Part shown: piece after piece, positions 1 to 64,000 of the stretch
How the letters are laid out: every line of letters starts with the position of its first letter
How positions within the stretch are numbered: position 1 is the stretch's first letter
From: Tautonia marina
GTDB taxonomy: Bacteria > Planctomycetota > Planctomycetia > Isosphaerales > Isosphaeraceae
Length of the DNA: 64,000 bases
NCBI RefSeq assembly: GCF_009177065.1
Contig: NZ_WEZF01000001.1
Span: 248,001-312,000 of the forward strand
Direction of reading: 5' to 3'
Program-made: the position numbers and the translations under genes
Notes under the pieces: generated by a model
Told to the model about the DNA's origin: nothing
The model's database searches: none
Seen by the model: the letters and a program-made list of their open reading frames with translations, nothing else

Positions 1-743
1 GCGAGCAGACGATCGACGTACTGGTCGACGGCGTCGGGCGAAGGGTCAGCCACGAACGCCTCGACCTCGGCCGGGTCGGGAGGTAGGCCGACCAGGTCGA
101 TCGAGAGGCGGCGAGCGAGGGTCCGGCGGTCGGCCTCGGGGTTTGGCGCCAGGCCGGCATCATCAAGGCGAGCAAGAATGAAGGCATCAATCGAAGATTG
201 GACCCAGGCGGGGTCGGAAACCTCGGGCGGTTCGGAGCGCTTCGGGGCCTGATAGGTCCAGGAGGAGCGGGCGGCGTCCCAGTCGATTCCTTCGGCCGAA
301 GGTTCGGAGGGGGCGGGGGTGTCGTCGTCGCGGGGGTCGGGGGCTCCCATCTCGACCCACTGTTCGAAGGCGGTGATCACCTCGGGGGCGAGTTTGTTGG
401 AGGGGGGCATCTGGACATACGAGTCGTAGCGAATGGCCTCGATGAGCAGGCTCAGTTCCGGGTCACCCGGCTCGACGGCCGGACCGCCATCGCCTCCCTG
501 AAGCATGGCGGCGCGGGTGTCGAGCCGCAGCCCTCCCTTGGCGGCGTCGTGCTCGGCCGAGTGGCAACTGTAGCACTGCTCGATCAGGACCGGTCGAATC
601 TTTGCCTCGAACAAAGCGAGTCCTTCAGCCTCGTCGGCCGAAGCGCGGACCTGCGGAGCCATTCCCAGCACGATGGCCAGGGCGGCGGCCGTGGTGATTC
701 CTCGACCGCTCCCGCGATCAACCGACTTGGGGGCAAGGCTCAT
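1..743 (-). CDS. Planctomycete cytochrome c-type (PSCyt1) / DUF1549 protein, 3' part cut off by the window edge
   Basis: Only the N-terminal 247 or so residues lie in the window; the frame runs off base 1. An N-terminal hydrophobic stretch (about residues 15-35) looks like a signal peptide and puts the protein in the periplasm or outside. It is followed by a single c-type haem motif CYSCH at residues 57-61 (bases 561-575), in the context typical of the planctomycete PSCyt1 domain. Further down, WDAARSSWTYQAPKR and a stretch ending DLVGLPPDP mark the beginning of the PSCyt2 (DUF1549) domain. In this family a DUF1553 domain normally follows, and the full protein is often 700-1100 residues. The role is unproven; a redox or polysaccharide-linked function is usually supposed. 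The ATG at 743 is the first start before the signal peptide. Family assignment is firm, function is not. Confidence 0.85.
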   Translation of the reverse strand, partial: MSLAPKSVDRGSGRGITTAAALAIVLGMAPQVRASADEAEGLALFEAKIRPVLIEQCYSCHSAEHDAAKGGLRLDTRAAMLQGGDGGPAVEPGDPELSLLIEAIRYDSYVQMPPSNKLAPEVITAFEQWVEMGAPDPRDDDTPAPSEPSAEGIDWDAARSSWTYQAPKRSEPPEVSDPAWVQSSIDAFILARLDDAGLAPNPEADRRTLARRLSIDLVGLPPDPAEVEAFVADPSPDAVDQYVDRLL

Positions 744-863
744 CGGGGCAACCTTTCGCTGCTCAGGACGATCGAAGCCCGGGGGCGTTCCCTTCGGCGC
801 AATGGCTCAAGTTTATCGAATGTTCAACAGAGAGTCGAGTGGATCAAGGGGCAGTTCCTTGAA

Positions 864-2093
864 TCAAAGGCGCAGGTAAATCTTCTGACGGTCCAGAAAG
901 CGGACGAAGACGAGGGTGATGGCAAAGAAAATCACCAGGCCGACCATCGTCCACCAGAGGGGGGAATCCCTGGGAACAAAGGCATAAACGGTTCGTTCCA
1001 CGATACCGTGGATGATGTAAGCGGCCAGGGGGTTCATGCCGAGCAGGCGGAACAGTTCGAGCGAGGCGCCGAAGCGATCGCAAGCGATCACGAACAGGCC
1101 GTACAGCGCGAGGGCGAAGCCGGTGCTGAACCAGATGAAGGGGATGGTGACGATGCGCTTGTCCATCATCCAGTAGTTCTTGGCCGGGACTTCGGGCTCG
1201 ACCAGAGGGGCGGTGGCGAGCAAGTTGGCCGGGGAGCGGTCGGCGAGGCGGTCGAGGGGGGGGATAACGGGGGAGTTGGCAATGTCGATCGGCTCGCCGT
1301 TTTCCCGAGTGCGGCGGTCGTCGGCGGTGTACAGCGTGCTGAAGCAAGAGAGGGCGTAGGCGACGATCATGATGAGCGTGCCCCAGGCAATCATCCGAGC
1401 GGCGGCCGACCCTCGGGAGCGTCCGGCGGCGTTGATGATGTCGAAGGCGAGGGTGCCGGCGAGCATGGGGACCGACCAGTGCAGGAGGCCGAAGAAGCCG
1501 CCATCCCAGGCGCGGCGGCCGGACGTGCCCCAGAGGTCATCCATCCAGTTCGGCTGGCCGGAGACAAAGTCATAATTGAAGGAGTACGACATGAGGAAGT
1601 GGGCGGCCGAGAATCCGATCATCGTGCCGAATCGGGTCCAGGCCGACCGGGCGACAACAGGCAGGATGAGGAGCTGGCAGACGCCGATGATCGCCAGAAC
1701 TTCCCAGGCGTCGGCCTTGAGCAGCTCGGCCAGCGCGCGGAGAACCCCCTGGCCGGTCATCTCGTCCCACGATTTGAAGCTGAAGCCGACGCCATAAACG
1801 ACCAGCGAGATCAAGACCAGGCCGAGGCTCCTCCAGAGAATTCGGCGGTACGCGAGCGACGGCCCGACCTGATCGAGGCGGCGCAGGAGGCTGAGCCGAT
1901 ACGAGAAGCCGCAGGCGAACAGGAAGCTCGGCATGATCGAATCGGCATAGCTGAAGTACGTGTTATTGTGCTTCAGGACCGAGTGGATGACGGCGAACGC
2001 GCCGAGGAAGTTCACCACAAACATGCCCGCGACCGTGTAGCCGCGGAACTGGTCCATCGAGGCAATTCGGCCGGTCCCTGCCATCGAACTCAT
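864..2093 (-). CDS. Multi-pass acyltransferase-like membrane protein (DUF5009 / NagX-HGSNAT-like)
   Basis: A 409-residue integral membrane protein with roughly ten hydrophobic segments. It opens with SMDQFRGYTVAGMFVVNF, which resembles the start of the heparan-alpha-glucosaminide N-acetyltransferase/NagX and DUF5009 families (D-x-x-R-G-x-x-V/I followed by TM1). Members are thought to move acyl groups across or at the membrane onto sugars. The start at 2093 is chosen because GGAG lies 12 bases upstream; longer starts at 2123 (ATG) or 2153 (TTG) lack a good ribosome binding site. It is preceded on the same strand by a CRTAC1-type gene that ends 77 bases upstream, so co-transcription is possible. 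Family level is fairly sure; donor and acceptor cannot be read from the sequence. Confidence 0.75.
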   Translation of the reverse strand: MSSMAGTGRIASMDQFRGYTVAGMFVVNFLGAFAVIHSVLKHNNTYFSYADSIMPSFLFACGFSYRLSLLRRLDQVGPSLAYRRILWRSLGLVLISLVVYGVGFSFKSWDEMTGQGVLRALAELLKADAWEVLAIIGVCQLLILPVVARSAWTRFGTMIGFSAAHFLMSYSFNYDFVSGQPNWMDDLWGTSGRRAWDGGFFGLLHWSVPMLAGTLAFDIINAAGRSRGSAAARMIAWGTLIMIVAYALSCFSTLYTADDRRTRENGEPIDIANSPVIPPLDRLADRSPANLLATAPLVEPEVPAKNYWMMDKRIVTIPFIWFSTGFALALYGLFVIACDRFGASLELFRLLGMNPLAAYIIHGIVERTVYAFVPRDSPLWWTMVGLVIFFAITLVFVRFLDRQKIYLRL

Positions 2094-2170
2094 CAGCGAT
2101 CGTCTCCGCGTCGAGGCCCGCATGACCAGGCCGATAAGGGTGATCGGGAACAAGGTAAAACGGTGAGCAT

Positions 2171-5065
2171 TTAAGGGTTTGCCTGCTCGAGCGAAGGAAA
2201 CCCGGGGAGCGGATCGGGCGTGGGATCACCTTCGCGGAGAAGGTATCCGGTGTCGGCGTCGAGGGAGTCGAATCGCTCGACGCGACCAGAGGGCCAGCGG
2301 ATTTCGACCGAATCGATCGTCTCGGCATCGCCGAGGCCGAAGTGGAGGCGGCCGTCGCTGGCCGACTGGTAGCTGCCGCCGCCGAACCGGGTGGCCACCT
2401 GACGACGATCGCCGGCCTCGACCGTGACGATCGCGCCGACGGCGTCGCGGTTGGATTCGGTTCCTTCGAGCCGCAGGACGAGAAAATGCCCGGCCCCTTC
2501 GGTCTGGTTGTGGAGGAAGAGGAGGGGCGCGTTCTGAGCCTGAAGGATGGCGTCGGGCAGGCCATCGTTGTCGAGGTCGCCCACGGCCAGGCCGCGACCG
2601 AGGTAAAGGCGGTCGAAGGGAGGGCCGGGAGCGGGGCCGGGGTCGATCAGGCGGCCGTTGGGACTGCCGAGCAAGAGTTGCGGGGGCATGGTCCAGGGGT
2701 ACGACGGGCGGCCGTCGTGGACGTGTCCGTTGGCGCTCAAGAGATCAAGCCGGCCGTCGAGGTTGGCGTCGAGCAAGGTCAGGCCGAAGCCGAGCAGGTG
2801 GCGGCTGGGGGCCTTCAGGTTGATCTCGCTTGTTTGATCGGCGAAGAAGCCGCCGCCGAGGTTCCGGAAGAAGGAGGTCGATTCTTCATAGTAGTTGGTG
2901 ACGAGCAGATCGAGCCGGGTATCGCCGTCGAGGTCGCCGACGGCCGTTCCCATTCCGGCCTGGTAGTTGCCGTGGGCGTTGGCGGCGATGCCGGCGACCG
3001 CGCCCACCTCCTCGAACCGAAAGTCACCACGGTTCATGAACAGGAAATCGGCCGTCATGTCGTTGGCGACGAACAGATCGACCCGGCCGTCGTCATTCAC
3101 GTCGCTGGCGACGACACCCAGCCCTCGGCCGGGGGTGACGGCGAAGCCGGCCTCCTGCGTGACCTCGACGAAGCGTCCGTCGTCGTTGCGGAAGACGCGG
3201 TCGGGCAGGGCGGGGAAGTCGATCGGATTGCAGGCATATTTGGTGGGGTCGTCGGGGTCGAGACAGGTGGTGTCGCCGTGCTCATTCCAACGGAGGTAGT
3301 GGCAGACGTAGAGGTCGAGGTCTCCATCGCCGTCGAGGTCGGCGAAGGCGGCCGAGGTCGGCCAGTCGCGATCGCCTCCGAGCCCGCTTGATGCCGTGAT
3401 GTCCTCAAAGGTGCCGTCGCCTCGGTTGCGGTAGAGGGCATACGAGCGCCATCGGGTGACGAACAGGTCGGGATGCCCGTCGTGGTCGATGTCGCCAACG
3501 GTGACGCCGTGACCGTATCCGCCGGGCATGGCGGCAATTCCGGAGGATTGGGACACGTCTTCAAACGTGCCATTCCCCCGGTTGCGGTAGAGGCGGTCGG
3601 CGTTGGGAGTGTCGGGAGGGGGAGGAAACGGGCCGGCCTGCACGGCGTAAAGGTCGAGCCAGCCATCGCCGTCGAAGTCGAGCAGAGCAACACCCCCCGC
3701 GCCGGTCTCGGGAAGGACGAGGCGGCCGGGGATCTGGCCGTTGTCGTGCTGAAAGTCGAGCCCGGCCGAGGCGGTGGCATCTTCGAATCGAGGGATCAGC
3801 ACGTCGGGGGGTTGGGAGGTCGATCGCGGTTCGTCCGAGGTGTTCGAGGCGACGCCGGGAAGCAGTTCGGCGAGTGTTCGAGGGTCGCGAGCGTTCGACG
3901 ATGCCACCGCCGCGACCTCGGCCGGACGGCCCTCGGCGAGCGATCGCCAGGCGTCGGCGTCGAAGCGACGGCCGAGGGCTGCGGCCGTTTCCGAGAGGGC
4001 AGGGGCCTGGCTCAAGGGGTCGTCGCCGAGGAGCAAGGCGACATAGGCTTTACGATGCGCTTCGAGCCGAGAACGCTCGGCGCGGTAACGGCTCGAATCG
4101 TCGGGGCGTCCTTCCTCGGCGGCAAGGGCGGCGAGGCGGTCGAGGACCTCGGTTTGGCCGGGAGTCATCTGGTCGAGCTGTTCGAGGCTCGACCGTTCGA
4201 GTGCTCGGTCGCCGTTGCGGCGGGCGAACCAGGCGCGGAGCCGAAGGACCTCGGCCTCGGAGTTGGGGGCGTAGGGCAGGTGGGTGAGGGCCTCGGCGGC
4301 GTCGGCGGGCCGGTCGGCGGCGAGGGCCCAGTCGAGCCGAGCTTGCCAGACGACCGGGTCGTTTGGTCGGCGATCGAGGCAGCGGTCGAGCCAGTCTTTG
4401 GCCTCGTCGAACCAACCGGATCGGGTGGCCAGGTGGGCCAGACCCAGCCAGACGCGGTCGTCGTCGGGTGCGAGGCGGTGGGCTTCGGTCAGGTCTCGGC
4501 GAACGGTCTCGACGGGGAAGGGGTCGACGTCGAGCCAGTAGAGGACCTTCAGCGCCTCGATCGGTTCGGGGTGCTCGTCGAACCCTTCGAGGAAGATCCG
4601 GCGGGCCTCGTCGAATCGACCCTGGGGGCGAAGCAAGAGGACGAGGGACCAGCGAGCCGTCGGGCGGTGAGCCCCGGCAATGGCGATCGAGCCGAGCAGC
4701 CGCTCCTCGGCCTCGGCAAGCCGGCCGCGCTGTTGCTCGATCTCGGCCCACTGGACGAGGGCCGGGCCAAGGTCGGGAGCGTCGGCAGGGATGCGCTGCC
4801 AGGCCTCCTCGGCGCGGGAGGGGTTGCCAAGCTGCTGTTCACAAAGGCCGAGCAGGTAGAGGGTTTCGCCGTGGGTGGGGCGGTGGTCGGCGAGTTCGGC
4901 AAGCTGACGGCGAGCGGTGGCAAGTCGGCCGTCGAGCAGGGCCTCGCGGGCCTCGCCGAGCGATTGCTCGAAGCGCCGGTTTTGCGCGTCGCGGACGAAC
5001 CAGACGCTCACACCGAAGCCGACGGCCAGCACGAGAGCGGCCAGCCAGGCCCATCGCGGTCGCAT
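2171..5065 (-). CDS. Exported TPR + FG-GAP/VCBS repeat + ASPIC/UnbV (CRTAC1-type) protein
   Basis: A 964-residue protein. An N-terminal membrane anchor or signal (residues about 5-22, starting MRPRWAWLAALVLAVG) is followed by about 350 residues of TPR-like helical pairs with alternating E/A/L-rich helices. From about residue 420 there is a beta-propeller of FG-GAP/VCBS repeats with many D-x-D-x-D-G calcium-type loops (DFDGDGWLDLY, DIDHDGHPDLF, DLDGDGDLDLY). The C-terminal ASPIC/UnbV domain includes IRWPSGRVERF. The start at 5065 is preferred to an upstream ATG at 5170 because the hydrophobic anchor begins there. The role is extracellular or periplasmic binding, otherwise unknown. A second protein of the same plan is encoded at 6957-9932, with a lipoprotein and a pseudopilin between them on the same strand. 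Domain calls are secure. Confidence 0.88.
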   Translation of the reverse strand: MRPRWAWLAALVLAVGFGVSVWFVRDAQNRRFEQSLGEAREALLDGRLATARRQLAELADHRPTHGETLYLLGLCEQQLGNPSRAEEAWQRIPADAPDLGPALVQWAEIEQQRGRLAEAEERLLGSIAIAGAHRPTARWSLVLLLRPQGRFDEARRIFLEGFDEHPEPIEALKVLYWLDVDPFPVETVRRDLTEAHRLAPDDDRVWLGLAHLATRSGWFDEAKDWLDRCLDRRPNDPVVWQARLDWALAADRPADAAEALTHLPYAPNSEAEVLRLRAWFARRNGDRALERSSLEQLDQMTPGQTEVLDRLAALAAEEGRPDDSSRYRAERSRLEAHRKAYVALLLGDDPLSQAPALSETAAALGRRFDADAWRSLAEGRPAEVAAVASSNARDPRTLAELLPGVASNTSDEPRSTSQPPDVLIPRFEDATASAGLDFQHDNGQIPGRLVLPETGAGGVALLDFDGDGWLDLYAVQAGPFPPPPDTPNADRLYRNRGNGTFEDVSQSSGIAAMPGGYGHGVTVGDIDHDGHPDLFVTRWRSYALYRNRGDGTFEDITASSGLGGDRDWPTSAAFADLDGDGDLDLYVCHYLRWNEHGDTTCLDPDDPTKYACNPIDFPALPDRVFRNDDGRFVEVTQEAGFAVTPGRGLGVVASDVNDDGRVDLFVANDMTADFLFMNRGDFRFEEVGAVAGIAANAHGNYQAGMGTAVGDLDGDTRLDLLVTNYYEESTSFFRNLGGGFFADQTSEINLKAPSRHLLGFGLTLLDANLDGRLDLLSANGHVHDGRPSYPWTMPPQLLLGSPNGRLIDPGPAPGPPFDRLYLGRGLAVGDLDNDGLPDAILQAQNAPLLFLHNQTEGAGHFLVLRLEGTESNRDAVGAIVTVEAGDRRQVATRFGGGSYQSASDGRLHFGLGDAETIDSVEIRWPSGRVERFDSLDADTGYLLREGDPTPDPLPGFPSLEQANP

Positions 5066-5193
5066 GGTCTTAGGTCTCGGTGGCCAGGCAGAGAGTTGGG
5101 CGGTATGGGACTCGAGCGCACGACAATCGCCAGCCGGGCCCCGGGAAGGGCGCGGCTGGCGATGTGGCACGGAGTCCTCGTCACGACCGTGGA

Positions 5194-6282
5194 TCAGAAC
5201 TGGTCGGCGCTGAGGACTTCACCACCATTGATCGTGTGCAGCGCCTGCCAGACGCCGAGCGGGGGCAGCGGTCCGCCGGCCGCGTCGGTGTAGGGCGCGG
5301 TTCGGCCATTGTAGCGGACGTTCAGCGGGTTCCAGGAGTTGACGGTGTCCTTGATGAAGCGGACCGAGCCGTCGCAGAAGGCCGAGTTGACCCCGCCGGG
5401 GTGGAAGCTGTTGGCCGTGGCGATGAAGTTGGCGCCCACGCCCTGCTCGGGATAGTACTGAGGCAGGGTCAGGGCGGCGTCGACGCTCTTGAAGAAGTTC
5501 GGCGGGAAGATCGCGCCGTAGGTCGTGTCGCCGATCAGCCCGGAGGTCCACCAGTTCGGCCCGAACTGGTCGCCGGTCCCCTGGGCGATCCGGCCGTACG
5601 ACTTGTCGCTGATCATGATGGTGTTGCTGGTGCCGTCACGAATGGCGGCGATGCCGAAGACCTTGCCACTCGGTTCGGTCGAGGCGCGGCCGGGGGGACG
5701 GCCGGCGTGCAGGAACAGACCGTTGTTCGAGCCATAGAGGCCCGGGTTACTGCCGAGACGGGGGGCGTGGTAGTAGGTGACACCGCTCTGGGCGGCGTAG
5801 CTGCTGTAGGTCATCGGGATCGGGCTGTCGTCCCAACCGTCACCGGGGTTTCCGGGGTAACGGAGACCAACAACTTCGGCGTCGCTGGGGCACCACAGCG
5901 TGTTCACGGCGATGCCGTTGGTGGTGCTGTTCGCGGCGTAGTAAATCATGATGCTGGTGTTCAGCGAGTTGAAGACGTTGCCCTGTTCATAGAACTGGGT
6001 CATCGCCACGAACGGCCCGAAGTTCTGGCGGACCCAGTTCTGGCTGGTGCCGAGCTGATACGAGTCCCCCATCGGGAAGCTGTTGTTGACGTCGTGATAG
6101 TTCTGCATCGCCAGGGCGAGCTGTTTCAGGTTGTTGGTGCACTGCGCGCGGCGAGCGGCCTCTCGGGCACTCTGAACGGCAGGCAGAAGCAAAGCGATGA
6201 GCACGCCGATGATGGCGATGACGACGAGCAATTCGATCAAGGTAAAGCCACGACGATTCGCGGCCGAATGCGTTCGGACCAT
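5194..6282 (-). CDS. DUF1559 prepilin-like protein with N-terminal methylation motif
   Basis: A 362-residue type II/IV pseudopilin-like protein. The N-terminal leader ends in RRG, followed by FTLIELLVVIAIIGVLIALL, the classic prepilin peptidase site plus hydrophobic helix. Next comes the SAREAARRAQCTNNLKQL segment diagnostic of the planctomycete DUF1559 family. Near the C-terminus HPGGVNSAFCDG fits the H-X9-DG signature. Such proteins are massively duplicated in planctomycetes and are thought to be secreted or assembled at the surface; the molecular role is unknown. The start at 6282 is chosen over 6303 because GGAG precedes it by about 11 bases and it leaves a short basic leader. A small lipoprotein gene lies about 100 bases upstream on the same strand, a common pairing. 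Confidence 0.92.
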   Translation of the reverse strand: MVRTHSAANRRGFTLIELLVVIAIIGVLIALLLPAVQSAREAARRAQCTNNLKQLALAMQNYHDVNNSFPMGDSYQLGTSQNWVRQNFGPFVAMTQFYEQGNVFNSLNTSIMIYYAANSTTNGIAVNTLWCPSDAEVVGLRYPGNPGDGWDDSPIPMTYSSYAAQSGVTYYHAPRLGSNPGLYGSNNGLFLHAGRPPGRASTEPSGKVFGIAAIRDGTSNTIMISDKSYGRIAQGTGDQFGPNWWTSGLIGDTTYGAIFPPNFFKSVDAALTLPQYYPEQGVGANFIATANSFHPGGVNSAFCDGSVRFIKDTVNSWNPLNVRYNGRTAPYTDAAGGPLPPLGVWQALHTINGGEVLSADQF

Positions 6283-6381
6283 TGGGGCAAGATCTCCGGA
6301 CATGTGAGGTGAGGAAAACGGAGTTGGGTGGTCGGCCTCGATCGAGGCAAGAAAACGGATCGGGATGTGGGGACTGGACGA

Positions 6382-6579
6382 TCAGTCCATCTGTCGACGC
6401 TCTCGGGGGCTCAGGTCGTCTCCGGTATCGGGCGGGTCGACGACGGGTGCCAGAGTGGTCTCAGGTTTCTCGAATTCCTGGGAGAATTCGCCATTCCCAC
6501 CGCCCGTGCCGCCGCACCCGGCGAGCAAGAGGGGGAGGATGGTGAGGATGGAATGGAGGAGCGATCGAGTGCGAAGCAT
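6382..6579 (-). CDS. Small lipoprotein
   Basis: A 65-residue protein with an N-terminal hydrophobic segment and a lipobox LLLAGCGG, so cleavage is expected before the cysteine at residue 22. The mature part is short, Gly-rich, then acidic/Pro-rich, with no recognisable domain. The ATG at 6579 has GGAG 11 bases upstream. It lies immediately upstream of the DUF1559 pseudopilin gene on the same strand (about 100 bases between). Small lipoproteins commonly accompany such genes in planctomycetes, so the two are probably co-transcribed. Function unknown. Confidence 0.75.
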   Translation of the reverse strand: MLRTRSLLHSILTILPLLLAGCGGTGGGNGEFSQEFEKPETTLAPVVDPPDTGDDLSPRERRQMD

Positions 6580-6956
6580 GGGTGAGGGTGGCTCCGAGAG
6601 TCAGCAAGGGAGAATCGTCCCGATCCGATTCGCGGCGTCGCGAGATTCGGCGGGCGTAGCTGGGAAATCGGTTCTCTCGAATCGAGAGATCTGACCCGAC
6701 GATGTTCGAGATGTCCGGTGTTCCCAACGCTACCTGGGAAGAGCCGACAAGGTTTCAAGCGACAACCGGTCCCGAAATGGGCGAAATTAGATCAATGCGA
6801 AGGTGTTGAAAAAGTGTTCAATTCCCGCCAGCTTGGTTTCGAGCATGACGGCACTAATGAAGTAAAGCCCGGACGACGGCAGGTCAAGAGCATTCCGAGC
6901 GGAACGACTCGGATTCACTCGGCCTTCATGCGAAGTTGACTCAGATCAGGAGGTGG
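6580..6956. other. Intergenic region upstream of the lipoprotein gene
   Basis: No coding sequence is supported here. The stretch around 6770-6870 is noticeably more AT-rich than its surroundings, as expected of a promoter region. It contains a short inverted repeat, TTGAA/TTCAA with a 6-base spacer, at 6806-6821. No convincing -35/-10 pair or terminator with a T-tract was found. Confidence 0.4.
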
Positions 6957-9932
6957 TCACGGGAACTCAGGGGCTTCGGACGCGTCGGAAACCGAGGCGC
7001 GGGGGGCCGCTCCTTCCTGGAGTTCGTAGAGGCAATTCACGCCCAGCGACGAAACGACTTGCGTCTGACCGGAGGGCCAGTGGATCTCGATCCGATCGAT
7101 CGATTCCGAGGATCCGAGGCCGAACCAGAGCCTCGAATCGTTGGAGGAAAGGTAACTGGTGCCCGAGTTGAGCCATCGGGTTTGACTGCGGCCATCGGCC
7201 GTGACCACGACCCGGGTTCCGACCGGGGTCCGGCCCGACTCGACCCCGACGAGCTGGAGCCCGAGCCAGTGGCCCCCGTTGGTGACATTTCGCAACATGG
7301 CTGCCGGAGCACCACGGTGGACCACGACGAGATCGACGCGGCCGTCGCTGTCGAGGTCGCCCGCGGCTAGCCCGCGACCGACGACCGGGCGGCCGAGATA
7401 GGGAAACGTCTCGGTGGGGAGCCGGGTGAACCGGCCGCCGGATTGGCCCAGGTACAGTTGCGGCAGTTGCGGCATCGGGCTGTTGACCCAGGGTTGGTCG
7501 TCGACGTGGCCGTTGGCGACGAACAGGTCGAGGTGACCGTCGTTGTCGGCGTCGAGCGCCGCGGCTCCGAAGCCGGTGACGGCAAGGCTAGGAGTCGCCA
7601 GGCCGGCGGTCAGGCTTGCGTCGGCGAACTGCCCGGCACCAAGGTTGGTGTGCAGGGTGTTTGCCTCGTTCAAGAAGTTTGTGTGAAAGATGTCGATCAG
7701 GCCATCGCCGTTCAGATCGTCGGCGACGACCCCCATGCTGGCGGTGGCATGCCCGGAGCCGTCGAGCGCCAGTCCTGACGGCGCTCCGAATTCCTCAAAG
7801 CGCAGCCCGCCGAGATTGCGAAAGAAGAAGTCCGGTGAGGCGTCGTTGGCCACGTAGAGGTCGAGCCGGCCGTCGCCGTCGAGGTCGGCGATGGCCAGGC
7901 CAAGGCCGCGCCCGGCGGGGGCCTCGATCCCGGCCTCGGCGGAGATGTCGGTGAAGGTGCCGTCACCGTTGTTGCGGAACAGAAGGTCCTGCTGGGCCTC
8001 GTACATGCCCGGAGAACAGTGAATCGGCTTGCCGGAGTGATCGCGGCAGGGCCGGGGATTGGCGGAATCGTCCTCGACGTAGGTGACGACGTAAAGGTCC
8101 AGGTCGCCGTCCGCGTCGAGGTCGCCAAACCCTGCGGCGGTTGTCCAGCGATCCGAGCCGACTCCGGCCGCTTCGGTCACGTCCTCGAACGTTCCGTCTC
8201 CCTGGTTTCGATAGAGAACCGTGCGATCGAGACCGGTGACGAACAGGTCGTCATGACCGTCGTTGTCATAATCGGCCACCGCGCATCCCATGCCGTAGCC
8301 GAAGCCGCCGACGCCGGCCGCCTCGGAGACGTCCTCAAATCGCCAATCCCCGAGGTTCCGGTAGAGCCGATTGGGCTGCGGCGGGTCGTCGCGATCATAG
8401 GGCATCGGGCAGCCGTTGACGAAATAGAGGTCGAGCCGGCCGTCGCCGTCATAATCAATCAGGCCCACGCCGCCGCCCATCGTGTCGGCCAGATACATTT
8501 CGTCGCGGGGGCCATGATCGTATTGAAACGCGATGCCGGCCGAGGAGGCAACGTCCTTGAACTGGATCGGCGAGGAGAGGACGGGGGTTGCTTGGGGAGT
8601 GATCGCCGAGCGTTCGGCCGAAGCGACGGCCGAGGCCGTACGGCGGGGATGGGAGCGAGCGACCGGAGAGGGGGCGGATCGATCGGCGATCGCTGCCAGG
8701 GAGGATCGCGCGGGAGACGTGGAGTCGAGTGTGAGGGCCAGTTCGTACCAATGACGCGCTTCGGGAATCAAGGAGGCATCCCGACACTGATCGCCGAGGC
8801 TGGTATAGAACGACGCACTTGCCTCGAAGCCATGACTGCGCAGGTCGGTGAAGGTTCGCCGCAGATCGGCCCAGCGTTGCCGCAAGGTGTCGGCGCGGAG
8901 AGCGGTTTCTTCGGCCGAGGGATCGCCGACGGCGGCGAGGCTCTGGGAAAGCCGGTGGTGGGCCTCGGCCGACTCAGGATTCAGCGCCACGGCGTTCCGA
9001 AAACTCTCGACCGCAGCCTCGGGGCTCTCGGTTTCCTGGAGCCGTCCGAGAAAGAGCCACCAGCGGGCGGCGTCGGCCGGGGGATCGGGAATCGAGCCGA
9101 GGTCCTCGGGAAGCCTGACCGGCAAACCGAGCTGGGCGCGGCACTCGGCCAGGGAGAAGCGGCCGAGCGGGTCGTCAACCAGGGCCTCGGCGGCGGCTTC
9201 CAGATGCGGGAGAGCCTCGGTCAGCTCACCTTGCCAGAGCAGGGCAAGGCCGTGAGCGCGACGGAGAAACGGGTCGTCGGGGGATTGGCGGAGGAACTGT
9301 TCGATTTCCGGCCCGATGCCCCGGACGTCGATTTCGGCCTTGGTGGCTTCGAGGACCAGGTCGATCAGGACGCCGGGCTCGCCGGTGGCCTCGAAAATCT
9401 CCCAGAGGGCTTCGCGGGCCTCGGCGGTGCGAAGCTGGAGGCTGAGCAGGTAGATCAGGCGGCCTCGGGGGGAGACGGCGTTCGGGTCGGCCTCGGCGGC
9501 CTGGCGGAAGGCGAGTTCGGCGCGGGGGGCATCGGAGGCGGCCAGGGCCATCTCGCCGAGGAAGGTGCGGGCCTCGGCGAAGGCAGGGTCGTCTTGCCCG
9601 ACGGCGGCGAGGGTGCGCGCGGCCTCGCCTTCTCGGTTCGAGGAGACGAGGAGCTGAGCGAGCATCAGGCGTGCCCGGCCGTCGTCGTCTCGGCGGTCGA
9701 TCCAGTCTCGGAGCAAGGCTTCGACCCGGGGCCATTGCTGGGCTCGGGTGGCGTCGAGGATGGCGTCCCACGAGGGTTCGGCGGTGTTGGGGCGGTTTGA
9801 GGAGCTGTCGGGGCGGTTGCCTCCGAATCGCCCGTCAAGCAGGTCCGGCCCCCAGGTTCGGACTGAGCACCAGGCCAGGCCGCCGACGATCAAAAGGAAG
9901 GCCGGGCCGCTGATCCACCAATGTCCTCGCAT
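6957..9932 (-). CDS. Exported TPR + FG-GAP/VCBS repeat + ASPIC/UnbV (CRTAC1-type) protein, second copy
   Basis: A 991-residue protein with the same plan as the one at 2171-5065: an N-terminal anchor (MRGHWWISGPAFLLIVGGLA), a long TPR-like helical region (about residues 55-420), FG-GAP/VCBS repeats (about 455-860, with DYDGDGRLDLYFVNG, DYDNDGHDDLFV, DLDGDGRLDLYVAND) and a C-terminal ASPIC/UnbV domain (IEIHWPSGQTQVV). The two share architecture but are clearly diverged, so this is an old duplication or parallel acquisition. The start at 9932 is chosen because GGAG lies about 10 bases upstream and the anchor begins there; an upstream in-frame ATG-type start at 10100 would overlap the divergent phosphatase gene. 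Predicted to act outside the cytoplasm; partner unknown. Confidence 0.88.
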   Translation of the reverse strand: MRGHWWISGPAFLLIVGGLAWCSVRTWGPDLLDGRFGGNRPDSSSNRPNTAEPSWDAILDATRAQQWPRVEALLRDWIDRRDDDGRARLMLAQLLVSSNREGEAARTLAAVGQDDPAFAEARTFLGEMALAASDAPRAELAFRQAAEADPNAVSPRGRLIYLLSLQLRTAEAREALWEIFEATGEPGVLIDLVLEATKAEIDVRGIGPEIEQFLRQSPDDPFLRRAHGLALLWQGELTEALPHLEAAAEALVDDPLGRFSLAECRAQLGLPVRLPEDLGSIPDPPADAARWWLFLGRLQETESPEAAVESFRNAVALNPESAEAHHRLSQSLAAVGDPSAEETALRADTLRQRWADLRRTFTDLRSHGFEASASFYTSLGDQCRDASLIPEARHWYELALTLDSTSPARSSLAAIADRSAPSPVARSHPRRTASAVASAERSAITPQATPVLSSPIQFKDVASSAGIAFQYDHGPRDEMYLADTMGGGVGLIDYDGDGRLDLYFVNGCPMPYDRDDPPQPNRLYRNLGDWRFEDVSEAAGVGGFGYGMGCAVADYDNDGHDDLFVTGLDRTVLYRNQGDGTFEDVTEAAGVGSDRWTTAAGFGDLDADGDLDLYVVTYVEDDSANPRPCRDHSGKPIHCSPGMYEAQQDLLFRNNGDGTFTDISAEAGIEAPAGRGLGLAIADLDGDGRLDLYVANDASPDFFFRNLGGLRFEEFGAPSGLALDGSGHATASMGVVADDLNGDGLIDIFHTNFLNEANTLHTNLGAGQFADASLTAGLATPSLAVTGFGAAALDADNDGHLDLFVANGHVDDQPWVNSPMPQLPQLYLGQSGGRFTRLPTETFPYLGRPVVGRGLAAGDLDSDGRVDLVVVHRGAPAAMLRNVTNGGHWLGLQLVGVESGRTPVGTRVVVTADGRSQTRWLNSGTSYLSSNDSRLWFGLGSSESIDRIEIHWPSGQTQVVSSLGVNCLYELQEGAAPRASVSDASEAPEFP

Positions 9933-10085
9933 CGTCTTGCTGCTCCGTCGCCGATCCGAATGCGTGTTGGGTGGTCGGGCGGGGCGTGCCCCCTCGACCC
10001 GAGCGAGTCTCCTTCTACAATAGTCAACCAGGAATCCAGCCGGCGACCCGGCGGAATCTCGGAACGCGAGGAGACCGGGCCGATC

Positions 10086-11384
10086 ATGCTCCGCACCCAA
10101 GCCTTGTTTGACGCCAATACCGGCACCTGGCAGCAGCGGCTTGATCTCGTCGTGACCATGATGCGAGAGATGAGCCAGCAGAGCGACCCGGAGGCGATGG
10201 TTCGCTCGTATGGCCAGTGGCTCAACCAGATTCTCCCGACCGATGCCCGGCTGAGCCTGAGCCGGCGGGGGCTGGAGTTCCCCAGGTTCCGCATCACCCG
10301 CTATTCCGGCTGGACCGACTCGATCAACCCGTGGCAGCAGCGGGACCGGCTTCCCGAGCTGCGCGGCGGGCTGCTGGCCGAGTTGATCTACGGCGAGGAA
10401 CCGAAGACGATCGGAGATCTGCAGGTGGATCCCGCCGACCCCGCGGCACCGTATCTTCAGGGGATGCGGTCGTTAATGGCCCTGCCGAACTTCGACCAGG
10501 GGGAAGCGCTGAACTGGGTGATTGCGCTGCGGGCCGAGCCCGATTCCTTCGACCCGGAAAATCTTCCCGAACGAGTCTGGATGAGCAACCTGTTCGGTCG
10601 GGCGACGGCGAACCTGGTGCTCCGGCAAGAGTTGGAACGGGCCTACAAGGTCGTCGATCGCGAGCTGAAACGGGTGGCCGAGATCCAGCGGTCCCTCTTG
10701 CCGAAGGTCTTGCCGACGATCCCGAGGATGAGCGTCGCGGCGCACTACCAGACCTCGCAATGGGCCGGCGGCGATTATTACGACTTCTTCGAGCTGCCCG
10801 GCGGCAAGTGGGGCCTGTTGGTGGCCGACGTGAGCGGGCACGGCACCCCGGCGGCGGTGATGATGGCCATTACCCACGCCGTCGCTCACGGACACCCGGG
10901 AAACCCCGAGCCGCCGTCGCTCTTGCTCGAACACGTGAATGACCGCCTCTGCCATCTTTACACGGCCGATGGATCGGCGTTCGTGACCGCCTTTTACGGC
11001 ATCTTCGACCCGGATCGCCGCACGTTGACCTACGTGAATGCCGGGCATAATCCGCCTCGGATCAAGCGGTGCGCGGATGGGTCGATCGGTGCGCTGGATG
11101 CCGTCGGCGGGCTGCCACTCGGGATTTTTCCCGGCGTGAAATATGAGCAAGGAGAGGCACAGCTCGTCCCCGGCGATCAACTGGTGCTGTACACCGACGG
11201 GATCACCGACGCGACGAACCAGGACGGTCAGCCGTTCGGGCTCGATCGGCTCGACTCAGCCCTGATCACCTGCCGACAGGATGCCGACGCCCTGATTGCC
11301 TCGGTCCTCCGCGCCCTCGATCGCTTCACTGGGGGGCATCCCGCCTTCGACGATCAGACGATGCTGGTGGCGAAGGTGCTCTGA
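10086..11384 (+). CDS. GAF-like sensor + PP2C/SpoIIE-type serine phosphatase (RsbU-like)
   Basis: A 432-residue cytoplasmic signalling protein. The N-terminal half (about 1-180) has the composition and fold pattern of a GAF-type sensor. A short coiled coil around RELKRVAEIQRSLLP leads into a PP2C/SpoIIE phosphatase domain with the expected metal-binding signatures: GGDYYDFF, VADVSGHG, YVNAGHNPP and LYTDGITDA. This class dephosphorylates anti-sigma-factor antagonists (STAS proteins) in partner-switching stress pathways. No anti-sigma kinase or single-domain STAS gene is adjacent, so targets are unknown. The ATG at 10086 has GAGGAG about 11 bases upstream; a longer frame to 9921 would overlap the divergent CRTAC1 gene start. 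Confidence 0.9.
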   Translation: MLRTQALFDANTGTWQQRLDLVVTMMREMSQQSDPEAMVRSYGQWLNQILPTDARLSLSRRGLEFPRFRITRYSGWTDSINPWQQRDRLPELRGGLLAELIYGEEPKTIGDLQVDPADPAAPYLQGMRSLMALPNFDQGEALNWVIALRAEPDSFDPENLPERVWMSNLFGRATANLVLRQELERAYKVVDRELKRVAEIQRSLLPKVLPTIPRMSVAAHYQTSQWAGGDYYDFFELPGGKWGLLVADVSGHGTPAAVMMAITHAVAHGHPGNPEPPSLLLEHVNDRLCHLYTADGSAFVTAFYGIFDPDRRTLTYVNAGHNPPRIKRCADGSIGALDAVGGLPLGIFPGVKYEQGEAQLVPGDQLVLYTDGITDATNQDGQPFGLDRLDSALITCRQDADALIASVLRALDRFTGGHPAFDDQTMLVAKVL

Positions 11385-11408
11385 GGCGGTCGGCGGGAAG
11401 GCGGCCGG

Positions 11409-11861
11409 TCAAGAGTCGAGACTATATTCCCTCTCAAAGACGTCCTGCCAGGAGAGGGTTGAGATGGCGGATGAGCATTCCATCTCGGCCTCGGCCTCAC
11501 GGATGGCACGGCGGAAGCAAAATTCCCAGAGCGATTCGATCACATCTCGGGAGAGGCTTGGAGTTTCTGCCTGGATCTCGATGATCTCATCGCGAGCGCT
11601 GGCAATGGTGGCGACCCAGCTCCGAGAGCGTCGCTCGGGCTGGGTTTGCCACTTGATGATGTGGGCCATCAGGCAAATGAGCTGGCTGCGGAGCGCACGC
11701 TTCTCGGAGCGGGACAAGGCGTCGATCAGCTCCTGAATGCCAGCCTCGGCCATGGCGAGATCACCGCATTGCATCGCGTGTTGAACGGCGACGGCGGTCA
11801 GGTAATGGGAGGATGCCGCAAGGTCGCGCCAGTCGATGGAGGGCTCGCTGCTCGAGGCCAT
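11409..11861 (-). CDS. DUF29 family protein
   Basis: A 150-residue soluble, all-helical protein. It has the DUF29 core: LSRSEKRALRSQLICLMAH followed by IIKWQTQPERRSRSWVATI, that is, the paired helices with the K-W-x-x-Q-P-E-R-R-S-x-S-W motif. DUF29 proteins are widespread in cyanobacteria and planctomycetes and usually lack a known function. Here the usual N-terminal Y-x-x-D-x-x-x-W start is less typical. It lies 75 bases downstream of the S21 gene on the same strand and might be read from the same transcript. It converges with the phosphatase gene. Confidence 0.8.
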   Translation of the reverse strand: MASSSEPSIDWRDLAASSHYLTAVAVQHAMQCGDLAMAEAGIQELIDALSRSEKRALRSQLICLMAHIIKWQTQPERRSRSWVATIASARDEIIEIQAETPSLSRDVIESLWEFCFRRAIREAEAEMECSSAISTLSWQDVFEREYSLDS

Positions 11862-11936
11862 CCGTCCGCATCCTCCCCGGATCGGGGCATTCGCTGAGAA
11901 TCGCTCAGATCAGACCGTTCCCAAAGCAGATCACGA

Positions 11937-12125
11937 TCAGACGCGGGAAGCCTGACGGGCCTTGCGGAGGCGCTTGAGCTGCTCGCGGCGACGGCGCTCG
12001 CTGGGCTTTTCGTAGTAGGCCTTGCGTCGCATTTCTTTCCGAAGGCCGCTGCGCTCGCAGAGTTTCCGGAAGCGGCGGACCGCATCCTGGATCGATTCGC
12101 CGGCACGCACCCGTAACTTCACCAC
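11937..12125 (-). CDS. rpsU: 30S ribosomal protein S21
   Basis: A 62-residue, very basic protein with the full S21 pattern: [20 protein letters not shown], then [20 protein letters not shown] and an Arg-rich tail. S21 sits on the small subunit near the anti-Shine-Dalgarno region and helps mRNA initiation. No ATG is available at the conserved N-terminus. The start is the GTG at 12125 (a second GTG follows directly), with GGAGG 8 bases upstream, which also fits the family's usual start. The frame stays open far upstream but that extension has no S21 similarity. Confidence 0.95.
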
Positions 12126-12532
12126 GGTCGAGACCTCCGCATCGTGGGTTCCCGGAACGGTTTCGGGCGATTGGCCCGGATCAACGACATCGCCGATCGC
12201 GGTCAGCCCCGCTCGCCCGATGGGCGGGGACAAGGTCGGCGCCTCGCGATTCTTCGGAGGCAACCGGCAAACGATCAGTGTACCACGTTGGACGGGGACG
12301 TGCCAAGGGGGCGGATGGACAATACGAAAGGCCAAGGGATCATGGGGAGGGGATCGCGCGCAGAGACGCAGAGAAGAGGGGGAGAGGAGAGAAGAGAGAG
12401 AAGTCTCTGGGCAACGTGCGCCCACTGTGGGTCTCGGCGGCTCAGCGCGAGGTCCGCTCCAACTGTCTCCGGAGGTGTCCCCGGGAACAATCGAGCTGGG
12501 TCAGGAAGAGGTCTGGCACCTCAAAACTCAAC
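12126..12532. other. Intergenic region between the S21 gene and the aldo/keto reductase terminator
   Basis: About 400 bases with no supported gene. Open frames on both strands here are short, compositionally unlike the neighbours and carry no recognisable domain. It must hold the S21 promoter, but no clear -35/-10 pair was identified. Confidence 0.4.
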
Positions 12533-12589
12533 AAAAAAACAGCCGGGCCGGGCCGAGTCCCCGAAGGGATGAAGGCACCGGCCCGGCTG
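12533..12589 (-). terminator. Rho-independent terminator of the aldo/keto reductase gene
   Basis: Read on the minus strand, a perfect 12-bp inverted repeat (arms 12578-12589 and 12540-12551) is followed directly by seven T residues (12533-12539). It lies about 57 bases downstream of the stop codon of the reductase gene. This is the clearest intrinsic terminator in the window. Confidence 0.85.
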
Positions 12590-12646
12590 GGCGTTACGGG
12601 ACACAATCGCGGGGCGTCGAGCTCCGCGTCGGTGATCGGGTGAAGC

Positions 12647-13897
12647 TCAGGCGAGCAGGTCGTCGACCCTGGGTAAGAGCCTCGAGAAGTTCAGGCCGTT
12701 CGGGCAGGCACGGCGGGCGGCCTCAAGGTCGGCCCCTCGCCAGGAGCGCTGGGTGTCGGAAAGCTCGGCGTAGAGGCGGCGGGCTTCCGACTTGTAGCCG
12801 TGATGCTCAAGGTAGGTGAGGTAGCGGGTCAGGTCGCCGAGCGGGGCCTCGGTGCCGGCGGCCCGGCTGCAACGGCCGTCGCAGTCGGCACAGAGGGTCA
12901 TGCCGTGGCCTCGGCAGGCGTCGCGAAGCTGGTGAATCTGGGAAAGCTTCAACGGGCCGGTCTTGCCGAAGTCGAGCGCGGCGGCGACGTTCTCGCGGAT
13001 CTGGTCGGTGTTGCGCATCGAGACGCAGGTGGTGGTGATGCGTTCGTCGGACCAGATCGCCTGGAGCAACCCCTGGTAGGGGCTGAACCCCTTTTCCTGG
13101 AGCATCGGGACGCGCTTCTGGGCCTCGGCCAGGGGGTCTTCGTCTTCTTTATAGGCGCCGAAGGTGCCGGCAACCTGCTTCATGGAGATCAGGCCGATCC
13201 CCTTTTCGTAGCAGGCATCGAGCGCCTTGTTCAGCGGGTCGTCCTTGTCGAGCCAGGGGGTGAACTGGAGCATGATGGCGTCGACAAAGCCGCCCTCGGC
13301 GGCGTTCATGATCTGCTGGGCTCGGGTCGCGTCGTGGGTGGAGAAGCCGACGTACTTGACCTTGCCGGACTTGCGGAGCGCCTCGGCGGCCTCCTTGAAT
13401 TCCTTGCTCTTGGGCCAGTCAACCTTGTTCGAACCCAGGCCGTGGACGAAGTAGAGGTCGATGTAGTCGGTCTTCAGGTCGGCCAGGCGTTCGTCAACGG
13501 TGCGAAGCAGGTCTTTGGGATCGTTCACGCCGTCCTTGGTCACAAGAAAGATGTTCTTGCGGACCTCGGGCATCTGCTGAAGCCACCGGCCGATTCCGGG
13601 TTCCGAACCGTACGACTTGGCGGTATCGACCACCCGGATGCCGCTGGAATAGGCCAGGCGGAGCAGGCGATCGAGGCCGGGAGAGCGCCAGGTGCCCGCG
13701 TTAAGGATCGTCAGCTCCTCGCCGGTCTTGCCAAGCGTGCGCTTCGGCAATTCGTCGGCGGTGCGAGGGGTCACGGCGGCGGCAGCGGGGGCCGAAGCCG
13801 ATCCGGCCACGGCGATCGCCGCGGCGGAAACCGCGCCGGTCTGCAAAAAGGAGCGACGGTCGAGCGAGCTGGAGCGATGTGGTTCGGATGCCGACAT
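12647..13897 (-). CDS. Tat-exported aldo/keto reductase
   Basis: A 416-residue protein. A twin-arginine signal (DRRSFLQTGAVSAAAIAVAG, about residues 13-32) predicts folded export. The aldo/keto reductase barrel follows, with the start signature around RTLGKTGEELTILNAGTW and the catalytic Asp/Tyr pair in RVVDTAKSYGSE. The barrel strands include KTDYIDLYFVHGL, then KYVGFSTHD. The C-terminal part carries CADCDGRCSRA, a Cys cluster often seen in exported planctomycete aldo/keto reductases; in ferredoxin-like relatives such clusters bind Fe-S, but that is only an inference here. The ATG at 13897 has AGGAG upstream. The gene is closed by a strong terminator. Confidence 0.9.
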   Translation of the reverse strand: MSASEPHRSSSLDRRSFLQTGAVSAAAIAVAGSASAPAAAAVTPRTADELPKRTLGKTGEELTILNAGTWRSPGLDRLLRLAYSSGIRVVDTAKSYGSEPGIGRWLQQMPEVRKNIFLVTKDGVNDPKDLLRTVDERLADLKTDYIDLYFVHGLGSNKVDWPKSKEFKEAAEALRKSGKVKYVGFSTHDATRAQQIMNAAEGGFVDAIMLQFTPWLDKDDPLNKALDACYEKGIGLISMKQVAGTFGAYKEDEDPLAEAQKRVPMLQEKGFSPYQGLLQAIWSDERITTTCVSMRNTDQIRENVAAALDFGKTGPLKLSQIHQLRDACRGHGMTLCADCDGRCSRAAGTEAPLGDLTRYLTYLEHHGYKSEARRLYAELSDTQRSWRGADLEAARRACPNGLNFSRLLPRVDDLLA

Positions 13898-14130
13898 GGC
13901 GGGGGGGACTCCTTTGGAAGTGAGCTCAAAAGGCGGATCGGGTCCGGATGTGTCGTTTCGCGGTGTGTGTTCAAACTCCGTTTGAAACTACGTCCGTCCG
14001 GTCCGGGTGTCGAGCAAAATCTGGTGAAAGGAGAACCGATCCCGTCGGTGAGTCATCAAGCAGCACGGTCATGGATCGGGAATTCGAGGATGCTGTGACG
14101 GCGATCCCAGGGGGATTGATCCGCCGGCCG

Positions 14131-14168
14131 CCCCCGGCCCGCGCGATTGGCAATGGGCGCGGGCGGGG
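14131..14168 (-). terminator. GC-rich hairpin just downstream of csrA
   Basis: An 8-bp perfect stem (14137-14144 with 14157-14164), extendable by a further C4/G4 pairing across a one-base bulge, starts 17 bases after the csrA stop codon. There is no T-tract, so it may be a Rho-assisted terminator or a 3' stabilising structure. Confidence 0.45.
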
Positions 14169-14184
14169 CAAAGAGCGGCCGGAA

Positions 14185-14394
14185 TCAGGCGTCGGTCGCG
14201 GCGCCGGCACCGATGGGAACGTCGATCTCGCGGTACTGGCGGTGTCCGCTGAGCAACTCTTCGCGGTAGACCGAGACGTCGCCGGGGGCTTCGATGCCGA
14301 GGCGAACCTGATTGCGGTCGATCTTGACCACGGTGACCACGATTCCGCCGTCGATGACGATCTTTTCGTTCAGCTTGCGGCTCAGGACCAGCAT
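14185..14394 (-). CDS. csrA: Carbon storage regulator CsrA (RsmA)
   Basis: A 69-residue RNA-binding dimer protein. It begins MLVLSRKLNEKIVIDGGIVV and continues with VKIDRNQVRLGIEAPGDVSV and YREEL, matching CsrA closely. This includes the Leu4 and Arg44-region residues that form the GGA-binding surface. CsrA represses or stabilises mRNAs by binding GGA motifs near ribosome binding sites. The start at 14394 is certain from the conserved N-terminus and the GGAGG 7 bases upstream. In many bacteria csrA sits beside flagellar genes (fliW); here no such partner is nearby. Confidence 0.97.
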   Translation of the reverse strand: MLVLSRKLNEKIVIDGGIVVTVVKIDRNQVRLGIEAPGDVSVYREELLSGHRQYREIDVPIGAGAATDA

Positions 14395-14948
14395 GGGAAT
14401 CCTCCGTGTCGTGCGTTGCGTGAGCCGTCGGGTGAAACACCGAGGCTTCTGCCTTGAAGGGCGACGTGGGGGTCGATTCCATCGTTCGACTCTCGCCCCG
14501 TCGCACGCTAGAAAGTGTAACGCAGCGGCCATGCCAGAGCCGACAAAAAGAAATGGGTGTTTCGCCGCAAATGTCTTTCTGAAATGGATTTAAATTTTTT
14601 CTCAAGTTTTGCGCGGTTGGCGTAGCTGGGGTGCTTTTGTACAGATTTCTTTCCCGCTCGTTCCCAAACGTTCCCTTTTGTGCTCAATATTCCCAAAACC
14701 GGCAATCAAGATGAGAAGCGTTGGGCGCACCTGAGGAGAAACGGGAAGTTTCGAGCGACCCGAGGGTGGTCGACCGGAGGCCATCGGGATCAGGGTCAGT
14801 GTCTTTTGCGGCTGAGTGGGAGGGAGCCGACTACGAAGGGAGAAGGCGAGGCGCCATTCCGCCGGGAGGGCGGATCGGGCACAATGGCGCTCTCGACGGC
14901 TCTGGGGACCGGGGCCGGTGCGTTGGGCAGACATTTTTCTGGGATCGG
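14395..14948. other. Divergent intergenic region between csrA and the UPF0104 gene
   Basis: About 550 bases with no supported gene. The segment 14540-14700 is conspicuously AT-rich for this genome and includes runs of T and A, fitting a divergent promoter region. Two GTTCCC repeats about 10 bases apart lie near 14658-14674. Extended frames upstream of the UPF0104 gene do not look coding. Confidence 0.4.
14521..14536 (-). promoter_or_regulatory. Possible sigma-54 (-24/-12) promoter of csrA
   Basis: On the minus strand the sequence reads TGGCATGGCCGCTGCG, which matches the sigma-54 consensus TGGCAC-G-N4-TTGC at the essential GG (-24) and GC (-12), with exact spacing. The transcript would start about 116 bases before csrA. 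One match in one intergenic region is weak statistical support, so this is a lead, not a firm call. Confidence 0.3.
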
Positions 14949-16010
14949 ATGGACGAGTCGACCCGTCGGCAATGGCAGCGGTGGAAGAAACCGGCAATCC
15001 GGGGGGTGAAGTTCATCCTCGGAGCGCTGATCGTCTGGATGGTCGCGCGGTCCCTGGTCGGGGCCTGGGATGATCTCCGCTCGTATGGAGAGACCCTGGA
15101 GCCGAGCGTTCCCTGGCTGATCGCCGCGGCAGGGATCTATGTGCTGGGGCTCTCCTGTTTCGGGAACTTCTTTACGCGGATCATGGCCCGGAGCGAAACG
15201 CCGGTGCGGCTCGCTCCGGCGCAGCGTGCGTATTTGATCGGGCACCTGGGAAAATATGTGCCTGGCAAGGCGCTGGTGGTGGTGCTTCGGGTTGGCCTGC
15301 TGGTGCCTTACGGGGCCAGGGCGGCGACGGCGGCCTTTGCGACGCTGTACGAAACGCTGGTGATGATGGCGAGTGGGGGCATTCTGGCCGGTTGGATCTT
15401 CGTCCTCTGGCCGGGACCGCCGATTGAAGTGCCGATGGGCGGGGGCCGATCGCTTCCGGTCCCTCTGGCGGCGCTCTCGATGGGAATCGGCATTCCATTG
15501 CTCATTTTGGCCGAGGCGCGCATCTTCCCAAAACTGGCGATGACCGCCAGCATGCCGTTTCCAGGGGTCAATCGAGACGCCTTGCCCCGGTTTTCGGTCG
15601 GGTTGCTGGCCGAGGGCATCGGCTGGTCGTTGCTCGGCTGGACCTTGCTGGGGCTGAGTCTGGTGGCGACGATCCAGGGGATCGAGCCGGGCAGCTTGCC
15701 GGTGACGGGCTGGCCGATGGCCATTGCGGCGGTGGCGCTGGCGACCGTGGCCGGGTTTTTGGTGGCAATCTTTCCGGGAGGCCTGGTGATCCGGGAAGCT
15801 GTGCTGACCGCCAGCCTCGGGCCGGTGCTCGGGGCCGAGCCGGCGATTGTCGCGGCTCTGGTGCTGCGATTGGTCTGGGTCGTGGCCGAACTGGCTTGCT
15901 CGGGAGCCTTGATGGTTCTCCGGCCGCGTCGTCCGGTGGCGGGAGTGGTTCCTCCGGTTCCCGATTCGGTGGCGGGCTCGTCGCCCGCGTCTCGTCTCTC
16001 CGGATCGTGA
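14949..16010 (+). CDS. UPF0104 / LPG synthase-like transmembrane (flippase-like) protein
   Basis: A 353-residue protein with about eight membrane helices and the UPF0104/lysylphosphatidylglycerol synthase TM-domain pattern. This includes the early KFILGALIVWMVARSL helix, the conserved SETPVRLAPAQRAYLIGHLGKYVPGK motif region and C-terminal FPGGLVIREAVLTASLGP. Relatives act as lipid flippases or accompany polyprenyl-sugar enzymes. The start at 14949 is picked because the hydrophobic core begins shortly after; the frame is open further upstream but that part looks non-coding. It is followed at 25 bases by a GT2 glycosyltransferase gene and then a large membrane protein gene, so the trio looks like an operon for making and displaying a membrane-linked sugar. 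Confidence 0.82.
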   Translation: MDESTRRQWQRWKKPAIRGVKFILGALIVWMVARSLVGAWDDLRSYGETLEPSVPWLIAAAGIYVLGLSCFGNFFTRIMARSETPVRLAPAQRAYLIGHLGKYVPGKALVVVLRVGLLVPYGARAATAAFATLYETLVMMASGGILAGWIFVLWPGPPIEVPMGGGRSLPVPLAALSMGIGIPLLILAEARIFPKLAMTASMPFPGVNRDALPRFSVGLLAEGIGWSLLGWTLLGLSLVATIQGIEPGSLPVTGWPMAIAAVALATVAGFLVAIFPGGLVIREAVLTASLGPVLGAEPAIVAALVLRLVWVVAELACSGALMVLRPRRPVAGVVPPVPDSVAGSSPASRLSGS

Positions 16011-16034
16011 GTCTGATCGAGATCGAGTCTTCGC

Positions 16035-17051
16035 ATGATCAGTTTCGTCATCCCGGTTTATAACGAACGCGAGAGCCTGGCGACCCTGCTCGACGAGCTG
16101 GCCGGGATGGCCGCGTCGGAGAACCTCGGTCCGGTCGAATTCCTGTTCATCGACGACGGCAGCCGAGACGGTTCGTGGCGGGTGATTCAGGACCTGACCA
16201 CGCGTGATCCTCGGGTCCGGGCGATCCGCTTCCGACGCAACTTCGGCAAGGCCGCGGCCCTGACGGCCGGGTTCAGCCGGGCCAAAGGGGAAATCGTCTT
16301 CACGCTCGATGCCGACCTGCAAGACGATCCGGCCGAGGTCCCCCGATTTCTCGAACTATTGAACCGGGGCGAAGGGCTGGACGTCATCAGCGGCTGGAAG
16401 CGCACGAGGCACGACCCCTGGCACAAGGTCTTCCCCAGCCGGGTCTTCAACCGGATGGTCAGCCGCCTGACCGGCACCCATCTGCACGACCACAACTGCG
16501 GCTTCAAGTGCTACCGAAGCGAGGTCTTGCGCGAGGTCTTCATCTACGGAGAACTGCACCGGTTTGTCCCGGTGCTGGCGAGTGCTCGCGGGTTTCGGGT
16601 TGGCGAGATCGAGGTGAACCACCGATCCCGCCAGTTCGGCCAGTCGAAGTATGGCTTCTCGCGGTTCTTCAAAGGGTTCCTCGACCTGATGACCGTCCGC
16701 TTCCTGACCGGCTACGGGCAGCGTCCGCAGCATGTGCTGGGCGTGCTCGGCCTGATCCTGCTGGCCATCGGGGCGCTGGGCATGGGATACCTGGCGGTCT
16801 ACTGGATCGTCGACCACTGGATTCTCAACCAGGACCACCCGATCGGCAGCCGACCGCTCTTGACCTACTCGACGGCCCTGCTGGTCGTCGGCACGCAACT
16901 GGTGTCGCTTGGCATTTTGGCCGAGCTGGTCACCTCGTACAACCTTCGGGCCGAAGACACCTATAGCGTGGCCGAGGAAATCGATTCCGACGCTGACTCC
17001 GAGGCCAGTGCCTCCCTCGCGAACGACAGCCCCTCTCCGTCGTCTGCGTGA
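16035..17051 (+). CDS. Family 2 glycosyltransferase, polyprenyl-phosphate sugar synthase type (DPM1/GtrB/ArnC-like)
   Basis: A 338-residue enzyme expected to transfer a sugar from a nucleotide donor to polyprenyl phosphate on the cytoplasmic face. The GT-A domain shows ISFVIPVYNERESLATLL at the start, then FIDDGSRDGSW, FTLDADLQDDP (the DxD-type metal site) and GWKRTRHDPWHKVFPSRVFN. A basic QFGQSKYGFSRFFKGFLDL segment precedes two C-terminal membrane helices (about residues 235-260 and 275-305), as in DPM1/GtrB-type proteins. It sits 25 bases after the UPF0104 gene and 61 bases before the GT-C-like gene. Which sugar is used cannot be told. Confidence 0.9.
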   Translation: MISFVIPVYNERESLATLLDELAGMAASENLGPVEFLFIDDGSRDGSWRVIQDLTTRDPRVRAIRFRRNFGKAAALTAGFSRAKGEIVFTLDADLQDDPAEVPRFLELLNRGEGLDVISGWKRTRHDPWHKVFPSRVFNRMVSRLTGTHLHDHNCGFKCYRSEVLREVFIYGELHRFVPVLASARGFRVGEIEVNHRSRQFGQSKYGFSRFFKGFLDLMTVRFLTGYGQRPQHVLGVLGLILLAIGALGMGYLAVYWIVDHWILNQDHPIGSRPLLTYSTALLVVGTQLVSLGILAELVTSYNLRAEDTYSVAEEIDSDADSEASASLANDSPSPSSA

Positions 17052-17111
17052 CGCATCGCAGACCCGACCCACCTTCCTTGCTCTCCCGCCGATCGAGAGG
17101 ACCGCGATCCG

Positions 17112-18656
17112 ATGGCGTACTCCGAGCTGCCCGACACCGTTTACATGGAGCCCGACGACCCGAAGATGAGGCCCCCGAGAAGCCCGACCCGTCGGGCAGT
17201 GGGGCAGATCCTCATTGTCGTTTCAGTCGCCTTGATGCTCGGCGCCACGCTCAAGCAGAAGGCGATGATCAGCGCCAACGACATCTCACGATGGTGTACC
17301 GTCTGGTCGCTCCTGGAACGCGGCACCTATGCGATTGACGAGTGCCCGTGGCAGCTCGGCACGCAAGACAAGGTCCTGATCCCCGAGCCGTTCCCCCCGG
17401 AAGGGGAAGAACCGGTCAAGCGGTTCTATTCGAGCAAGCCGCCGCTCTTGCCGACGCTCATTGCCGGCATGCTCTACCCGGCCCGGGCGATCACCGGCGT
17501 CCCGCTTGATGCGAAGATTGAGCAGGAACGGTCGCTCCGGATGGAAGTGCAGAGCCTCTCCGACGATCCGCCGAGCGATCCGAACCGGATTCTCGAAGTC
17601 GACGAGGAACGCGGCTACCGGGTCATCGACATCACTCCTGAGGAGCCGGTCGAGTGGCCCGTGCAGGTGCTCTACTTCAATCCGGTCGTCGTGGCGCTGA
17701 ATGTCGTGCCGATGCTGGTGATGCTGATCCTCTACGCTCGTCTGCTCGACCGTTACGCCAGCAACGACTGGGCCTGGTTCCTCGCGATGGCGGCGGCGGG
17801 GTTGGGAACCAATCTCGTCATCTTCTCGACAACGCTCAATAACCACACGATCGCGGCCTGGAGCGCCTTCTTCGCGCTCTATGCGTTCCTGCGGATCTGG
17901 GACGACGGGCGGACCCACTGGGGATACTTCGTCGTGGCCGGGTTCTTCGGGGCCTTCGCCGCGTGCAACGAGTTGCCGGCGGCGTTGTTTGGGGTCTTGC
18001 TGTTCCTGTTGATGGTGGTCAAGGCGCCGGGGAAGACGTTCACGGCCTTCGTACCGGCGGCTCTGGTGCCGATTCTCGCCTTTCTGGGGACGATCTACCT
18101 TGCGACCGGTGAATGGACCCCCGTCTATGCGAAGTTCTCGGAGGAAGGCCCCGATTCCCCCTATCGCTACCCCGGCAGCTACTGGCTGACCCCCTTGGCC
18201 ATGGACTGGTTCGACCAGAACCCCGAGCCCTGGTGGGTGTACCTCCTGCACCTGACGATCGGCCACCACGGGATCTTCTCGCTGACGCCGGTCGTCCTGT
18301 TCTCCTTCTGGGCGATGTTCCGCAGCATGTTCGGGATCGATGCTCGGCTACGGACCTTCTCGTGGCTGACCCTGGTGCTGACGGCGGCGATCCTGGCCTT
18401 CTATGTGTGGCAGACGCACAACTACGGCGGCTCGACCCAGGGGGCGCGCTGGCTCTTCTGGCTCTTCCCGTTCTGGCTGATCTTGCTGCCGCTGGGGCTG
18501 GAAGGGGGGCAACATCGTCCCTGGGTTCGCTGGCTGACCCTGGCGGCGCTCGGGTTCGCCGTCTTCAACACGGGATACGGCCTGCAACAGCCGTGGAGCC
18601 ACCCCTGGATCGTCGACGCGATGGAGCACCTGAATCTCTACGAGCTGAAGCGATAA
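17112..18656 (+). CDS. Polytopic membrane protein, glycosyltransferase family 39-like (GT-C)
   Basis: A 514-residue protein with around ten hydrophobic helices and a large soluble loop between the first two (about residues 60-185). It resembles GT-C/PMT-like membrane glycosyltransferases in topology, with TM1 followed by a large periplasmic loop containing charged residues, but no single diagnostic motif was recognised. Position supports the reading: it is third in an operon with a flippase-like UPF0104 protein and a polyprenyl-phosphate sugar synthase, and a GT-C enzyme that uses the lipid-linked sugar would complete that set. It could instead be a glycan transporter or an unrelated planctomycete membrane protein. 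Confidence 0.6.
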   Translation: MAYSELPDTVYMEPDDPKMRPPRSPTRRAVGQILIVVSVALMLGATLKQKAMISANDISRWCTVWSLLERGTYAIDECPWQLGTQDKVLIPEPFPPEGEEPVKRFYSSKPPLLPTLIAGMLYPARAITGVPLDAKIEQERSLRMEVQSLSDDPPSDPNRILEVDEERGYRVIDITPEEPVEWPVQVLYFNPVVVALNVVPMLVMLILYARLLDRYASNDWAWFLAMAAAGLGTNLVIFSTTLNNHTIAAWSAFFALYAFLRIWDDGRTHWGYFVVAGFFGAFAACNELPAALFGVLLFLLMVVKAPGKTFTAFVPAALVPILAFLGTIYLATGEWTPVYAKFSEEGPDSPYRYPGSYWLTPLAMDWFDQNPEPWWVYLLHLTIGHHGIFSLTPVVLFSFWAMFRSMFGIDARLRTFSWLTLVLTAAILAFYVWQTHNYGGSTQGARWLFWLFPFWLILLPLGLEGGQHRPWVRWLTLAALGFAVFNTGYGLQQPWSHPWIVDAMEHLNLYELKR

Positions 18657-18765
18657 CGCCAAACGGCCGATTCTGCCTCGCCGCCTCCCCGTTACCGTGG
18701 ACGTCCCTCGCGTAACGGGTTGAAGGCGGGGCGCGGTCTTCAGTTCGGTCTGGGCCAAGATTCGG

Positions 18766-21324
18766 TCAAGGGTGCGGGGGGTGTTCCCACCGGAAGACCC
18801 GCGTCTTGACCGCTTCGGTCGTCGCCACATACCCGAGCACGATGCTGATGACGACTCCCAGTTGCAGGGCCGAGAGCGGCACGAACCCGAAGAGTGTGCT
18901 CGGCTCCCCGAGGAACGGAATCGTGAAGGTGGCGGCAGCGACCGTAAGCGTTGACCAGAATAATAAGCGACTGGGAATGCTTCGGAACGCGGGCTTGCGC
19001 GTTCGCAGGACGAGGACAACCGCCAGCTCGGTTAACAATGAAATCATGAACCAGGAGGTCTGGAAGGTCGCCTTGTTCGCTGAGAAGACGAGCAGCAAAA
19101 CGGCAAAGGTCAGCAGATCGAAGACCGAGCTGATCAGCCCGAACACGATCATGAACCGCTGAATCTCGCGGAGACTCCAGCGCTGCGGTTGAGAGACCCG
19201 GTCGGGGTCGACATTGTCGCTTGAGATGGCAACCGAAGGGATATCGGAGAGGAAGTTGTTGAGCAGGATCTGCTTGGCGGCCAGCGGCAGGAAGGGCAGG
19301 ATCGGCGTCGCCAATGCCATGCTCACCATGTTCCCGAAATTCGCGCTGGTGGTGATCGAGATGTACTTGAGCGTGTTGGCGAAGGTCCGCCTGCCGTCCT
19401 GCACGCCCGATCGCAGCACGTCCAGATCGCGGCTCAGCAGGATGATATCGGCGCTCTCTCGGGCGACGTCCACGGCCCCTTCGACCGAGATCCCGACATC
19501 GGCCGCATGCAGGGCCGGCGCATCGTTGATACCGTCCCCCAGATAACCGACCGAGTGGCCGGTTCGCTGGAGCGCGCGGACGATCCGTTCCTTCTGCTGC
19601 GGATCCAGTTCAACGAACAGATCGGTTTGGGGCGCGAGGTGCCACAATGCCTCGTCCTTGAGCTTCGCGAGCTGGGCGCCGGTGATCATCGACTTCGGGT
19701 CGAGTCCGACGGCCTCCGCCAGGTGCGCCGTCACATAGCGATTGTCTCCGCTGATCACCTTGGTGCGGATGCCGAGGGCGTTGAGGTCGTGGATCGTGCG
19801 TTGCGCATCGGCCTTGGGAGGGTCGTGGAAGACGAGGAAGCCCCGGAAGGTCATGCCGTGTTCGTCGTCGCGGTTGTAGTCGTGCTTGGCCTCGATCCTG
19901 CGCGTGGCCACGGCCAGGACACGGAAGCCTTCGGCCCCCTTGGCCCGGAACGTCTCGGCCAGTTCCGCCCTGCTCGTGTCGTCGAGCGGGACCTCAAGGC
20001 CCTCGCGGTCGAGCGTCGAGCAGATGTCGAGCACGTTGGCAAAGGCCCCCTTCGTGATGATGAGATGCTGGGCCGCGGGCTCGTCCTCCGCCAGCACGAT
20101 GGTGAGCCGCCGACGCACGAAGTCGTAGGGGATCTCATCCACCTTGGTGAGGCCCCGGGTCGAGCACCCGGCGCGCTCGCCCGCGGCGACAATCGCCGCA
20201 TCGAGGGGGTTCCCAATGCCGGTTTCGAAGGCGGCGTTGAGGAAGGCGAGCCGTCGAACCTCACTCGAAGGCCGGTTTGCGGCGTCGAGGGTGTTGCTCA
20301 GGAGGATGGTGCCTTCGGTCAGCGTGCCGGTCTTGTCCGTGCAAAGAACGTCCATGCTCCCCAGGTTTTCAATCGCGTCGAGGTGGCGAACGATGACGCC
20401 GCGGTTGCTCATCGCTCGCGCACCGGCAGAGAGGGTCACGCTGATAATTGCTGGGAGCAACTCGGGAGACAGGCCGATCGCCAGTGCCACGGCGAACAGG
20501 AGCGACTCGATCAGCGGCCGGTCGAGGAGCAGATTGACCGTCAGCACGAACAGGACGATGACGATCATCACCCGGATGAGCAACTCGCCGAAGCGTCGCA
20601 CGCCTCTCGCGAAATCGGTCTCGGGCGGACGAGCCCTCAACCGGGCCGCGATCGTTCCGAACTCGGTTCGACGGCCCGTCTTGACGGCGAGGACCTTCGC
20701 CGTGCCGCTCTGCACCGAAGCTCCGAGGAAGACCGCGTTGGTCCGCTCCGTGATGGGAACATCCGGGCGAACTATCCCCGGTCGCTTCTCGACCGGGAAC
20801 GACTCTCCCGTCATGTTCGCTTCGCTGACGAGAAAGTCGGTCGCCTCGATGATGAGGCCGTCGGCCGGGATCAGATCGCCTGCCGATAGCAGCACAAGAT
20901 CACCGGGTACGAGCGCGCTGACCGGTATGTCCTGCTCCACCCCGTCCCGAACCGTGCGGCACCTCAGGGCGAGGCGGCGTTTCAGCTCCTCGACCGCCGT
21001 CGATGCCCGATACTCCTGAAAGAAACTGAGAAGCGAACTCCCGAGGACGATCGCCAGAATAATCGCGGCGTCCACCCATTGCTGGAGCATCAGGGAGATT
21101 GCGATTGCGAACGCGAGGATCAGGACAAGCGGGCTTTCGAACTGGTGCGCCAGCAACCGAATCGTGCTCGACCGGGACGAGTCTTCGACACTGTTGGGGC
21201 CGATCCGAGCAAGCTGGGTCGTGGCCTGATCGGTTGTCAGACCGTCCAGCCCCGCGCCGAGGGTCGCCGCAAGCGCGGAGGCGTCCTGACTCCAGTAGGG
21301 GGGGGCACCACCTGCCTCTCTCAT
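18766..21324 (-). CDS. mgtA: Magnesium-translocating P-type ATPase (MgtA/MgtB type)
   Basis: An 852-residue P-type ATPase. In order: a cation-ATPase N-terminal domain (GLTTDQATTQLARIGPN), paired helices, an actuator domain with MTGES (about residue 171), the PELLPAI segment in M4, phosphorylation site DKTGTLTEG with Asp330, nucleotide-binding domain, hinge GDGINDAP, and six C-terminal helices. GLSPELLPAIISVTLSAGA matches the Mg2+-importing P3B branch better than the Ca2+ or Na+/K+ types. Length fits MgtA/MgtB (about 900). The start at 21324 avoids a 115-residue frame extension that lacks ATPase similarity and would overlap the dehydrogenase gene region. It lies 151 bases downstream of glutamate dehydrogenase on the same strand. 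No MgtC gene or obvious Mg2+ leader is seen. Confidence 0.9.
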   Translation of the reverse strand: MREAGGAPPYWSQDASALAATLGAGLDGLTTDQATTQLARIGPNSVEDSSRSSTIRLLAHQFESPLVLILAFAIAISLMLQQWVDAAIILAIVLGSSLLSFFQEYRASTAVEELKRRLALRCRTVRDGVEQDIPVSALVPGDLVLLSAGDLIPADGLIIEATDFLVSEANMTGESFPVEKRPGIVRPDVPITERTNAVFLGASVQSGTAKVLAVKTGRRTEFGTIAARLRARPPETDFARGVRRFGELLIRVMIVIVLFVLTVNLLLDRPLIESLLFAVALAIGLSPELLPAIISVTLSAGARAMSNRGVIVRHLDAIENLGSMDVLCTDKTGTLTEGTILLSNTLDAANRPSSEVRRLAFLNAAFETGIGNPLDAAIVAAGERAGCSTRGLTKVDEIPYDFVRRRLTIVLAEDEPAAQHLIITKGAFANVLDICSTLDREGLEVPLDDTSRAELAETFRAKGAEGFRVLAVATRRIEAKHDYNRDDEHGMTFRGFLVFHDPPKADAQRTIHDLNALGIRTKVISGDNRYVTAHLAEAVGLDPKSMITGAQLAKLKDEALWHLAPQTDLFVELDPQQKERIVRALQRTGHSVGYLGDGINDAPALHAADVGISVEGAVDVARESADIILLSRDLDVLRSGVQDGRRTFANTLKYISITTSANFGNMVSMALATPILPFLPLAAKQILLNNFLSDIPSVAISSDNVDPDRVSQPQRWSLREIQRFMIVFGLISSVFDLLTFAVLLLVFSANKATFQTSWFMISLLTELAVVLVLRTRKPAFRSIPSRLLFWSTLTVAAATFTIPFLGEPSTLFGFVPLSALQLGVVISIVLGYVATTEAVKTRVFRWEHPPHP

Positions 21325-21475
21325 GCTCGAGTCTCTGCTCCAGTCGCAGCGGCCATGAAAACGCTCAGGCGCTCGCTCATCCCCAGATCGCTCAGGACGA
21401 CGGTCCCGAAAGTCCCATTTCCGGCGACGGAAGTCGGATGGGCACGTTCCGAGGCGACAAGGGGTTGCGACCCGG

Positions 21476-22711
21476 TTAGATGCCCGCCAGTACCTTGGCC
21501 CGGCCGACGCGCTGAATCCCGAGCACAAAGGCGGCGGTGCGGAGGCTGACCCCCTGGCGTCGGGCGAGATCGAAAACGGCGGCGAAGCTCTCGACGTGGC
21601 GGCGGTCTTGCTCGGCGCGGATCTGGTCGATCGACCAGCGGAAGTGCTGGAGGTTTTGCACCCACTCAAAGTAGCTGACGATCACCCCGCCGGCGTTGGC
21701 GACGATGTCGGGCACGACCGGAATCTCGCGGCGGTGAAAGACCTCATCGGCCTCGGGCCAGGTGGGGCTGTTGGCAGCCTCGATGATGGCTCGGGCCTGG
21801 ACCTCCTCGGCCAGCTCGGCATCGAAGACGCCCCCGAGCGCGGCGGGAATGAGCACATCGACCTCCATCCCCAGTAAATGCTCGTTGGTGCACGAGTCTC
21901 CACCGGAGAAGCCGACGACCTTGCGGTGGGCGGCCACATGCTGCTGAAGGCTTGGAATGTCGAGCCCCTCGGGGTTGCAGACACCGCCGTAAGCGTCGGA
22001 GACGGCGACGATCTTCGCCCCCATGTCGTACAGCTCGCGTGACGTGAAACTGCCGACGTTGCCGAACCCCTGAACGGCCACGGTCGTTCCCTCGACCGGC
22101 CGGTTCCAGGTGTGTTGCAGGAACTCTCGGGCGATGATTGCCACGCCGTGGCCTGTGGCGCTTTCGCGGCCGAGCGAGCCGTGCAGCTCAACCGGCTTGC
22201 CCGTGACCACCGCCGGCTGATGGCCGTGATACTTGCCGTACTCGTTCATGATCCAGGCCATCACCTGCGCGTCGGTGCCGACGTCGGGCGCGGGGATGTC
22301 CTTGTCCGGCCCGATGAAGTCGTGAATCTGCTGGACGAACCGCCGGGTGATCCGCTCCAACTCGGCGCGGGAGAGCTTCGTCACGTCGCAGTTGACGCCC
22401 CCCTTGCCGCCGCCGTAGGGCAAGTCAACGACGGCCGTCTTCCAGGTCATCAGGCTGGCGAGCGATCGGGCCTCGTCTTCATCGACAGTCGGGTGATAGC
22501 GCAGGCCCCCTTTGAACGGCCCCCGGGCGTTGTCGTGCTGGACCCGGTAACCGATGAAGTTCCCGATCTGGCCCGAGTCCATTTCGATGGCCACCTCAAC
22601 CCGAAGCTCACGCTCGGGAGTGGCCAGCAAGACCTTCATGTTCTCGGACAGGCCGAGAATCGACGCCGCGTGCTCAAAATAATGATTCGTGGCCTCGAAG
22701 AAGGCATGCAT
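21476..22711 (-). CDS. gdhA: Glu/Leu/Phe/Val dehydrogenase (glutamate dehydrogenase)
   Basis: A 411-residue enzyme for reversible oxidative deamination of glutamate to 2-oxoglutarate and ammonia, or a related amino acid. Substrate-binding and catalytic motifs: [20 protein letters not shown] with the catalytic Lys103, DIPAPDVGT, then the Rossmann site [28 protein letters not shown] near the C-terminus is typical of hexameric GDH of about 410-430 residues. The ATG at 22711 is chosen; a GTG at 22759 would add 16 residues with no family match. It is upstream of mgtA on the same strand and divergent from the MarR gene. The gene name is used in the family sense. Confidence 0.92.
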
Positions 22712-23033
22712 CGGCCAGGCCACCTGCTCGCAAGGGAAAAAACTCAAACCACCAACCACGGGGCAGTTTGCCGCGTTGAATCGTAACTTGACTCCCCAAA
22801 CCTCGCAAGGAACGTGCCCTCAAGGCTTCTCCGTCCCTCCTCGCCACCCTCTGGCCGATCCCTTGCCTGGCGTTGTATAACATAGGTTGACGAGATCGTT
22901 AGCCCACAAACTATCCCGCCGACGCCTACTTCAAAGAGACGGAACCTGAGGCCCGACCGATCCCCCCGCAAGGATTGGCCCGGTGCCTGGTGCCTCCCTC
23001 CTTATCGTGTTCTCCTTGATCTCGTGGTGGTGC
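22712..23033. other. Divergent intergenic region between gdhA and the MarR gene
   Basis: About 320 bases with no gene. Near 22875-22905 there is an AT-rich patch with TATAACATAGGTTGACG on the plus strand, whose complement includes TATGTTATAC. Either strand could carry a promoter here, and this would be the natural place for the MarR operator, but no clean palindrome was found. Confidence 0.35.
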
Positions 23034-23576
23034 GTGCTTCGCTACGACTTCGAACAAAGCCTGATTTACTCGGTCTGTTCCACGTCGTTGGCGATGGAGC
23101 GGGCCCTGAACGAAGAACTGGCGCCGCACGGCATCACCTATCGCCAGTGGCAGGTGCTCGGCTGGCTGGTGCTCGAAGGGCCGCTTGCGCAAGGCGAACT
23201 GGCCGAGCGCATGCGGATCGAGCCGCCGACGCTGGTCGGAATCATCGATCGAATGGAGCGGGACGGCTGGCTCGAACGCTCCCCCTGCCGGGAAGACCGC
23301 CGTCGGAAGCTCTTGCGGCTGACCGATCGGGTCGAGCCGGTCTGGGAGCGGATCGCCCTGGCAGCGCGTCGGGTCCGGTCCCGAGCCGCCGAGGGCTTCT
23401 CCGATGAGGAGCTGCATCAGCTCTTCGCCGGCCTCGAACGCATCCGAGGGAACCTGACCCGGCCGACTCCGCCTGCCGAAGACCTCTCGCCCGCCCTTGC
23501 CGACCACGCCCCCGAATCCCCCGCCGTCGTCCCACCGACGACCACGCCCGCCCTTGCCGAGGACCCTCGCCCATGA
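23034..23576 (+). CDS. MarR-family transcriptional regulator
   Basis: A 180-residue regulator (196 residues if the in-frame GTG at 22983 is used). The winged-helix DNA-binding part spans ITYRQWQVLGWLVLEGPLAQ and GELAERMRIEPPTLVGIID, with wing residues CREDRRRKLL, as in MarR proteins. The start is ambiguous since both candidates are GTG; 23034 is preferred because MarR proteins usually begin with L-R-Y-D-F-E-x-S-I-x-Y, matched by LRYDFEQSLIY. The stop overlaps the start of the adaptor gene (ATGA), so the regulator is translationally coupled to the efflux genes. It is therefore likely to control the operon in response to a ligand of the pump. Confidence 0.85.
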   Translation: MLRYDFEQSLIYSVCSTSLAMERALNEELAPHGITYRQWQVLGWLVLEGPLAQGELAERMRIEPPTLVGIIDRMERDGWLERSPCREDRRRKLLRLTDRVEPVWERIALAARRVRSRAAEGFSDEELHQLFAGLERIRGNLTRPTPPAEDLSPALADHAPESPAVVPPTTTPALAEDPRP

Positions 23577-24940
23577 TTGCCCGAGGCCAGAACCGACTAA
23601 ATCTTCGCGTTCCGCAGGCCGCAGCCGCGATGTTCATGGCCCTGACGGCCGGAGCCGTGTCGTCGGCCCAGCAAACCGGGCCGACCCCGGTGGCGGTTTC
23701 GACCGTCGTCAGCCGGTCGGTGGCCGATGGACGCAGCTTTGTCGGTTCGGTCGTGCCGGTTCGTGAGAGTACCGTCGGCAGCACGGTTGAGGAGCGGGTC
23801 GCCGAGTTCCTCGTCGATGAGGGGGAACGGGTCGAGGCCGGCCAGCCCCTGGCGAAGCTGAGAACTCGAACCCTTGAGATCGAGCTTGACGGTTCTCGGG
23901 CCGAGCTGGAGGCCATGCGGCAAGAACTGGCCGAACTGGAGAACGGCACCCGACCAGAGGAACTGGAACGAGGCCGAGCCGAGCTGGCCCGAGCCGCCGC
24001 CCTTCGCGATTTCGCCCAGGCTGCCCGACGACGCATCGAGGGGCTAATTCGGAATCGACAGGCCAGCGCCCAGGAACTCGACGAGGTCGTCTCCAACGCC
24101 GAGGCCGCCGAGCAAGCCTACAACTCGGCTCAGGCCGCGCTCGATCTGCTGATCGCCGGCCCCCGGGTCGAACAGGTGGCTCGGGCTCGGGCCAAGGTTG
24201 CGGCGCAGGAAGAAGTGATCAATCGGCTCGAAGACCGCCTGGCCGAACATACCATCGTCGCCCCCTTCACCGGCTACGTCGTGACCGAGCATACCGAGGT
24301 CGGCCAGTGGCTCGGCCGGGGAGACCCGGTGGTGGATCTCGTTGAACTGGACCGCGTGGACGTGGAAGCGAGCGTGGTCGAGGACGACATCCGCTACATC
24401 TCCGTCGGCACGTCGGCGCGCGTCGAGGTTTCATCTCTGCCCGACAAGGCCTTCACCGGAGCCGTCGCCCTGGTGGTGCCTCAGGCCGATTTGCGGTCGA
24501 GAAGCTTCCCGGTCAAGGTTCGCCTGACGAATGAAGACGTCCACGGCACTCCGATTCTCAAGGCCGGGATGATTGCCCGCGTGACCCTTCCCGTCGGCCC
24601 CGAGCATCCGGCCCTCCTGGTGCCGAAAGACGCCCTGGTCCTCGGCGGCCCCAGTCCCCGCGTTTTCGTCTTCGAGCCTGCCTCCGATGGCAACGACCCG
24701 GCGCTGGGCACGGTTCAGCCCGTTCCCGTGACCCTTGGGGTGGCCGCCGGGGCGCTCGTCGAAGTGACTGGCCCGTTGCAGGCCGATCAACGCGTGGTGG
24801 TGCAAGGCAATGAACGCCTCCGGCCCGGCCAGGAGGTTCGCGTTCTTCGGACGATCGAGGTTGAAGCCGACGCACCATCCGAACCCCCTCCTGCCGACGC
24901 GACCCCCGACGATGTCGCCGCCGTCAGCAGCGGCGGCTGA
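23573..24940 (+). CDS. RND efflux periplasmic adaptor (membrane fusion) protein
   Basis: A 455-residue HlyD/AcrA-type membrane fusion protein. Order: signal region (about residues 15-30), beta-barrel/lipoyl half (VEERVAEFLVDEGERVEAGQ), a long alpha-hairpin of about 150 residues rich in E/R/A (TLEIELDGSRAELEAMRQEL through LIAGPRVEQVARARAKVA), the second lipoyl half (APFTGYVVTEHTEVGQWLGR), beta-barrel (SSLPDKAFTGAVALVVPQAD) and a C-terminal membrane-proximal domain. No lipobox is evident. The gene overlaps the MarR gene by 4 bases and precedes the pump gene by 183 bases. The hairpin is expected to contact an outer-membrane channel, but none is encoded nearby. Confidence 0.9.
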   Translation: MIARGQNRLNLRVPQAAAAMFMALTAGAVSSAQQTGPTPVAVSTVVSRSVADGRSFVGSVVPVRESTVGSTVEERVAEFLVDEGERVEAGQPLAKLRTRTLEIELDGSRAELEAMRQELAELENGTRPEELERGRAELARAAALRDFAQAARRRIEGLIRNRQASAQELDEVVSNAEAAEQAYNSAQAALDLLIAGPRVEQVARARAKVAAQEEVINRLEDRLAEHTIVAPFTGYVVTEHTEVGQWLGRGDPVVDLVELDRVDVEASVVEDDIRYISVGTSARVEVSSLPDKAFTGAVALVVPQADLRSRSFPVKVRLTNEDVHGTPILKAGMIARVTLPVGPEHPALLVPKDALVLGGPSPRVFVFEPASDGNDPALGTVQPVPVTLGVAAGALVEVTGPLQADQRVVVQGNERLRPGQEVRVLRTIEVEADAPSEPPPADATPDDVAAVSSGG

Positions 24941-25123
24941 CATCCCGATGACCCCTGGGATGAGGCAGCGGACCAGGATCTCAGGCCAGAATCAATCATT
25001 CGGTCGTTTTCCCTCCGAATCGCCTCGCTGCCGGATGGACACCGTTCCCGCCCCGTTTTTCTCCGCATCACGCCGACCCCCAAGCCCGCTCGATCGACCG
25101 AACTGGAGGAGCAACGTCGACCC

Positions 25124-28100
25124 ATGAAACCCAACGAGCTGATCGAGCAGGGCGGGGCCGATCTGGTCGCCGCCTGCGTCAAGAACAAGGTGAAGGTGAC
25201 GGTTGGCGTCTTGCTTGTCGCCCTCTTCGGCGGCATCGCCCTGGTCACGATGCCGACGCAGTTGACGCCCGAGGTCCAGGTTCCGACGATCAGCGTCGAA
25301 ACCCGATGGCCCGGCGCGAGTCCTCAGGAAATTGAGCGGCAGATTGTCCAGGAGCAGGAAGATCAGCTCAAGAGCGTCGAGGGCGTGACGAAGATGTCCT
25401 CGGAGTCGTCCACCTCGCTGGGGACGATTACCCTGGAATTCCCGGTCGGCACGAACATGGCCGAGGCCTTGCTGAAGGTCAACACCCGCCTGCAACAGGT
25501 GCCGACGTACCCGATCGACGCCGACGAGCCGGTGGTGAGTACCGCCAGCCTCTCCGACCGGCCGATCGCCTGGTTCATTCTGGGCCAGGTGCCCCCCAGC
25601 AATGAAGAAATCCTCGCCTTTTCCGAGGAACACCCGGAACTGGCCGAGGCGCTCGCTCCGGCCCTGAAGACGGCTCACATCGGCCTGAAGCTCCGGCGCT
25701 TGCGGTTCGCGGCCGAAGAACATCCCGAGATCAAGGAACTCCTGCCGGAGGAGATCGACGTCCCGACCCTCCGCCGGTTCGCCGAAGACGTGATCGAGGC
25801 CCGGTTCGAACGGGTGCCGGGCGTTTCGAACTCCAACGTCAACGGTGGGCGAACCATCGAGATGCAGGTGGTGGTCGATCCCGAGCGGCTCGCCGCGCGC
25901 GAACTGACGATCGTGGACGTACGCGACGCCCTGCGGCGGCAGAATGTCGATACCTCCGGCGGCGACTTCTGGGAAGGCAAACGACGCTACGTCGTCCGGA
26001 CCCTCGGGCAGTTCCGGAGCCCGGAGCAGGTCGAGGCGGTCATCATCGCCCGACGGGATGACCGGCCCGTTTACGTCCGAGACGTGGCCGACGTCCAGAT
26101 CGGCTATCGCAAGCCCGAGGGCATGGTCCGGCGCTACGGCACCTCGGTGATCGCCATCAACGCCCAGCGTGAGACGGGTGCCAACGTACTCGACGTCATG
26201 GCGGGCCTTCGCGAAGCGACGGAAGAGCTGAACGAAGGCCCGCTCCGATCGCGTGGCCTCGAACTGATGCAGGTTTACGACGAAACTGAATACATTTATT
26301 CAGCGATTGGATTAGTTCAGTCGAATATCGTCGTCGGCGGTTTGTTGACGGTGGCCGTTCTGCTTGTGTTCCTGCGCAGTGGGCGCTCGACCCTCGTGAT
26401 CGGTCTGGCAATTCCGACCTCGATCATCGGCACTTTTCTGATCCTCAATCTTCTGGGCCGCTCGCTCAACGTCATCAGTCTTGCCGGTCTGGCGTTCGCT
26501 GTCGGCATGCTGGTCGATAACGCGGTGGTGGTGCTTGAGAATATTTATCAGCACTACCAGCGAGGGGATCGGGTCTTCGTGGCTGCGGTTCGAGGGACTC
26601 GGGAGGTCTGGGGGGCGGTCTTGTCATCGACCCTGACCACGCTGGCTGTCTTCTTGCCGGTGGTCTTCGTGCAGGAAGAAGCTGGCCAGTTGTTCCGCGA
26701 TATTGCCCTGGCCATTAGCGCGGCGGTCGGCCTGTCGTTGATCGTCTCGATCACGGTCATTCCCACGGCCGCGGCGGCGATCATGCGCGATCGGCCCCGC
26801 TCGAGCCTGGCGGCGAAGGTCGCGGGAACGCACCAGAACGGCGGCCCCGGCAGCAACGGTCATCCCCGACCGGCGGCTCGGCCCCAGCTCGCCGATCGGA
26901 TCAAGCAGGTGGTGACCTGGCCCCTTCGCCGGCTCGTGATCGCCCCGCTCGACGCCTTTGGCAGGGCGTTCGTGGCGACGGTGGTCGGCCTGAACCTCTG
27001 GCTCCAGCGCGGGGTGATCCGACGGCTCGCCACGGTGGGGATCCTTGTGGGCGGCGCGATCATCCTGAGCTGGGTCCTGATGCCGAGGGTCGAATACCTC
27101 CCTTCGGGCAACCGGAACCTCGTCGCCGGGATCTTGCTCCCTCCGCCGGGTTACAACCTTGACCAACTGGTCGAGATGGGCGAGGAGATCCAGGAGTCGC
27201 TCCGGCCCTATTGGGATGTCGAGCCGGGCAGCCCCGAGGCCGAGGCGCTGGACTATCCCGTCATCAGCGACTTCTTCTTCGTCGCCCGAGGGCGACAGAT
27301 TTTCATGGGCGTTCGCTCGGCCGATCCGCTCCGGGCCGGCGAGCTGGTCCCCTTGCTCCGAGGGGTGTCCAAGGATATCCCCGGCATCGTCCTCGTGGCC
27401 AAGCAGTCGAGCCTGTTCGAGCAAGGCCTGACCGCCGGGCGAACCATCGACATCGAAATTGTCGGGCCGGAACTGGAGAAGCTCGTTGCCCTCGGTGGTC
27501 GAGTGATTGGCCAGGTCAACCAGTTGATCCCGAATGTCCAGGCCCGGCCGGTTCCCAGCCTCGATCTGTCGAGCCCCGAGGTTCACATCATTCCCAAGTG
27601 GGAACAGGCCGCCGACCTGGGGGTCAATGCCGCCGACCTCGGCTACACCGTCGATGCCCTCGTTGATGGTGCCTATGCCACCGATTACTACGAGGAAGGC
27701 GACAAGATCGACCTGACGCTGATCGGCAAGGAACAGTTCGCGGCGCGAACCCAGGACCTGCGATCACTGGCCATTGCCACGCCGACCGGGCAGCTCGTTC
27801 CGCTGACGGCCGTGGCCGACATCAACCTGAACTCCGGCCCCGAGCAGGTGAACCGCCGCGAACGTCAGCGGGCCATCACCATCGAGGTCACTCCCCCGGC
27901 CGAGATGGCCCTGGAAGAGGCCATGTTGCTGATCCAGTCGGAGATCGTGAAGCCTCTGGAAGACTCTGGAGAGCTCGACGGCCTGACCCGGATCAACCTG
28001 TCCGGCACGGCCGACAAGCTGCAGCAGACCTGGAAATCCTTGCAGTTCAATATCTTCCTGGCGCTGGTTATCACCTATCTTCTGATGGCGGCCCTTTTCG

Positions 28101-28648
28101 AGTCGTGGCTCTATCCCCTGGTGATCATCCTCAGTGTTCCGCTCGGTGCGGTCGGTGGTTTGGCGGGCTTGAGCCTGCTTAATCTGTTCATTCTGCAACC
28201 GCTCGACGTGTTGACGATGCTTGGGTTCGTCATCCTCATCGGCACGGTGGTCAATAACCCGATCCTGATTGTCCACCAGGCGCTCAATCTGATCCGGGAG
28301 GAGGGGATGCCCTACTCCGAGGCGATCGCCGAGAGCGTGCGGGGCCGCATCCGGCCAATCTTCATGACCACGACGACCACGGTCCTCGGCCTGATGCCCC
28401 TGGTCCTCTTTCCGGGAGCGGGCAGCGAATTGTACCGAGGGCTCGGCAGCGTCGTGCTTGGCGGCCTGATCGCCTCGACGATGTTCACCATCATCCTCGT
28501 GCCGACGCTGTTCAGCCTGGCCTTGCAGACCCGAGACGCCCTGGCTCGTCTGTTCGGCTATCGCACGGTCGCCGAGGCCGAACGGATCGACCAGATCGAA
28601 GCCGAACCGCAACCGCACGAGAAGCCGCAGCCGGTGTCCGTCGGCTGA
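25124..28648 (+). CDS. RND-family efflux permease (AcrB/MdtF-like) with extra domains
   Basis: A 1174-residue inner-membrane pump, longer than the usual 1030-1060. It has TM1 near residues 24-42, periplasmic porter domains, RND motifs around TM4 and TM5-6 (VDNAVVVLENIYQHYQRG, SSTLTTLAVFLPVVF), and the mirrored second half with ALVITYLLMAALFESWLYPL and LGFVILIGTVVNNPILIVHQ. Two segments exceed the family norm. One is a charged helical insert at about 155-210 in the first porter domain, where the normal chain would run straight from the IAWFIL strand to the RFERVPGV strand. The other is an elongated cytoplasmic linker at about 565-630 after TM6, rich in Gly/Pro/Asn. The ATG at 25124 has GGAGGAG upstream. 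Substrate unknown. Confidence 0.92.
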   Translation: MKPNELIEQGGADLVAACVKNKVKVTVGVLLVALFGGIALVTMPTQLTPEVQVPTISVETRWPGASPQEIERQIVQEQEDQLKSVEGVTKMSSESSTSLGTITLEFPVGTNMAEALLKVNTRLQQVPTYPIDADEPVVSTASLSDRPIAWFILGQVPPSNEEILAFSEEHPELAEALAPALKTAHIGLKLRRLRFAAEEHPEIKELLPEEIDVPTLRRFAEDVIEARFERVPGVSNSNVNGGRTIEMQVVVDPERLAARELTIVDVRDALRRQNVDTSGGDFWEGKRRYVVRTLGQFRSPEQVEAVIIARRDDRPVYVRDVADVQIGYRKPEGMVRRYGTSVIAINAQRETGANVLDVMAGLREATEELNEGPLRSRGLELMQVYDETEYIYSAIGLVQSNIVVGGLLTVAVLLVFLRSGRSTLVIGLAIPTSIIGTFLILNLLGRSLNVISLAGLAFAVGMLVDNAVVVLENIYQHYQRGDRVFVAAVRGTREVWGAVLSSTLTTLAVFLPVVFVQEEAGQLFRDIALAISAAVGLSLIVSITVIPTAAAAIMRDRPRSSLAAKVAGTHQNGGPGSNGHPRPAARPQLADRIKQVVTWPLRRLVIAPLDAFGRAFVATVVGLNLWLQRGVIRRLATVGILVGGAIILSWVLMPRVEYLPSGNRNLVAGILLPPPGYNLDQLVEMGEEIQESLRPYWDVEPGSPEAEALDYPVISDFFFVARGRQIFMGVRSADPLRAGELVPLLRGVSKDIPGIVLVAKQSSLFEQGLTAGRTIDIEIVGPELEKLVALGGRVIGQVNQLIPNVQARPVPSLDLSSPEVHIIPKWEQAADLGVNAADLGYTVDALVDGAYATDYYEEGDKIDLTLIGKEQFAARTQDLRSLAIATPTGQLVPLTAVADINLNSGPEQVNRRERQRAITIEVTPPAEMALEEAMLLIQSEIVKPLEDSGELDGLTRINLSGTADKLQQTWKSLQFNIFLALVITYLLMAALFESWLYPLVIILSVPLGAVGGLAGLSLLNLFILQPLDVLTMLGFVILIGTVVNNPILIVHQALNLIREEGMPYSEAIAESVRGRIRPIFMTTTTTVLGLMPLVLFPGAGSELYRGLGSVVLGGLIASTMFTIILVPTLFSLALQTRDALARLFGYRTVAEAERIDQIEAEPQPHEKPQPVSVG

Positions 28649-28680
28649 TTGCAAGGTGATGGCCTGGAAGTCGAGGAATT

Positions 28681-28720
28681 CCCCACCCCACTCCCCGCAC
28701 GTCGAGGGGGGCGGTGGGGG
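28681..28720. terminator. Hairpin between convergent genes
   Basis: A G/C-only stem (CCCCACC at 28681-28687 with GGTGGGG at 28713-28719, plus inner C4/G5 pairing) fills the gap between the converging RND pump gene and the secreted-protein gene. It could end transcription from both sides. It lacks a T-tract, so intrinsic termination is uncertain. Confidence 0.4.
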
Positions 28721-29443
28721 TTATCGAATGACAAGGTCATCCGGACATCGACACAGGAAACACGATCGCTTGGGAATCTGCCGGGGAGGGACGACCTTGA
28801 CCTGGTGGTCCAGGCCGATCCGGTCGATGAGCCAGGAGTGGTCGTACGTCGCTTGATCGAACGGGCTGCGCGTCATGACCTCCCGGGCGATGAACCGGCT
28901 CGCAGGCTTGCCAATCCGAATCAAGGGGTAGTGCTCCCGGCCGAACACGGAATCGCACGCGGCGACGGCGTGGATGCAGTCGCTGATCAACAGGTTTGCC
29001 GGCGTGCTGATCGCCCGATACTGGGCCTCGCCGCTTTCGAGAATTTGCTTGACACGGAGCGAGCGCTCATAGACGTTCCGATTGATGAGAAACGGCCCCC
29101 AGGCGGTGATCCGCTGGTTTGACCCTCGAACTGTGGCGATGGTTTCGTACAGATCGAGGTTGATTCCGGGCTCGGGTCTTGGGTTCCAGACCTTCACATC
29201 AAGTGTGGCGGGGAGCCAACTGATGGTGTGATGTTGAATTTGCCAGCCGGCCGGGTCTGGTCCTTCCCCCTCGGCGCGGACGAAGGTCGCCCAGGTGTGC
29301 GTATACCGCAGCAGCTTGGGGCGAGACTGAGAGCCGAAGATCAGCACATAAAACTGTTCGTCGGCGTCGGCCTGGCTGGCCCCTCCGCAGAGCAGGAGAG
29401 CCAGAAGTACGCACGAACCCCGCACTCCGTTGCGCAATCGCAT
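28721..29443 (-). CDS. Secreted protein of unknown function
   Basis: A 240-residue protein with a clear signal peptide (MRLRNGVRGSCVLLALLLCG, cleavage expected after about residue 27). The mature part begins with DEQFYVLIFGSQSRPKLLRY and contains HTWATFVRAEGEG and CIHAVAACDSVFG. Conserved-looking His, Asp and Cys residues suggest an enzyme or binding fold, but I do not recognise the family. The C-terminus carries a Cys pair in CFLCRC. The start at 29443 is chosen for the signal peptide; an upstream in-frame start at 29545 is not supported. Conserved planctomycete hypothetical is the likeliest label. Confidence 0.7.
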   Translation of the reverse strand: MRLRNGVRGSCVLLALLLCGGASQADADEQFYVLIFGSQSRPKLLRYTHTWATFVRAEGEGPDPAGWQIQHHTISWLPATLDVKVWNPRPEPGINLDLYETIATVRGSNQRITAWGPFLINRNVYERSLRVKQILESGEAQYRAISTPANLLISDCIHAVAACDSVFGREHYPLIRIGKPASRFIAREVMTRSPFDQATYDHSWLIDRIGLDHQVKVVPPRQIPKRSCFLCRCPDDLVIR

Positions 29444-29609
29444 CGTTCCGGGCCTCCGTGCCGGTCGTTCCGCATCCTCTCGAATCCAGTAACTTATTCG
29501 GCCTGGGGGGATACGTACGCGCTGCCAAACAGCAAGCGGCTTCACGATCGCGGGCGGGAGAATCGATCGTGCGGGTTGTGATGCCGCGATGAGGCAACAG
29601 GCCGGTCAC

Positions 29610-30422
29610 TTAGCGAGGAGGATACCCGGATCGAGTTTGACGCGAGGCCCAGCCGAGTTGCAGCGGCACCTCGCCCCCCCGCTCGGCCCGACTGCGGAAG
29701 GCCAGGCCGAAGAAGATGCCTGCCGCCGCCCCTCCCACATGCGCCGCATAGGCCACGCCGCCGCCCTGGCCTGAGGTCGAGAGGTCGCCGATGCCCAGGG
29801 CCAGTTGCATCACAATCCAGAGGCCGATGACCAGCGAGGCCGGCATCGTGGTGATGACCCGTCCCAGCAGGACTCGCACGCGATTCTGCGGAAACCAGAC
29901 GAGGTACATCCCCATCACTCCCGAGATCGCCCCCGAGGCTCCGAGGCTCGGGATCATCGAATCCGGCCCGATCGCCACGTGCGAGAGGCTCGCCACCAGG
30001 CCGCACGCCAGATAGACCAGCACATACCGAACGTGGCCGAGCGATTCCTCGACGTTGTCGCCGAAGATCCAGAGATACAGCATGTTGCCGCCCAGGTGGG
30101 CCAGCCCGCCGTGCATGAAGATCGACGAGAACAGGGTCAGCCAGACCGGAAACGGCACCGCCCCTTGCGGCAAGACCTCCTCGCGCTCGACGATCCGGAC
30201 GTTGCCGAAGGCGTCGGGCACCTCAACCTCGACGGCCAGCGTGACCGGCTCGGTCAGATCGACATTCCGGGTGATCTCGTACGGTGTGGCCGCGTAAGAA
30301 ATGGTGAACTGCTCCGGCAGGCTCGCCTGGAGCACGAACACGAGGATGTTCGCGGCGATCAACGCATAATTGACCCAGGGAGTGATCCGGGTCGGGTGCA
30401 TGTCACCCAGCGGCATGACCAT
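29610..30422 (-). CDS. Rhomboid-family intramembrane serine protease
   Basis: A 270-residue protein with six or seven membrane helices. The catalytic dyad is present: nucleophile Ser163 in GASGAISG and His228 in YAAHVGGAAAG. The loop-L1/TM2 motif HGGLAHLGGNMLYLWIFGDN carries the conserved His and Asn residues. Between TM1 and TM2 there is an approximately 55-residue periplasmic loop, usual for this bacterial subgroup. It should cut substrates within or next to the membrane. Candidate starts at 30422 (MVMPLGD) or 30416 are close together; the frame continues upstream without rhomboid similarity. Confidence 0.93.
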   Translation of the reverse strand: MVMPLGDMHPTRITPWVNYALIAANILVFVLQASLPEQFTISYAATPYEITRNVDLTEPVTLAVEVEVPDAFGNVRIVEREEVLPQGAVPFPVWLTLFSSIFMHGGLAHLGGNMLYLWIFGDNVEESLGHVRYVLVYLACGLVASLSHVAIGPDSMIPSLGASGAISGVMGMYLVWFPQNRVRVLLGRVITTMPASLVIGLWIVMQLALGIGDLSTSGQGGGVAYAAHVGGAAAGIFFGLAFRSRAERGGEVPLQLGWASRQTRSGYPPR

Positions 30423-30570
30423 CGGGCCGGTCCTTCTCGCACGATGTGCAGCAAAGGGGCGGCCTCGACCATCGACGCCAGCCACCGCGCCGATTGTGAC
30501 GACCACGGGCACCGCGCACAAGTCGGCGGGGTGCCCGTGGAATTGCCGAGGGTCGGCTCTTCGAATCAGA

Positions 30571-31950
30571 TCAGATCAGCTCGTGAATCGGCTCGGGGTC
30601 GTCGAGTACCGACACCGGGCGGTCGAGCTGATCGAGGACCTGCAAGTGGGGGTCGATTCCGAGAACGTGATAGATCGTCGCGTGCAGGTTCGACGGCGTA
30701 ATCGGGCGATCGTGCGGGAACTGGCCGAGCCGGTCGGTCGAGCCGACGAGCTGCCCGCCCTTCACGCCGCCGCCGCCGAGCAGGCAAAACATGGCGTTGC
30801 CCCAGTGGTCTCGGCCCGGGGTGCCCATGCTGCCGGGAGGCCCGCCGTTGCCGCCGTCGTTCATCTTCGGCGTCCGGCTGAACTCTCCACAGAGCATGAC
30901 CAGGGTCGAGTCGAGCAAGCCGCGCTGGTGTAGGTCGTCAAAGAGCGACGAGACGAGCGAGTCGACCATCGGCAGGTAGCGGTTCATCCCCGCTTCGAGA
31001 TCCCAGTGGTGGTCCCAGCCGCCCAGGTGAACGGTGACGAATGTCACACCGGACTCGACCAGCCGCCGGGCGAGCAGGGTGCTCTGCCCCCAAGAGTGGC
31101 GGCCGTAGCGGTCGCGGAGCCTCGGGTCTTCCTTGCTGATGTCGAACGCCTCGCGAGCGGCCGGGCCGGTCACGAAGTCAAACGCCTGCTCGGTGAACTG
31201 ATCAACCGAGGTATCGACCGGCAGGGCATCGCGCTGCCGCAGGGCGTCGTCGAGCCGCTGCCGCAGGGCGCGACGATCTTCGAGGCGATCAATGCTCATC
31301 CCGGCCTTCAAGGTCAGGTCGCCGACGGTGTAGTTCGCCGCGTTCGGGTCGCCGCCCGGCTGGTATGGGTCGTACTGCATGCCGAGCAGGTTGCCCCCGA
31401 AGTACCCCGGATTCAGGCCGACACTGCTGGCAATGGGAACCGACGCATACGCAGGCATCCCCGGCTTGCGGGGGCCGACCTCCCGCGCCACGATCGAGCC
31501 GAGCGACGGGAACTTCGGCGTCGTGTTCGCCCCCGAGACGCCCATCTCCTTGGTCGTCAGGATGCGATGCGCCCCGGCAAAGTGGTCGCCGGTGTCGTGA
31601 TGGAGCGACCGAACGATTGAGAACTTATCGGTGTGCTGGGCCTGCATCGGGAACAGCTCGGTGACCTCGAACCCGGGAACGACCGTTGGGATCGGCTTCC
31701 AGATCCCCCGGTACTGCTCGGGGGCCTCCGGCTTCATGTCGTACATGTCCATGTGACCCGGCCCGCCGTCAAGCCAGATCAAGATGACCGAGGTGTCCTT
31801 CTTCAGCAGCCCTCGCTGGGCCGAAGCCTCTCTCGCCGCCAGTAAGCCCGGCAACCCGACACTGGCCATCCCGGCCACGCCCAGTTGCAGGAAGCTCCGC
31901 CGGCTCACGCGATCGCAGTACGATCCCGCCGATCCGAGGTCGATGCGCAC
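30571..31950 (-). CDS. DUF1501 domain-containing Tat-exported protein
   Basis: A 459-residue planctomycete-type DUF1501 protein. It has a twin-arginine signal (SRRSFLQLGVAGMASVG, about residues 16-32), then VILIWLDGGPGHMDMYD with a metal-site-like D-G-G-P-x-H-x-D pattern. Later blocks include HHDTGDHFAGAHRILT and VHLGGWDHHWD. The fold belongs to the alkaline phosphatase/sulfatase-like superfamily, so hydrolase activity is plausible but unproven. The start is a GTG at 31950 with AGGAGG 8 bases upstream. In planctomycetes such genes often pair with PSCyt/DUF1549/DUF1553 genes; no partner is adjacent here. Confidence 0.92.
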   Translation of the reverse strand: MRIDLGSAGSYCDRVSRRSFLQLGVAGMASVGLPGLLAAREASAQRGLLKKDTSVILIWLDGGPGHMDMYDMKPEAPEQYRGIWKPIPTVVPGFEVTELFPMQAQHTDKFSIVRSLHHDTGDHFAGAHRILTTKEMGVSGANTTPKFPSLGSIVAREVGPRKPGMPAYASVPIASSVGLNPGYFGGNLLGMQYDPYQPGGDPNAANYTVGDLTLKAGMSIDRLEDRRALRQRLDDALRQRDALPVDTSVDQFTEQAFDFVTGPAAREAFDISKEDPRLRDRYGRHSWGQSTLLARRLVESGVTFVTVHLGGWDHHWDLEAGMNRYLPMVDSLVSSLFDDLHQRGLLDSTLVMLCGEFSRTPKMNDGGNGGPPGSMGTPGRDHWGNAMFCLLGGGGVKGGQLVGSTDRLGQFPHDRPITPSNLHATIYHVLGIDPHLQVLDQLDRPVSVLDDPEPIHELI

Positions 31951-32333
31951 GGTGCCGCCCTCCTTGAACCGCTCCGAGACGACTTCGACCGCCGGGGCAC
32001 CTTCGACCCAGCCTTGGCGATCACTCCCGGATTCCGCGGTCCTCGAACCTTGTGTTCCGATCTCACCGGCGAGACGCGTTGCCTCGGTTCCTCCCGGCTT
32101 CGACCCTTATCTTGATCGCACCTCTCGAAAAAATTCAACACTCATCCGACCCTTCTTCAAAAAAACGACATGAGGCGAGTCGGACACGAACCATCACGCG
32201 ACGGCGAGCGATCGGCGCCGCCTTGACCCTTCGACCGAGGCCGGTCAAGGTATTGCCTCAGCAAAGCGTTTGCCCGATCGAGGATGGCGAGCGTGTTTTC
32301 GCCGCGGTTGGAAGACGATTCGGGAGCGCCGTG
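31951..32333. other. Divergent intergenic region between the DUF1501 and sialidase-like genes
   Basis: About 380 bases without a supported gene. It contains A-rich runs near 32130-32165, suitable for promoters in either direction. There is a perfect 8-bp inverted repeat CCTTGACC/GGTCAAGG at 32221-32228 and 32243-32250 that could be an operator or a leader hairpin for the downstream gene. Confidence 0.4.
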
Positions 32334-33533
32334 ATGCGAACCAGCAACTGCAACCGTCGGGCAAACCTTCAAGGGCCAGGGCTGCCGATGGCCCTGCTGA
32401 TCGCGGTCTGGCTCGGCTCGCCATCCCAGGCGGACGACGAGAAGCATGCGGCCACCGCGCCGAGCGTTCTCGAACATGTCGTCGTTTACCGAGAGCCGGG
32501 ACGCTTCGCCGGCTGGCCGGCCAATCACGGCATCTGGTCGTGGGGCGATGAGGTGCTCGTCGGCTTCAGTCGGGGATACTACAAAGACCTGGGCGATCGC
32601 CACCACATCGACCGCGAGAAGCCCGAGGACTACCTGCTCGCCCGGAGCCTCGACGGCGGCAAAACCTGGGCGGTCGAGGTTCCCCAGCCTCCCGGAGCGC
32701 TCGTCGGCACTTCCGGGATGAGGCACGGCGTCATGCCTCCCGGCGTGCCCGACGAAACATTGATCGACCTGGCTGAGCCGATCGACTTCACCCACCCCGA
32801 CTTTGCCATGACGCTCCGCATGGCCGACGCCAACGGCGGCGTCTCGCGATGGTATTACTCCTACGATCGCGGCCGAACGTGGCGAGGGCCGCATCCGTTA
32901 CCCCTGTTCGGTCAGCCGGGGGTGATGGCCCGTACCGATTACGTCGTCAACGGCCCCCGCGATTGCCACATCTTCGCCACCGCCTCGAAGCAGTCGAACG
33001 GCCGAGAGGGCCGCCCCTTTTGTGCCCGGACACGAGACGGCGGCCTGACCTGGGAATTCCTTTCCTTCATCGGTCCCGAGCCCGATGACGGCTACGCCAT
33101 CATGCCCGGCACCGTTCGCGTCGGCCCGACCGACCTGGTGACAACCATCCGCCGGCGCGATTCGGAGCGAAGCTGGATCGACGCCTACGCCTCACACGAC
33201 GACGGCCGCTCATGGACCTTCCTCGGCGAGCCCGAACCCAGTCTCGGTGCCGGGAACCCGCCGAGCCTCGTCCGATTGCCCGACGGCCGACTCGCCCTCA
33301 TCACCGCCCATCGTGCCGAGCCGTACAGCATCCGAGCCCGTCTGAGCCAGGACAACGGCCGGACCTGGTCCGACCTCATCACCCTCCGCGACGACGGGGG
33401 CGGCACCGACATCGGCTATGTCCGCTCGGTCGTCCGCCCCGACGGCACGATCCTCTCGGTCTACTACTATCACGACCGAACCGGCCCCGACCGCTACCTC
33501 GCCGGCACGATCTGGGACCCGGGAAAACCGTGA
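32334..33533 (+). CDS. Secreted sialidase-like (BNR/Asp-box) beta-propeller protein
   Basis: A 399-residue protein with a signal peptide (LPMALLIAVWLGSPSQA, cleavage near residue 34) and a six-bladed sialidase-type propeller. Asp-box motifs (S-x-D-x-G-x-T-W) recur: SLDGGKTWAVE, SYDRGRTWRGP, TRDGGLTWEF, SHDDGRSWTFLG and SQDNGRTWSDL. The Arg triad needed for true sialidase activity cannot be confirmed by eye, so a general glycoside hydrolase or lectin-like role is equally possible. The ATG at 32334 has GGGAG upstream. The gene converges on the GCS2-type ligase gene with only 13 bases between. Confidence 0.82.
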   Translation: MRTSNCNRRANLQGPGLPMALLIAVWLGSPSQADDEKHAATAPSVLEHVVVYREPGRFAGWPANHGIWSWGDEVLVGFSRGYYKDLGDRHHIDREKPEDYLLARSLDGGKTWAVEVPQPPGALVGTSGMRHGVMPPGVPDETLIDLAEPIDFTHPDFAMTLRMADANGGVSRWYYSYDRGRTWRGPHPLPLFGQPGVMARTDYVVNGPRDCHIFATASKQSNGREGRPFCARTRDGGLTWEFLSFIGPEPDDGYAIMPGTVRVGPTDLVTTIRRRDSERSWIDAYASHDDGRSWTFLGEPEPSLGAGNPPSLVRLPDGRLALITAHRAEPYSIRARLSQDNGRTWSDLITLRDDGGGTDIGYVRSVVRPDGTILSVYYYHDRTGPDRYLAGTIWDPGKP

Positions 33534-33546
33534 GCCTCGTCTTCGA

Positions 33547-34776
33547 TCAACGAAAGAGCCGGTCGTCGAGGAGGCATCGGCCAAGGGTGTCATAGGTCCT
33601 GACGATCGCCGAACGGTCGGGCTCGGGACCGACGGCTTCGAGGATGCGCCGGGCGAGCGGGCCGCGATCGAGGAGCAGTTCCAGCGGCTCCTCTGCTTCG
33701 GAGATCAAGCCCGTCGTGGTTCGGAGCGAAGCGAAGAGCCGTCGCCAGAGCCCTCCGGCGTCGATCGCCACGTCGAGTCCAAAGCAATCACGATACGCGG
33801 GATCGTCAATCCGGGCTCGCTCGCCGTTGCGGAGACAATCAAGGAAGATCGGTTCCAGCACCTCGACGGGAATTGATCGTTGCGTCTCGGTTGAGGACCA
33901 GCGTTCCTCGACCAGTCCCCGCACCGCTTCGACCACAAGCGACGCGATGGCCAGGTCGGCCCTTGGGCATTCCTGCACGTCGAGCAGGCGAATCTCGATT
34001 GCCGAGCGGTCGAACCGGGCGATCGCGCCTCGGGCGTTGAGCCACTCGTGGCGGAGGATGCCTTCGGGATCGAGCGGGGCAATGGCGGCGTACATCGGTT
34101 CGAAGATCAGGCGATTGTACTCGGCCCGCGAGAAGGCCGGCTCGGGAATCACACGGCAGGTCACTTCGGGAACCCGTCGGCAATTGTGCCGGTAGAATTC
34201 CAGACGCGTGTCGAGCAGGCCGCTGATGCGCCCTTCGACGATCGGCGAGCTGGCGGCCAGGGCCGGGAGGATCGGCAGGATCAGGCGGATCGCCGCGTGA
34301 AGCCGGGCGAACTCCTCATCGCCACAGAACGGCAAATTGATGTGCATGCTCTGCAAATTCGACCAGCCGTGCCCCCGGCAGTCAAAGATGCGGTCGAACG
34401 TCCGATAGATCGGGCCGAAGTCGTGCGGCCAGAGTTTCGCCTCGGTGTTCGGGTCCATCAAGGGGTGCATTGCCGTGGGCAAGAGGCAGGCACCCATCGG
34501 CGCGAGGATCGCATCCATGCGGCCGAGATGCTCCTGGAATTGCCCGGCGAGGCCCGACAGCGACGCCACCGGCTCGGTCGTCTTCAGCTCGACGACGTGC
34601 GCGGCCAGTTCGTTCGACCAGGAGATCGGGCCGAGGTCCACCTCCGATTCGGGTTCGCCCGAGGGGCTGACACTGGCCAGCAGACGATCGGCGATCGGCC
34701 GGACGGCGAGCGTTTCCCGATCGACAATCATGTATTCCAGTTCGATCCCGAATCGCTCGAACAGATGAAAGCTCAT
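33547..34776 (-). CDS. GCS2-type carboxylate-amine ligase (glutamate-cysteine ligase family 2, YbdK-like)
   Basis: A 409-residue ATP-dependent ligase of the glutamine synthetase-like GCS2 fold, which joins a carboxylate (often glutamate) to an amine. It begins LFERFGIELEYMIVD with the metal-binding E-x-E, and continues with TAMHPLMDPN, then GHGWSNLQSMHINLPF with Gln/His ligands, RLEFYRHNCRRVPEVTCRVI and AIEIRLLDVQECP, all matching GCS2/YbdK. It ends a three-gene operon: its start overlaps the RimK-type gene stop by 4 bases, and GGGGGG precedes the ATG at 34776. The pairing with an ATP-grasp ligase and a C39 peptidase suggests a peptide-like product rather than glutathione. Confidence 0.9.
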   Translation of the reverse strand: MSFHLFERFGIELEYMIVDRETLAVRPIADRLLASVSPSGEPESEVDLGPISWSNELAAHVVELKTTEPVASLSGLAGQFQEHLGRMDAILAPMGACLLPTAMHPLMDPNTEAKLWPHDFGPIYRTFDRIFDCRGHGWSNLQSMHINLPFCGDEEFARLHAAIRLILPILPALAASSPIVEGRISGLLDTRLEFYRHNCRRVPEVTCRVIPEPAFSRAEYNRLIFEPMYAAIAPLDPEGILRHEWLNARGAIARFDRSAIEIRLLDVQECPRADLAIASLVVEAVRGLVEERWSSTETQRSIPVEVLEPIFLDCLRNGERARIDDPAYRDCFGLDVAIDAGGLWRRLFASLRTTTGLISEAEEPLELLLDRGPLARRILEAVGPEPDRSAIVRTYDTLGRCLLDDRLFR

Positions 34777-36257
34777 GGTCGGGAATTCCCCCCGCCGTAG
34801 CCGGCCTTGCGGCGCTCGATTCGGCGAAGGAAGACATCGGCCAGACGACGATACAGGTCGTCGCGGAGGACCGCGTCCTCGACTCCCGCCTCAATGTTCG
34901 GGTTGTCGTTGACCTCGATGACCGTGAACTGATCGCCCGATTGCTTCACGTCCACGCCGTAAAGTCCGTCGCCGATCAGCTCGGCGGCTCGGGTTGCCAG
35001 GCGAACGGCCTTGCGTGGGGCCAGTTCCACCGGCACGGTTTCAAACTTGCCGTAGGAACTCTTGCCCGAGGCATCGCGCTTGATAATCTGCCAATGCTTT
35101 CGCGCCATGAAATACTTGCACGCGAATAAGGGTTGGCCATCGAGAATGCCAATGCGCCAGTCGAACGTCGTGGGCAGATACTCCTGCGCGACCACAAGAT
35201 CGGATTCTTTCCAGAACCTTGCCAGCTCGTCGCGCAGGGCTTCAGGCGTTTCGACCTTGATGACCCCTCGCGAGAACGAGCTGTCCGGCTGTTTCAGGAC
35301 GCAGGGGAGGCCGATTTGTTCGAGCACCTCGTCCACGTTCTCCTCGTGGGCGACCAGCGTTTTCGGGGCCGGGATGTTGTGGTGCTTGAGCAGTTCGGCG
35401 AGATAGACTTTGTTCGAGCAGCGGACGATCGACTCGGGATCGTCGATCACCACCAGTCCTTCGCCGGCGGCGCGTCGGGCGAAGCGGTAGGTGTGGTGGT
35501 TCGGCGCGGTCGTCTCACGGATGAACAGGGCGTCGAACTCGGCGATCCTGCCGTAATCTTCGGGGCCGATGACCTCAACGGCCAGGCCCACCGCCTCGGC
35601 CGCTCGGGTCAATCGCTGCAGCGCCTTCTCATCGGAGGGGGGCTCGGCCTCTTTCGGATTCCGGAGAATCGCCAGGTCGTAGCGCGAGGCCGCCCGGCGG
35701 CGGATCGACCCCCTTCGGCCGGCGAAAAACTCGCGGGCCGCCTCGGCGACGAACGGCCAGTGCGGCTCGGGAACCTCCCGAGCCCCGATCGCCGCCACGC
35801 TCCGAAGCTGCCAGCGGTCGTCGATCTTCTTGAACTGGGCCCGCAGCATGGGGGCTCGAAAGGAATCGAACAGGTGGCGGCTCAGTGTGTCGTACCGCTT
35901 GGCCAGGTTGCGGCCGAAGTAGACGCTCAGGGTGAACGCGTCAGACTGCAACGGATGCAAGTCTTTTTGAATGCGGTCGTCAAGATCTTCCCCCAGCAAC
36001 CGAACCATCGCGGGGGATTTCATATCCTGAATCGTTGTGATCGAGGGCAAGGGCCGATGCCCCCGCGCCTCGGCCAGGAGCGAGACATAATACCCGGCAC
36101 TTTGATAGCGATACGATTTGCACAGATTAAACAGCCTGGCGTTACGGAGCCCGGCGAATCGATCGCCGGTCAGGTACGACCAGGCATCGACGACCTCGAC
36201 CTCGGGCAGCTCGGAGGGCCAGTCCGTGGTGTTGTCGGTTACGATGAGCGTCGGCAC
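34773..36257 (-). CDS. RimK-family ATP-grasp ligase with RLAN N-terminal domain
   Basis: A 494-residue protein. The N-terminal 200 or so residues (TLIVTDNTTDWPSELPEVEV onward) fit the RimK-like ATP-grasp N-terminal (RLAN) domain. The C-terminal part is an ATP-grasp fold: SNKVYLAELLKHHNIPAPKT, LPCVLKQPDSSFSRGVIKV (glycine-rich nucleotide loop), DWRIGILDGQPLFACKYFMA, and the metal-binding end GDQFTVIEVNDNPNIEAGVE with the E/N ligands. RimK enzymes ligate glutamate or other amino acids to an acceptor carboxylate. The start is GTG at 36257 with GGAAGG upstream. The stop overlaps the GCS2 gene by 4 bases, and the C39 gene ends 36 bases upstream, so translation is coupled. Confidence 0.9.
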   Translation of the reverse strand: MPTLIVTDNTTDWPSELPEVEVVDAWSYLTGDRFAGLRNARLFNLCKSYRYQSAGYYVSLLAEARGHRPLPSITTIQDMKSPAMVRLLGEDLDDRIQKDLHPLQSDAFTLSVYFGRNLAKRYDTLSRHLFDSFRAPMLRAQFKKIDDRWQLRSVAAIGAREVPEPHWPFVAEAAREFFAGRRGSIRRRAASRYDLAILRNPKEAEPPSDEKALQRLTRAAEAVGLAVEVIGPEDYGRIAEFDALFIRETTAPNHHTYRFARRAAGEGLVVIDDPESIVRCSNKVYLAELLKHHNIPAPKTLVAHEENVDEVLEQIGLPCVLKQPDSSFSRGVIKVETPEALRDELARFWKESDLVVAQEYLPTTFDWRIGILDGQPLFACKYFMARKHWQIIKRDASGKSSYGKFETVPVELAPRKAVRLATRAAELIGDGLYGVDVKQSGDQFTVIEVNDNPNIEAGVEDAVLRDDLYRRLADVFLRRIERRKAGYGGGNSRP

Positions 36258-36293
36258 GAGGCGGGTCCTTCCACTCGCGGAAATCAGGGCCGA

Positions 36294-37007
36294 TCAGCGG
36301 CCGGCGCGCCGGGGCCGGACGATGAGCAGGTTGGCGTCGTATGTCACGATCCCGAGCATAATGGCCGAGAGCACCCGGTCCATCCCTTGCACGTAATAAT
36401 GGTCGGCTGCCAGCGGGTTGGGCCAGAGCGGGTCGGCCAGCATGACGTCTCGCGTCTTATGGTCATATCCGCAAAGAACGACGAAGTGCCCGGCCGGTTC
36501 GCCTCGGATGTCGTCGTGGTCCGACTTCGGGCCGAACTCGCGGGGCATCCGGTACAGGTACGTCGCCGAGAGGCCGGTGAGGATCGGCACCTGGCGTTCC
36601 AGATAGTGCCGGATCAAGGCCCCGTTCAGGTCGCGCATCCGGATGCGTCCGCCAAGGCGAAGGAACTCCAGATAGGCCCCGGTGGCAATCCGCAGCTTTG
36701 CGTTCTCCTTGATCGCCGCCTGGGCCTTCAGTTTCTCGGCCAGGTGGGGAGCTTCGGGTGTGAACCAGGTGGGGTCGAAGGTGCGCAGGTCGTAGGTGTA
36801 GAGCGTCGCCTCATAACCCCGCTTCAGCGCATGATTGCCGAGCAGGACAGCCAGAGTCCCCCCGCCTTCGAGCTGCGGAATTTCCCGGATGACCTGCTCC
36901 AGGGGAATCTCGTCGCCGAAGTAGCTGTAGACGGCATCAAGGCACGTCGGCCCGCACGTTACGTCGTCGGGCTGCGGCTGGATCTCAAACGTCAGGCGCG
37001 TTTCCAC
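36294..37007 (-). CDS. C39-like cysteine peptidase
   Basis: A 237-residue papain-fold protein. The catalytic residues are all visible: Cys18 in DDVTCGPTCLDAVY, His174 in PAGHFVVLCGYDH and Asp192 in VMLADPLWPN, the C39 peptidase layout, together with the oxyanion Gln region upstream of Cys. There is no signal peptide and no ABC transporter domain, unlike bacteriocin C39 exporters, so it acts in the cytoplasm or on an intracellular peptide. The start is GTG at 37007 and the gene leads the operon with the RimK-type and GCS2-type ligases. It may trim a precursor peptide, hydrolyse the amide product, or act as a transpeptidase. Confidence 0.88.
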   Translation of the reverse strand: METRLTFEIQPQPDDVTCGPTCLDAVYSYFGDEIPLEQVIREIPQLEGGGTLAVLLGNHALKRGYEATLYTYDLRTFDPTWFTPEAPHLAEKLKAQAAIKENAKLRIATGAYLEFLRLGGRIRMRDLNGALIRHYLERQVPILTGLSATYLYRMPREFGPKSDHDDIRGEPAGHFVVLCGYDHKTRDVMLADPLWPNPLAADHYYVQGMDRVLSAIMLGIVTYDANLLIVRPRRAGR

Positions 37008-37342
37008 CGCTCGAAGTCCTCGACCGGCAATCGGTCAGGGCGGCTCGCTCGGCCAACATCCGGGCGACTGGCGACCCTGGTCCTTCTCCCTTTCGATTGT
37101 ACGGTGCCGACGCCAAAAAGAAGCGCGCTGAGTCCCGACGATTCGAGCCTCTCGGTCATTTCCTCCCTCCGGCGGCCGATCGGGGGAAGAAAACCGTGTC
37201 GAGGCAGGCGATCAGACGTCGACCGGCACTCGCAGCCGGGGTGCCATCGAGCGCCGGGCGTCGTTCGACGGCAGCACTTGGAAGGCTCCAACGGATCAAG
37301 GCCGATCCGTGCCAGGCCTTGATCCTGATGGTTCCGGCCGGG
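37008..37342. other. Intergenic region upstream of the peptidase-ligase operon
   Basis: About 335 bases between the membrane protein gene and the C39 gene, both on the minus strand. No coding sequence is supported on either strand, and no confident promoter or hairpin was found. The gap is long enough for the operon to have its own promoter. Confidence 0.35.
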
Positions 37343-38104
37343 TCAGTCGGTCGCCGGCTTTCCCGGATCGGACAACGCCCTGGCTGCGCCGAGGGCCACC
37401 ATCACCCCGGTCAGGGCGTGGGCGACGATTCGAGCACGCGGGTCCTCAGCGATTGGCCACGTGGTCCTGGCGTCCTGAACGAGCAGCGGGCTACCCAGTT
37501 CGTAGAGCAGCGCGGCCAGCAGGCCGCCGACCGCCCCTCCCAGGATGGTCCGACCCAGCTCGTCGGGATCCCCCTGACCAATGCCGAAGGCCAGGCCCCC
37601 GACACCTCCCAGCACTCCCCAGAGGATGGACCGGGTACTCAGCCGCGCGAGCAGTTGCGGAGCATGCGGGTCGATGTTGTTCACAACCAGGGTAAACAGG
37701 CCGAACGCTCCCAGTCCGCAAAGAACGGCTCCCACGATCCCGCCGATCCCCGCCCCGAGCCCCGCCGTCGGAATCGAGCCGCCACTGGAGGCACCGGCCA
37801 GGCCGAGCAACAGCCCGAGCAACGCTCCCTGCACGGCGTAGGTCAGGGTCGCGTCGAGCACCAAACCGCGCCGTTCCTCGACCGTTCTCCGCTCGCCGTC
37901 GTCCGGATCAAGCGAGGGGTCCGCCGCGGCCCCGGGCTTCTCGACCGGAGCGAAGAGGCCAACCAAGGCCTCGCCCGCGGTCCCGCTCAGACTGGCGGCG
38001 ACAATGCCGGCCACCAGGGCGGCGAGGGTCGGCGGTACGCCCCGGCGTTTCGGTGCTGAAACAGGATTAGAGGCGAAATCGGAACCGAACTCGGCGTGGT
38101 CCAT
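37343..38104 (-). CDS. Gly-rich polytopic membrane protein of unknown function
   Basis: A 253-residue protein with about six Gly/Ala/Leu-rich hydrophobic segments (for example TYAVQGALLGLLLGLAG, GLGAGIGGIVGAVLCGLGAF and ILGGAVGGLLAALLYELGS). The G-x-x-x-G/A spacing suggests tight helix packing like that of small membrane pores or Gly-zipper proteins. An N-terminal cytoplasmic or periplasmic tail of about 25 residues and a charged loop (DPDDGERRTVEERR) are present. I do not recognise the family. GGAGA precedes the ATG at 38104. It lies upstream of the C39-RimK-GCS2 operon on the same strand, 335 bases away, so a functional link is possible but not shown. Confidence 0.7.
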   Translation of the reverse strand: MDHAEFGSDFASNPVSAPKRRGVPPTLAALVAGIVAASLSGTAGEALVGLFAPVEKPGAAADPSLDPDDGERRTVEERRGLVLDATLTYAVQGALLGLLLGLAGASSGGSIPTAGLGAGIGGIVGAVLCGLGAFGLFTLVVNNIDPHAPQLLARLSTRSILWGVLGGVGGLAFGIGQGDPDELGRTILGGAVGGLLAALLYELGSPLLVQDARTTWPIAEDPRARIVAHALTGVMVALGAARALSDPGKPATD

Positions 38105-38152
38105 CGTGGTCGTCTCCGCGGTGCCGATCGTTCGTAAGCCGGCATCCGCATG

Positions 38153-38182
38153 GGTCGTGTCGTGTCGCGTCGCATCGCATCA
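38153..38182. repeat. Imperfect pentanucleotide repeat
   Basis: Six tandem 5-base units that drift gradually from GTCGT through GTCGC to ATCGC and ATCAC, located about 50 bases upstream of the membrane protein start at 38104. Slippage could change promoter spacing, but no phase-variable coding frame is involved. Confidence 0.55.
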
Positions 38183-38785
38183 CAACTGAACTTCGAGGAA
38201 CGCCGAGGCCCGACGCGATCCGATCCGGGGCAGCCCCCTCGAAACACGACTCGACACACGCTCCCCGCCTTGGCATGGCATTGGGCCGTGATCGGTTGCC
38301 AACGCTCCGATGCAACCGGGAATCCGCCGGCACCACCTTTTCCGGTGGCCGATCCGACCCGATTGGTGGCAGGCTCGCCCTCATTTCTCGGCCCAAACCA
38401 CGGCATGATACCAAAACGCTCGAAACCATTCTTCATCCGAGCGGAGAGGGCCGGGGTCCACGTCACTCGCACCATGAGCCGCGACCTCCGCGACGGAGGG
38501 GCACTCCACGGAACTCATCCAGTCCCGTGAACAGTCTTTTGAGCAATAGTTCGTGATGCCATGCGTTTTATGGGCTGGGATTCTGGCGGTGATGCCTTGC
38601 TGGCCCCGAAGTCGGGATTCATGATCGAATGGAGCGCGGCCTCATGACGCGACACGCGGGGCGTCGATCACCTGTGATCGGCCCCCGGAAGGCGCTCGCC
38701 GTTCCGTTCCGTTTGGTGCGATTCCAAGGGACCTTCTTGTGGCAGAAGCGCGGAGCAACACCGATCGTCGGGCCGGCAACGTTCG

Positions 38786-38965
38786 GTGTTGCTCCGCGGC
38801 CTCTGCTGGGGGCTGCCGATCGTCGTGATTCTCGGCCTCGCCGGCGCCTGGTGGGCCTCGGCCCGTCGCGGCACGATCGAGCTGGACCGGGCGAATCGCG
38901 AGCTGGCCACCGGTCAATTTGAAGCGGCCCGAACTCTCGCACGCCGACGCCCGCGCCGGGCTTGA
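38786..38965 (+). pseudogene. Remnant N-terminus of an anchored TPR-type (CRTAC1-like) protein
   Basis: From a GTG at 38786, a 59-codon frame encodes a hydrophobic anchor (GLPIVVILGLAGAWWASA), then ELDRANRELATGQFEAARTL, then a stop. This is the same layout as the N-termini of the two CRTAC1-type proteins in the window (anchor, then a helix of the type E-A-R-x-A-L-L-x-G-R-L-x-x-A-R). The rest of the TPR and propeller domains is missing. Most likely a deletion remnant; a genuine 59-residue membrane peptide cannot be excluded. Confidence 0.5.
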
Positions 38966-39040
38966 TCGATCCCGAGCCCTTCCTGAGCCTGCGAACCCCG
39001 AGCCCGGCCGATCCTTGGCCAATCTGATCCTCGAAGACTC

Positions 39041-39175
39041 ATCTGCTGATGCACCCCTCTCGGTCGCCTCATCCCTCGCGGTCAAGCCGAAGAGCGCGAG
39101 GTCCTTGACACCGAACCGGCGACGGATGTTCTCCATCTCGGATGTCAACCGATCGAGGACCGCTTGCCGGGTCAT
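39041..39175 (-). pseudogene. Remnant of a minimal nucleotidyltransferase (MNT-type)
   Basis: From ATG at 39175 the first 40 or so residues (VLDRLTSEMENIRRRFGVKD then LALFGLTARDEATERGASAD) match the start of MntA-like minimal nucleotidyltransferases. There L-A-L-F-G-S-x-A-R-G-E should be followed by S-D-x-D-x-x-V. Here the Ser of the G-S motif is Leu, the R-G-E is R-D-E, and the catalytic Asp pair is lost as the frame runs into unrelated sequence. In intact form these enzymes are antitoxins paired with HEPN toxins; no HEPN gene is present. Confidence 0.6.
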
Positions 39176-39229
39176 GCCGCCTGCTCCGCCCGATGGCGGG
39201 GTATTTGGGGCTCACGATGATCCTGGCAT

Positions 39230-40837
39230 TCAATCAGAGTTGTCCTCGCCTTGCACTCCCTCGGGTTTCTCTCCGCCCCGGATTGCTCGGAGTTCGTCGA
39301 GGATGGCGTCGAGCTTCCGTTCGAGGGATTCGATGCGTTGATCCGGGGTCGGCCCTGCGGTCGGCCGCTGCTCGAAAGGATTGCGTTGATCCGGCGTCAG
39401 TTCAAAAGGACTGCGTTGATCCGGGGTCGGGATGAATGGATCAGAGCTACGGGCCTCGCCTTCTCGGGCGCGGTCCAGTTCGAAGGGAGAAGACTCAGGG
39501 CCGATGATCCGCTCCTCGACGATCTCGACTTCGGTCGGTTCGGGACCGATGATCCGCTCCTCGACCACCTCGGGCGGGTTCTTGAGGGCTGTGACGAGGC
39601 GGCGAATCTGTTCGAGCCGCGTGCGGACCTCGTCATGCACTTCCGCCGTATGGCGGATGACCATCTTGCTAGTTGAGGGAAGCGGGATGAGCACTCCATC
39701 GGGAAGCGTGTCCCCGGGGGGGACCTCCTCACCCGGAAAACGCGTGATGGTCCATGAGTCGGGCGCAACCGAAGAGGTCAGGAGTTCAATGAGTGGTTCG
39801 AAGTCGGCAGAACGTGTGATTTGTGTAAGACGTGGACCGGGTCCCTCCTGGTGGTATCCACGCACCAGATGGTTGAAGGCAATGAGGTCGGGCACCGAAT
39901 AGGTTCTTGTGACCATCCTCCCCTCATCCGCAATCCCTCCCGTCACCGTGGCGGGCGAGGGCTCCGGCTTCGACTGCGCCGAAATCGACGCCCCCGCCGC
40001 GAAGACCCCCGCCGACATCAGCCCGACCACCAATACGCGATGAATCATGCTCGACTCCTTCACCAGTGTCACCGCCGCGGCGATCGCCCCGGCCGGGACC
40101 GTCCCGACCAGGCCGATCGCTCCCCCGTGCGTCGCGGACACCGCGTTCTGGACCGTCGCATGGAGCAACGACCCTCGAATCGCTTCCGAGCCGGATCGCA
40201 TGAGTAACCCAGGGCCGATCAGCACGCCCGACGACGGGGCCAGCCCTCGCCGGTCGAGCCGCGATCGGAGCCGTTCCCGGCCCCTCGCCAATCGGCTCCG
40301 GATCGTCCCCACCGGCCAGCCGAGCCGATCGGCCGCCTGGTCGTGGGTGAGCCCTTCGACCAGGCAGAGCACGATCGCCAGGCGTTGCGCCTCGGGCAAC
40401 CGGGCGATCTCCTCGTGCAAGGCGGCCCCAAGGTCATCGGGAACGCCCGGCTCGAAAGAGGAGGGCATCAAGGCGGCGGCCTTCGCGTCGATCCGACGGC
40501 GTCGGGCCTGATCGTTCCTCATCCGAGTGGCGACCCGGACCGTCACCGCGTGCAGCCACGGGCCGATCGAATCCCGGACCCAGAGCGACCGCGCCCGCTT
40601 CGCCAGGGTGACGAACACGGTTTGAAACGCATCGTCGGCCAGGTCGCGATCACTCACGATCGACCGCGCCACCCGCTGCACCATTGGCCCATGCCGCTCG
40701 ACCAGGATTTCGAACGCCCGTTCCGCCCTCGTTCCCTCGCGGGTGACGAACCGCTCCAGCAACTGCCCGTCCGACATCCCCAGCCCCGAACCACCCCCGA
40801 ACAGGGTGCCAAGATGCCGGAGACTCGCCTCGTTCAT
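39230..40837 (-). CDS. ECF sigma factor with membrane anchor and long C-terminal extension
   Basis: A 535-residue protein. Residues about 20-90 form sigma region 2 (RAFEILVERHGPMVQRVARS, DLADDAFQTVFVTLAKRAR) and about 120-175 region 4 (LPEAQRLAIVLCLVEGLTHD, QAADRLGWPVGTIRSRLARG). After an Ala/Gly-rich linker there is one membrane helix at about 243-268 (MIHRVLVVGLMSAGVFAAG), then an approximately 265-residue outside domain. The tail contains two near-repeats of VEERIIGPE and three of TPDQR-x-P/S-F-E-x. This fusion of sigma factor to a membrane-spanning sensor-like tail is characteristic of planctomycete ECF groups. No separate anti-sigma gene is adjacent, so the tail may do that job. Start 40837 is chosen at MNEASLRHLG; an upstream start at 40906 has no sigma similarity. 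Confidence 0.9.
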   Translation of the reverse strand: MNEASLRHLGTLFGGGSGLGMSDGQLLERFVTREGTRAERAFEILVERHGPMVQRVARSIVSDRDLADDAFQTVFVTLAKRARSLWVRDSIGPWLHAVTVRVATRMRNDQARRRRIDAKAAALMPSSFEPGVPDDLGAALHEEIARLPEAQRLAIVLCLVEGLTHDQAADRLGWPVGTIRSRLARGRERLRSRLDRRGLAPSSGVLIGPGLLMRSGSEAIRGSLLHATVQNAVSATHGGAIGLVGTVPAGAIAAAVTLVKESSMIHRVLVVGLMSAGVFAAGASISAQSKPEPSPATVTGGIADEGRMVTRTYSVPDLIAFNHLVRGYHQEGPGPRLTQITRSADFEPLIELLTSSVAPDSWTITRFPGEEVPPGDTLPDGVLIPLPSTSKMVIRHTAEVHDEVRTRLEQIRRLVTALKNPPEVVEERIIGPEPTEVEIVEERIIGPESSPFELDRAREGEARSSDPFIPTPDQRSPFELTPDQRNPFEQRPTAGPTPDQRIESLERKLDAILDELRAIRGGEKPEGVQGEDNSD

Positions 40838-40907
40838 CGCTCTGGGCACGGCTCGTGATCCTTCCTTTGACTCGGAGTGTCCACGAGGTAATGCCGGGCC
40901 ACGCACC

Positions 40908-40937
40908 GATCAATCCGATTTTTTTTCCGGATTGATC
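40908..40937. repeat. Perfect 10-bp inverted repeat with T-tract loop
   Basis: GATCAATCCG (40908-40917) and its exact complement CGGATTGATC (40928-40937) flank a 10-base loop that is nearly all T on the plus strand. It lies in the 130-base gap between the dihydrouridine synthase stop and the ECF sigma start, both minus-strand. The T-run is inside the loop, so it is not a standard terminator. It could be an operator for the sigma gene. Confidence 0.6.
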
Positions 40938-40967
40938 CAGGAGCCAATCAATAGCAGAACCAATCCC

Positions 40968-42083
40968 TCACCACTTGTCGATCGGCCCCTTTGGCGTCGG
41001 CACGCGGGGCTCGAATTGCGAGGGCAGGGGGGTGCTCGGCCCGGCGGCGCGGATCTGGGAGACGACCGTGTCGAACACGGCGACGCTCGGCAGGTTGACG
41101 AGCTGCAGATACAGCTCCTTCGGCGGTCGGATCGCGTAGCTGTACCACTTCAACACCTTGCGGAACTGGAGGCAGGCCAGGTGCTCACCTCGCGTCTCAA
41201 CCAGGCGGTGGAAGTGGCGGACCATCACATCAAGACGATCCTCGAACCCCGGCTCCGGCCCGGCGGTGCCGTGCTCGGCCCAGTGCAACAACTGACGGAA
41301 CAGGAACGGATTCGAGAGCGACCCCCTGCCGATCGAGATGGCCGCACAGCCGGTCTCGCGGAACATCGCCTCGGCATCCACCAGGGTGCGAATATCACCA
41401 TTTCCGATGATCGGCATGCGATCGACCGCCTCGACCACCCGGGCAATCCCCTCGCGATCGACCGACCCGCTGAACCCCTGCGCCCTCGTTCTTCCATGCA
41501 CGATCACCGCCGCCACGCCGATCGACTCGAACAGCCTCGCCAGCTCCGGCGCGGTCGGGTTCTGCTGGTCCCACCCCAGCCGCATCTTCACCGTCACCGG
41601 CACCGGCGAATGCTCGACCACCGCACCGACCAGCCGCTTCGCCCCCTCGCTGTCGCACATCAAGGCCGAGCCGCCGCCGCACTTCACCACCTTGCGCACG
41701 GGGCAACCCATGTTGATGTCGATGATCGACGGCCCGAGGTCGCTCACGATCTTCGTCGCCTCGATCATCTCCCACGCCGTCGCCCCATAAATCTGGATCG
41801 ACGCCGGCTGGTCCTCCCCGCAGGTCGCGGCCAGGTCGAACGCCTTGGCTCGCTTCTCGATTAGCGACCGTGCGTTCACCAGGTCGGTCGTCGCCAGGCC
41901 CAGGCCCCCCAGCTCGCGGACGGTCAGGCGATACGCCAAGGCCGTGTACCCGGCCAGCGGTGAGAGAAAAAAGCGGGTTGGGACCGTCACCGAGCCGATC
42001 GTCAGCGCCTCCTTCGCCCGCGCAGGGGGGGCCGGGAGCGGTCGGGAATGATCAGGTCGGGCACTCGGAGCAATCGCGGACAC
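40968..42083 (-). CDS. dusB: tRNA-dihydrouridine synthase
   Basis: A 371-residue flavoenzyme that reduces specific uridines in the tRNA D-loop. Motifs of the Dus barrel are FFLSPLAGYTALAYRLTVRE at the start, QIYGATAWEMIEA, then DINMGCPVRKVVKCGGGSAL with the catalytic Cys127. VKMRLGWDQQNPTAPELARL, VHGRTRAQGFSGSVDRE, PIIGNGDIRT and ISIGRGSLSNPFLF complete the FMN site. The overall pattern is closest to DusB. The start is GTG at 42083 with GGAGGAGG upstream. It lies on the same strand as the ECF gene, 131 bases upstream of it. Confidence 0.92.
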   Translation of the reverse strand: MSAIAPSARPDHSRPLPAPPARAKEALTIGSVTVPTRFFLSPLAGYTALAYRLTVRELGGLGLATTDLVNARSLIEKRAKAFDLAATCGEDQPASIQIYGATAWEMIEATKIVSDLGPSIIDINMGCPVRKVVKCGGGSALMCDSEGAKRLVGAVVEHSPVPVTVKMRLGWDQQNPTAPELARLFESIGVAAVIVHGRTRAQGFSGSVDREGIARVVEAVDRMPIIGNGDIRTLVDAEAMFRETGCAAISIGRGSLSNPFLFRQLLHWAEHGTAGPEPGFEDRLDVMVRHFHRLVETRGEHLACLQFRKVLKWYSYAIRPPKELYLQLVNLPSVAVFDTVVSQIRAAGPSTPLPSQFEPRVPTPKGPIDKW

Positions 42084-42251
42084 GATGGCGGGCCTCCTCC
42101 ATCGAGATCGAGCGGCTGGGGGTCAGATTGGCGCAAGATTCGTTATTCTAGTCGAATCGAGCCCGATGTGTCAGACCCGGTTCGTGCATCGCAGGCCGAT
42201 TGCAGCATCGTAGAGGTGGCCTTTAGGGTAGTACCGCTTCCATTCGAAAAG

Positions 42252-42420
42252 GATGCGTTGCCCTTGCCCTGGGTGGCCCCGGTTGCTCGCCAACCGGGGC
42301 GGCGCAGCCGCGAGAGAGGCTTCGGGAGGCCGCACCGAGACCTCGTGTCGCTCCGCGACCCCGGTTGCTCGCCAACCGGGGCCACCCGGGAAACACCCAC
42401 TTGTTGCAGGTGGAAGATCG
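42252..42420. repeat. Dispersed palindromic repeat, long copy
   Basis: An approximately 170-base intergenic element. Its outer arms form an 18-bp inverted repeat with one mismatch (42268-42285 and 42373-42390). Inside, two identical perfect hairpins (9-bp stem CCCCGGTTG/CAACCGGGG, loop CTCGC) lie at 42277-42299 and 42359-42381, separated by about 60 bases. Flanking sequence GATGCG on the left and GTGGAAGATC on the right recurs with the shorter copy at 62815-62910, which defines the ends. No coding frame with a transposase lies nearby. It resembles REP/MITE-like elements. Confidence 0.75.
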
Positions 42421-42528
42421 AGTCAGGTGCGTCGAATCCTCGAAGACGCACCGGTCGATGCGAGGGAACTTACAATCGTCCTGCTGCGAATCAAACGCTC
42501 GCACGTATTTCTTTTTTTGGATCCTTTC

Positions 42529-43737
42529 ATGACCCCCCTCGACGCCGAAGCCTTCCTCATCACGTCCGACGACGGCCGCACCCTGCTTGCCGAGGTTGAG
42601 GCGACCCCTCGTCCCGGCCCCTCCGCACTGGCCCGATGGCGCAAGACGGTCCCGGCCGAGATCGTCTCGGCCGCCCTCCGCCTGGCCGAGGCCCGCCGCA
42701 AAGGGCGAGCCAAGTTCGATCGCGCCGACCGCATGTGGCTCGACCCCGTCGGCGTCGAACAGGCGACCGCCGAGCCCGTCGCCCGCCACAAGGCCGAGCG
42801 GTTCCGCGGCACTCCCCTCGTCGTCGATCTCTGCTGCGGGATCGGCGGCGATGCCATCGCCCTGGCTTCCGTGACCGATCGGGTGATCGGTGTCGATCGT
42901 GATGAGGGCATGGCCCGCCGCGCGGCCTGGAATGCCACCGTCTACGAGGTCGACGACCGCCTCTCCACCGTCGTCGCCGATGCCATGCAGTTCCCGATTC
43001 CCGACGGTGCCCGCCTTCATGTCGATCCCGACCGCCGCGTCGAAGGCTCCCGACGCGCCGCCCAGATGCTCAGCGATTACCACCCCGGCCCCCACGCCCT
43101 CCTTGACCTGACCGAACGCGCCCGGGGCGGTGCCATCAAGCTCGGCCCGGCCAGCGATTTCGACGCCCACTTTTATGGCGATCGTTACGAGGTCGAACTC
43201 ATCAGCCTCGGCGGCGAGGCCCGCGAGGCGACCGCCTGGTTCGGCGACCTCGTCACCTGCCGACGCCGCGCCACCCGGCTCCCCGAAGGATGCACCTGGA
43301 CCGACCGCGACGGCCCTCCCGGCGGTTTCGCCCCCGCCCGCTCGCTCGACGCATGGGCCTTCGACCCCGATCCCGCCCTCCTGCGCTCCGGCCTCGTTGA
43401 GTCGTTCGCCGAGGCCCACAACCTCGGCCGCATCAACGACGCCACCGACTTCCTCACCGGCCCCGATCGTGTCGATTCCCCGTTTCTCGCGGCCTTTGAG
43501 GTCCTCGACGAGTTCCCGATTGACGTCAAGGTCCTCCGTCGCGCCCTGCTCGAACGCAACGTCGGCACCCTCGAAATCAAGGTCCGCGGCCTGGAGATTC
43601 GACCCGAAACCCTCCGCGCCCAGCTTCGCCCCAAGGGGACCGAATTGGCCACGATCCTGCTCGTCGGAGGGGGCCGCGACGCCCCCTCCCGCGCGGTCCT
43701 TGCCCGACGAGCGCCGGCGATCGCCCGACCCGAGTGA
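42529..43737 (+). CDS. SAM-dependent methyltransferase-like protein with THUMP-like C-terminal domain
   Basis: A 402-residue protein. The N-terminal 95 residues are helical and charged. A Rossmann methyltransferase core follows, with the SAM motif VVDLCCGIGGDAIALAS (about residues 97-113), then VIGVDRDEGMARRAAWNA and the motif-IV-like position HVDPDRRVEGSRR. The C-terminal 80 or so residues (FPIDVKVLRRALLERNVGTL, EIKVRGLEIRPETLR) match the THUMP-like domain that follows such methyltransferases. RNA modification is the likeliest role, but the target is unknown. The ATG at 42529 follows a poly-T stretch with a weak ribosome site. It converges with the mono-haem gene, only 14 bases apart. Confidence 0.83.
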   Translation: MTPLDAEAFLITSDDGRTLLAEVEATPRPGPSALARWRKTVPAEIVSAALRLAEARRKGRAKFDRADRMWLDPVGVEQATAEPVARHKAERFRGTPLVVDLCCGIGGDAIALASVTDRVIGVDRDEGMARRAAWNATVYEVDDRLSTVVADAMQFPIPDGARLHVDPDRRVEGSRRAAQMLSDYHPGPHALLDLTERARGGAIKLGPASDFDAHFYGDRYEVELISLGGEAREATAWFGDLVTCRRRATRLPEGCTWTDRDGPPGGFAPARSLDAWAFDPDPALLRSGLVESFAEAHNLGRINDATDFLTGPDRVDSPFLAAFEVLDEFPIDVKVLRRALLERNVGTLEIKVRGLEIRPETLRAQLRPKGTELATILLVGGGRDAPSRAVLARRAPAIARPE

Positions 43738-43751
43738 CGACTCGCCGCCGG

Positions 43752-45077
43752 TTACTCTGCCGGTGTGTTGCCGCCAGGAAAGTCGGGCTTGGTTGCTCGA
43801 AGAATTGCCAGAATCTCGCGGCGCAGCTCAGGCGTCAGGTGGTCGAACTCCGCATCCCGTTCCCGACCCGAGAGGATCGTGTCGAGCCGGTCGTACACGG
43901 TCTGTTTGGCGATCGTCGGCAGGGCGTCGAACGCCTCGGAGTAAATCAGGTAACTCAGTGGGTAACGAAACAGGCGGGTCTTCAGGTCGAAGTCACGCAG
44001 CGATCGTCCCTGGTCGTCCTTCGGGCCGAGACCGGCGAAGTGTTCGGTAAAGCCGGAGGTGCCGCCGATCGGTTCCGACAGCGGGGCCTCGTCCACAAAC
44101 AGGAGGTAACGCACCAGGTCCTCGGCCGCCGACTCCACCCGGCGGACCGAACTGGGCGATCGGTGGTCGCTCGACCGGCCAAGCGCCTTGTTCATCGTCT
44201 GGTCGTAATGCGCGGCCATGCGCGTCTGGTAGCTGAGCGCGGTGATATGGTTCTGCGTCTGGGTCTGATGCTCCATCACCATTAACGCAACGACATCACT
44301 TGTTTCCGCCAGATAAGGCGAGGTGTTGAAACGGTCGGACAGCTCGGTCAGATTCGTCGCGTCGCGGCGGTCAAGCTCTTCCGGACGGTCCCGATCACGG
44401 ACAAAGGCGTTCCCCATGTGCTCCTGATCGCCGAGGGTTCCGGTCACGTACCAGCCTCCCCAGCGCTCGGCGATCGGGCTGGTGTGGTCAGTCAGGAACG
44501 TCCCGGCGTTGTAAACCGGCTGGCCGTCGGGGCTCGGAAAAACCGATCGCACGAGATGCCCCGGCACTCCCTGGGTTCGAGGGGTCGCGTGGCAACTAAG
44601 GCAATCGTGCGTCCTCCGCTCGAATTCCGGCTGGCGCGTGCGGACCTGATCAAGCTGATAAAAAACCGCCCCTTGCTCCGGATCGACCGCCGTGATCTCC
44701 AGGATGTCACTTCCCGGAATCCAACCAATGTACACGTCATCGGAAAAGTAAATCGCTCGGGGTGTTCTCGGCGAGATCCGGCTCTGCTGAAAGCTCGTCT
44801 TGCTGAACACCAGGGTTTGCGAGGTCGGCGAAACCCCTAGCGCCTCCAGCACCGCCGGCAAGTACCCCCGCCTCGCATCGTACGACAACCGTGCCTCCCC
44901 CTCCTCCAGTTTCGCCTGCAACCGGGCAATCGGATCGTCCACCTTGGCCGTCAGATAATCAATCGGTGCCCGCTCGAAACCCATGTCCTGCGCCTCGGCC
45001 GTCCCCATCAGCAGGACCACGACCAAACCCCACGCACGCGACACCCACCCCGAAGTCATCCCATTGCCCGTTCCCAT
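43752..45077 (-). CDS. Exported protein with one c-type haem motif
   Basis: A 441-residue protein with a signal peptide (TSGWVSRAWGLVVVLLMGTA, cleavage after about residue 29). It carries a single haem-binding motif CLSCH at residues 159-163, followed by ATPRTQGVPGHLVRSV and VYNAGTFLTDHTSPIAERWG, the pattern of a conserved family of exported hypothetical proteins in planctomycetes and proteobacteria. No axial Met can be assigned by eye. It should be covalently haem-bearing in the periplasm, with electron transfer as the inferred role. The ATG at 45077 is chosen for its GGAGG 7 bases upstream; ATG 45059 is the alternative. Confidence 0.8.
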   Translation of the reverse strand: MGTGNGMTSGWVSRAWGLVVVLLMGTAEAQDMGFERAPIDYLTAKVDDPIARLQAKLEEGEARLSYDARRGYLPAVLEALGVSPTSQTLVFSKTSFQQSRISPRTPRAIYFSDDVYIGWIPGSDILEITAVDPEQGAVFYQLDQVRTRQPEFERRTHDCLSCHATPRTQGVPGHLVRSVFPSPDGQPVYNAGTFLTDHTSPIAERWGGWYVTGTLGDQEHMGNAFVRDRDRPEELDRRDATNLTELSDRFNTSPYLAETSDVVALMVMEHQTQTQNHITALSYQTRMAAHYDQTMNKALGRSSDHRSPSSVRRVESAAEDLVRYLLFVDEAPLSEPIGGTSGFTEHFAGLGPKDDQGRSLRDFDLKTRLFRYPLSYLIYSEAFDALPTIAKQTVYDRLDTILSGRERDAEFDHLTPELRREILAILRATKPDFPGGNTPAE

Positions 45078-45336
45078 CGTCAGACCTCCACCGATCAATT
45101 CTTCCCAGTTCCACGACCTTCACTCTGATCGAGCATACCCAATCTGAAATGGGACTTCAATATCCGATTTTGTCGGAATTGCGTCTTGTGCTTGTCGCGG
45201 AGGGGTGGGGGTGGTCAAACTGGTCCCTTGGCCCGGTCGGAGCGTCCGGCACGCGAGGCGTCCGGCGGCCGGGGAGTGAAAGACCGTCTCGGGTGAACGA
45301 AAAACCGCCTGGAGACGGGACAACGGAGACGACCCG

Positions 45337-46236
45337 ATGCCGCCGCGATCTCGAGTGTTGTTGCGATGGGTTCCGATGGTCTGCCTGCTGCTGACCGTCC
45401 CGGCGGGAGCCGCGGAAACCCTGCGCTGGAAGTTCGCCGAAGGGGACACGCACCATTACGAACTGAACCAGACGACCGTCACCACGGCGATGGTCCAGAA
45501 TCAGGAAGTGAAGACAACGATTAACCAGACGGTGGACATGGCCTGGGAGGTGGACTCGGTCAATTCCGACGGGTCGGCGCGGGTGGCGCAGACGATTGAG
45601 CGGGTACGGGTGTCGCTCGATTCTCAGTTCGCCAGTTTCGAATACGACTCGCAAGACGAGGCGGCCGGCGAAGGTCCGGCGGCGATGCTCAAGCCGGTGA
45701 TCGACGCCCTGGTCGGCTCTCGGGTCGTCCTGGTGATGACTCCTCGCGGCGAGGTCAACGACGTTGAAGTGCCCGACGAGATGATCGAGCGGCTCCGCAA
45801 TGCCGGACCCGGTGCCCAGGCGCTGCAAAATCTCGCCTCGGCCGAGGGCATGAAGGGCCTGATTGGCCAGTCCACCTTGATCCTGCCCGAGGAGGGGGTC
45901 GAGCCCGGCACGACCTGGACCCGAGCGGTCGAGCTGCCCACCCCTCAGGGCACTCTCGCCCTGACCAATACCTACACCCTGGAGGCCGAGGATGATTCGG
46001 CCGCGACGATCGCCCTGTCCATGAACATCGATGAGTTCAAGGTGGCCCCCGATGCTCCCTTCGAAATGAAGGTCGAGGAGCAGAGTGGCACCGGCGCGTA
46101 CACCTTCGACACCGCCGCCGGCCGTCTCAGCTCATCCGAGATCAAGCAAGGGCTTCGGGCGGTCATCAGCGTTCAGGACCAGGAGATCACCTCGATCACC
46201 GACTCCACCGCCACCTTCACCCGTACCGGCGACTGA
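45337..46236 (+). CDS. DUF6263-type exported protein
   Basis: A 299-residue protein with a signal peptide (residues about 1-26, ending VPAGAA) and a mature part beginning ETLRWKFAEGDTHHYELNQT. The pattern of short beta-strands with the W-K-F-x-E-G-D-x-x-x-Y start, the SLDSQFASFEYDSQD region and LPEEGVEPGTTWTRAVELP fits the DUF6263 family. Such proteins are exported and have a beta-rich fold that could bind a hydrophobic ligand; function is unknown. It is followed by an intergenic hairpin and, 132 bases later, the MBL exonuclease gene on the same strand. Confidence 0.78.
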   Translation: MPPRSRVLLRWVPMVCLLLTVPAGAAETLRWKFAEGDTHHYELNQTTVTTAMVQNQEVKTTINQTVDMAWEVDSVNSDGSARVAQTIERVRVSLDSQFASFEYDSQDEAAGEGPAAMLKPVIDALVGSRVVLVMTPRGEVNDVEVPDEMIERLRNAGPGAQALQNLASAEGMKGLIGQSTLILPEEGVEPGTTWTRAVELPTPQGTLALTNTYTLEAEDDSAATIALSMNIDEFKVAPDAPFEMKVEEQSGTGAYTFDTAAGRLSSSEIKQGLRAVISVQDQEITSITDSTATFTRTGD

Positions 46237-46263
46237 TCCGACCCAGCCGGCCTGGAAGATGAC

Positions 46264-46315
46264 TTTCCGGGGTGGCTGGGCTCCGCACGGCAGCGGACCC
46301 CAGTCGCTCCGGAAA
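46264..46315 (+). terminator. Nested intergenic hairpin
   Basis: Starting 28 bases after the DUF6263 stop, three successive pairings nest: TTTCCGG/CCGGAAA, CTGGG/CCCAG and TCCGC/GCGGA, around an ACGGCA loop, with a symmetric 5-base internal loop. It is a strong RNA hairpin but lacks a T-tract. It may terminate or stabilise the upstream transcript, or shape the leader of the exonuclease gene 53 bases downstream. Confidence 0.45.
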
Positions 46316-46368
46316 AGGTTCCCCGCCCAACGCTCCCCGAACGCGTCGAACCGGCTACAATCGTCGGC

Positions 46369-47421
46369 ATGAACCCCTCCGACGCCGTCCTTCAGCTCAC
46401 TCGATCCGGCCTGTATTGCCCTGCCGGCGACTTCTTCATCGACCCGTGGTCGCCCGTCGATCGAGCCGTGATCACCCATGCGCACGCCGATCATGCGCGC
46501 TGGGGATCGCAACGCTACCTCTCCTCTCGCGAAGGGGCCGGGGTGCTTCGCGTTCGGGTCGGCGATGAGCCGATCATCGACTCATTGGACTACGGGCAAT
46601 CGACCGAGCTGAACGGCGTGCGCGTCTCACTCCACCCGGCGGGGCACATTCTCGGATCGAGCCAGGTGAGGGTCGAGCACAAGGGGCAGGTCTGGGTCGT
46701 CTCCGGCGACTACAAGGTCGGCCCCGATACGACGTGCTCGACGTTCGATCCTGTGCGCTGTCATGTCTTCATCACCGAATCAACGTTCGGGTTGCCCATC
46801 TACCGCTGGCCCGAACAGGCCGAGGTCTTTGAATCCATCAACGCCTGGTGGCGCAAAAACGCCGATGAGGGGAAAATCTCCCTGCTTTATGCCTATGCAC
46901 TGGGGAAAGCCCAGCGGCTGCTCTCGGGCCTTGATCCCTCCATCGGCCCCATTTTCTGCCACGGCGCTGTCGAGAAGCTGAACGCCGCCTACCGGGCGGG
47001 GGATGTCCCTCTGCCGCCCACCCAGTACGCCGGCACCGCAACCAACCGTTCTGCCTGGGCTCGGGGGATCGTCGTCGCGCCCCCCTCGGCGCACGGGACT
47101 CCCTGGTCACGCAAGTTCAGCCCCTCGTCCTCGGCTTTCGCCTCCGGCTGGATGACCATCCGGGGGACGAGACGCCGACGCGCCGTCGATCGCGGCTTCG
47201 TCCTCTCCGACCACGCCGACTGGCCCGGCCTGCTCAGCGCCATCGACGCCACTGGCGCCGACACCGTCTGGGCCACTCACGGCTATTCCGCCGTCCTCGT
47301 CCGCTGGCTCCGTGAGCACGGCAAAGACGCCGAGATCGTCGCCACGCGGTTCGTCGGGGAAGGGGACATTGATGGGGATGATGAGGAAGGACCGGGTCGA
47401 GAATCGGTCGAACGCTCGTGA
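46369..47421 (+). CDS. Ligase-associated MBL-fold DNA exonuclease
   Basis: A 350-residue metallo-beta-lactamase-fold nuclease. The metal motif H-x-H-x-D-H is in VITHAHADHARWG (His37, His39, Asp41, His42). Later metal-site residues fall in HPAGHILGSSQVRV, VVSGDYKVGPDTTCS, VFITESTFGLPIYRWP and GFVLSDHADWPGLLSAI. This is the family called ligase-associated DNA exonuclease, because its gene normally neighbours an ATP-dependent DNA ligase and a Lhr-type helicase. Here an ATP-dependent ligase occurs at 57879, 10.5 kb away, with no Lhr helicase in view. A role in DNA repair is likely. Confidence 0.9.
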   Translation: MNPSDAVLQLTRSGLYCPAGDFFIDPWSPVDRAVITHAHADHARWGSQRYLSSREGAGVLRVRVGDEPIIDSLDYGQSTELNGVRVSLHPAGHILGSSQVRVEHKGQVWVVSGDYKVGPDTTCSTFDPVRCHVFITESTFGLPIYRWPEQAEVFESINAWWRKNADEGKISLLYAYALGKAQRLLSGLDPSIGPIFCHGAVEKLNAAYRAGDVPLPPTQYAGTATNRSAWARGIVVAPPSAHGTPWSRKFSPSSSAFASGWMTIRGTRRRRAVDRGFVLSDHADWPGLLSAIDATGADTVWATHGYSAVLVRWLREHGKDAEIVATRFVGEGDIDGDDEEGPGRESVERS

Positions 47422-47431
47422 AAGCAACTCA

Positions 47432-47974
47432 TCAAGACGGGCCAGGTGATCCGGACAGCGGTCGGTTCTCCTCGGATCGAGAATGAATCGATCTCGTGAG
47501 GGTGATCAGTCCGACCGCCGAGGCGAGGACGACCCCGATCACTCCGTGGCCGACTCGGAGAAATTGCTCGCGGTGTTTCGTGCGGTACACCGTCTCACAC
47601 GCAGCGCAGGAGCAGTATTCAAAGCGAAGCGTTTGCGAGGCCAGGAAGGCGTCGTCATACGTTGCGTCGTGAAGTCTCGTCAACCATCGGCTCGTCAGGA
47701 GGTCGGGGGTGAGCGAGGCGTGGGGGCCTTCGAGTCCGGCACCGAGGCCCAGGCCAAGGTAGCCCCAGCCGGAAATCGCGGCCGCCGTCATGAACCGGCG
47801 TGCACTCTTGCGAAGCACAAACGCCCCGAGGATGGCCGCCGCGTAGAGCCCGAGCAGGAGCGTGAAGATCGGATCGAGCCAGCCCCCGGCCCCGGGACGC
47901 AACAACGCGACGACAATCCCGGTGAGCAGCACGAGCATCAGGAGCCTGGAGATGATGGAAGAACGCATCGTCAT
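47432..47974 (-). CDS. Small membrane protein, planctomycete hypothetical
   Basis: A 180-residue protein with hydrophobic segments at about residues 8-25, 33-52, 60-80 and 142-162. A Cys pair in EYCSCAACETVYRTKH (about residues 119-134) lies in the loop before the last helix and resembles a short zinc or disulfide knuckle. I do not recognise the family. It faces the exonuclease gene (convergent, 10 bases apart) and lies 30 bases downstream of the topoisomerase subunit B stop on the opposite reading side of the same strand order, so it may be the last gene of that minus-strand cluster only if transcription reads through. Confidence 0.6.
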   Translation of the reverse strand: MTMRSSIISRLLMLVLLTGIVVALLRPGAGGWLDPIFTLLLGLYAAAILGAFVLRKSARRFMTAAAISGWGYLGLGLGAGLEGPHASLTPDLLTSRWLTRLHDATYDDAFLASQTLRFEYCSCAACETVYRTKHREQFLRVGHGVIGVVLASAVGLITLTRSIHSRSEENRPLSGSPGPS

Positions 47975-48004
47975 CGTCTCCGGGCGCCGCGCGAGGTCGG
48001 GTCG

Positions 48005-49921
48005 CTAGATATCAATATCCCGCGCCGAGTACGCTTCTTCCATGATGAACTTGAACCGGGCCTCCGGCTCCTTGCCCATCAGGTCGGAGACGGTGTGATC
48101 GGTGTACGGCCGGTCTTCATCAGGAATGGAGACGCGGAGCAAGCGGCGGCGGGCCGGGTCGAGGGTGGTCTCAAACAGAAGCTTGGCGGGCATCTCGCCC
48201 AGCCCCTTGAAGCGGGTGATCGTGGGCTTGGCGTTCTTCGGCAGCTTCTTCAGGATCGCGTCGCGCTCGCGGTCGTCGGCGGCCCAGTAGTTCTCCTTGC
48301 CGTAGGTCACCTTGTAGAGCGGAGGGCAGGCGAGATAAACCCGCCCGGAATCCATTAATCCCGGCAGGTGCCGATAAAAGAACGTGAGCAACAAGGTGGC
48401 GATGTGGTGGCCGTCGCTGTCGGCATCGGTCAGGAGGATGACCTTGCCGTATCGCAGGCGAGCGGGGTCGAAGTGCTCGTCGATCCCACAGCCGAGCGCA
48501 CTGACGAGGTCACCCAGCTCCTTGTTTTCCAGCAGTTTTCCCTTCGTCGCCTGCTCGGCGTTCAGGACCTTGCCGCGCAGCGGGAGAATGGCCTGGATGT
48601 GCCGGTCGCGCCCCTGCTTGGCCGAACCGCCGGCCGAGTCCCCCTCGACGATGAACAACTCGGAACGCTCGGGATCGGTGCTGTCACAATCGTGCAGCTT
48701 GCCCGGCAGGTTCAACCGATTGCTGATCGCCGTCTTCCGCCGCACCTGACTGGCGGCGGCCCGGCTCGCCTCGCGGGCCTTGGCCGACTGGATCACGCGA
48801 TGGACAATCGCATCGGCGACGCTTTTATTCTTGATCAAAAAGTCTTCGAGCCGCGGACGGACCATCGAATCGACGAGTGCCCGGACTTCTGGGTTGTTCA
48901 AGCGTCCCTTGGTTTGCCCCTGAAACTGCGGCTCGCGGACACAGACCGAGAGGACTGCCGTCAGTCCCTCCCGAATATCCTCGGCCTTGATCTCCGGCCC
49001 TTTCTTCGCCAGTTCATGATCCTTGATGAACTTCTGCACGGCCGCCCGCACCGCTTCCCGAAGCCCCGACTCGTGCGTGCCGCCGTCTCGGGTCGGAATT
49101 GTGTTCACAAACGAGCGGATGTCTTCGTCCGTTGCCTCGGTCCAGGCCAGAGCGACTTCAAGCCGCAGGTCGTCTTCCTCTCGCTCCAGCACGAAGGGAG
49201 AGGCGGCCACCCGCACATCTTCGCGGCTTGTGTTTACGGCGTCGAGGAAGTCGGTCACGCCGCCGTCGTGGCGATACTCAACCGAGGTGCCGGCCCGCTC
49301 ATCCACGAACTGGATCGACAGCCCCTTGTTCAAATACGTTTTGACTTCCAGGCGCTCGGCGATCAGGTTCGGGTCATAGATCGCATCGACGAAGATCTCC
49401 GGATCGGGCGTGAAGCTGACCGTCGTGCCCGACCCCCGAGCCGGTTCCCCCTTTTCGACGTTCCCCAGCGACTTGCCCCGCGTGTAGCGCTGGGTCCAGA
49501 CGTGCCCATCGCGCTTGACCTGCACCTCCAGGCGTTCGCTCAATGCGTTGACCACGCTCGCCCCCACGCCGTGCAAGCCGCCGGCCACCTTGTAGGCGTC
49601 GTTGTCGAACTTGCCACCGGCGTGCAGGGTGGTGAAGATCACCTCCAGCGCACTTTTTCCGGTCTTCGCATGAACATCAATCGGAATGCCGCGCCCATTG
49701 TCCGACACCGAACAGGTCTTCCCGTTCTTCGACAGGGTGACGACGATCCGCGTGGCGTGGCCGTTCATCACCTCGTCGATCGCGTTATCGACGATCTCCC
49801 AGAGCAGGTGATGCAGCCCCGCCTTGTCCACCCCGCCGATGTACATGCCCGGCCGCCTCCGGACGGCTTCGAGCCCCTCCAGGACGGTGATCGATTCGGC
49901 ATTATAGGTTCCAACGGCCAT
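48005..49921 (-). CDS. Type II DNA topoisomerase subunit B (GyrB/ParE)
   Basis: A 638-residue ATPase subunit. GHKL ATPase: [31 protein letters not shown] (catalytic Glu), [10 protein letters not shown] and [14 protein letters not shown]. The TOPRIM domain has [20 protein letters not shown], then [16 protein letters not shown] with the D-x-D metal site. The length equals GyrB/ParE forms without the extra insertion of enterobacterial GyrB. The S-D-G-x-H-I-A-T-L-L wording is nearer ParE than classical GyrB, so gyrase versus topoisomerase IV is left open. It follows the Cys-rich protein gene by 25 bases, in an operon with the A subunit. Confidence 0.93.
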
Positions 49922-49946
49922 CGGCTTCGATCCTTCTCGGGTCGGG

Positions 49947-50228
49947 TCAGCGGTCGATTTCGGGGTCGAGGGGGTGGAACATCGCAGCCCGACGTTCCTG
50001 CAGGGTCGGTTCTCCCAACCATCGCCGCGGGTTGCCGCACATCCAGCACGAACAGGAGGCGAGGTGGTCGTGATCCTTCCGGGCGAAACGATCGCGATCC
50101 TTGGTGTCCATGTCCATGAACATCGAGGAGCGTCGAGCCCAAGCGATCATCCGCGTTCGGTGATGCCTTCGGACGGCTCGCTTTGGTGGCACCGTCCCTG
50201 GTTCTGTCGGGTTCGAATCCTCGCTCAT
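49947..50228 (-). CDS. Small Cys-rich protein within the topoisomerase operon
   Basis: A 93-residue basic protein. The conserved-looking core is HHRTRMIAWARRSSMFMDMD, then HDHLASCSCWMCGNPRRWLG and EPTLQERRAA. The C-S-C-W-M-C-G-N-P-R-R cluster recalls the small conserved family with a C-x-C-x-x-C-G-N-P-R motif found in diverse bacteria and phages, probably a metal-binding knuckle. No function is established. It lies 22 bases after the A-subunit stop and 25 bases before the B-subunit start, all on the minus strand. That makes it an operon member and possibly a topoisomerase-linked factor. Confidence 0.75.
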   Translation of the reverse strand: MSEDSNPTEPGTVPPKRAVRRHHRTRMIAWARRSSMFMDMDTKDRDRFARKDHDHLASCSCWMCGNPRRWLGEPTLQERRAAMFHPLDPEIDR

Positions 50229-50250
50229 CGGTCAACGGCTCCGATTGGCT

Positions 50251-52728
<2,478 letters not shown>

Positions 52729-52798
52729 ATCCGCCTCGTGCTCAGACGATCGGGCACGCCCGGCCCGCTCAGTCCCTCCGTCAATGCCGTACTCTACG

Positions 52799-52827
52799 AT
52801 AATACGATCGGCCGACCAGTGCAATCG
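52799..52827 (-). promoter_or_regulatory. Possible promoter of the topoisomerase operon
   Basis: On the minus strand, TATTAT (52799-52804) matches the -10 consensus at five of six positions, about 65 bases before the subunit A start codon. The -35 box at the right spacing (CGATTG, 52822-52827) is poor, so support rests mostly on the -10. Confidence 0.3.
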
Positions 52828-52860
52828 GCTTGAGTGTACAAAATCATCGTAATGCTCGGC

Positions 52861-52910
52861 GCGCTCCCCTGAACACGAGCCCGACGAGCAGCACCGCCAT
52901 CGGGGAGCGC
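52861..52910 (-). terminator. Hairpin downstream of the giant surface protein gene
   Basis: A perfect 9-bp stem, GCGCTCCCC with GGGGAGCGC, encloses a 32-base loop. On the minus strand it lies about 140 bases beyond the stop of the surface protein gene and before the topoisomerase promoter. There is no clear T-tract directly after it. The remaining part of the 52729-53051 gap shows nothing recognisable. Confidence 0.35.
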
Positions 52911-53051
52911 GTCGCCATCGACCTCCCCGACGACGCGTTCGGGAGGTTCACCCCTCCCTGCGACACGGCCGTTCCACTCCCGCGTCCGCCGGTGGCTTGA
53001 TCCGATCGGAATGGCCTTTTCTTAACGTGCAACCTGTTGTGACGGAACGGG

Positions 53052-56000
53052 TTATCGCCCGTGGCGAAGCCAGGCTCGCAACGCCAGCCCGAGGGATCGG
53101 GGGTCCGCAGGGAGGGGCGTCTGCCCCGATCGTGCGATCCAATCGCTCCACGCCGGACGGGCCCGCGTCGGGCGCTGGGACGCTTGCAGCAGGGCCGATC
53201 GCATGGTCGGCGAGGCGTCTGCCGGGGTCGCCCGACGCGCGAGCCAGGCCGCCAGGGCCGGGCTCGGTCGCGGCGGGGAGGGGGCGTTCGCCCGCAGGGT
53301 CGGCAGGGTCCTCTGGAAACGCGGCAGCGGGACCATCCGGCCCGAGCGGTTCGCCCCGGCGAGGATCTCCCGCCCGAACGCGACGACATGATCCCCCCCG
53401 CCTTGCCCGTCGCCGTCGCCGTCGAGTAGGTTGCCGGTCGTGTCCCGGACTCCCGCCGGACCTCCGTCGACGACCAGCACATGCCGGGCATGCAGGGGCA
53501 GGAGGGTCATCGTCTGCAGGGTGACGGTCCGGTTCGCCGGGTCGTAGCGGGCGTCTCGGATCGGGATGACGCGATCATCGGCCGTCTGCGCCTGGCCGTC
53601 GCGTCCGGGGTGAATCAGGCGATAGGCCGATCGATTCTCAGCGCTAGCCGCGTCGAGCGCCTGGTCGAAGCTCAGCACCAGGAGGGTCGGCTGAGCGTGG
53701 AACCCATAACGCTGTAGGTTGACCACCGTTGCTGTCGGCGTACCGTCTCCGTCGACGCGGACCATCAGCCCGCCCTCCGGGCCGATCTCGACCGAGGCCG
53801 CCTGGCCGGGCGCAAGCCCTTCGACGCTCACCTCGCGGAACGCGCCCTGGATCCCTTCGCTGACCAGGAAAGTGAAGCTCTCCCCGTCCTGGGGCACATA
53901 ACCGTCGAGGAAGACAAGCCGCAACGTCCCGTCGATCACGGCGTTGCCGGTCACGACGAGCTGGTCGTACTGCGTCCCGGCCCCCGGCCCAGCAACCTCG
54001 ATTTCCAGCGTCCCCTCGGGCCCCTGAGTGTAGTTCCCCTGGATCGTGAGCACGCCGGGGGAGTTGCCGGGCGAGACGGTGCCGGCGAAGTTGTTGACGC
54101 CGCTTCCTTCGACGGTTGGGTCGGGGCCGATCAGCGTGCCGTCTCCCTTCAGATTCCCCTGGCTGGTGATCCTCAGGCGGCCCAGGGTAAGTTCCTGCCC
54201 CTGGCCGACGATCACGGCGCCGCCTCGGAAGTCGAGTACGCCGTTGTCGCTGACATCCAGGAGTGACAGGCCAGGCTGGAAATTGGGGGGCTGCACCGCG
54301 AGGATCCCGCCGTTCCGCAGCACGATCCGCCCGGTCCCCTCCCCTTCGAGGCCGAAAAAGTTCAGCTTGCCCACGTACACGGTCGGCGCGACGACCTGAG
54401 TATTCTGCTCGCTCGGCCCGATCCGGTCGATCACCAGAAGGGGCGTCGCCGGCTCCCCCTCGCGGCCGGTCACGTTCACGGTCTCCGAGAAAACCGAGCC
54501 TCCGCGCTGGACCCGCAACTCGCCGCCGTCCTGCACCTCGATGAACGAGAACTCGTCGGGGTCGTCCATCTCGATTTCGGAGGAAACGAAGGTGGACCCG
54601 ATCTGGCGGCCACCTTGCACGATCACCCGGCCCATGTTGGCCCCCTCGGTCAGGTCGCCGATGATGAGCCTGAACGCCCCGTCGAGGCTCCCGCCGTTCT
54701 CGATCAGGATCTCGCCATTGCCCTCCTCGCCCACCTGGATCTCATGAGGCCCCGAGAAGAGGCCGCCGCCATTGACGTGGATCCGGCCGCCGAAGCTGCC
54801 CCGGGCGGCAGGTGCCCCGACCTTGAGGATCTCCTTCAAGATGTCCGCGTCGTCATCCAGAGCGCTCGCGTCGGCGTCACCCAGCCGGAGGATCGAAAGT
54901 TCCTCGATCGTGATAGTCGTCCCCACCACCCCGCCGACGCTCAGCTCCTCCTCGACCTCCCACTCGCCGCCCGACCGAAGCACCGCCGTGGCGACCTGGC
55001 CGCCCTCGGCGCCGACTTGACTCCTCAGGGAGCTGACATGGCCGAAATCCTCGACCAGCAGGCTCGCCGGGCCCCCGCCCGCGCCGAAGTTCAGGCGGCC
55101 CTCGCCGAGGCCGAAGGGTCCAAGGTCGTTGACCTCCAGCGTGGAGCGCAGTTCGTCGTCGAAGATCGCCGGATCAGGGTCATAAAGGCCGCGAACGACG
55201 ATCGCCCCCGTGCCTGCGCCGACCCCCACGCCCAGCAGCTCGGTCAGGACCACGCTCCCACCGTCCTCGATCCGCAGCTCGCCCCGCGCCGCGGGGTTGT
55301 TGCTCACCCCGATCCCGCCGATGCCGCCCCCGACCCACGTCAGCGTCGAGGGGGTGCGGGTCGCGACATCGACGCCGCGGACGATGACGACCCCGCGCGA
55401 GCCCTCCTCGCCGATCGCGAACCGGGTGCTCAGGAAGTCGTTCGCGTCGAGGTCGGGGAAATGGGATGCATCGATCTCGACCCGCGCCCCGTCCTCGATG
55501 GTCAGCGTACCGTCGCTGGTCCGCCCGACAGTGAGGAAAGCCAGCTCGACCACGGTCTCGGGCCCCTTGACGTTCATCGTGCCGGGGGCGCCGTTGGTGG
55601 CATTGCCGATCAGGATCTGCTTGGCGTTGACGAAGGCCTTTTCCTCGACGTTCAACTCGGCCTCCCCCCCGCCGCCGACGACGAGCAGGCCATCGACCTG
55701 GAAGATCGACGTCTCGCCCGTGAGGGTCGCCTCCGACGCCGCGCCGAGGCCGATCGTGGCGAAGTTGCTCGACACCGAGCCGTCCTGCAGCACGAACCAG
55801 CCGTTGTCGACCACGACGCCGGGCTTTGTCTCGTCGGTCGACTGGGCGCGCAGCAACGACTCGACGAACGTCACGATTCCCGTTGGCACGGGTGACGACG
55901 GCTCGCCGCCGAGGACGACCCGCTCCACCAGCCGATCGCCGACCTGGACGGTGTACGCGGCGGGGACCTGGAAATAGGCCACATCGAGGATGCCCGGCAC

Positions 56001-57068
56001 CGCGTTGCGGTCCCAGTTGGCCGGCTCGTCGAAGCTCCCCCCGGCGTCGTTGGTCCAGTGGAAGGCCCTCGGGTCGTCGACAGTGATCGTGATCGTCTCC
56101 GAGTCGGTCAGGCCCTCGTTGTCGGTCACGACGACCGTGACGGGGAATGTCCCCGCGACGCTCGGCGACCACTGGAACAGCCCGGTGTTCGGGTCGATCG
56201 CCATGCCGGCGACGGCGTCGGTGCCCAGGCTGTAGGTGAGGGTCGATCCCGGCGCGCCGGTCGCCGTAGCGAAGAATTCGAGCGTCTCGTCCACGTCGAC
56301 GGCTTGCCCACCGATCGGGTCGAGTTCCGGAGCCTGTGTCGGGTTGATCGTGAGCGTTACCCGGGACGTGGCAGATTGCGGGAGCGAGAATCGCACATCG
56401 GTTTGCACTTGCAGGGTGAGCTGGTAGATTCCGGGCTCGTCGAGGACCAACGTCTCGTCCCGGTCGGGAACCCTGGCAATACTCGAAGCTGTGAAGAAGA
56501 CGGGAGGCAAGCCGTCGAGGCCGTCGGGAGGATAGGGGCCGCCGAAGGTGATGATGCCCCGGTTGTAGGACGAACCGAGCGGGGCATCGATGTCGGTCAC
56601 AATCCGCACCTCGACGCTCTCGGAAACGTCGAGCACAACCCCAAAGGAGCCGTTCGCCACCGACTCGACGATCCCGGGAGCATCCAGGCCCGCGCCGGAA
56701 ACTCCGAGCGTGAGGTCGAGCTCCGCGAGGCCCCCACCGGGGTCGAAGGTCGTGGTGCCCATCAACATCCCCCTGGCGTCGCCGGTGGGAAAGATGGTCC
56801 GGTCAACGTCGAAGGCGTGGTCGACCTCGATCGGAAAGGACTGATCGGTCAGCGAGATCTGGTCGCGATCGACCGTCCGAATTCCTTCCCGCGCCCGGAA
56901 TTCGAGATCATCGAACGTCCCCCCCACCGTGACCAGGCTGACGGCCAGCAGTTCCCGGGCTTCCAGGAATTCCAGCGTGCCCGCGATCGGCTTCCGTCGT
57001 GGCCGGTCCTGCCGTCTGCGCTGAGCGAGGGGAGCCCATGTGCCCGGGAATTGACGAATGCTGGTCAT
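53052..57068 (-). CDS. Giant surface/secreted beta-helix protein with LEARELLA-type signal
   Basis: A 1338-residue extracellular protein. The N-terminus has a basic region and the planctomycete secretion motif LEFLEARELLAV (residues 32-43). After about 200 unassigned residues comes an Ig-like putative domain (PELDPIGGQAVDVDETLEFF to VVVTDNEGLTDSETITITVD, about 310-400). Next is a long beta-helical repeat region with FHWTNDAGGSFDEPANWDRN and many G-x-x-x-V-R/E-I-E-D-G-G turns (about 405-1010). An autotransporter-like end block follows (NFAGTVSPGNSPGVLTIQGN, GTLEIEVAGPGAGTQYDQLV), and a C-terminal SbsA/Ig-like domain. It is predicted to be displayed or secreted and may bind surfaces. Start 57068 has AGGAG upstream. 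Confidence 0.85.
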   Translation of the reverse strand: MTSIRQFPGTWAPLAQRRRQDRPRRKPIAGTLEFLEARELLAVSLVTVGGTFDDLEFRAREGIRTVDRDQISLTDQSFPIEVDHAFDVDRTIFPTGDARGMLMGTTTFDPGGGLAELDLTLGVSGAGLDAPGIVESVANGSFGVVLDVSESVEVRIVTDIDAPLGSSYNRGIITFGGPYPPDGLDGLPPVFFTASSIARVPDRDETLVLDEPGIYQLTLQVQTDVRFSLPQSATSRVTLTINPTQAPELDPIGGQAVDVDETLEFFATATGAPGSTLTYSLGTDAVAGMAIDPNTGLFQWSPSVAGTFPVTVVVTDNEGLTDSETITITVDDPRAFHWTNDAGGSFDEPANWDRNAVPGILDVAYFQVPAAYTVQVGDRLVERVVLGGEPSSPVPTGIVTFVESLLRAQSTDETKPGVVVDNGWFVLQDGSVSSNFATIGLGAASEATLTGETSIFQVDGLLVVGGGGEAELNVEEKAFVNAKQILIGNATNGAPGTMNVKGPETVVELAFLTVGRTSDGTLTIEDGARVEIDASHFPDLDANDFLSTRFAIGEEGSRGVVIVRGVDVATRTPSTLTWVGGGIGGIGVSNNPAARGELRIEDGGSVVLTELLGVGVGAGTGAIVVRGLYDPDPAIFDDELRSTLEVNDLGPFGLGEGRLNFGAGGGPASLLVEDFGHVSSLRSQVGAEGGQVATAVLRSGGEWEVEEELSVGGVVGTTITIEELSILRLGDADASALDDDADILKEILKVGAPAARGSFGGRIHVNGGGLFSGPHEIQVGEEGNGEILIENGGSLDGAFRLIIGDLTEGANMGRVIVQGGRQIGSTFVSSEIEMDDPDEFSFIEVQDGGELRVQRGGSVFSETVNVTGREGEPATPLLVIDRIGPSEQNTQVVAPTVYVGKLNFFGLEGEGTGRIVLRNGGILAVQPPNFQPGLSLLDVSDNGVLDFRGGAVIVGQGQELTLGRLRITSQGNLKGDGTLIGPDPTVEGSGVNNFAGTVSPGNSPGVLTIQGNYTQGPEGTLEIEVAGPGAGTQYDQLVVTGNAVIDGTLRLVFLDGYVPQDGESFTFLVSEGIQGAFREVSVEGLAPGQAASVEIGPEGGLMVRVDGDGTPTATVVNLQRYGFHAQPTLLVLSFDQALDAASAENRSAYRLIHPGRDGQAQTADDRVIPIRDARYDPANRTVTLQTMTLLPLHARHVLVVDGGPAGVRDTTGNLLDGDGDGQGGGDHVVAFGREILAGANRSGRMVPLPRFQRTLPTLRANAPSPPRPSPALAAWLARRATPADASPTMRSALLQASQRPTRARPAWSDWIARSGQTPLPADPRSLGLALRAWLRHGR

Positions 57069-57878
57069 GGTCGCTCCTTTGAGAATGTCGCCCTCCTGGC
57101 ACGAAGCGAGCGGTCTTGAGAGGTGTGCCGTCATGAACAACCGCGAGGTGGCCCGAGGCGCGGGATGGAGTGGAGCCTCCCGAACGACCTCTGAGGTCCA
57201 CGACCGGCGTACGGGCTCTCGGCCGAAGACGCGACGCCGTGGCGGACGATGGACAGGTGAACGAAGACCTCGTTCTCGGCCGCCGGATTCAGAAACCGGA
57301 GGTTCCCCGTCTCGCGTGAGCAAATCCTCGATGCAAGCGGGCCACCCGGTCTCATCTCCGGGCCGTTCCGATTCCTCGGCCGACTCACCCCAGACCGACT
57401 CCTCTCAATGCGAAGCCTTCTTCACGCGGACGCAGGCCCGCTCAGTCCGGAGTGGGTTCCACACATTCAGTTCATGAGCATGCCATCGTTTTCGGACGCT
57501 TGCCAATCAAAAAACCAGATTTCCTCGAAAGAAATTGCTGGATGAACACATCATGGACGGACCTTGAGCAAAGCATGATCCTGCCTTACCGAGCGGTCGT
57601 GCCAGAGCGCCGGGCGGCCTCCGTGGATCGCTCATTCCGAAAAACCTCGGTAAATCGGCCCGATCAGACGATTCCAAGCCAGTTCGCCAGCATTTGAACG
57701 TGTCAGAGAAGGCGTTTTCCGGATTCCGCGATGCCCGCGTCAACCACTCTTGGGCCGTCCGGCCCCTTGATGAACGGATGAAACACAAGAGTCCTGAACG
57801 CGATGCCCTGACCATTGACTACAATGACTCCGCCCAGGCTGGCCTCGGCCCTTCGACGATCACGGACGGGATCCCTCC
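57069..57878. other. Gene-free divergent region between the surface protein and DNA ligase genes
   Basis: About 810 bases. Small frames on both strands (57452-57697 plus, 57507-57815 minus) have no recognisable domain, atypical codon use and no good ribosome sites, so none is called. The stretch 57480-57700 is more AT-rich than average. A TACAAT box near 57828 on the plus strand could be the ligase -10, but the -35 is not convincing. Confidence 0.4.
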
Positions 57879-59504
57879 ATGAAAGCCTTCGCCGACCTCT
57901 ACTCGGCGCTCGACGAGACGACCAAAACCACCGCCAAGGTCGAGGCCCTCGTCGCCTATTTCGCCCAGGCCGACCCGCGCGATGCGGCCTGGGCCGTCTC
58001 GTTCCTCATCGGCCGCAAGCCTCGCCAGGCGGTTCCGGCAAAGAAGATGCGCGAATGGGCGGCGATCGAGGCGGGCATTCCCGACTGGCTGCTCGGCGAG
58101 TGCTACGACGCCGTCGGCGATGCCGCCGAGACGATCGCCCTCTTGCTCCCGCCTCCCGATCGCTCCAGCGACCGACCCCTGGCCGACTGGGTCGAATCGG
58201 TCCTGCTGCCGCTCCGAAACCACGACGAGGAGACCCAGCGGCAGATTCTCCTCGACACCTGGCGAGCAATGGACCATTCCCAGCGATTCGTCTGGAACAA
58301 GCTCATCAGCGGAGCCTTTCGGGTCGGCGTCTCCGCGCAACTGGTCACGAGAGCCCTGGCGAAGCTCGGCAAACTTGAACCGGGGACCGTCGCCCACCGC
58401 CTGATGGGCGACTGGACCCCCTCGGCCGACTTCTTCCAATCCCTCCTCGATCCCGACTCCTCCGACACCGACCTCAGCCGCCCGTACCCCTTTTGCCTCG
58501 CCCACCCGATCGACGACTCAGGGCAGGGGGGGCCGGCCGGTCTCGGTGACCCTGCCGCCTGGCAAGCCGAGTGGAAGTGGGACGGCATTCGCTGCCAGCT
58601 CATCCAGCGATCGGGCGAGACGTTCCTCTGGACCCGGGGCGAGGAGCTCGTGACCGACCGCTACCCCGAGCTGGCCGGCCTGGGGCCGATGCTCCCCGAC
58701 GGCTCGGTCATCGACGGCGAGATCCTCGTCTACCGCGACGGCGCCGTGCAGCCCTTCGCCCAGCTCCAGCGGCGGATCGGCCGCAAGACGGTCGGCAAGA
58801 CGCTGTTGAAGGACGTTCCGGTTGCCCTCTTTGCCTTCGACCTGCTTGAAGACGCCGGCGAGGATCTCCGAGCGCTGCCCCTCCGCAACCGCCGCGCCCG
58901 GCTCGCCGAAATCGTCGCCGCGACGAACATCCCGACCCGCCTGATCCTCTCTCCCACCGTTCCCGGAGCCTCCTGGGCCGAGCTGGCCGAGGTCCGCGCC
59001 GGCAGTCGCGATCGCCTGGCCGAGGGGCTCATGCTCAAGCGGCTCGACTCGATTTACCACGTCGGCCGCGTTCGGGGCGACTGGTGGAAGTGGAAGATCG
59101 CGCCGATGACCGTCGATGCCGTGCTCACGTCCGCCCGTCGCGGGTCGGGCAAGCGGGCGAGCCTCTACACCGATTACACTTTCAGCCTCTGGGATGACTC
59201 CGACCGCCTCGTGCCGATTGCCCAGGCGTACTCCGGCCTGACCGACGAGGAGATCCGCCGCGTCGATGCCTGGATTCGCCGCCACATGGTCGAGTCGTTC
59301 GGCCCGGTCCGCACCGTGACGCCCGAGCTGGTCTTTGAACTCGCCTTCGAAGGCATCCAGCGATCGACGCGGCACAAGTCCGGCATCGCCGTCCGCTTCC
59401 CCCGCATCCTCCGCTGGCGCACCGACAAGCGCGCCACCGACGCCGATCGCCTGGAAACCCTCCGCGCCCGGCTTTCCGGTCCCGATGGCCCGTCCCAGCC
59501 TTGA
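57879..59504 (+). CDS. ATP-dependent DNA ligase
   Basis: A 541-residue ligase. The N-terminal 200 residues are the alpha-helical DNA-binding domain (FADLYSALDETTKTTAKVEA on). The adenylation domain has motif I EWKWDGIRCQ with nucleophilic Lys233, then DGEILVYRDG, FAFDLLEDAGEDLRALPLRN, LAEGLMLKRLDSIYHVG and WWKWKIAP (motif V). The OB-fold ends the protein (VELAFEGIQRSTRHKSGIAV). The pattern is that of the bacterial ligases which partner the MBL exonuclease, a member of which lies at 46369. It seals nicks using ATP, presumably in repair. The ATG at 57879 has a weak ribosome site. Confidence 0.94.
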   Translation: MKAFADLYSALDETTKTTAKVEALVAYFAQADPRDAAWAVSFLIGRKPRQAVPAKKMREWAAIEAGIPDWLLGECYDAVGDAAETIALLLPPPDRSSDRPLADWVESVLLPLRNHDEETQRQILLDTWRAMDHSQRFVWNKLISGAFRVGVSAQLVTRALAKLGKLEPGTVAHRLMGDWTPSADFFQSLLDPDSSDTDLSRPYPFCLAHPIDDSGQGGPAGLGDPAAWQAEWKWDGIRCQLIQRSGETFLWTRGEELVTDRYPELAGLGPMLPDGSVIDGEILVYRDGAVQPFAQLQRRIGRKTVGKTLLKDVPVALFAFDLLEDAGEDLRALPLRNRRARLAEIVAATNIPTRLILSPTVPGASWAELAEVRAGSRDRLAEGLMLKRLDSIYHVGRVRGDWWKWKIAPMTVDAVLTSARRGSGKRASLYTDYTFSLWDDSDRLVPIAQAYSGLTDEEIRRVDAWIRRHMVESFGPVRTVTPELVFELAFEGIQRSTRHKSGIAVRFPRILRWRTDKRATDADRLETLRARLSGPDGPSQP

Positions 59505-59505
59505 C

Positions 59506-59533
59506 TTGATCGCCCCTCGGCCGGAGCTATGAT
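59506..59533 (+). promoter_or_regulatory. Sigma-70-type promoter of the RbfA-like gene
   Basis: TTGATC (59506-59511) and TATGAT (59528-59533), spaced 16 bases, begin 2 bases after the ligase stop codon. The -10 box is one base off consensus and the -35 two. It would give a leader of about 260 bases before the RbfA-like gene. Confidence 0.5.
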
Positions 59534-59603
59534 GCCCTTACAGTTCCAGGGCGATCTCCGAACCCGATCCCGTCCCATTGGGTTCGAGACCTCCATCAGA
59601 GGA

Positions 59604-59626
59604 GCGGGCCGGTTCCGAAGGCCCGC
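59604..59626 (+). promoter_or_regulatory. Hairpin in the long 5' leader of the RbfA-like gene
   Basis: A perfect 7-bp stem, GCGGGCC/GGCCCGC, with a 9-base loop lies inside the predicted leader. The 59505-59801 stretch has no coding frame I can support. Whether the leader is a regulatory RNA or simply long is unknown; no known riboswitch consensus was recognised. Confidence 0.35.
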
Positions 59627-59801
59627 AAGTTGCATCGCGATTGCCCCTTCAGTGGCCTTTCGATCGGCTGGGTGACCGGCCCAACGTCCTGTCGAGGCGA
59701 ACCCGACGGCCCGGAGCGTTGTCGATCTCCCGGCCTCGGCCGCGTTTGGCGTCATTCCGGCACCAAGAACCGTGCTTGCTCTCCGCGAGAGGGAATCTCC
59801 C

Positions 59802-60245
59802 ATGCCCCCGCGCAAGAAACCATCATCGGGAAGCCGTCGAGGTGGCCGGCGTCCGTCGGATGGACTGGTCGATCCCCGAGACGTCTTCGCTCCCGGCTCC
59901 GGCCGATCCGGACCACGAAACAGCCGAAAGGCGATGCAGCTTTGCTCACAGGTTCAGCGAACCGTCGAGCAGGTCATCCTCGGCGACCTTGATGACGAGG
60001 TCCTCCGCAACCTCTGCGTCCTGGCCGTCGAGCCGGCCCCCGACGAATCCCGATTGCTCGTCACCGTCGGCCCGTTCGCCTCGAACGTCGAGATCAACCC
60101 GATTCAGGTCATGGAGCACCTCGGCGCCGCCTCGGCCCACATCCGAACGGAGGTCGCCGCCGCCATCACCCGACGCAAGGTGCCGACCCTCGTCTATCAG
60201 GTCGCCCAGCCCCCCGGCCCGGCCGACGCCCCACCCCCCGGTTAA
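59802..60245 (+). CDS. rbfA: RbfA-like ribosome-binding factor
   Basis: A 147-residue protein whose core fits the KH-like RbfA fold. AMQLCSQVQRTVEQVILGDL matches the first helix, then VLAVEPAPDESRLLVTVGPF the beta-strands, and VMEHLGAASAHIRTEVAAAI with TRRKVPTLVYQV the last helix and strand. RbfA helps mature 16S rRNA and the small subunit, especially in the cold. The N-terminal 40 residues are basic and Ser/Gly-rich and not part of the usual fold. In most bacteria rbfA follows infB; here it stands alone behind its own promoter, so assignment as the cell's main RbfA is open. The ATG at 59802 has GAGAGGG upstream. Confidence 0.7.
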   Translation: MPPRKKPSSGSRRGGRRPSDGLVDPRDVFAPGSGRSGPRNSRKAMQLCSQVQRTVEQVILGDLDDEVLRNLCVLAVEPAPDESRLLVTVGPFASNVEINPIQVMEHLGAASAHIRTEVAAAITRRKVPTLVYQVAQPPGPADAPPPG

Positions 60246-60332
60246 CGCTCCCGACCGTCCGACCACGACGACGATCTCGGGTGATGGCGGTCGTTCGCGT
60301 GATCGGGGCGGTCCAGCGAGAGTTCCTTTGCG

Positions 60333-62360
60333 TCAATGCCGGGCATCCTCGGCCGATCGCCCGACGAGGTCGTTCGGCATGGCGGTGCGTTCGTGGGCCG
60401 GGGTGGCCATCGACTCGCGCCGGAACCTCGCATGGAGCGATTCCCAGTCGATCACCAGTTGCCCGCCTCCGCTCTGGTGCTGGCTCGCCCACGAGGCCAG
60501 CAGGTCGAGGCACGCGTGGTCGATGTACGACAGGTTTGTCATGTCGATGTGCAGCTCGGCATTGCGGGGAACCCGTTCCAACTCGGCGGCCAGTTTCGGC
60601 AGCCGGATGAACGTCGCGGCCCCATCCAGTGCCAGCACGGCCTTCTTGCCCCCTTCGGAGATGTCGAGCGTCGTGTTCAGCGACGAGAACGTGTACAAGA
60701 GCTTCACGCCAGACAGCACGATCCCGACGATCACCCCCGTCAGCAGGTCCTCCAGCACGATCGTCAAGACCGTTGCCGCATAGATGGCCACTTCGCTGAT
60801 CCCGTACTGTCGAAGGCTTCGAATCGCCCCCAGGTCAACCAGCCGGTAGCCGATGTAGACAAGCATCGCCGCCAGGCTGGCCGTCGGAATCAGCCGAAGC
60901 AACCCCGCCAGGCCGACCACAAATACCAGCAACCAGAACCCGTGCAGAATCGCCGACAGCCGTGTCTTGCCCCCGGCCTGAATGTTGGCCGAGCTTCGGA
61001 CGATCACTCCCGTCATCGGCAACGCCCCGAACAGGCCGCACAGCATGTTGCCCACCCCCTGTGCCGTCAGCTCGCGGTCGTAACGGGTCCGAGGTCCCTG
61101 ATGCATCTGATCGACCGCCGTGGCGCACAGCAACGTCTCGGCACTGGCAATCGCGGCAATCACCAGCCCGGTCGAAAGCAGGGCCGACCAGGGGGCATCG
61201 CTCAGAATGCTCCAGGTCGGCAGCGTCACGCCGTCGAGCAGATTCGTCGGCACTTCCACATACAGCACCGGAAGCTTCAGGATCGTCGTCAACGCCGTCA
61301 CCACGATGATCGCCAGCAGCGTGGCCGGAACCACCTTCCAGCGCTTCGGTGCGAGCCCGTCCCAGACGACGATGATCAGGATTGTCAACAGGCCGACCCC
61401 CGCCGCCAGGTTGTGGCTCTTGAGGCTGACGAGCAGGTCTTCGATCGCGTCCACCGCGGCGTTCTGACTGGCCAGGGCGTCGTACTCGTTCCCCAGACGC
61501 AGATCGTCGGCCGCCGCGTTCGCCCGATCGGCGGCCTTGGCCGCGGCCCGCTCGACAGCGTCCATCTGGTCGCGGTCGCCGTCCAGTGTTTCCAGACGAT
61601 GCAAGACCGGAGGCAGCGCTTCCAGTTCCTCGACGATCGTTTCCTGATCGCCGAGCAGCTCGCGCAGGGCGGCAATCTCGGCGGCATGTCGTTCGGGCGA
61701 TTCCGCCTTCCACTGGTCAATCGTCGCGTGGTCGGGAAGGCGTTCCGCGGTCAGCTCCCAAAGGCGTTCTTGCCGCCGGTGCAGCTCGCCGATCTGCCGC
61801 AATTGCTCGGTCTTGAACGCCCGTTCCTCCTCCGAACCCAGGTTGGGCCAGGCCATCCCTTTCTCAATCGCCTCGGGAATGGTCAACAGGTTCGCAATGC
61901 CGCTGCTCTTGGGCGAGTCATCCACCATCACGTGAAACTGGCTGGCGAAGATCAGGATGCCGATTCCGGCCAGCATCCCCTTGATCACCGCCGGCGACAC
62001 TGCCCGGAACCACTGGCCGAAGCGCAGCATCCCGGCCACCAACTGCGCCGCCCCGGCAATCAACACCAGCAGGCCGAGCATCTCCAGGCCATGCTGCTGA
62101 ATTGCTTCGTAAACGATCACCGTGAGCCCGGCCGCCGGCCCGCTCACCTGCAACGGCGACCCGGCCAGGACGCCCACCACCAGCCCCCCCACAATCCCCG
62201 TAATCAGGCCCGACGCCACCGGAGCCCCCGACGCAATCGCAATCCCCATGCACAGCGGCAACGCCACCAGGAACACCACGACCGAGGCCAGAAGATCGCT
62301 CCCCAGCGTATCCCAGCGCTTCGGGGTCGAAGGTGATGGCGAAGATGAAGATTGGCTCAT
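60333..62360 (-). CDS. SulP-family anion transporter with STAS domain and long hydrophilic insertion
   Basis: A 675-residue transporter. The first SulP helices are WDTLGSDLLASVVVFLVALP and GSPLQVSGPAAGLTVIVYEA, with the sulfate-transporter signature around IKGMLAGIGILIFAS. Between about residues 170 and 302 is a charged, coiled-coil-rich segment (EQLRQIGELHRRQERLWELT, RAAAKAADRANAAADDLRLG) before the membrane helices resume at HNLAAGVGLLTILIIVVW. The C-terminal STAS domain includes ELHIDMTNLSYIDHACLDLL (about 560-640). The first half resembles BicA-like bicarbonate or sulfate transporters; substrate is not readable. It stands alone on the minus strand. Confidence 0.9.
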   Translation of the reverse strand: MSQSSSSPSPSTPKRWDTLGSDLLASVVVFLVALPLCMGIAIASGAPVASGLITGIVGGLVVGVLAGSPLQVSGPAAGLTVIVYEAIQQHGLEMLGLLVLIAGAAQLVAGMLRFGQWFRAVSPAVIKGMLAGIGILIFASQFHVMVDDSPKSSGIANLLTIPEAIEKGMAWPNLGSEEERAFKTEQLRQIGELHRRQERLWELTAERLPDHATIDQWKAESPERHAAEIAALRELLGDQETIVEELEALPPVLHRLETLDGDRDQMDAVERAAAKAADRANAAADDLRLGNEYDALASQNAAVDAIEDLLVSLKSHNLAAGVGLLTILIIVVWDGLAPKRWKVVPATLLAIIVVTALTTILKLPVLYVEVPTNLLDGVTLPTWSILSDAPWSALLSTGLVIAAIASAETLLCATAVDQMHQGPRTRYDRELTAQGVGNMLCGLFGALPMTGVIVRSSANIQAGGKTRLSAILHGFWLLVFVVGLAGLLRLIPTASLAAMLVYIGYRLVDLGAIRSLRQYGISEVAIYAATVLTIVLEDLLTGVIVGIVLSGVKLLYTFSSLNTTLDISEGGKKAVLALDGAATFIRLPKLAAELERVPRNAELHIDMTNLSYIDHACLDLLASWASQHQSGGGQLVIDWESLHARFRRESMATPAHERTAMPNDLVGRSAEDARH

Positions 62361-63102
62361 CTGTTGTTATGCTCGATTTGGCGTGATGAACGGGACAACC
62401 AGACGTTTTCATGCACGCACATTTCTTCTCTGGCTACCGAGCCCAGCCTGCGCTGGGCGAAGCCAAGGGAAGCAAGGTCACGTTCGATGATGCCCCTGGG
62501 TCTGGAAAGGTTAAGGGTTGATCCTCGCAAGAACCTTCGATGCAAACAAGGCATACTTTGAGGCTCCCTCCACGTCCCCCCACCCCGACCACAAGCGCCA
62601 TCCCCAGCCGCGCCGATTGAAATTTCCCTTCGAAAAATGGGCTGGCCCGTGTGAGAAATTCGTATTATCTCTCCTTTGGATACGTTTCGATCACCCGCGA
62701 TCCGCCTCGCTGAAGCTCGACTTCCCTCGGCTCCCCAGGCTCGGCATCGCCTGTCGGGGCAAGCCCCGCCCTGCAACACCTCCCGACGCTCGACGAGACC
62801 TTCCAGTCTCAAATGATGCGTCGCCCGGTTGCCCTGGGTGTCCCCGGTGGCTCGCTGTGCAATGCAGGGACACCCAGGAACAACCCACCATTGTTGAGTG
62901 GAAGGTCTACGACCCACCACCGGCGCCGCTCCGCTCGGCCCCGGCCCATCGACTTTCTCGCTTCGTCTCCTTTACAATAATTCCGTTGAGATCGGAGCGC
63001 CTTGATTCCAGTCGTTCGCCCCCCCGGCTCGCCTCATCTCGCCTCACGCTTCGTTCTGAGCGGCGATTGTGCCGCATCTCGGCCCGACCGGAGGATTGAC
63101 CC
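62361..63102. other. Intergenic region carrying the second copy of the dispersed repeat
   Basis: About 740 bases with no supported gene. Besides the repeat at 62815-62910 it has a GCCCAGC/GCTGGGC hairpin near 62449-62466 and a CGGGGC/GCCCCG hairpin at 62755-62768. The segment 62620-62690 is relatively AT-rich and may hold the SulP or downstream promoter, but no clear boxes were found. Confidence 0.4.
62815..62910. repeat. Dispersed palindromic repeat, short copy
   Basis: An approximately 96-base element sharing its left end (GATGCGTCGCCC, then CCTGGGTG) and right end (ACACCCAGGAAC, GTGGAAGGTC) with the long copy at 42252-42420. It contains a perfect 12-bp inverted repeat, 62833-62844 with 62867-62878. 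The internal double hairpin of the long copy is missing. It lies between genes, without a transposase. Confidence 0.7.
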
Positions 63103-64000
63103 ATGCGTCGGCTCCTTGTTTTGCCGTTCTGTCTGCTGATGGTCGGTTCCGCCTCGGCACAGAGCTTCGCCCCGGCGCAGTCGCGGGCAGCCGAGCCTCC
63201 CCCGCAACAGGCCCGCGTCGCTCCCCTCGGAACGCAACTCGGCGGTCCGATGGAACTCAACACCAATCTGCTCAACAGCGGCATGCCCGTTCCCGCACCT
63301 CTCGGAGCGATGGCCGACGCTGCCGAACTTCCCGGCCTGATCTCGGCGCGCGTTCCGACTGCCGGCGCGCTGGTCACGGTCCCTCCTGCCGCCGTCGCCT
63401 CCGGCGTCCGGCTCTACACCTACACCAATCCCCAGGGCGGTCTGGAATCGGTCGCCTACGACCCCTCGACCGGCGCGACCATCGTCTACGACCAGACCAT
63501 CTCTTACAGCCTCCAGAACCAGCGGCTCCGGGCCGGGCAGGGGGCCACCCCTCGCGTCGGCTCCAGCGCCGCGGACGGCATCGTCAATAACCCGAGCTTC
63601 AGCCTCCAGCCCGGCCGAGCGGACCCTCAGAGCGGCATTCCTCTGCTGAACCAGGCGTTCCCCTCGTACAACTCCCGAACCAACCTCGGCCTCGGTGCCT
63701 CGCCAAGCTACGGCACCCCTTCGCCCTTCTCCGGCAGCCCCATGAACACCCTGGGACTCGGCTCCGGCTCGACTCCCTCTCCCTTTGCCGGGACTCCCAT
63801 GGGCACCTTTGGTGCCGGCAGCGGCGGCGCGATCTCCTCGCCCTTCTCCGGGACACCGATGGGAACCCTCGGCGGCACCTCCTTCGGCGGCTCCACCGGC
63901 GGCGGCAACTCCCTCGGTGGCGGCACGTCGCTCGGCGGCGGTGGTGCGCTCGGTGGCGGTACCTCACTCGGAGGTGGTGGTTCGCTCGGCGGCAACCCGT
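63103..64000 (+). CDS. Secreted Gly/Ser-rich repetitive protein, C-terminus cut off by the window edge
   Basis: The first 299 residues are visible. A signal peptide (MRRLLVLPFCLLMVGSASA, cleavage after Ala19) is followed by a Pro/Ala-rich region and a short globular-looking stretch (GVRLYTYTNPQGGLESVAYD, TGATIVYDQTISYSLQNQRL). From about residue 200 the sequence turns into repeats: S-P-F-x-G-T/S-P-M-G/N-T-L/F-G, then TSLGGGG/ALGGG/SLGG units, which continue past base 64000. Family not recognised; such low-complexity tails are common in planctomycete surface proteins. ATG 63103 has GGAGG upstream. Confidence 0.75.
   Translation, partial: MRRLLVLPFCLLMVGSASAQSFAPAQSRAAEPPPQQARVAPLGTQLGGPMELNTNLLNSGMPVPAPLGAMADAAELPGLISARVPTAGALVTVPPAAVASGVRLYTYTNPQGGLESVAYDPSTGATIVYDQTISYSLQNQRLRAGQGATPRVGSSAADGIVNNPSFSLQPGRADPQSGIPLLNQAFPSYNSRTNLGLGASPSYGTPSPFSGSPMNTLGLGSGSTPSPFAGTPMGTFGAGSGGAISSPFSGTPMGTLGGTSFGGSTGGGNSLGGGTSLGGGGALGGGTSLGGGGSLGGNP

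Follow-up and report, generated by a model that had tools for sequence, protein, structure and literature searches.

A conserved C39 peptidase/RLAN-RimK/GCS2 operon of Tautonia marina and its candidate role in making and breaking a small amide-linked metabolite

The operon in Tautonia marina

Three genes on the minus strand of a window of 64,000 nucleotides of Tautonia marina DNA (the whole stretch that was analysed) form the operon, and its features are as follows.

36294-37007, minus strand: gene of a C39-type papain-like cysteine peptidase, 237 aa, GTG start, first gene of the operon
36258-36293, minus strand: gap of 36 bases between the C39 and RLAN-RimK genes
34773-36257, minus strand: gene of an RLAN-RimK ATP-grasp ligase, 494 aa, GTG start
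34773-34776, minus strand: overlap of 4 bases (ATGA) between the RimK stop and the GCS2 start
33547-34776, minus strand: gene of a GCS2-fold carboxylate-amine ligase, 409 aa, ATG start

The strand, the gap, the overlap and the domains had been claimed in an earlier reading of the sequence alone (the sequence-only reading) and were confirmed from the open reading frames and Pfam. A promoter scan found no site against 0.5 expected, and the only terminator-like site, against 2.8 expected, lies within the RimK gene. A role in anti-phage defence was rejected, PADLOC giving no matches for four proteins.

The first protein matches Peptidase_C39_2 in Pfam (5e-10). The full Cys/His/Asp set ascribed to it was borne out and is accompanied by the oxyanion Gln, all four being near-invariant among 106 relatives (Q12 in 104, C18 in 105, H174 and D192 in all 106), and there would appear to be no room for a signal peptide ahead of C18. 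The predicted structure (pLDDT 90) is matched in Foldseek by the peptidase domains of PCAT1 and ComA and more weakly by PeiR and Alr0975, the latter with a TM of about 0.45. Unlike the C39 bacteriocin processors, this peptidase is a stand-alone ORF without a fused ABC transporter.

The ligase encoded by the second gene has an RLAN domain (Pfam, 5e-46; residues 27-172) and a RimK domain (Pfam, 7e-10), with the ATP-grasp region at residues 211-456 as placed by TIGR00768, and K283, D436, E448, N450 and K322 are kept in 134/134 relatives. The closest folds to its model (pLDDT 88) include RimK, in a structure with RpsF, and LysX/ArgX, with LysW as carrier. The alignments took in approximately 300-340 columns out of the 494-residue model, and the RLAN domain was given no fold. 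It scored 77.1 bits with the NCBIfam model rimK_fam (cut-off 143.4). The amino-group ligases LysX/ArgX share the ATP-grasp fold, and TIGR02144 gave 71.1 bits; this is however well below its cut-off of 275.6, and no conserved LysW-like small ORF lies beside RLAN-RimK operons.

The third protein is a GCS2 member (PF04107, 9e-31) with the conserved residues intact, E12, E14, H104, E261 and D266 being found in 109/109 relatives and H145 and R263 in 107 each. It has PF04107 and its motifs in common with the ligases of the YbdK/GshA type, but its best NCBIfam score was 51.7 bits (TIGR02050, cut-off 176.4), and judged by sequence it is a distinct subfamily.

Conservation, a fourth gene and a second setting

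The sequence-only reading had named a survey of RLAN neighbours in Planctomycetota and other phyla as a check on the operon, and the linkage proved to be conserved. C39 and GCS2 genes were both present at 103 of 202 RLAN-RimK loci, with identical order and strand in 103/103 and with both gaps below 300 nt in 101. Partners were counted by profile search, with profiles iterated from the Planctomycetota members, because stop-to-stop gene calling with a greedy filter lost high-GC genes such as the C39 gene of T. marina. The C39 gene was missing at 14 of the 117 loci with RimK and GCS2, some of which are cut by contig ends, and the C39 or GCS2 match was split over two frames at L112 and L150. RimK and GCS2 form a single ORF at L080, L081, L082, L084 and L085, and likewise at L173, which lies at the edge of its contig. 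Two of the 202 RimK loci, L173 itself and L175, are contig-end fragments, and four pairs of loci have an identical RimK sequence.

The Planctomycetota set held 65 RLAN genomes, and neighbourhoods were taken from 60 of the 64 besides T. marina, the four left out (G108, G113, G210 and G232) having weak or partial RLAN matches. All 59 RLAN loci were taken in a second set, called Pseudomonadota after its centre, Thiobacillus thioparus. The 80 named loci, the best of at least 587 confirmed relatives and biased to close relatives of the T. marina operon, carried all three genes in 60 cases. Among the matches listed the three-gene unit was spread over about a dozen phyla, as read from the record titles. 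Across 246 Planctomycetota genomes the link of the C39 and GCS2 subfamilies with RLAN is not a matter of chance, the C39 subfamily (E <= 1e-20) being present in 45 genomes, of which 44 also have RLAN (Fisher p 2e-31), and the GCS2 subfamily (E <= 1e-30) in 49, of which 47 do (p 6e-33).

A gene for an N-formylglutamate-amidohydrolase-like protein (FGase) follows GCS2 at 75 of the 117 RimK+GCS2 loci and at none of the 85 RimK loci without GCS2; it is missing at 42 of the 117, some of these being cut by contig ends. All four genes were present at 71 loci of a set of 141, and RimK, GCS2 and FGase at 2 more, with FGase on the same strand after GCS2 and within 301 nt, the exception being L038 (1640 nt). 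Four of four fourth-gene proteins scored 80.8-88.5 bits with PF05013 (cut-off 28.9), and none of the four matched a curated NCBIfam family such as HutG, an enzyme with specificity for N-acyl-glutamate. The high-scoring FGase group (E <= 1.9e-58, a threshold chosen after the score gap was seen) occurred in 36 of the 246 genomes, all 36 with the GCS2 subfamily (p 1e-32), and is strictly tied to GCS2 in the sets examined. FGase lies on a contig other than that of GCS2 in G121, G124 and G125, adjoining in G124 a C39 copy and not GCS2, and G004 (L172) has a GCS2-FGase pair with neither RLAN nor C39 alongside. This gene, often the fourth in relatives, is absent from the operon and the rest of the T. 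marina genome in the contigs examined. The description of the system as two amide-forming enzymes and one amide-cleaving enzyme holds for T. marina, but many relatives have two ligases and two hydrolases.

A second setting of RLAN-RimK, nearly exclusive, is next to a GNAT acetyltransferase which mostly carries a C39-like DUF3335 tail. GNAT was found within 1 kb at 56 of the 59 Pseudomonadota loci (41 with a C39-sized tail, 14 without, and L256 fused to RLAN-RimK), and DUF3335 lay C-terminal to GNAT in 8 of the 10 ORFs submitted to Pfam. GNAT lay within 1 kb also at 11/13 Planctomycetota loci without C39 and GCS2, against 0/114 RimK+GCS2 loci, and at 3 of the 8 loci that have only RimK among those named (the best 80 of at least 587). 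Neither partner set was present within 1 kb at L043, L086, L102, L126, L143, L158, L160 and L209. Both settings combine an RLAN-RimK ligase with a C39-like peptidase and differ in having GNAT instead of GCS2 and FGase. DUF3335-GNAT fusions are treated as possible peptide ligases in a passage of a 2023 paper citing Iyer 2009 (PMC10318531).

The midpoint-rooted RimK tree showed 3 changes of setting compared with a mean of 54 over 200 shuffles, the direction of the changes being dependent on the root. GNAT-type L129/L151/L156 nest with GCS2-type L072/L147 (support 0.92), and the large GCS2-type clade is supported at 0.45, is joined by L075/L077 at 0.77 and leaves six GCS2-type members outside. 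The gene order kept across about a dozen phyla, together with the fusions and the exchange of partners, probably reflects selection for one joint product.

A proposed amide cycle and its alternatives

Small ORFs (22-140 aa; 0.8 kb upstream and 1.2 kb downstream) were compared at 114 RimK+GCS2 loci, and apart from pieces of the operon genes and ORFs antisense to them none was found in more than 5 loci, on which ground a RiPP or carrier-protein reading was rejected. This result, the conserved C39/RLAN-RimK/GCS2 (often /FGase) unit, the intact catalytic-type residues, the RimK-GCS2 fusions, the FGase-GCS2 tie and the presence of GNAT for GCS2 (and FGase) beside RLAN-RimK together point to a cycle that builds and breaks down a small amide-linked compound in the cytoplasm. 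The compound would most likely be an acidic, glutamate-type peptide, short and N-capped, and we give this reading close to an even chance. The cap would be an amide formed on an amino group by GCS2, or by GNAT where that enzyme takes its place, and RLAN-RimK would use ATP in joining an amino acid to a carboxylate of the capped unit. Co-occurrence suggests that FGase may hydrolyse the GCS2 bond and C39 the RimK bond; with both ligase bonds reversed in this way the metabolite pool could be filled and emptied. In T. marina the FGase arm is absent, and ligase, ligase and peptidase would remain.

The sequence-only reading had left the choice between an intracellular metabolite and a protein-tagging cycle, and the first half came out better supported than the second. 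In a tagging cycle a cellular protein would receive amino acids or a small peptide from RLAN-RimK, with GCS2 or GNAT, and lose them again through C39 and FGase, as happens on S6 with RimK and RimB. RimK-fold enzymes tag proteins, the fold matches including those with RpsF and with LysW, and the weak C39 match, PeiR, is an endoisopeptidase. RimB is encoded in the RimK operon according to a passage of PMC12239564, so that ligase and protease share an operon as C39 and RLAN-RimK do. RimB is however a retropepsin-like and not a papain-like protease, and RLAN-RimK, though of the same ATP-grasp fold as the S6 alpha-L-glutamate ligase, has an N-terminal RLAN domain, falls far under the S6-ligase model and is partnered by GCS2 or GNAT. 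Tagging is judged unlikely, since no conserved target or carrier gene adjoins the operon, the C-terminus of the T. marina S6 (an ORF on L171) is rich in Arg and Asp and lacks terminal glutamates, and the exchange of GCS2 for GNAT would be at least as readily explained if a small molecule were being capped.

About as unlikely is a pathway to a gamma-glutamyl peptide or thiol resembling glutathione, in which GCS2 would make gamma-Glu-X, RimK would add the third residue and a phytochelatin-synthase-like C39 would cleave or transfer gamma-Glu-X. GCS2 shares its fold and motifs with glutamate-cysteine ligases, and Alr0975, a primitive phytochelatin synthase whose structure was solved with glutathione, is among the matches of the C39 model, but this match is weak, and the operon proteins score far under the curated NCBIfam models of glutathione enzymes. 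Another GshA family was present beside the operon in 4 of 10 genomes tested, namely PF08886 in Thiobacillus thioparus, Nitrosomonas communis and one gammaproteobacterium, in each with GshB and separate from the operon, and PF04262 in Desulfosediminicola; in the Thiobacillus and Nitrosomonas relatives the operon is therefore not needed for glutathione. An additional GCS2 was found in 4 of the 10, including T. marina, in which the other GCS2 scores higher, and GNAT in place of a gamma-glutamyl ligase would be hard to explain. GCS2 did not generally come out as the ordinary glutathione or gamma-Glu-Cys enzyme considered in the sequence-only reading, and glutathione synthesis was set aside as the general function. 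The exception is Marivirga (G250), where the operon GCS2 is the only GCS2 found and sole candidate, with a GshB-type match (9e-52) and neither PF04262 nor PF08886, and where it may have a part in glutathione synthesis.

Maturation of a ribosomal, graspetide-like peptide, cyclised or capped by ATP-grasp and GCS2 and trimmed by C39, agrees with the C39 peptidases and ATP-grasp ligases described for RiPP clusters in a passage of PMC8939145, but is very improbable given the lack of a common small ORF, which makes a linked precursor unlikely, and the rarity of ABC-ATPase-like neighbours. Ordinary glutamylation of S6, with the neighbours unrelated, is barely credible: the ligase has the ATP-grasp domain of the RimK family, but it scored 20.1 bits against the cut-off of 331 for S6--L-glutamate ligase, it carries RLAN, its operon order is conserved, and, as a weak test, the acceptor in S6 modification by RimK is a C-terminal glutamate, which S6 of T. 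marina lacks. No signature of the ordinary S6 modifier considered in the sequence-only reading was found.

For the capped metabolite, comparable N-capped compounds are N-acetylglutaminylglutamine amide (NAGGN) and N-acetylaspartylglutamate. In the NAGGN system, too, an N-capped dipeptide is served by a GNAT/ATP-grasp enzyme together with a peptidase, but its peptidase is of the M42 type, it includes an asparagine-synthetase-like enzyme, and it has no RLAN, C39 or GCS2. More tentatively, the compound may be a widespread cytoplasmic N-capped acidic oligopeptide served by two ligases and two dedicated amide hydrolases, in interchangeable versions capped by GCS2 (ATP) or GNAT (acyl-CoA), across about a dozen phyla. 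Iyer et al. reportedly predicted comparable amidoligase neighbourhoods in 2009; we know of no earlier description of such a metabolite, and full-text searches of open-licence papers gave no description of the C39/RLAN-RimK/GCS2 operon. With the FGase tie and the exchange between GNAT and GCS2, a concrete prediction can be made for each of four soluble enzymes as to the amide bond that it makes or cuts.

The four largest recurrent neighbour groups were RimK/GCS2, C39, ORFs antisense to the operon and FGase. An ABC-ATPase-like neighbour, assigned by eye, was seen at 5 loci only; with the stand-alone C39 ORF and no conserved small ORF, the identity of a C39 bacteriocin processor was rejected. The next neighbour group, histidine-kinase-like by eye, was present at 14 loci.

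The three-gene unit and its conservation

The operon consists of three genes in the window:

36294-37007, minus strand, C39 peptidase (Pfam Peptidase_C39_2)
34773-36257, minus strand, RLAN-RimK ATP-grasp ligase (Pfam RLAN and RimK)
33547-34776, minus strand, GCS2 carboxylate-amine ligase (Pfam GCS2)

The window ORFs leave 36 bases between the C39 and RLAN-RimK genes and a 4-base ATGA overlap at the RLAN-RimK/GCS2 junction, exactly the arrangement given by the sequence-only reading, and Pfam returned the same domains as it had named. None of the three proteins reached an NCBIfam cut-off, the top score being 77.1 for RLAN-RimK (143.4-bit cut-off, RimK family) and 51.7 for GCS2 (176.4-bit cut-off, YbdK-type ligases); the C39 peptidase matched no model. 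The catalytic-type residues are almost invariant among relatives. The catalytic Cys of the C39 peptidase is residue 18, and there would thus be no space ahead of it for a signal peptide. Its predicted structure (pLDDT 90, high confidence) matches the peptidase domains of PCAT1 and ComA, with weaker matches to PeiR, an endoisopeptidase, and to Alr0975, which is phytochelatin-synthase-like; the RLAN-RimK model (pLDDT 88) comes nearest in fold to RimK, and LysX/ArgX and D-Ala-D-Ala ligases are also close. By eye, a convergent plus-strand ORF (32052-33533), with 13 bases separating its end from the stop codon of GCS2, is sialidase/BNR-like, and an ORF at 39230-40906 resembles a sigma factor of the extracytoplasmic-function type that is long extended at its C-terminus.

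RLAN, whose name reportedly comes from a 2009 amidoligase paper, was present in 65 of 246 Planctomycetota genomes. The C39 subfamily of the operon was found in 45 of the 246, 44 of them with RLAN (Fisher p 2e-31) and one (G104) in which a contig end truncates the match. The GCS2 subfamily was found in 49, including 47 with RLAN (Fisher p 6e-33); the other two genomes were G004 and G191, and in G191 the match is a RimK-GCS2 fusion truncated at a contig end. As its poorest match was 5e-139 at a threshold of 1e-30, the GCS2 subfamily is sharply bounded. A scan of named genomes with a RimK alignment gave 80 loci, the best 80 of 587 relatives, and 60 of these held all three genes. Isolates among them included Blastopirellula, Thiobacillus, Nitrosomonas, Desulfosediminicola, Marivirga, Pontibacter and Rufibacter; MAG titles included Nitrospirota, Spirochaetes, Omnitrophota, Ignavibacteria, Verrucomicrobia, Vicinamibacteraceae, Sumerlaeota and others, and as most records are MAGs individual titles may be wrong. 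With all sets pooled, the three genes occurred together in 103 of 202 RLAN-RimK loci. The linkage seen in the window is kept elsewhere, with one order and one strand in 103/103 and both gaps (between profile matches) below 300 nt in 101. RimK and GCS2 form a single ORF in five planctomycete loci and a sixth (L173) at a contig edge. In one planctomycete family (L086-L090) RLAN and the ATP-grasp domain are two separate ORFs, adjoined by a GNAT acetyltransferase gene in 4/5.

A fourth gene tied to GCS2

Neighbour clustering brought out a further recurrent family, the N-formylglutamate-amidohydrolase-like FGase (PF05013). The four fourth-gene proteins tested from relatives all scored 81-88 bits against a 28.9 cut-off, and none matched NCBIfam. 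FGase lies 3' of GCS2 and shares its strand; the distance is 1640 nt in L038 and no more than 301 nt in every other locus. It occurs in 75 of 117 RimK+GCS2 loci versus 0 of 85 RimK loci without GCS2. Its matches in the 246 genomes were split into two groups post hoc, after the score gap was visible: the high-score group (E <= 1.9e-58) comprised 36 genomes, all with the GCS2 subfamily (p 1e-32), and the weak group (E >= 1.7e-34) ten, four with and six without it, an FGase fragment beside GCS2 in G241 being set apart. In G121, G124 and G125 high-group FGase and GCS2 are on different contigs, and the tie therefore goes beyond adjacency. G004 has a GCS2-FGase pair with no RLAN or C39 beside it. 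By profile search FGase is absent from the Tautonia marina genome (completeness 97.8%), whose operon is thus a version without this gene.

Two side observations concern these genomes. In G004 the stand-alone pair is adjoined by ORFs that are, by eye, Cas9-like (1419 aa), Cas1-like and Cas4-like (L172:8885-15928). In G124 the high-group FGase is directly preceded by another match to the C39 subfamily (C456:3927-5305), which contains one in-frame TAG and lies away from the fused RimK-GCS2 locus.

Apparent exchange of GCS2 for an acetyltransferase

RLAN occurred in 56 of 299 genomes of the Thiobacillus thioparus phylum, and all 59 RLAN loci from that set were fetched. GNAT lay within 1 kb in 56 of them: its ORF carries a C39-sized tail in 41 and has no such tail in 14, and in L256 GNAT and RLAN-RimK are fused. 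Of the other three, L265 (Thiobacillus) shows the GCS2 setting, the L238 sequence begins within a C39-like ORF, and L209 has neither. Pfam on ten GNAT ORFs, nine from this phylum and one planctomycete, placed the C39-like DUF3335 after GNAT in eight, with L256 a GNAT-RLAN-RimK fusion and L240 GNAT alone. GNAT was likewise within 1 kb of RimK in 11 of 13 Planctomycetota RLAN loci lacking C39 and GCS2, two of which (L075 and L077) have both in a single ORF by profile, and in 3 of 8 named loci with RimK alone. Any GNAT match was found in 3 of 114 RimK+GCS2 loci, weak and 1.2-2 kb off, two being the same contig.

On a midpoint-rooted RimK tree of 193 sequences (119 GCS2/C39-type, 66 GNAT-type, 8 neither) the setting changed 3 times, where shuffles gave a mean of 54; at support 0.92, the GNAT loci L129/L151/L156 nest with L072/L147 (GCS2). 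This nesting and the distribution suggest that GNAT and the GCS2+FGase set are alternative partners of one ligase, with two or more exchanges between them on this tree. G312, G316 and G400 (L208, L211-L215) each have two RLAN-RimK copies that differ in the neighbouring GNAT, which has the C39-sized tail at one copy and lacks it at the other. Six RLAN-RimK genes of the GCS2-type clade (L043, L102, L126, L143, L158, L160) have no C39, GCS2 or GNAT within 1 kb.

Proposed product and alternatives

Because GNAT, which would cap the same kind of amino group, replaces GCS2, the latter would form an N-capping bond. FGase, which follows GCS2 and not RimK, would hydrolyse that bond; enzymes of its family, such as HutG, hydrolyse N-acyl-glutamate. 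RLAN-RimK has a C39-like peptidase with it in both settings, and this peptidase would for that reason cleave the RimK-made bond, much as RimB opposes RimK (PMC12239564). The predicted enzymes would together build and recycle a short N-capped acidic peptide in the cytoplasm, the cap chemistry and the acceptor, free or protein, being the least certain steps. Against such a make-and-break cycle stand the 14 GNAT-type loci without a C39-sized tail, some stand-alone RLAN-RimK genes, and the RimK+GCS2 loci missing FGase (42/117) or C39 (14/117), some of these loci being cut by contig ends.

Full-text searches of open-licence papers gave no recognisable description of the operon, which is not claimed here as undescribed. 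A 2023 paper cites the 2009 amidoligase paper for GNAT-DUF3335 fusions (PMC10318531). The present analysis itself yielded the link of FGase to GCS2 and the exchange with GNAT, both of which may have been noted before, and the finding that the operon coexists with GshA.

A gamma-glutamyl peptide is another possible product, and protein tagging a possible function of the enzymes. Tautonia marina S6 lacks terminal glutamates, its tail being Arg/Asp-rich; no small ORF beside the operon was common to more than 5 of 114 loci, except operon-gene pieces or antisense, and defence models had no matches. GshA, GshB and other GCS2 proteins were surveyed in ten genomes carrying the operon. Thiobacillus thioparus, Nitrosomonas communis and a gammaproteobacterium have PF08886 GshA (E <= 7e-186) and PF02955 GshB (E <= 8e-72) in addition to it, Desulfosediminicola has PF04262, and neither GshA family was found in the other six. 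In Marivirga (G250) the operon GCS2 may serve glutathione synthesis, since it is the sole GCS2 found and a GshB-type match (9e-52) is present. Tautonia marina carries a second GCS2 on another contig, scoring 212.7 bits versus 108.7 for that of the operon.
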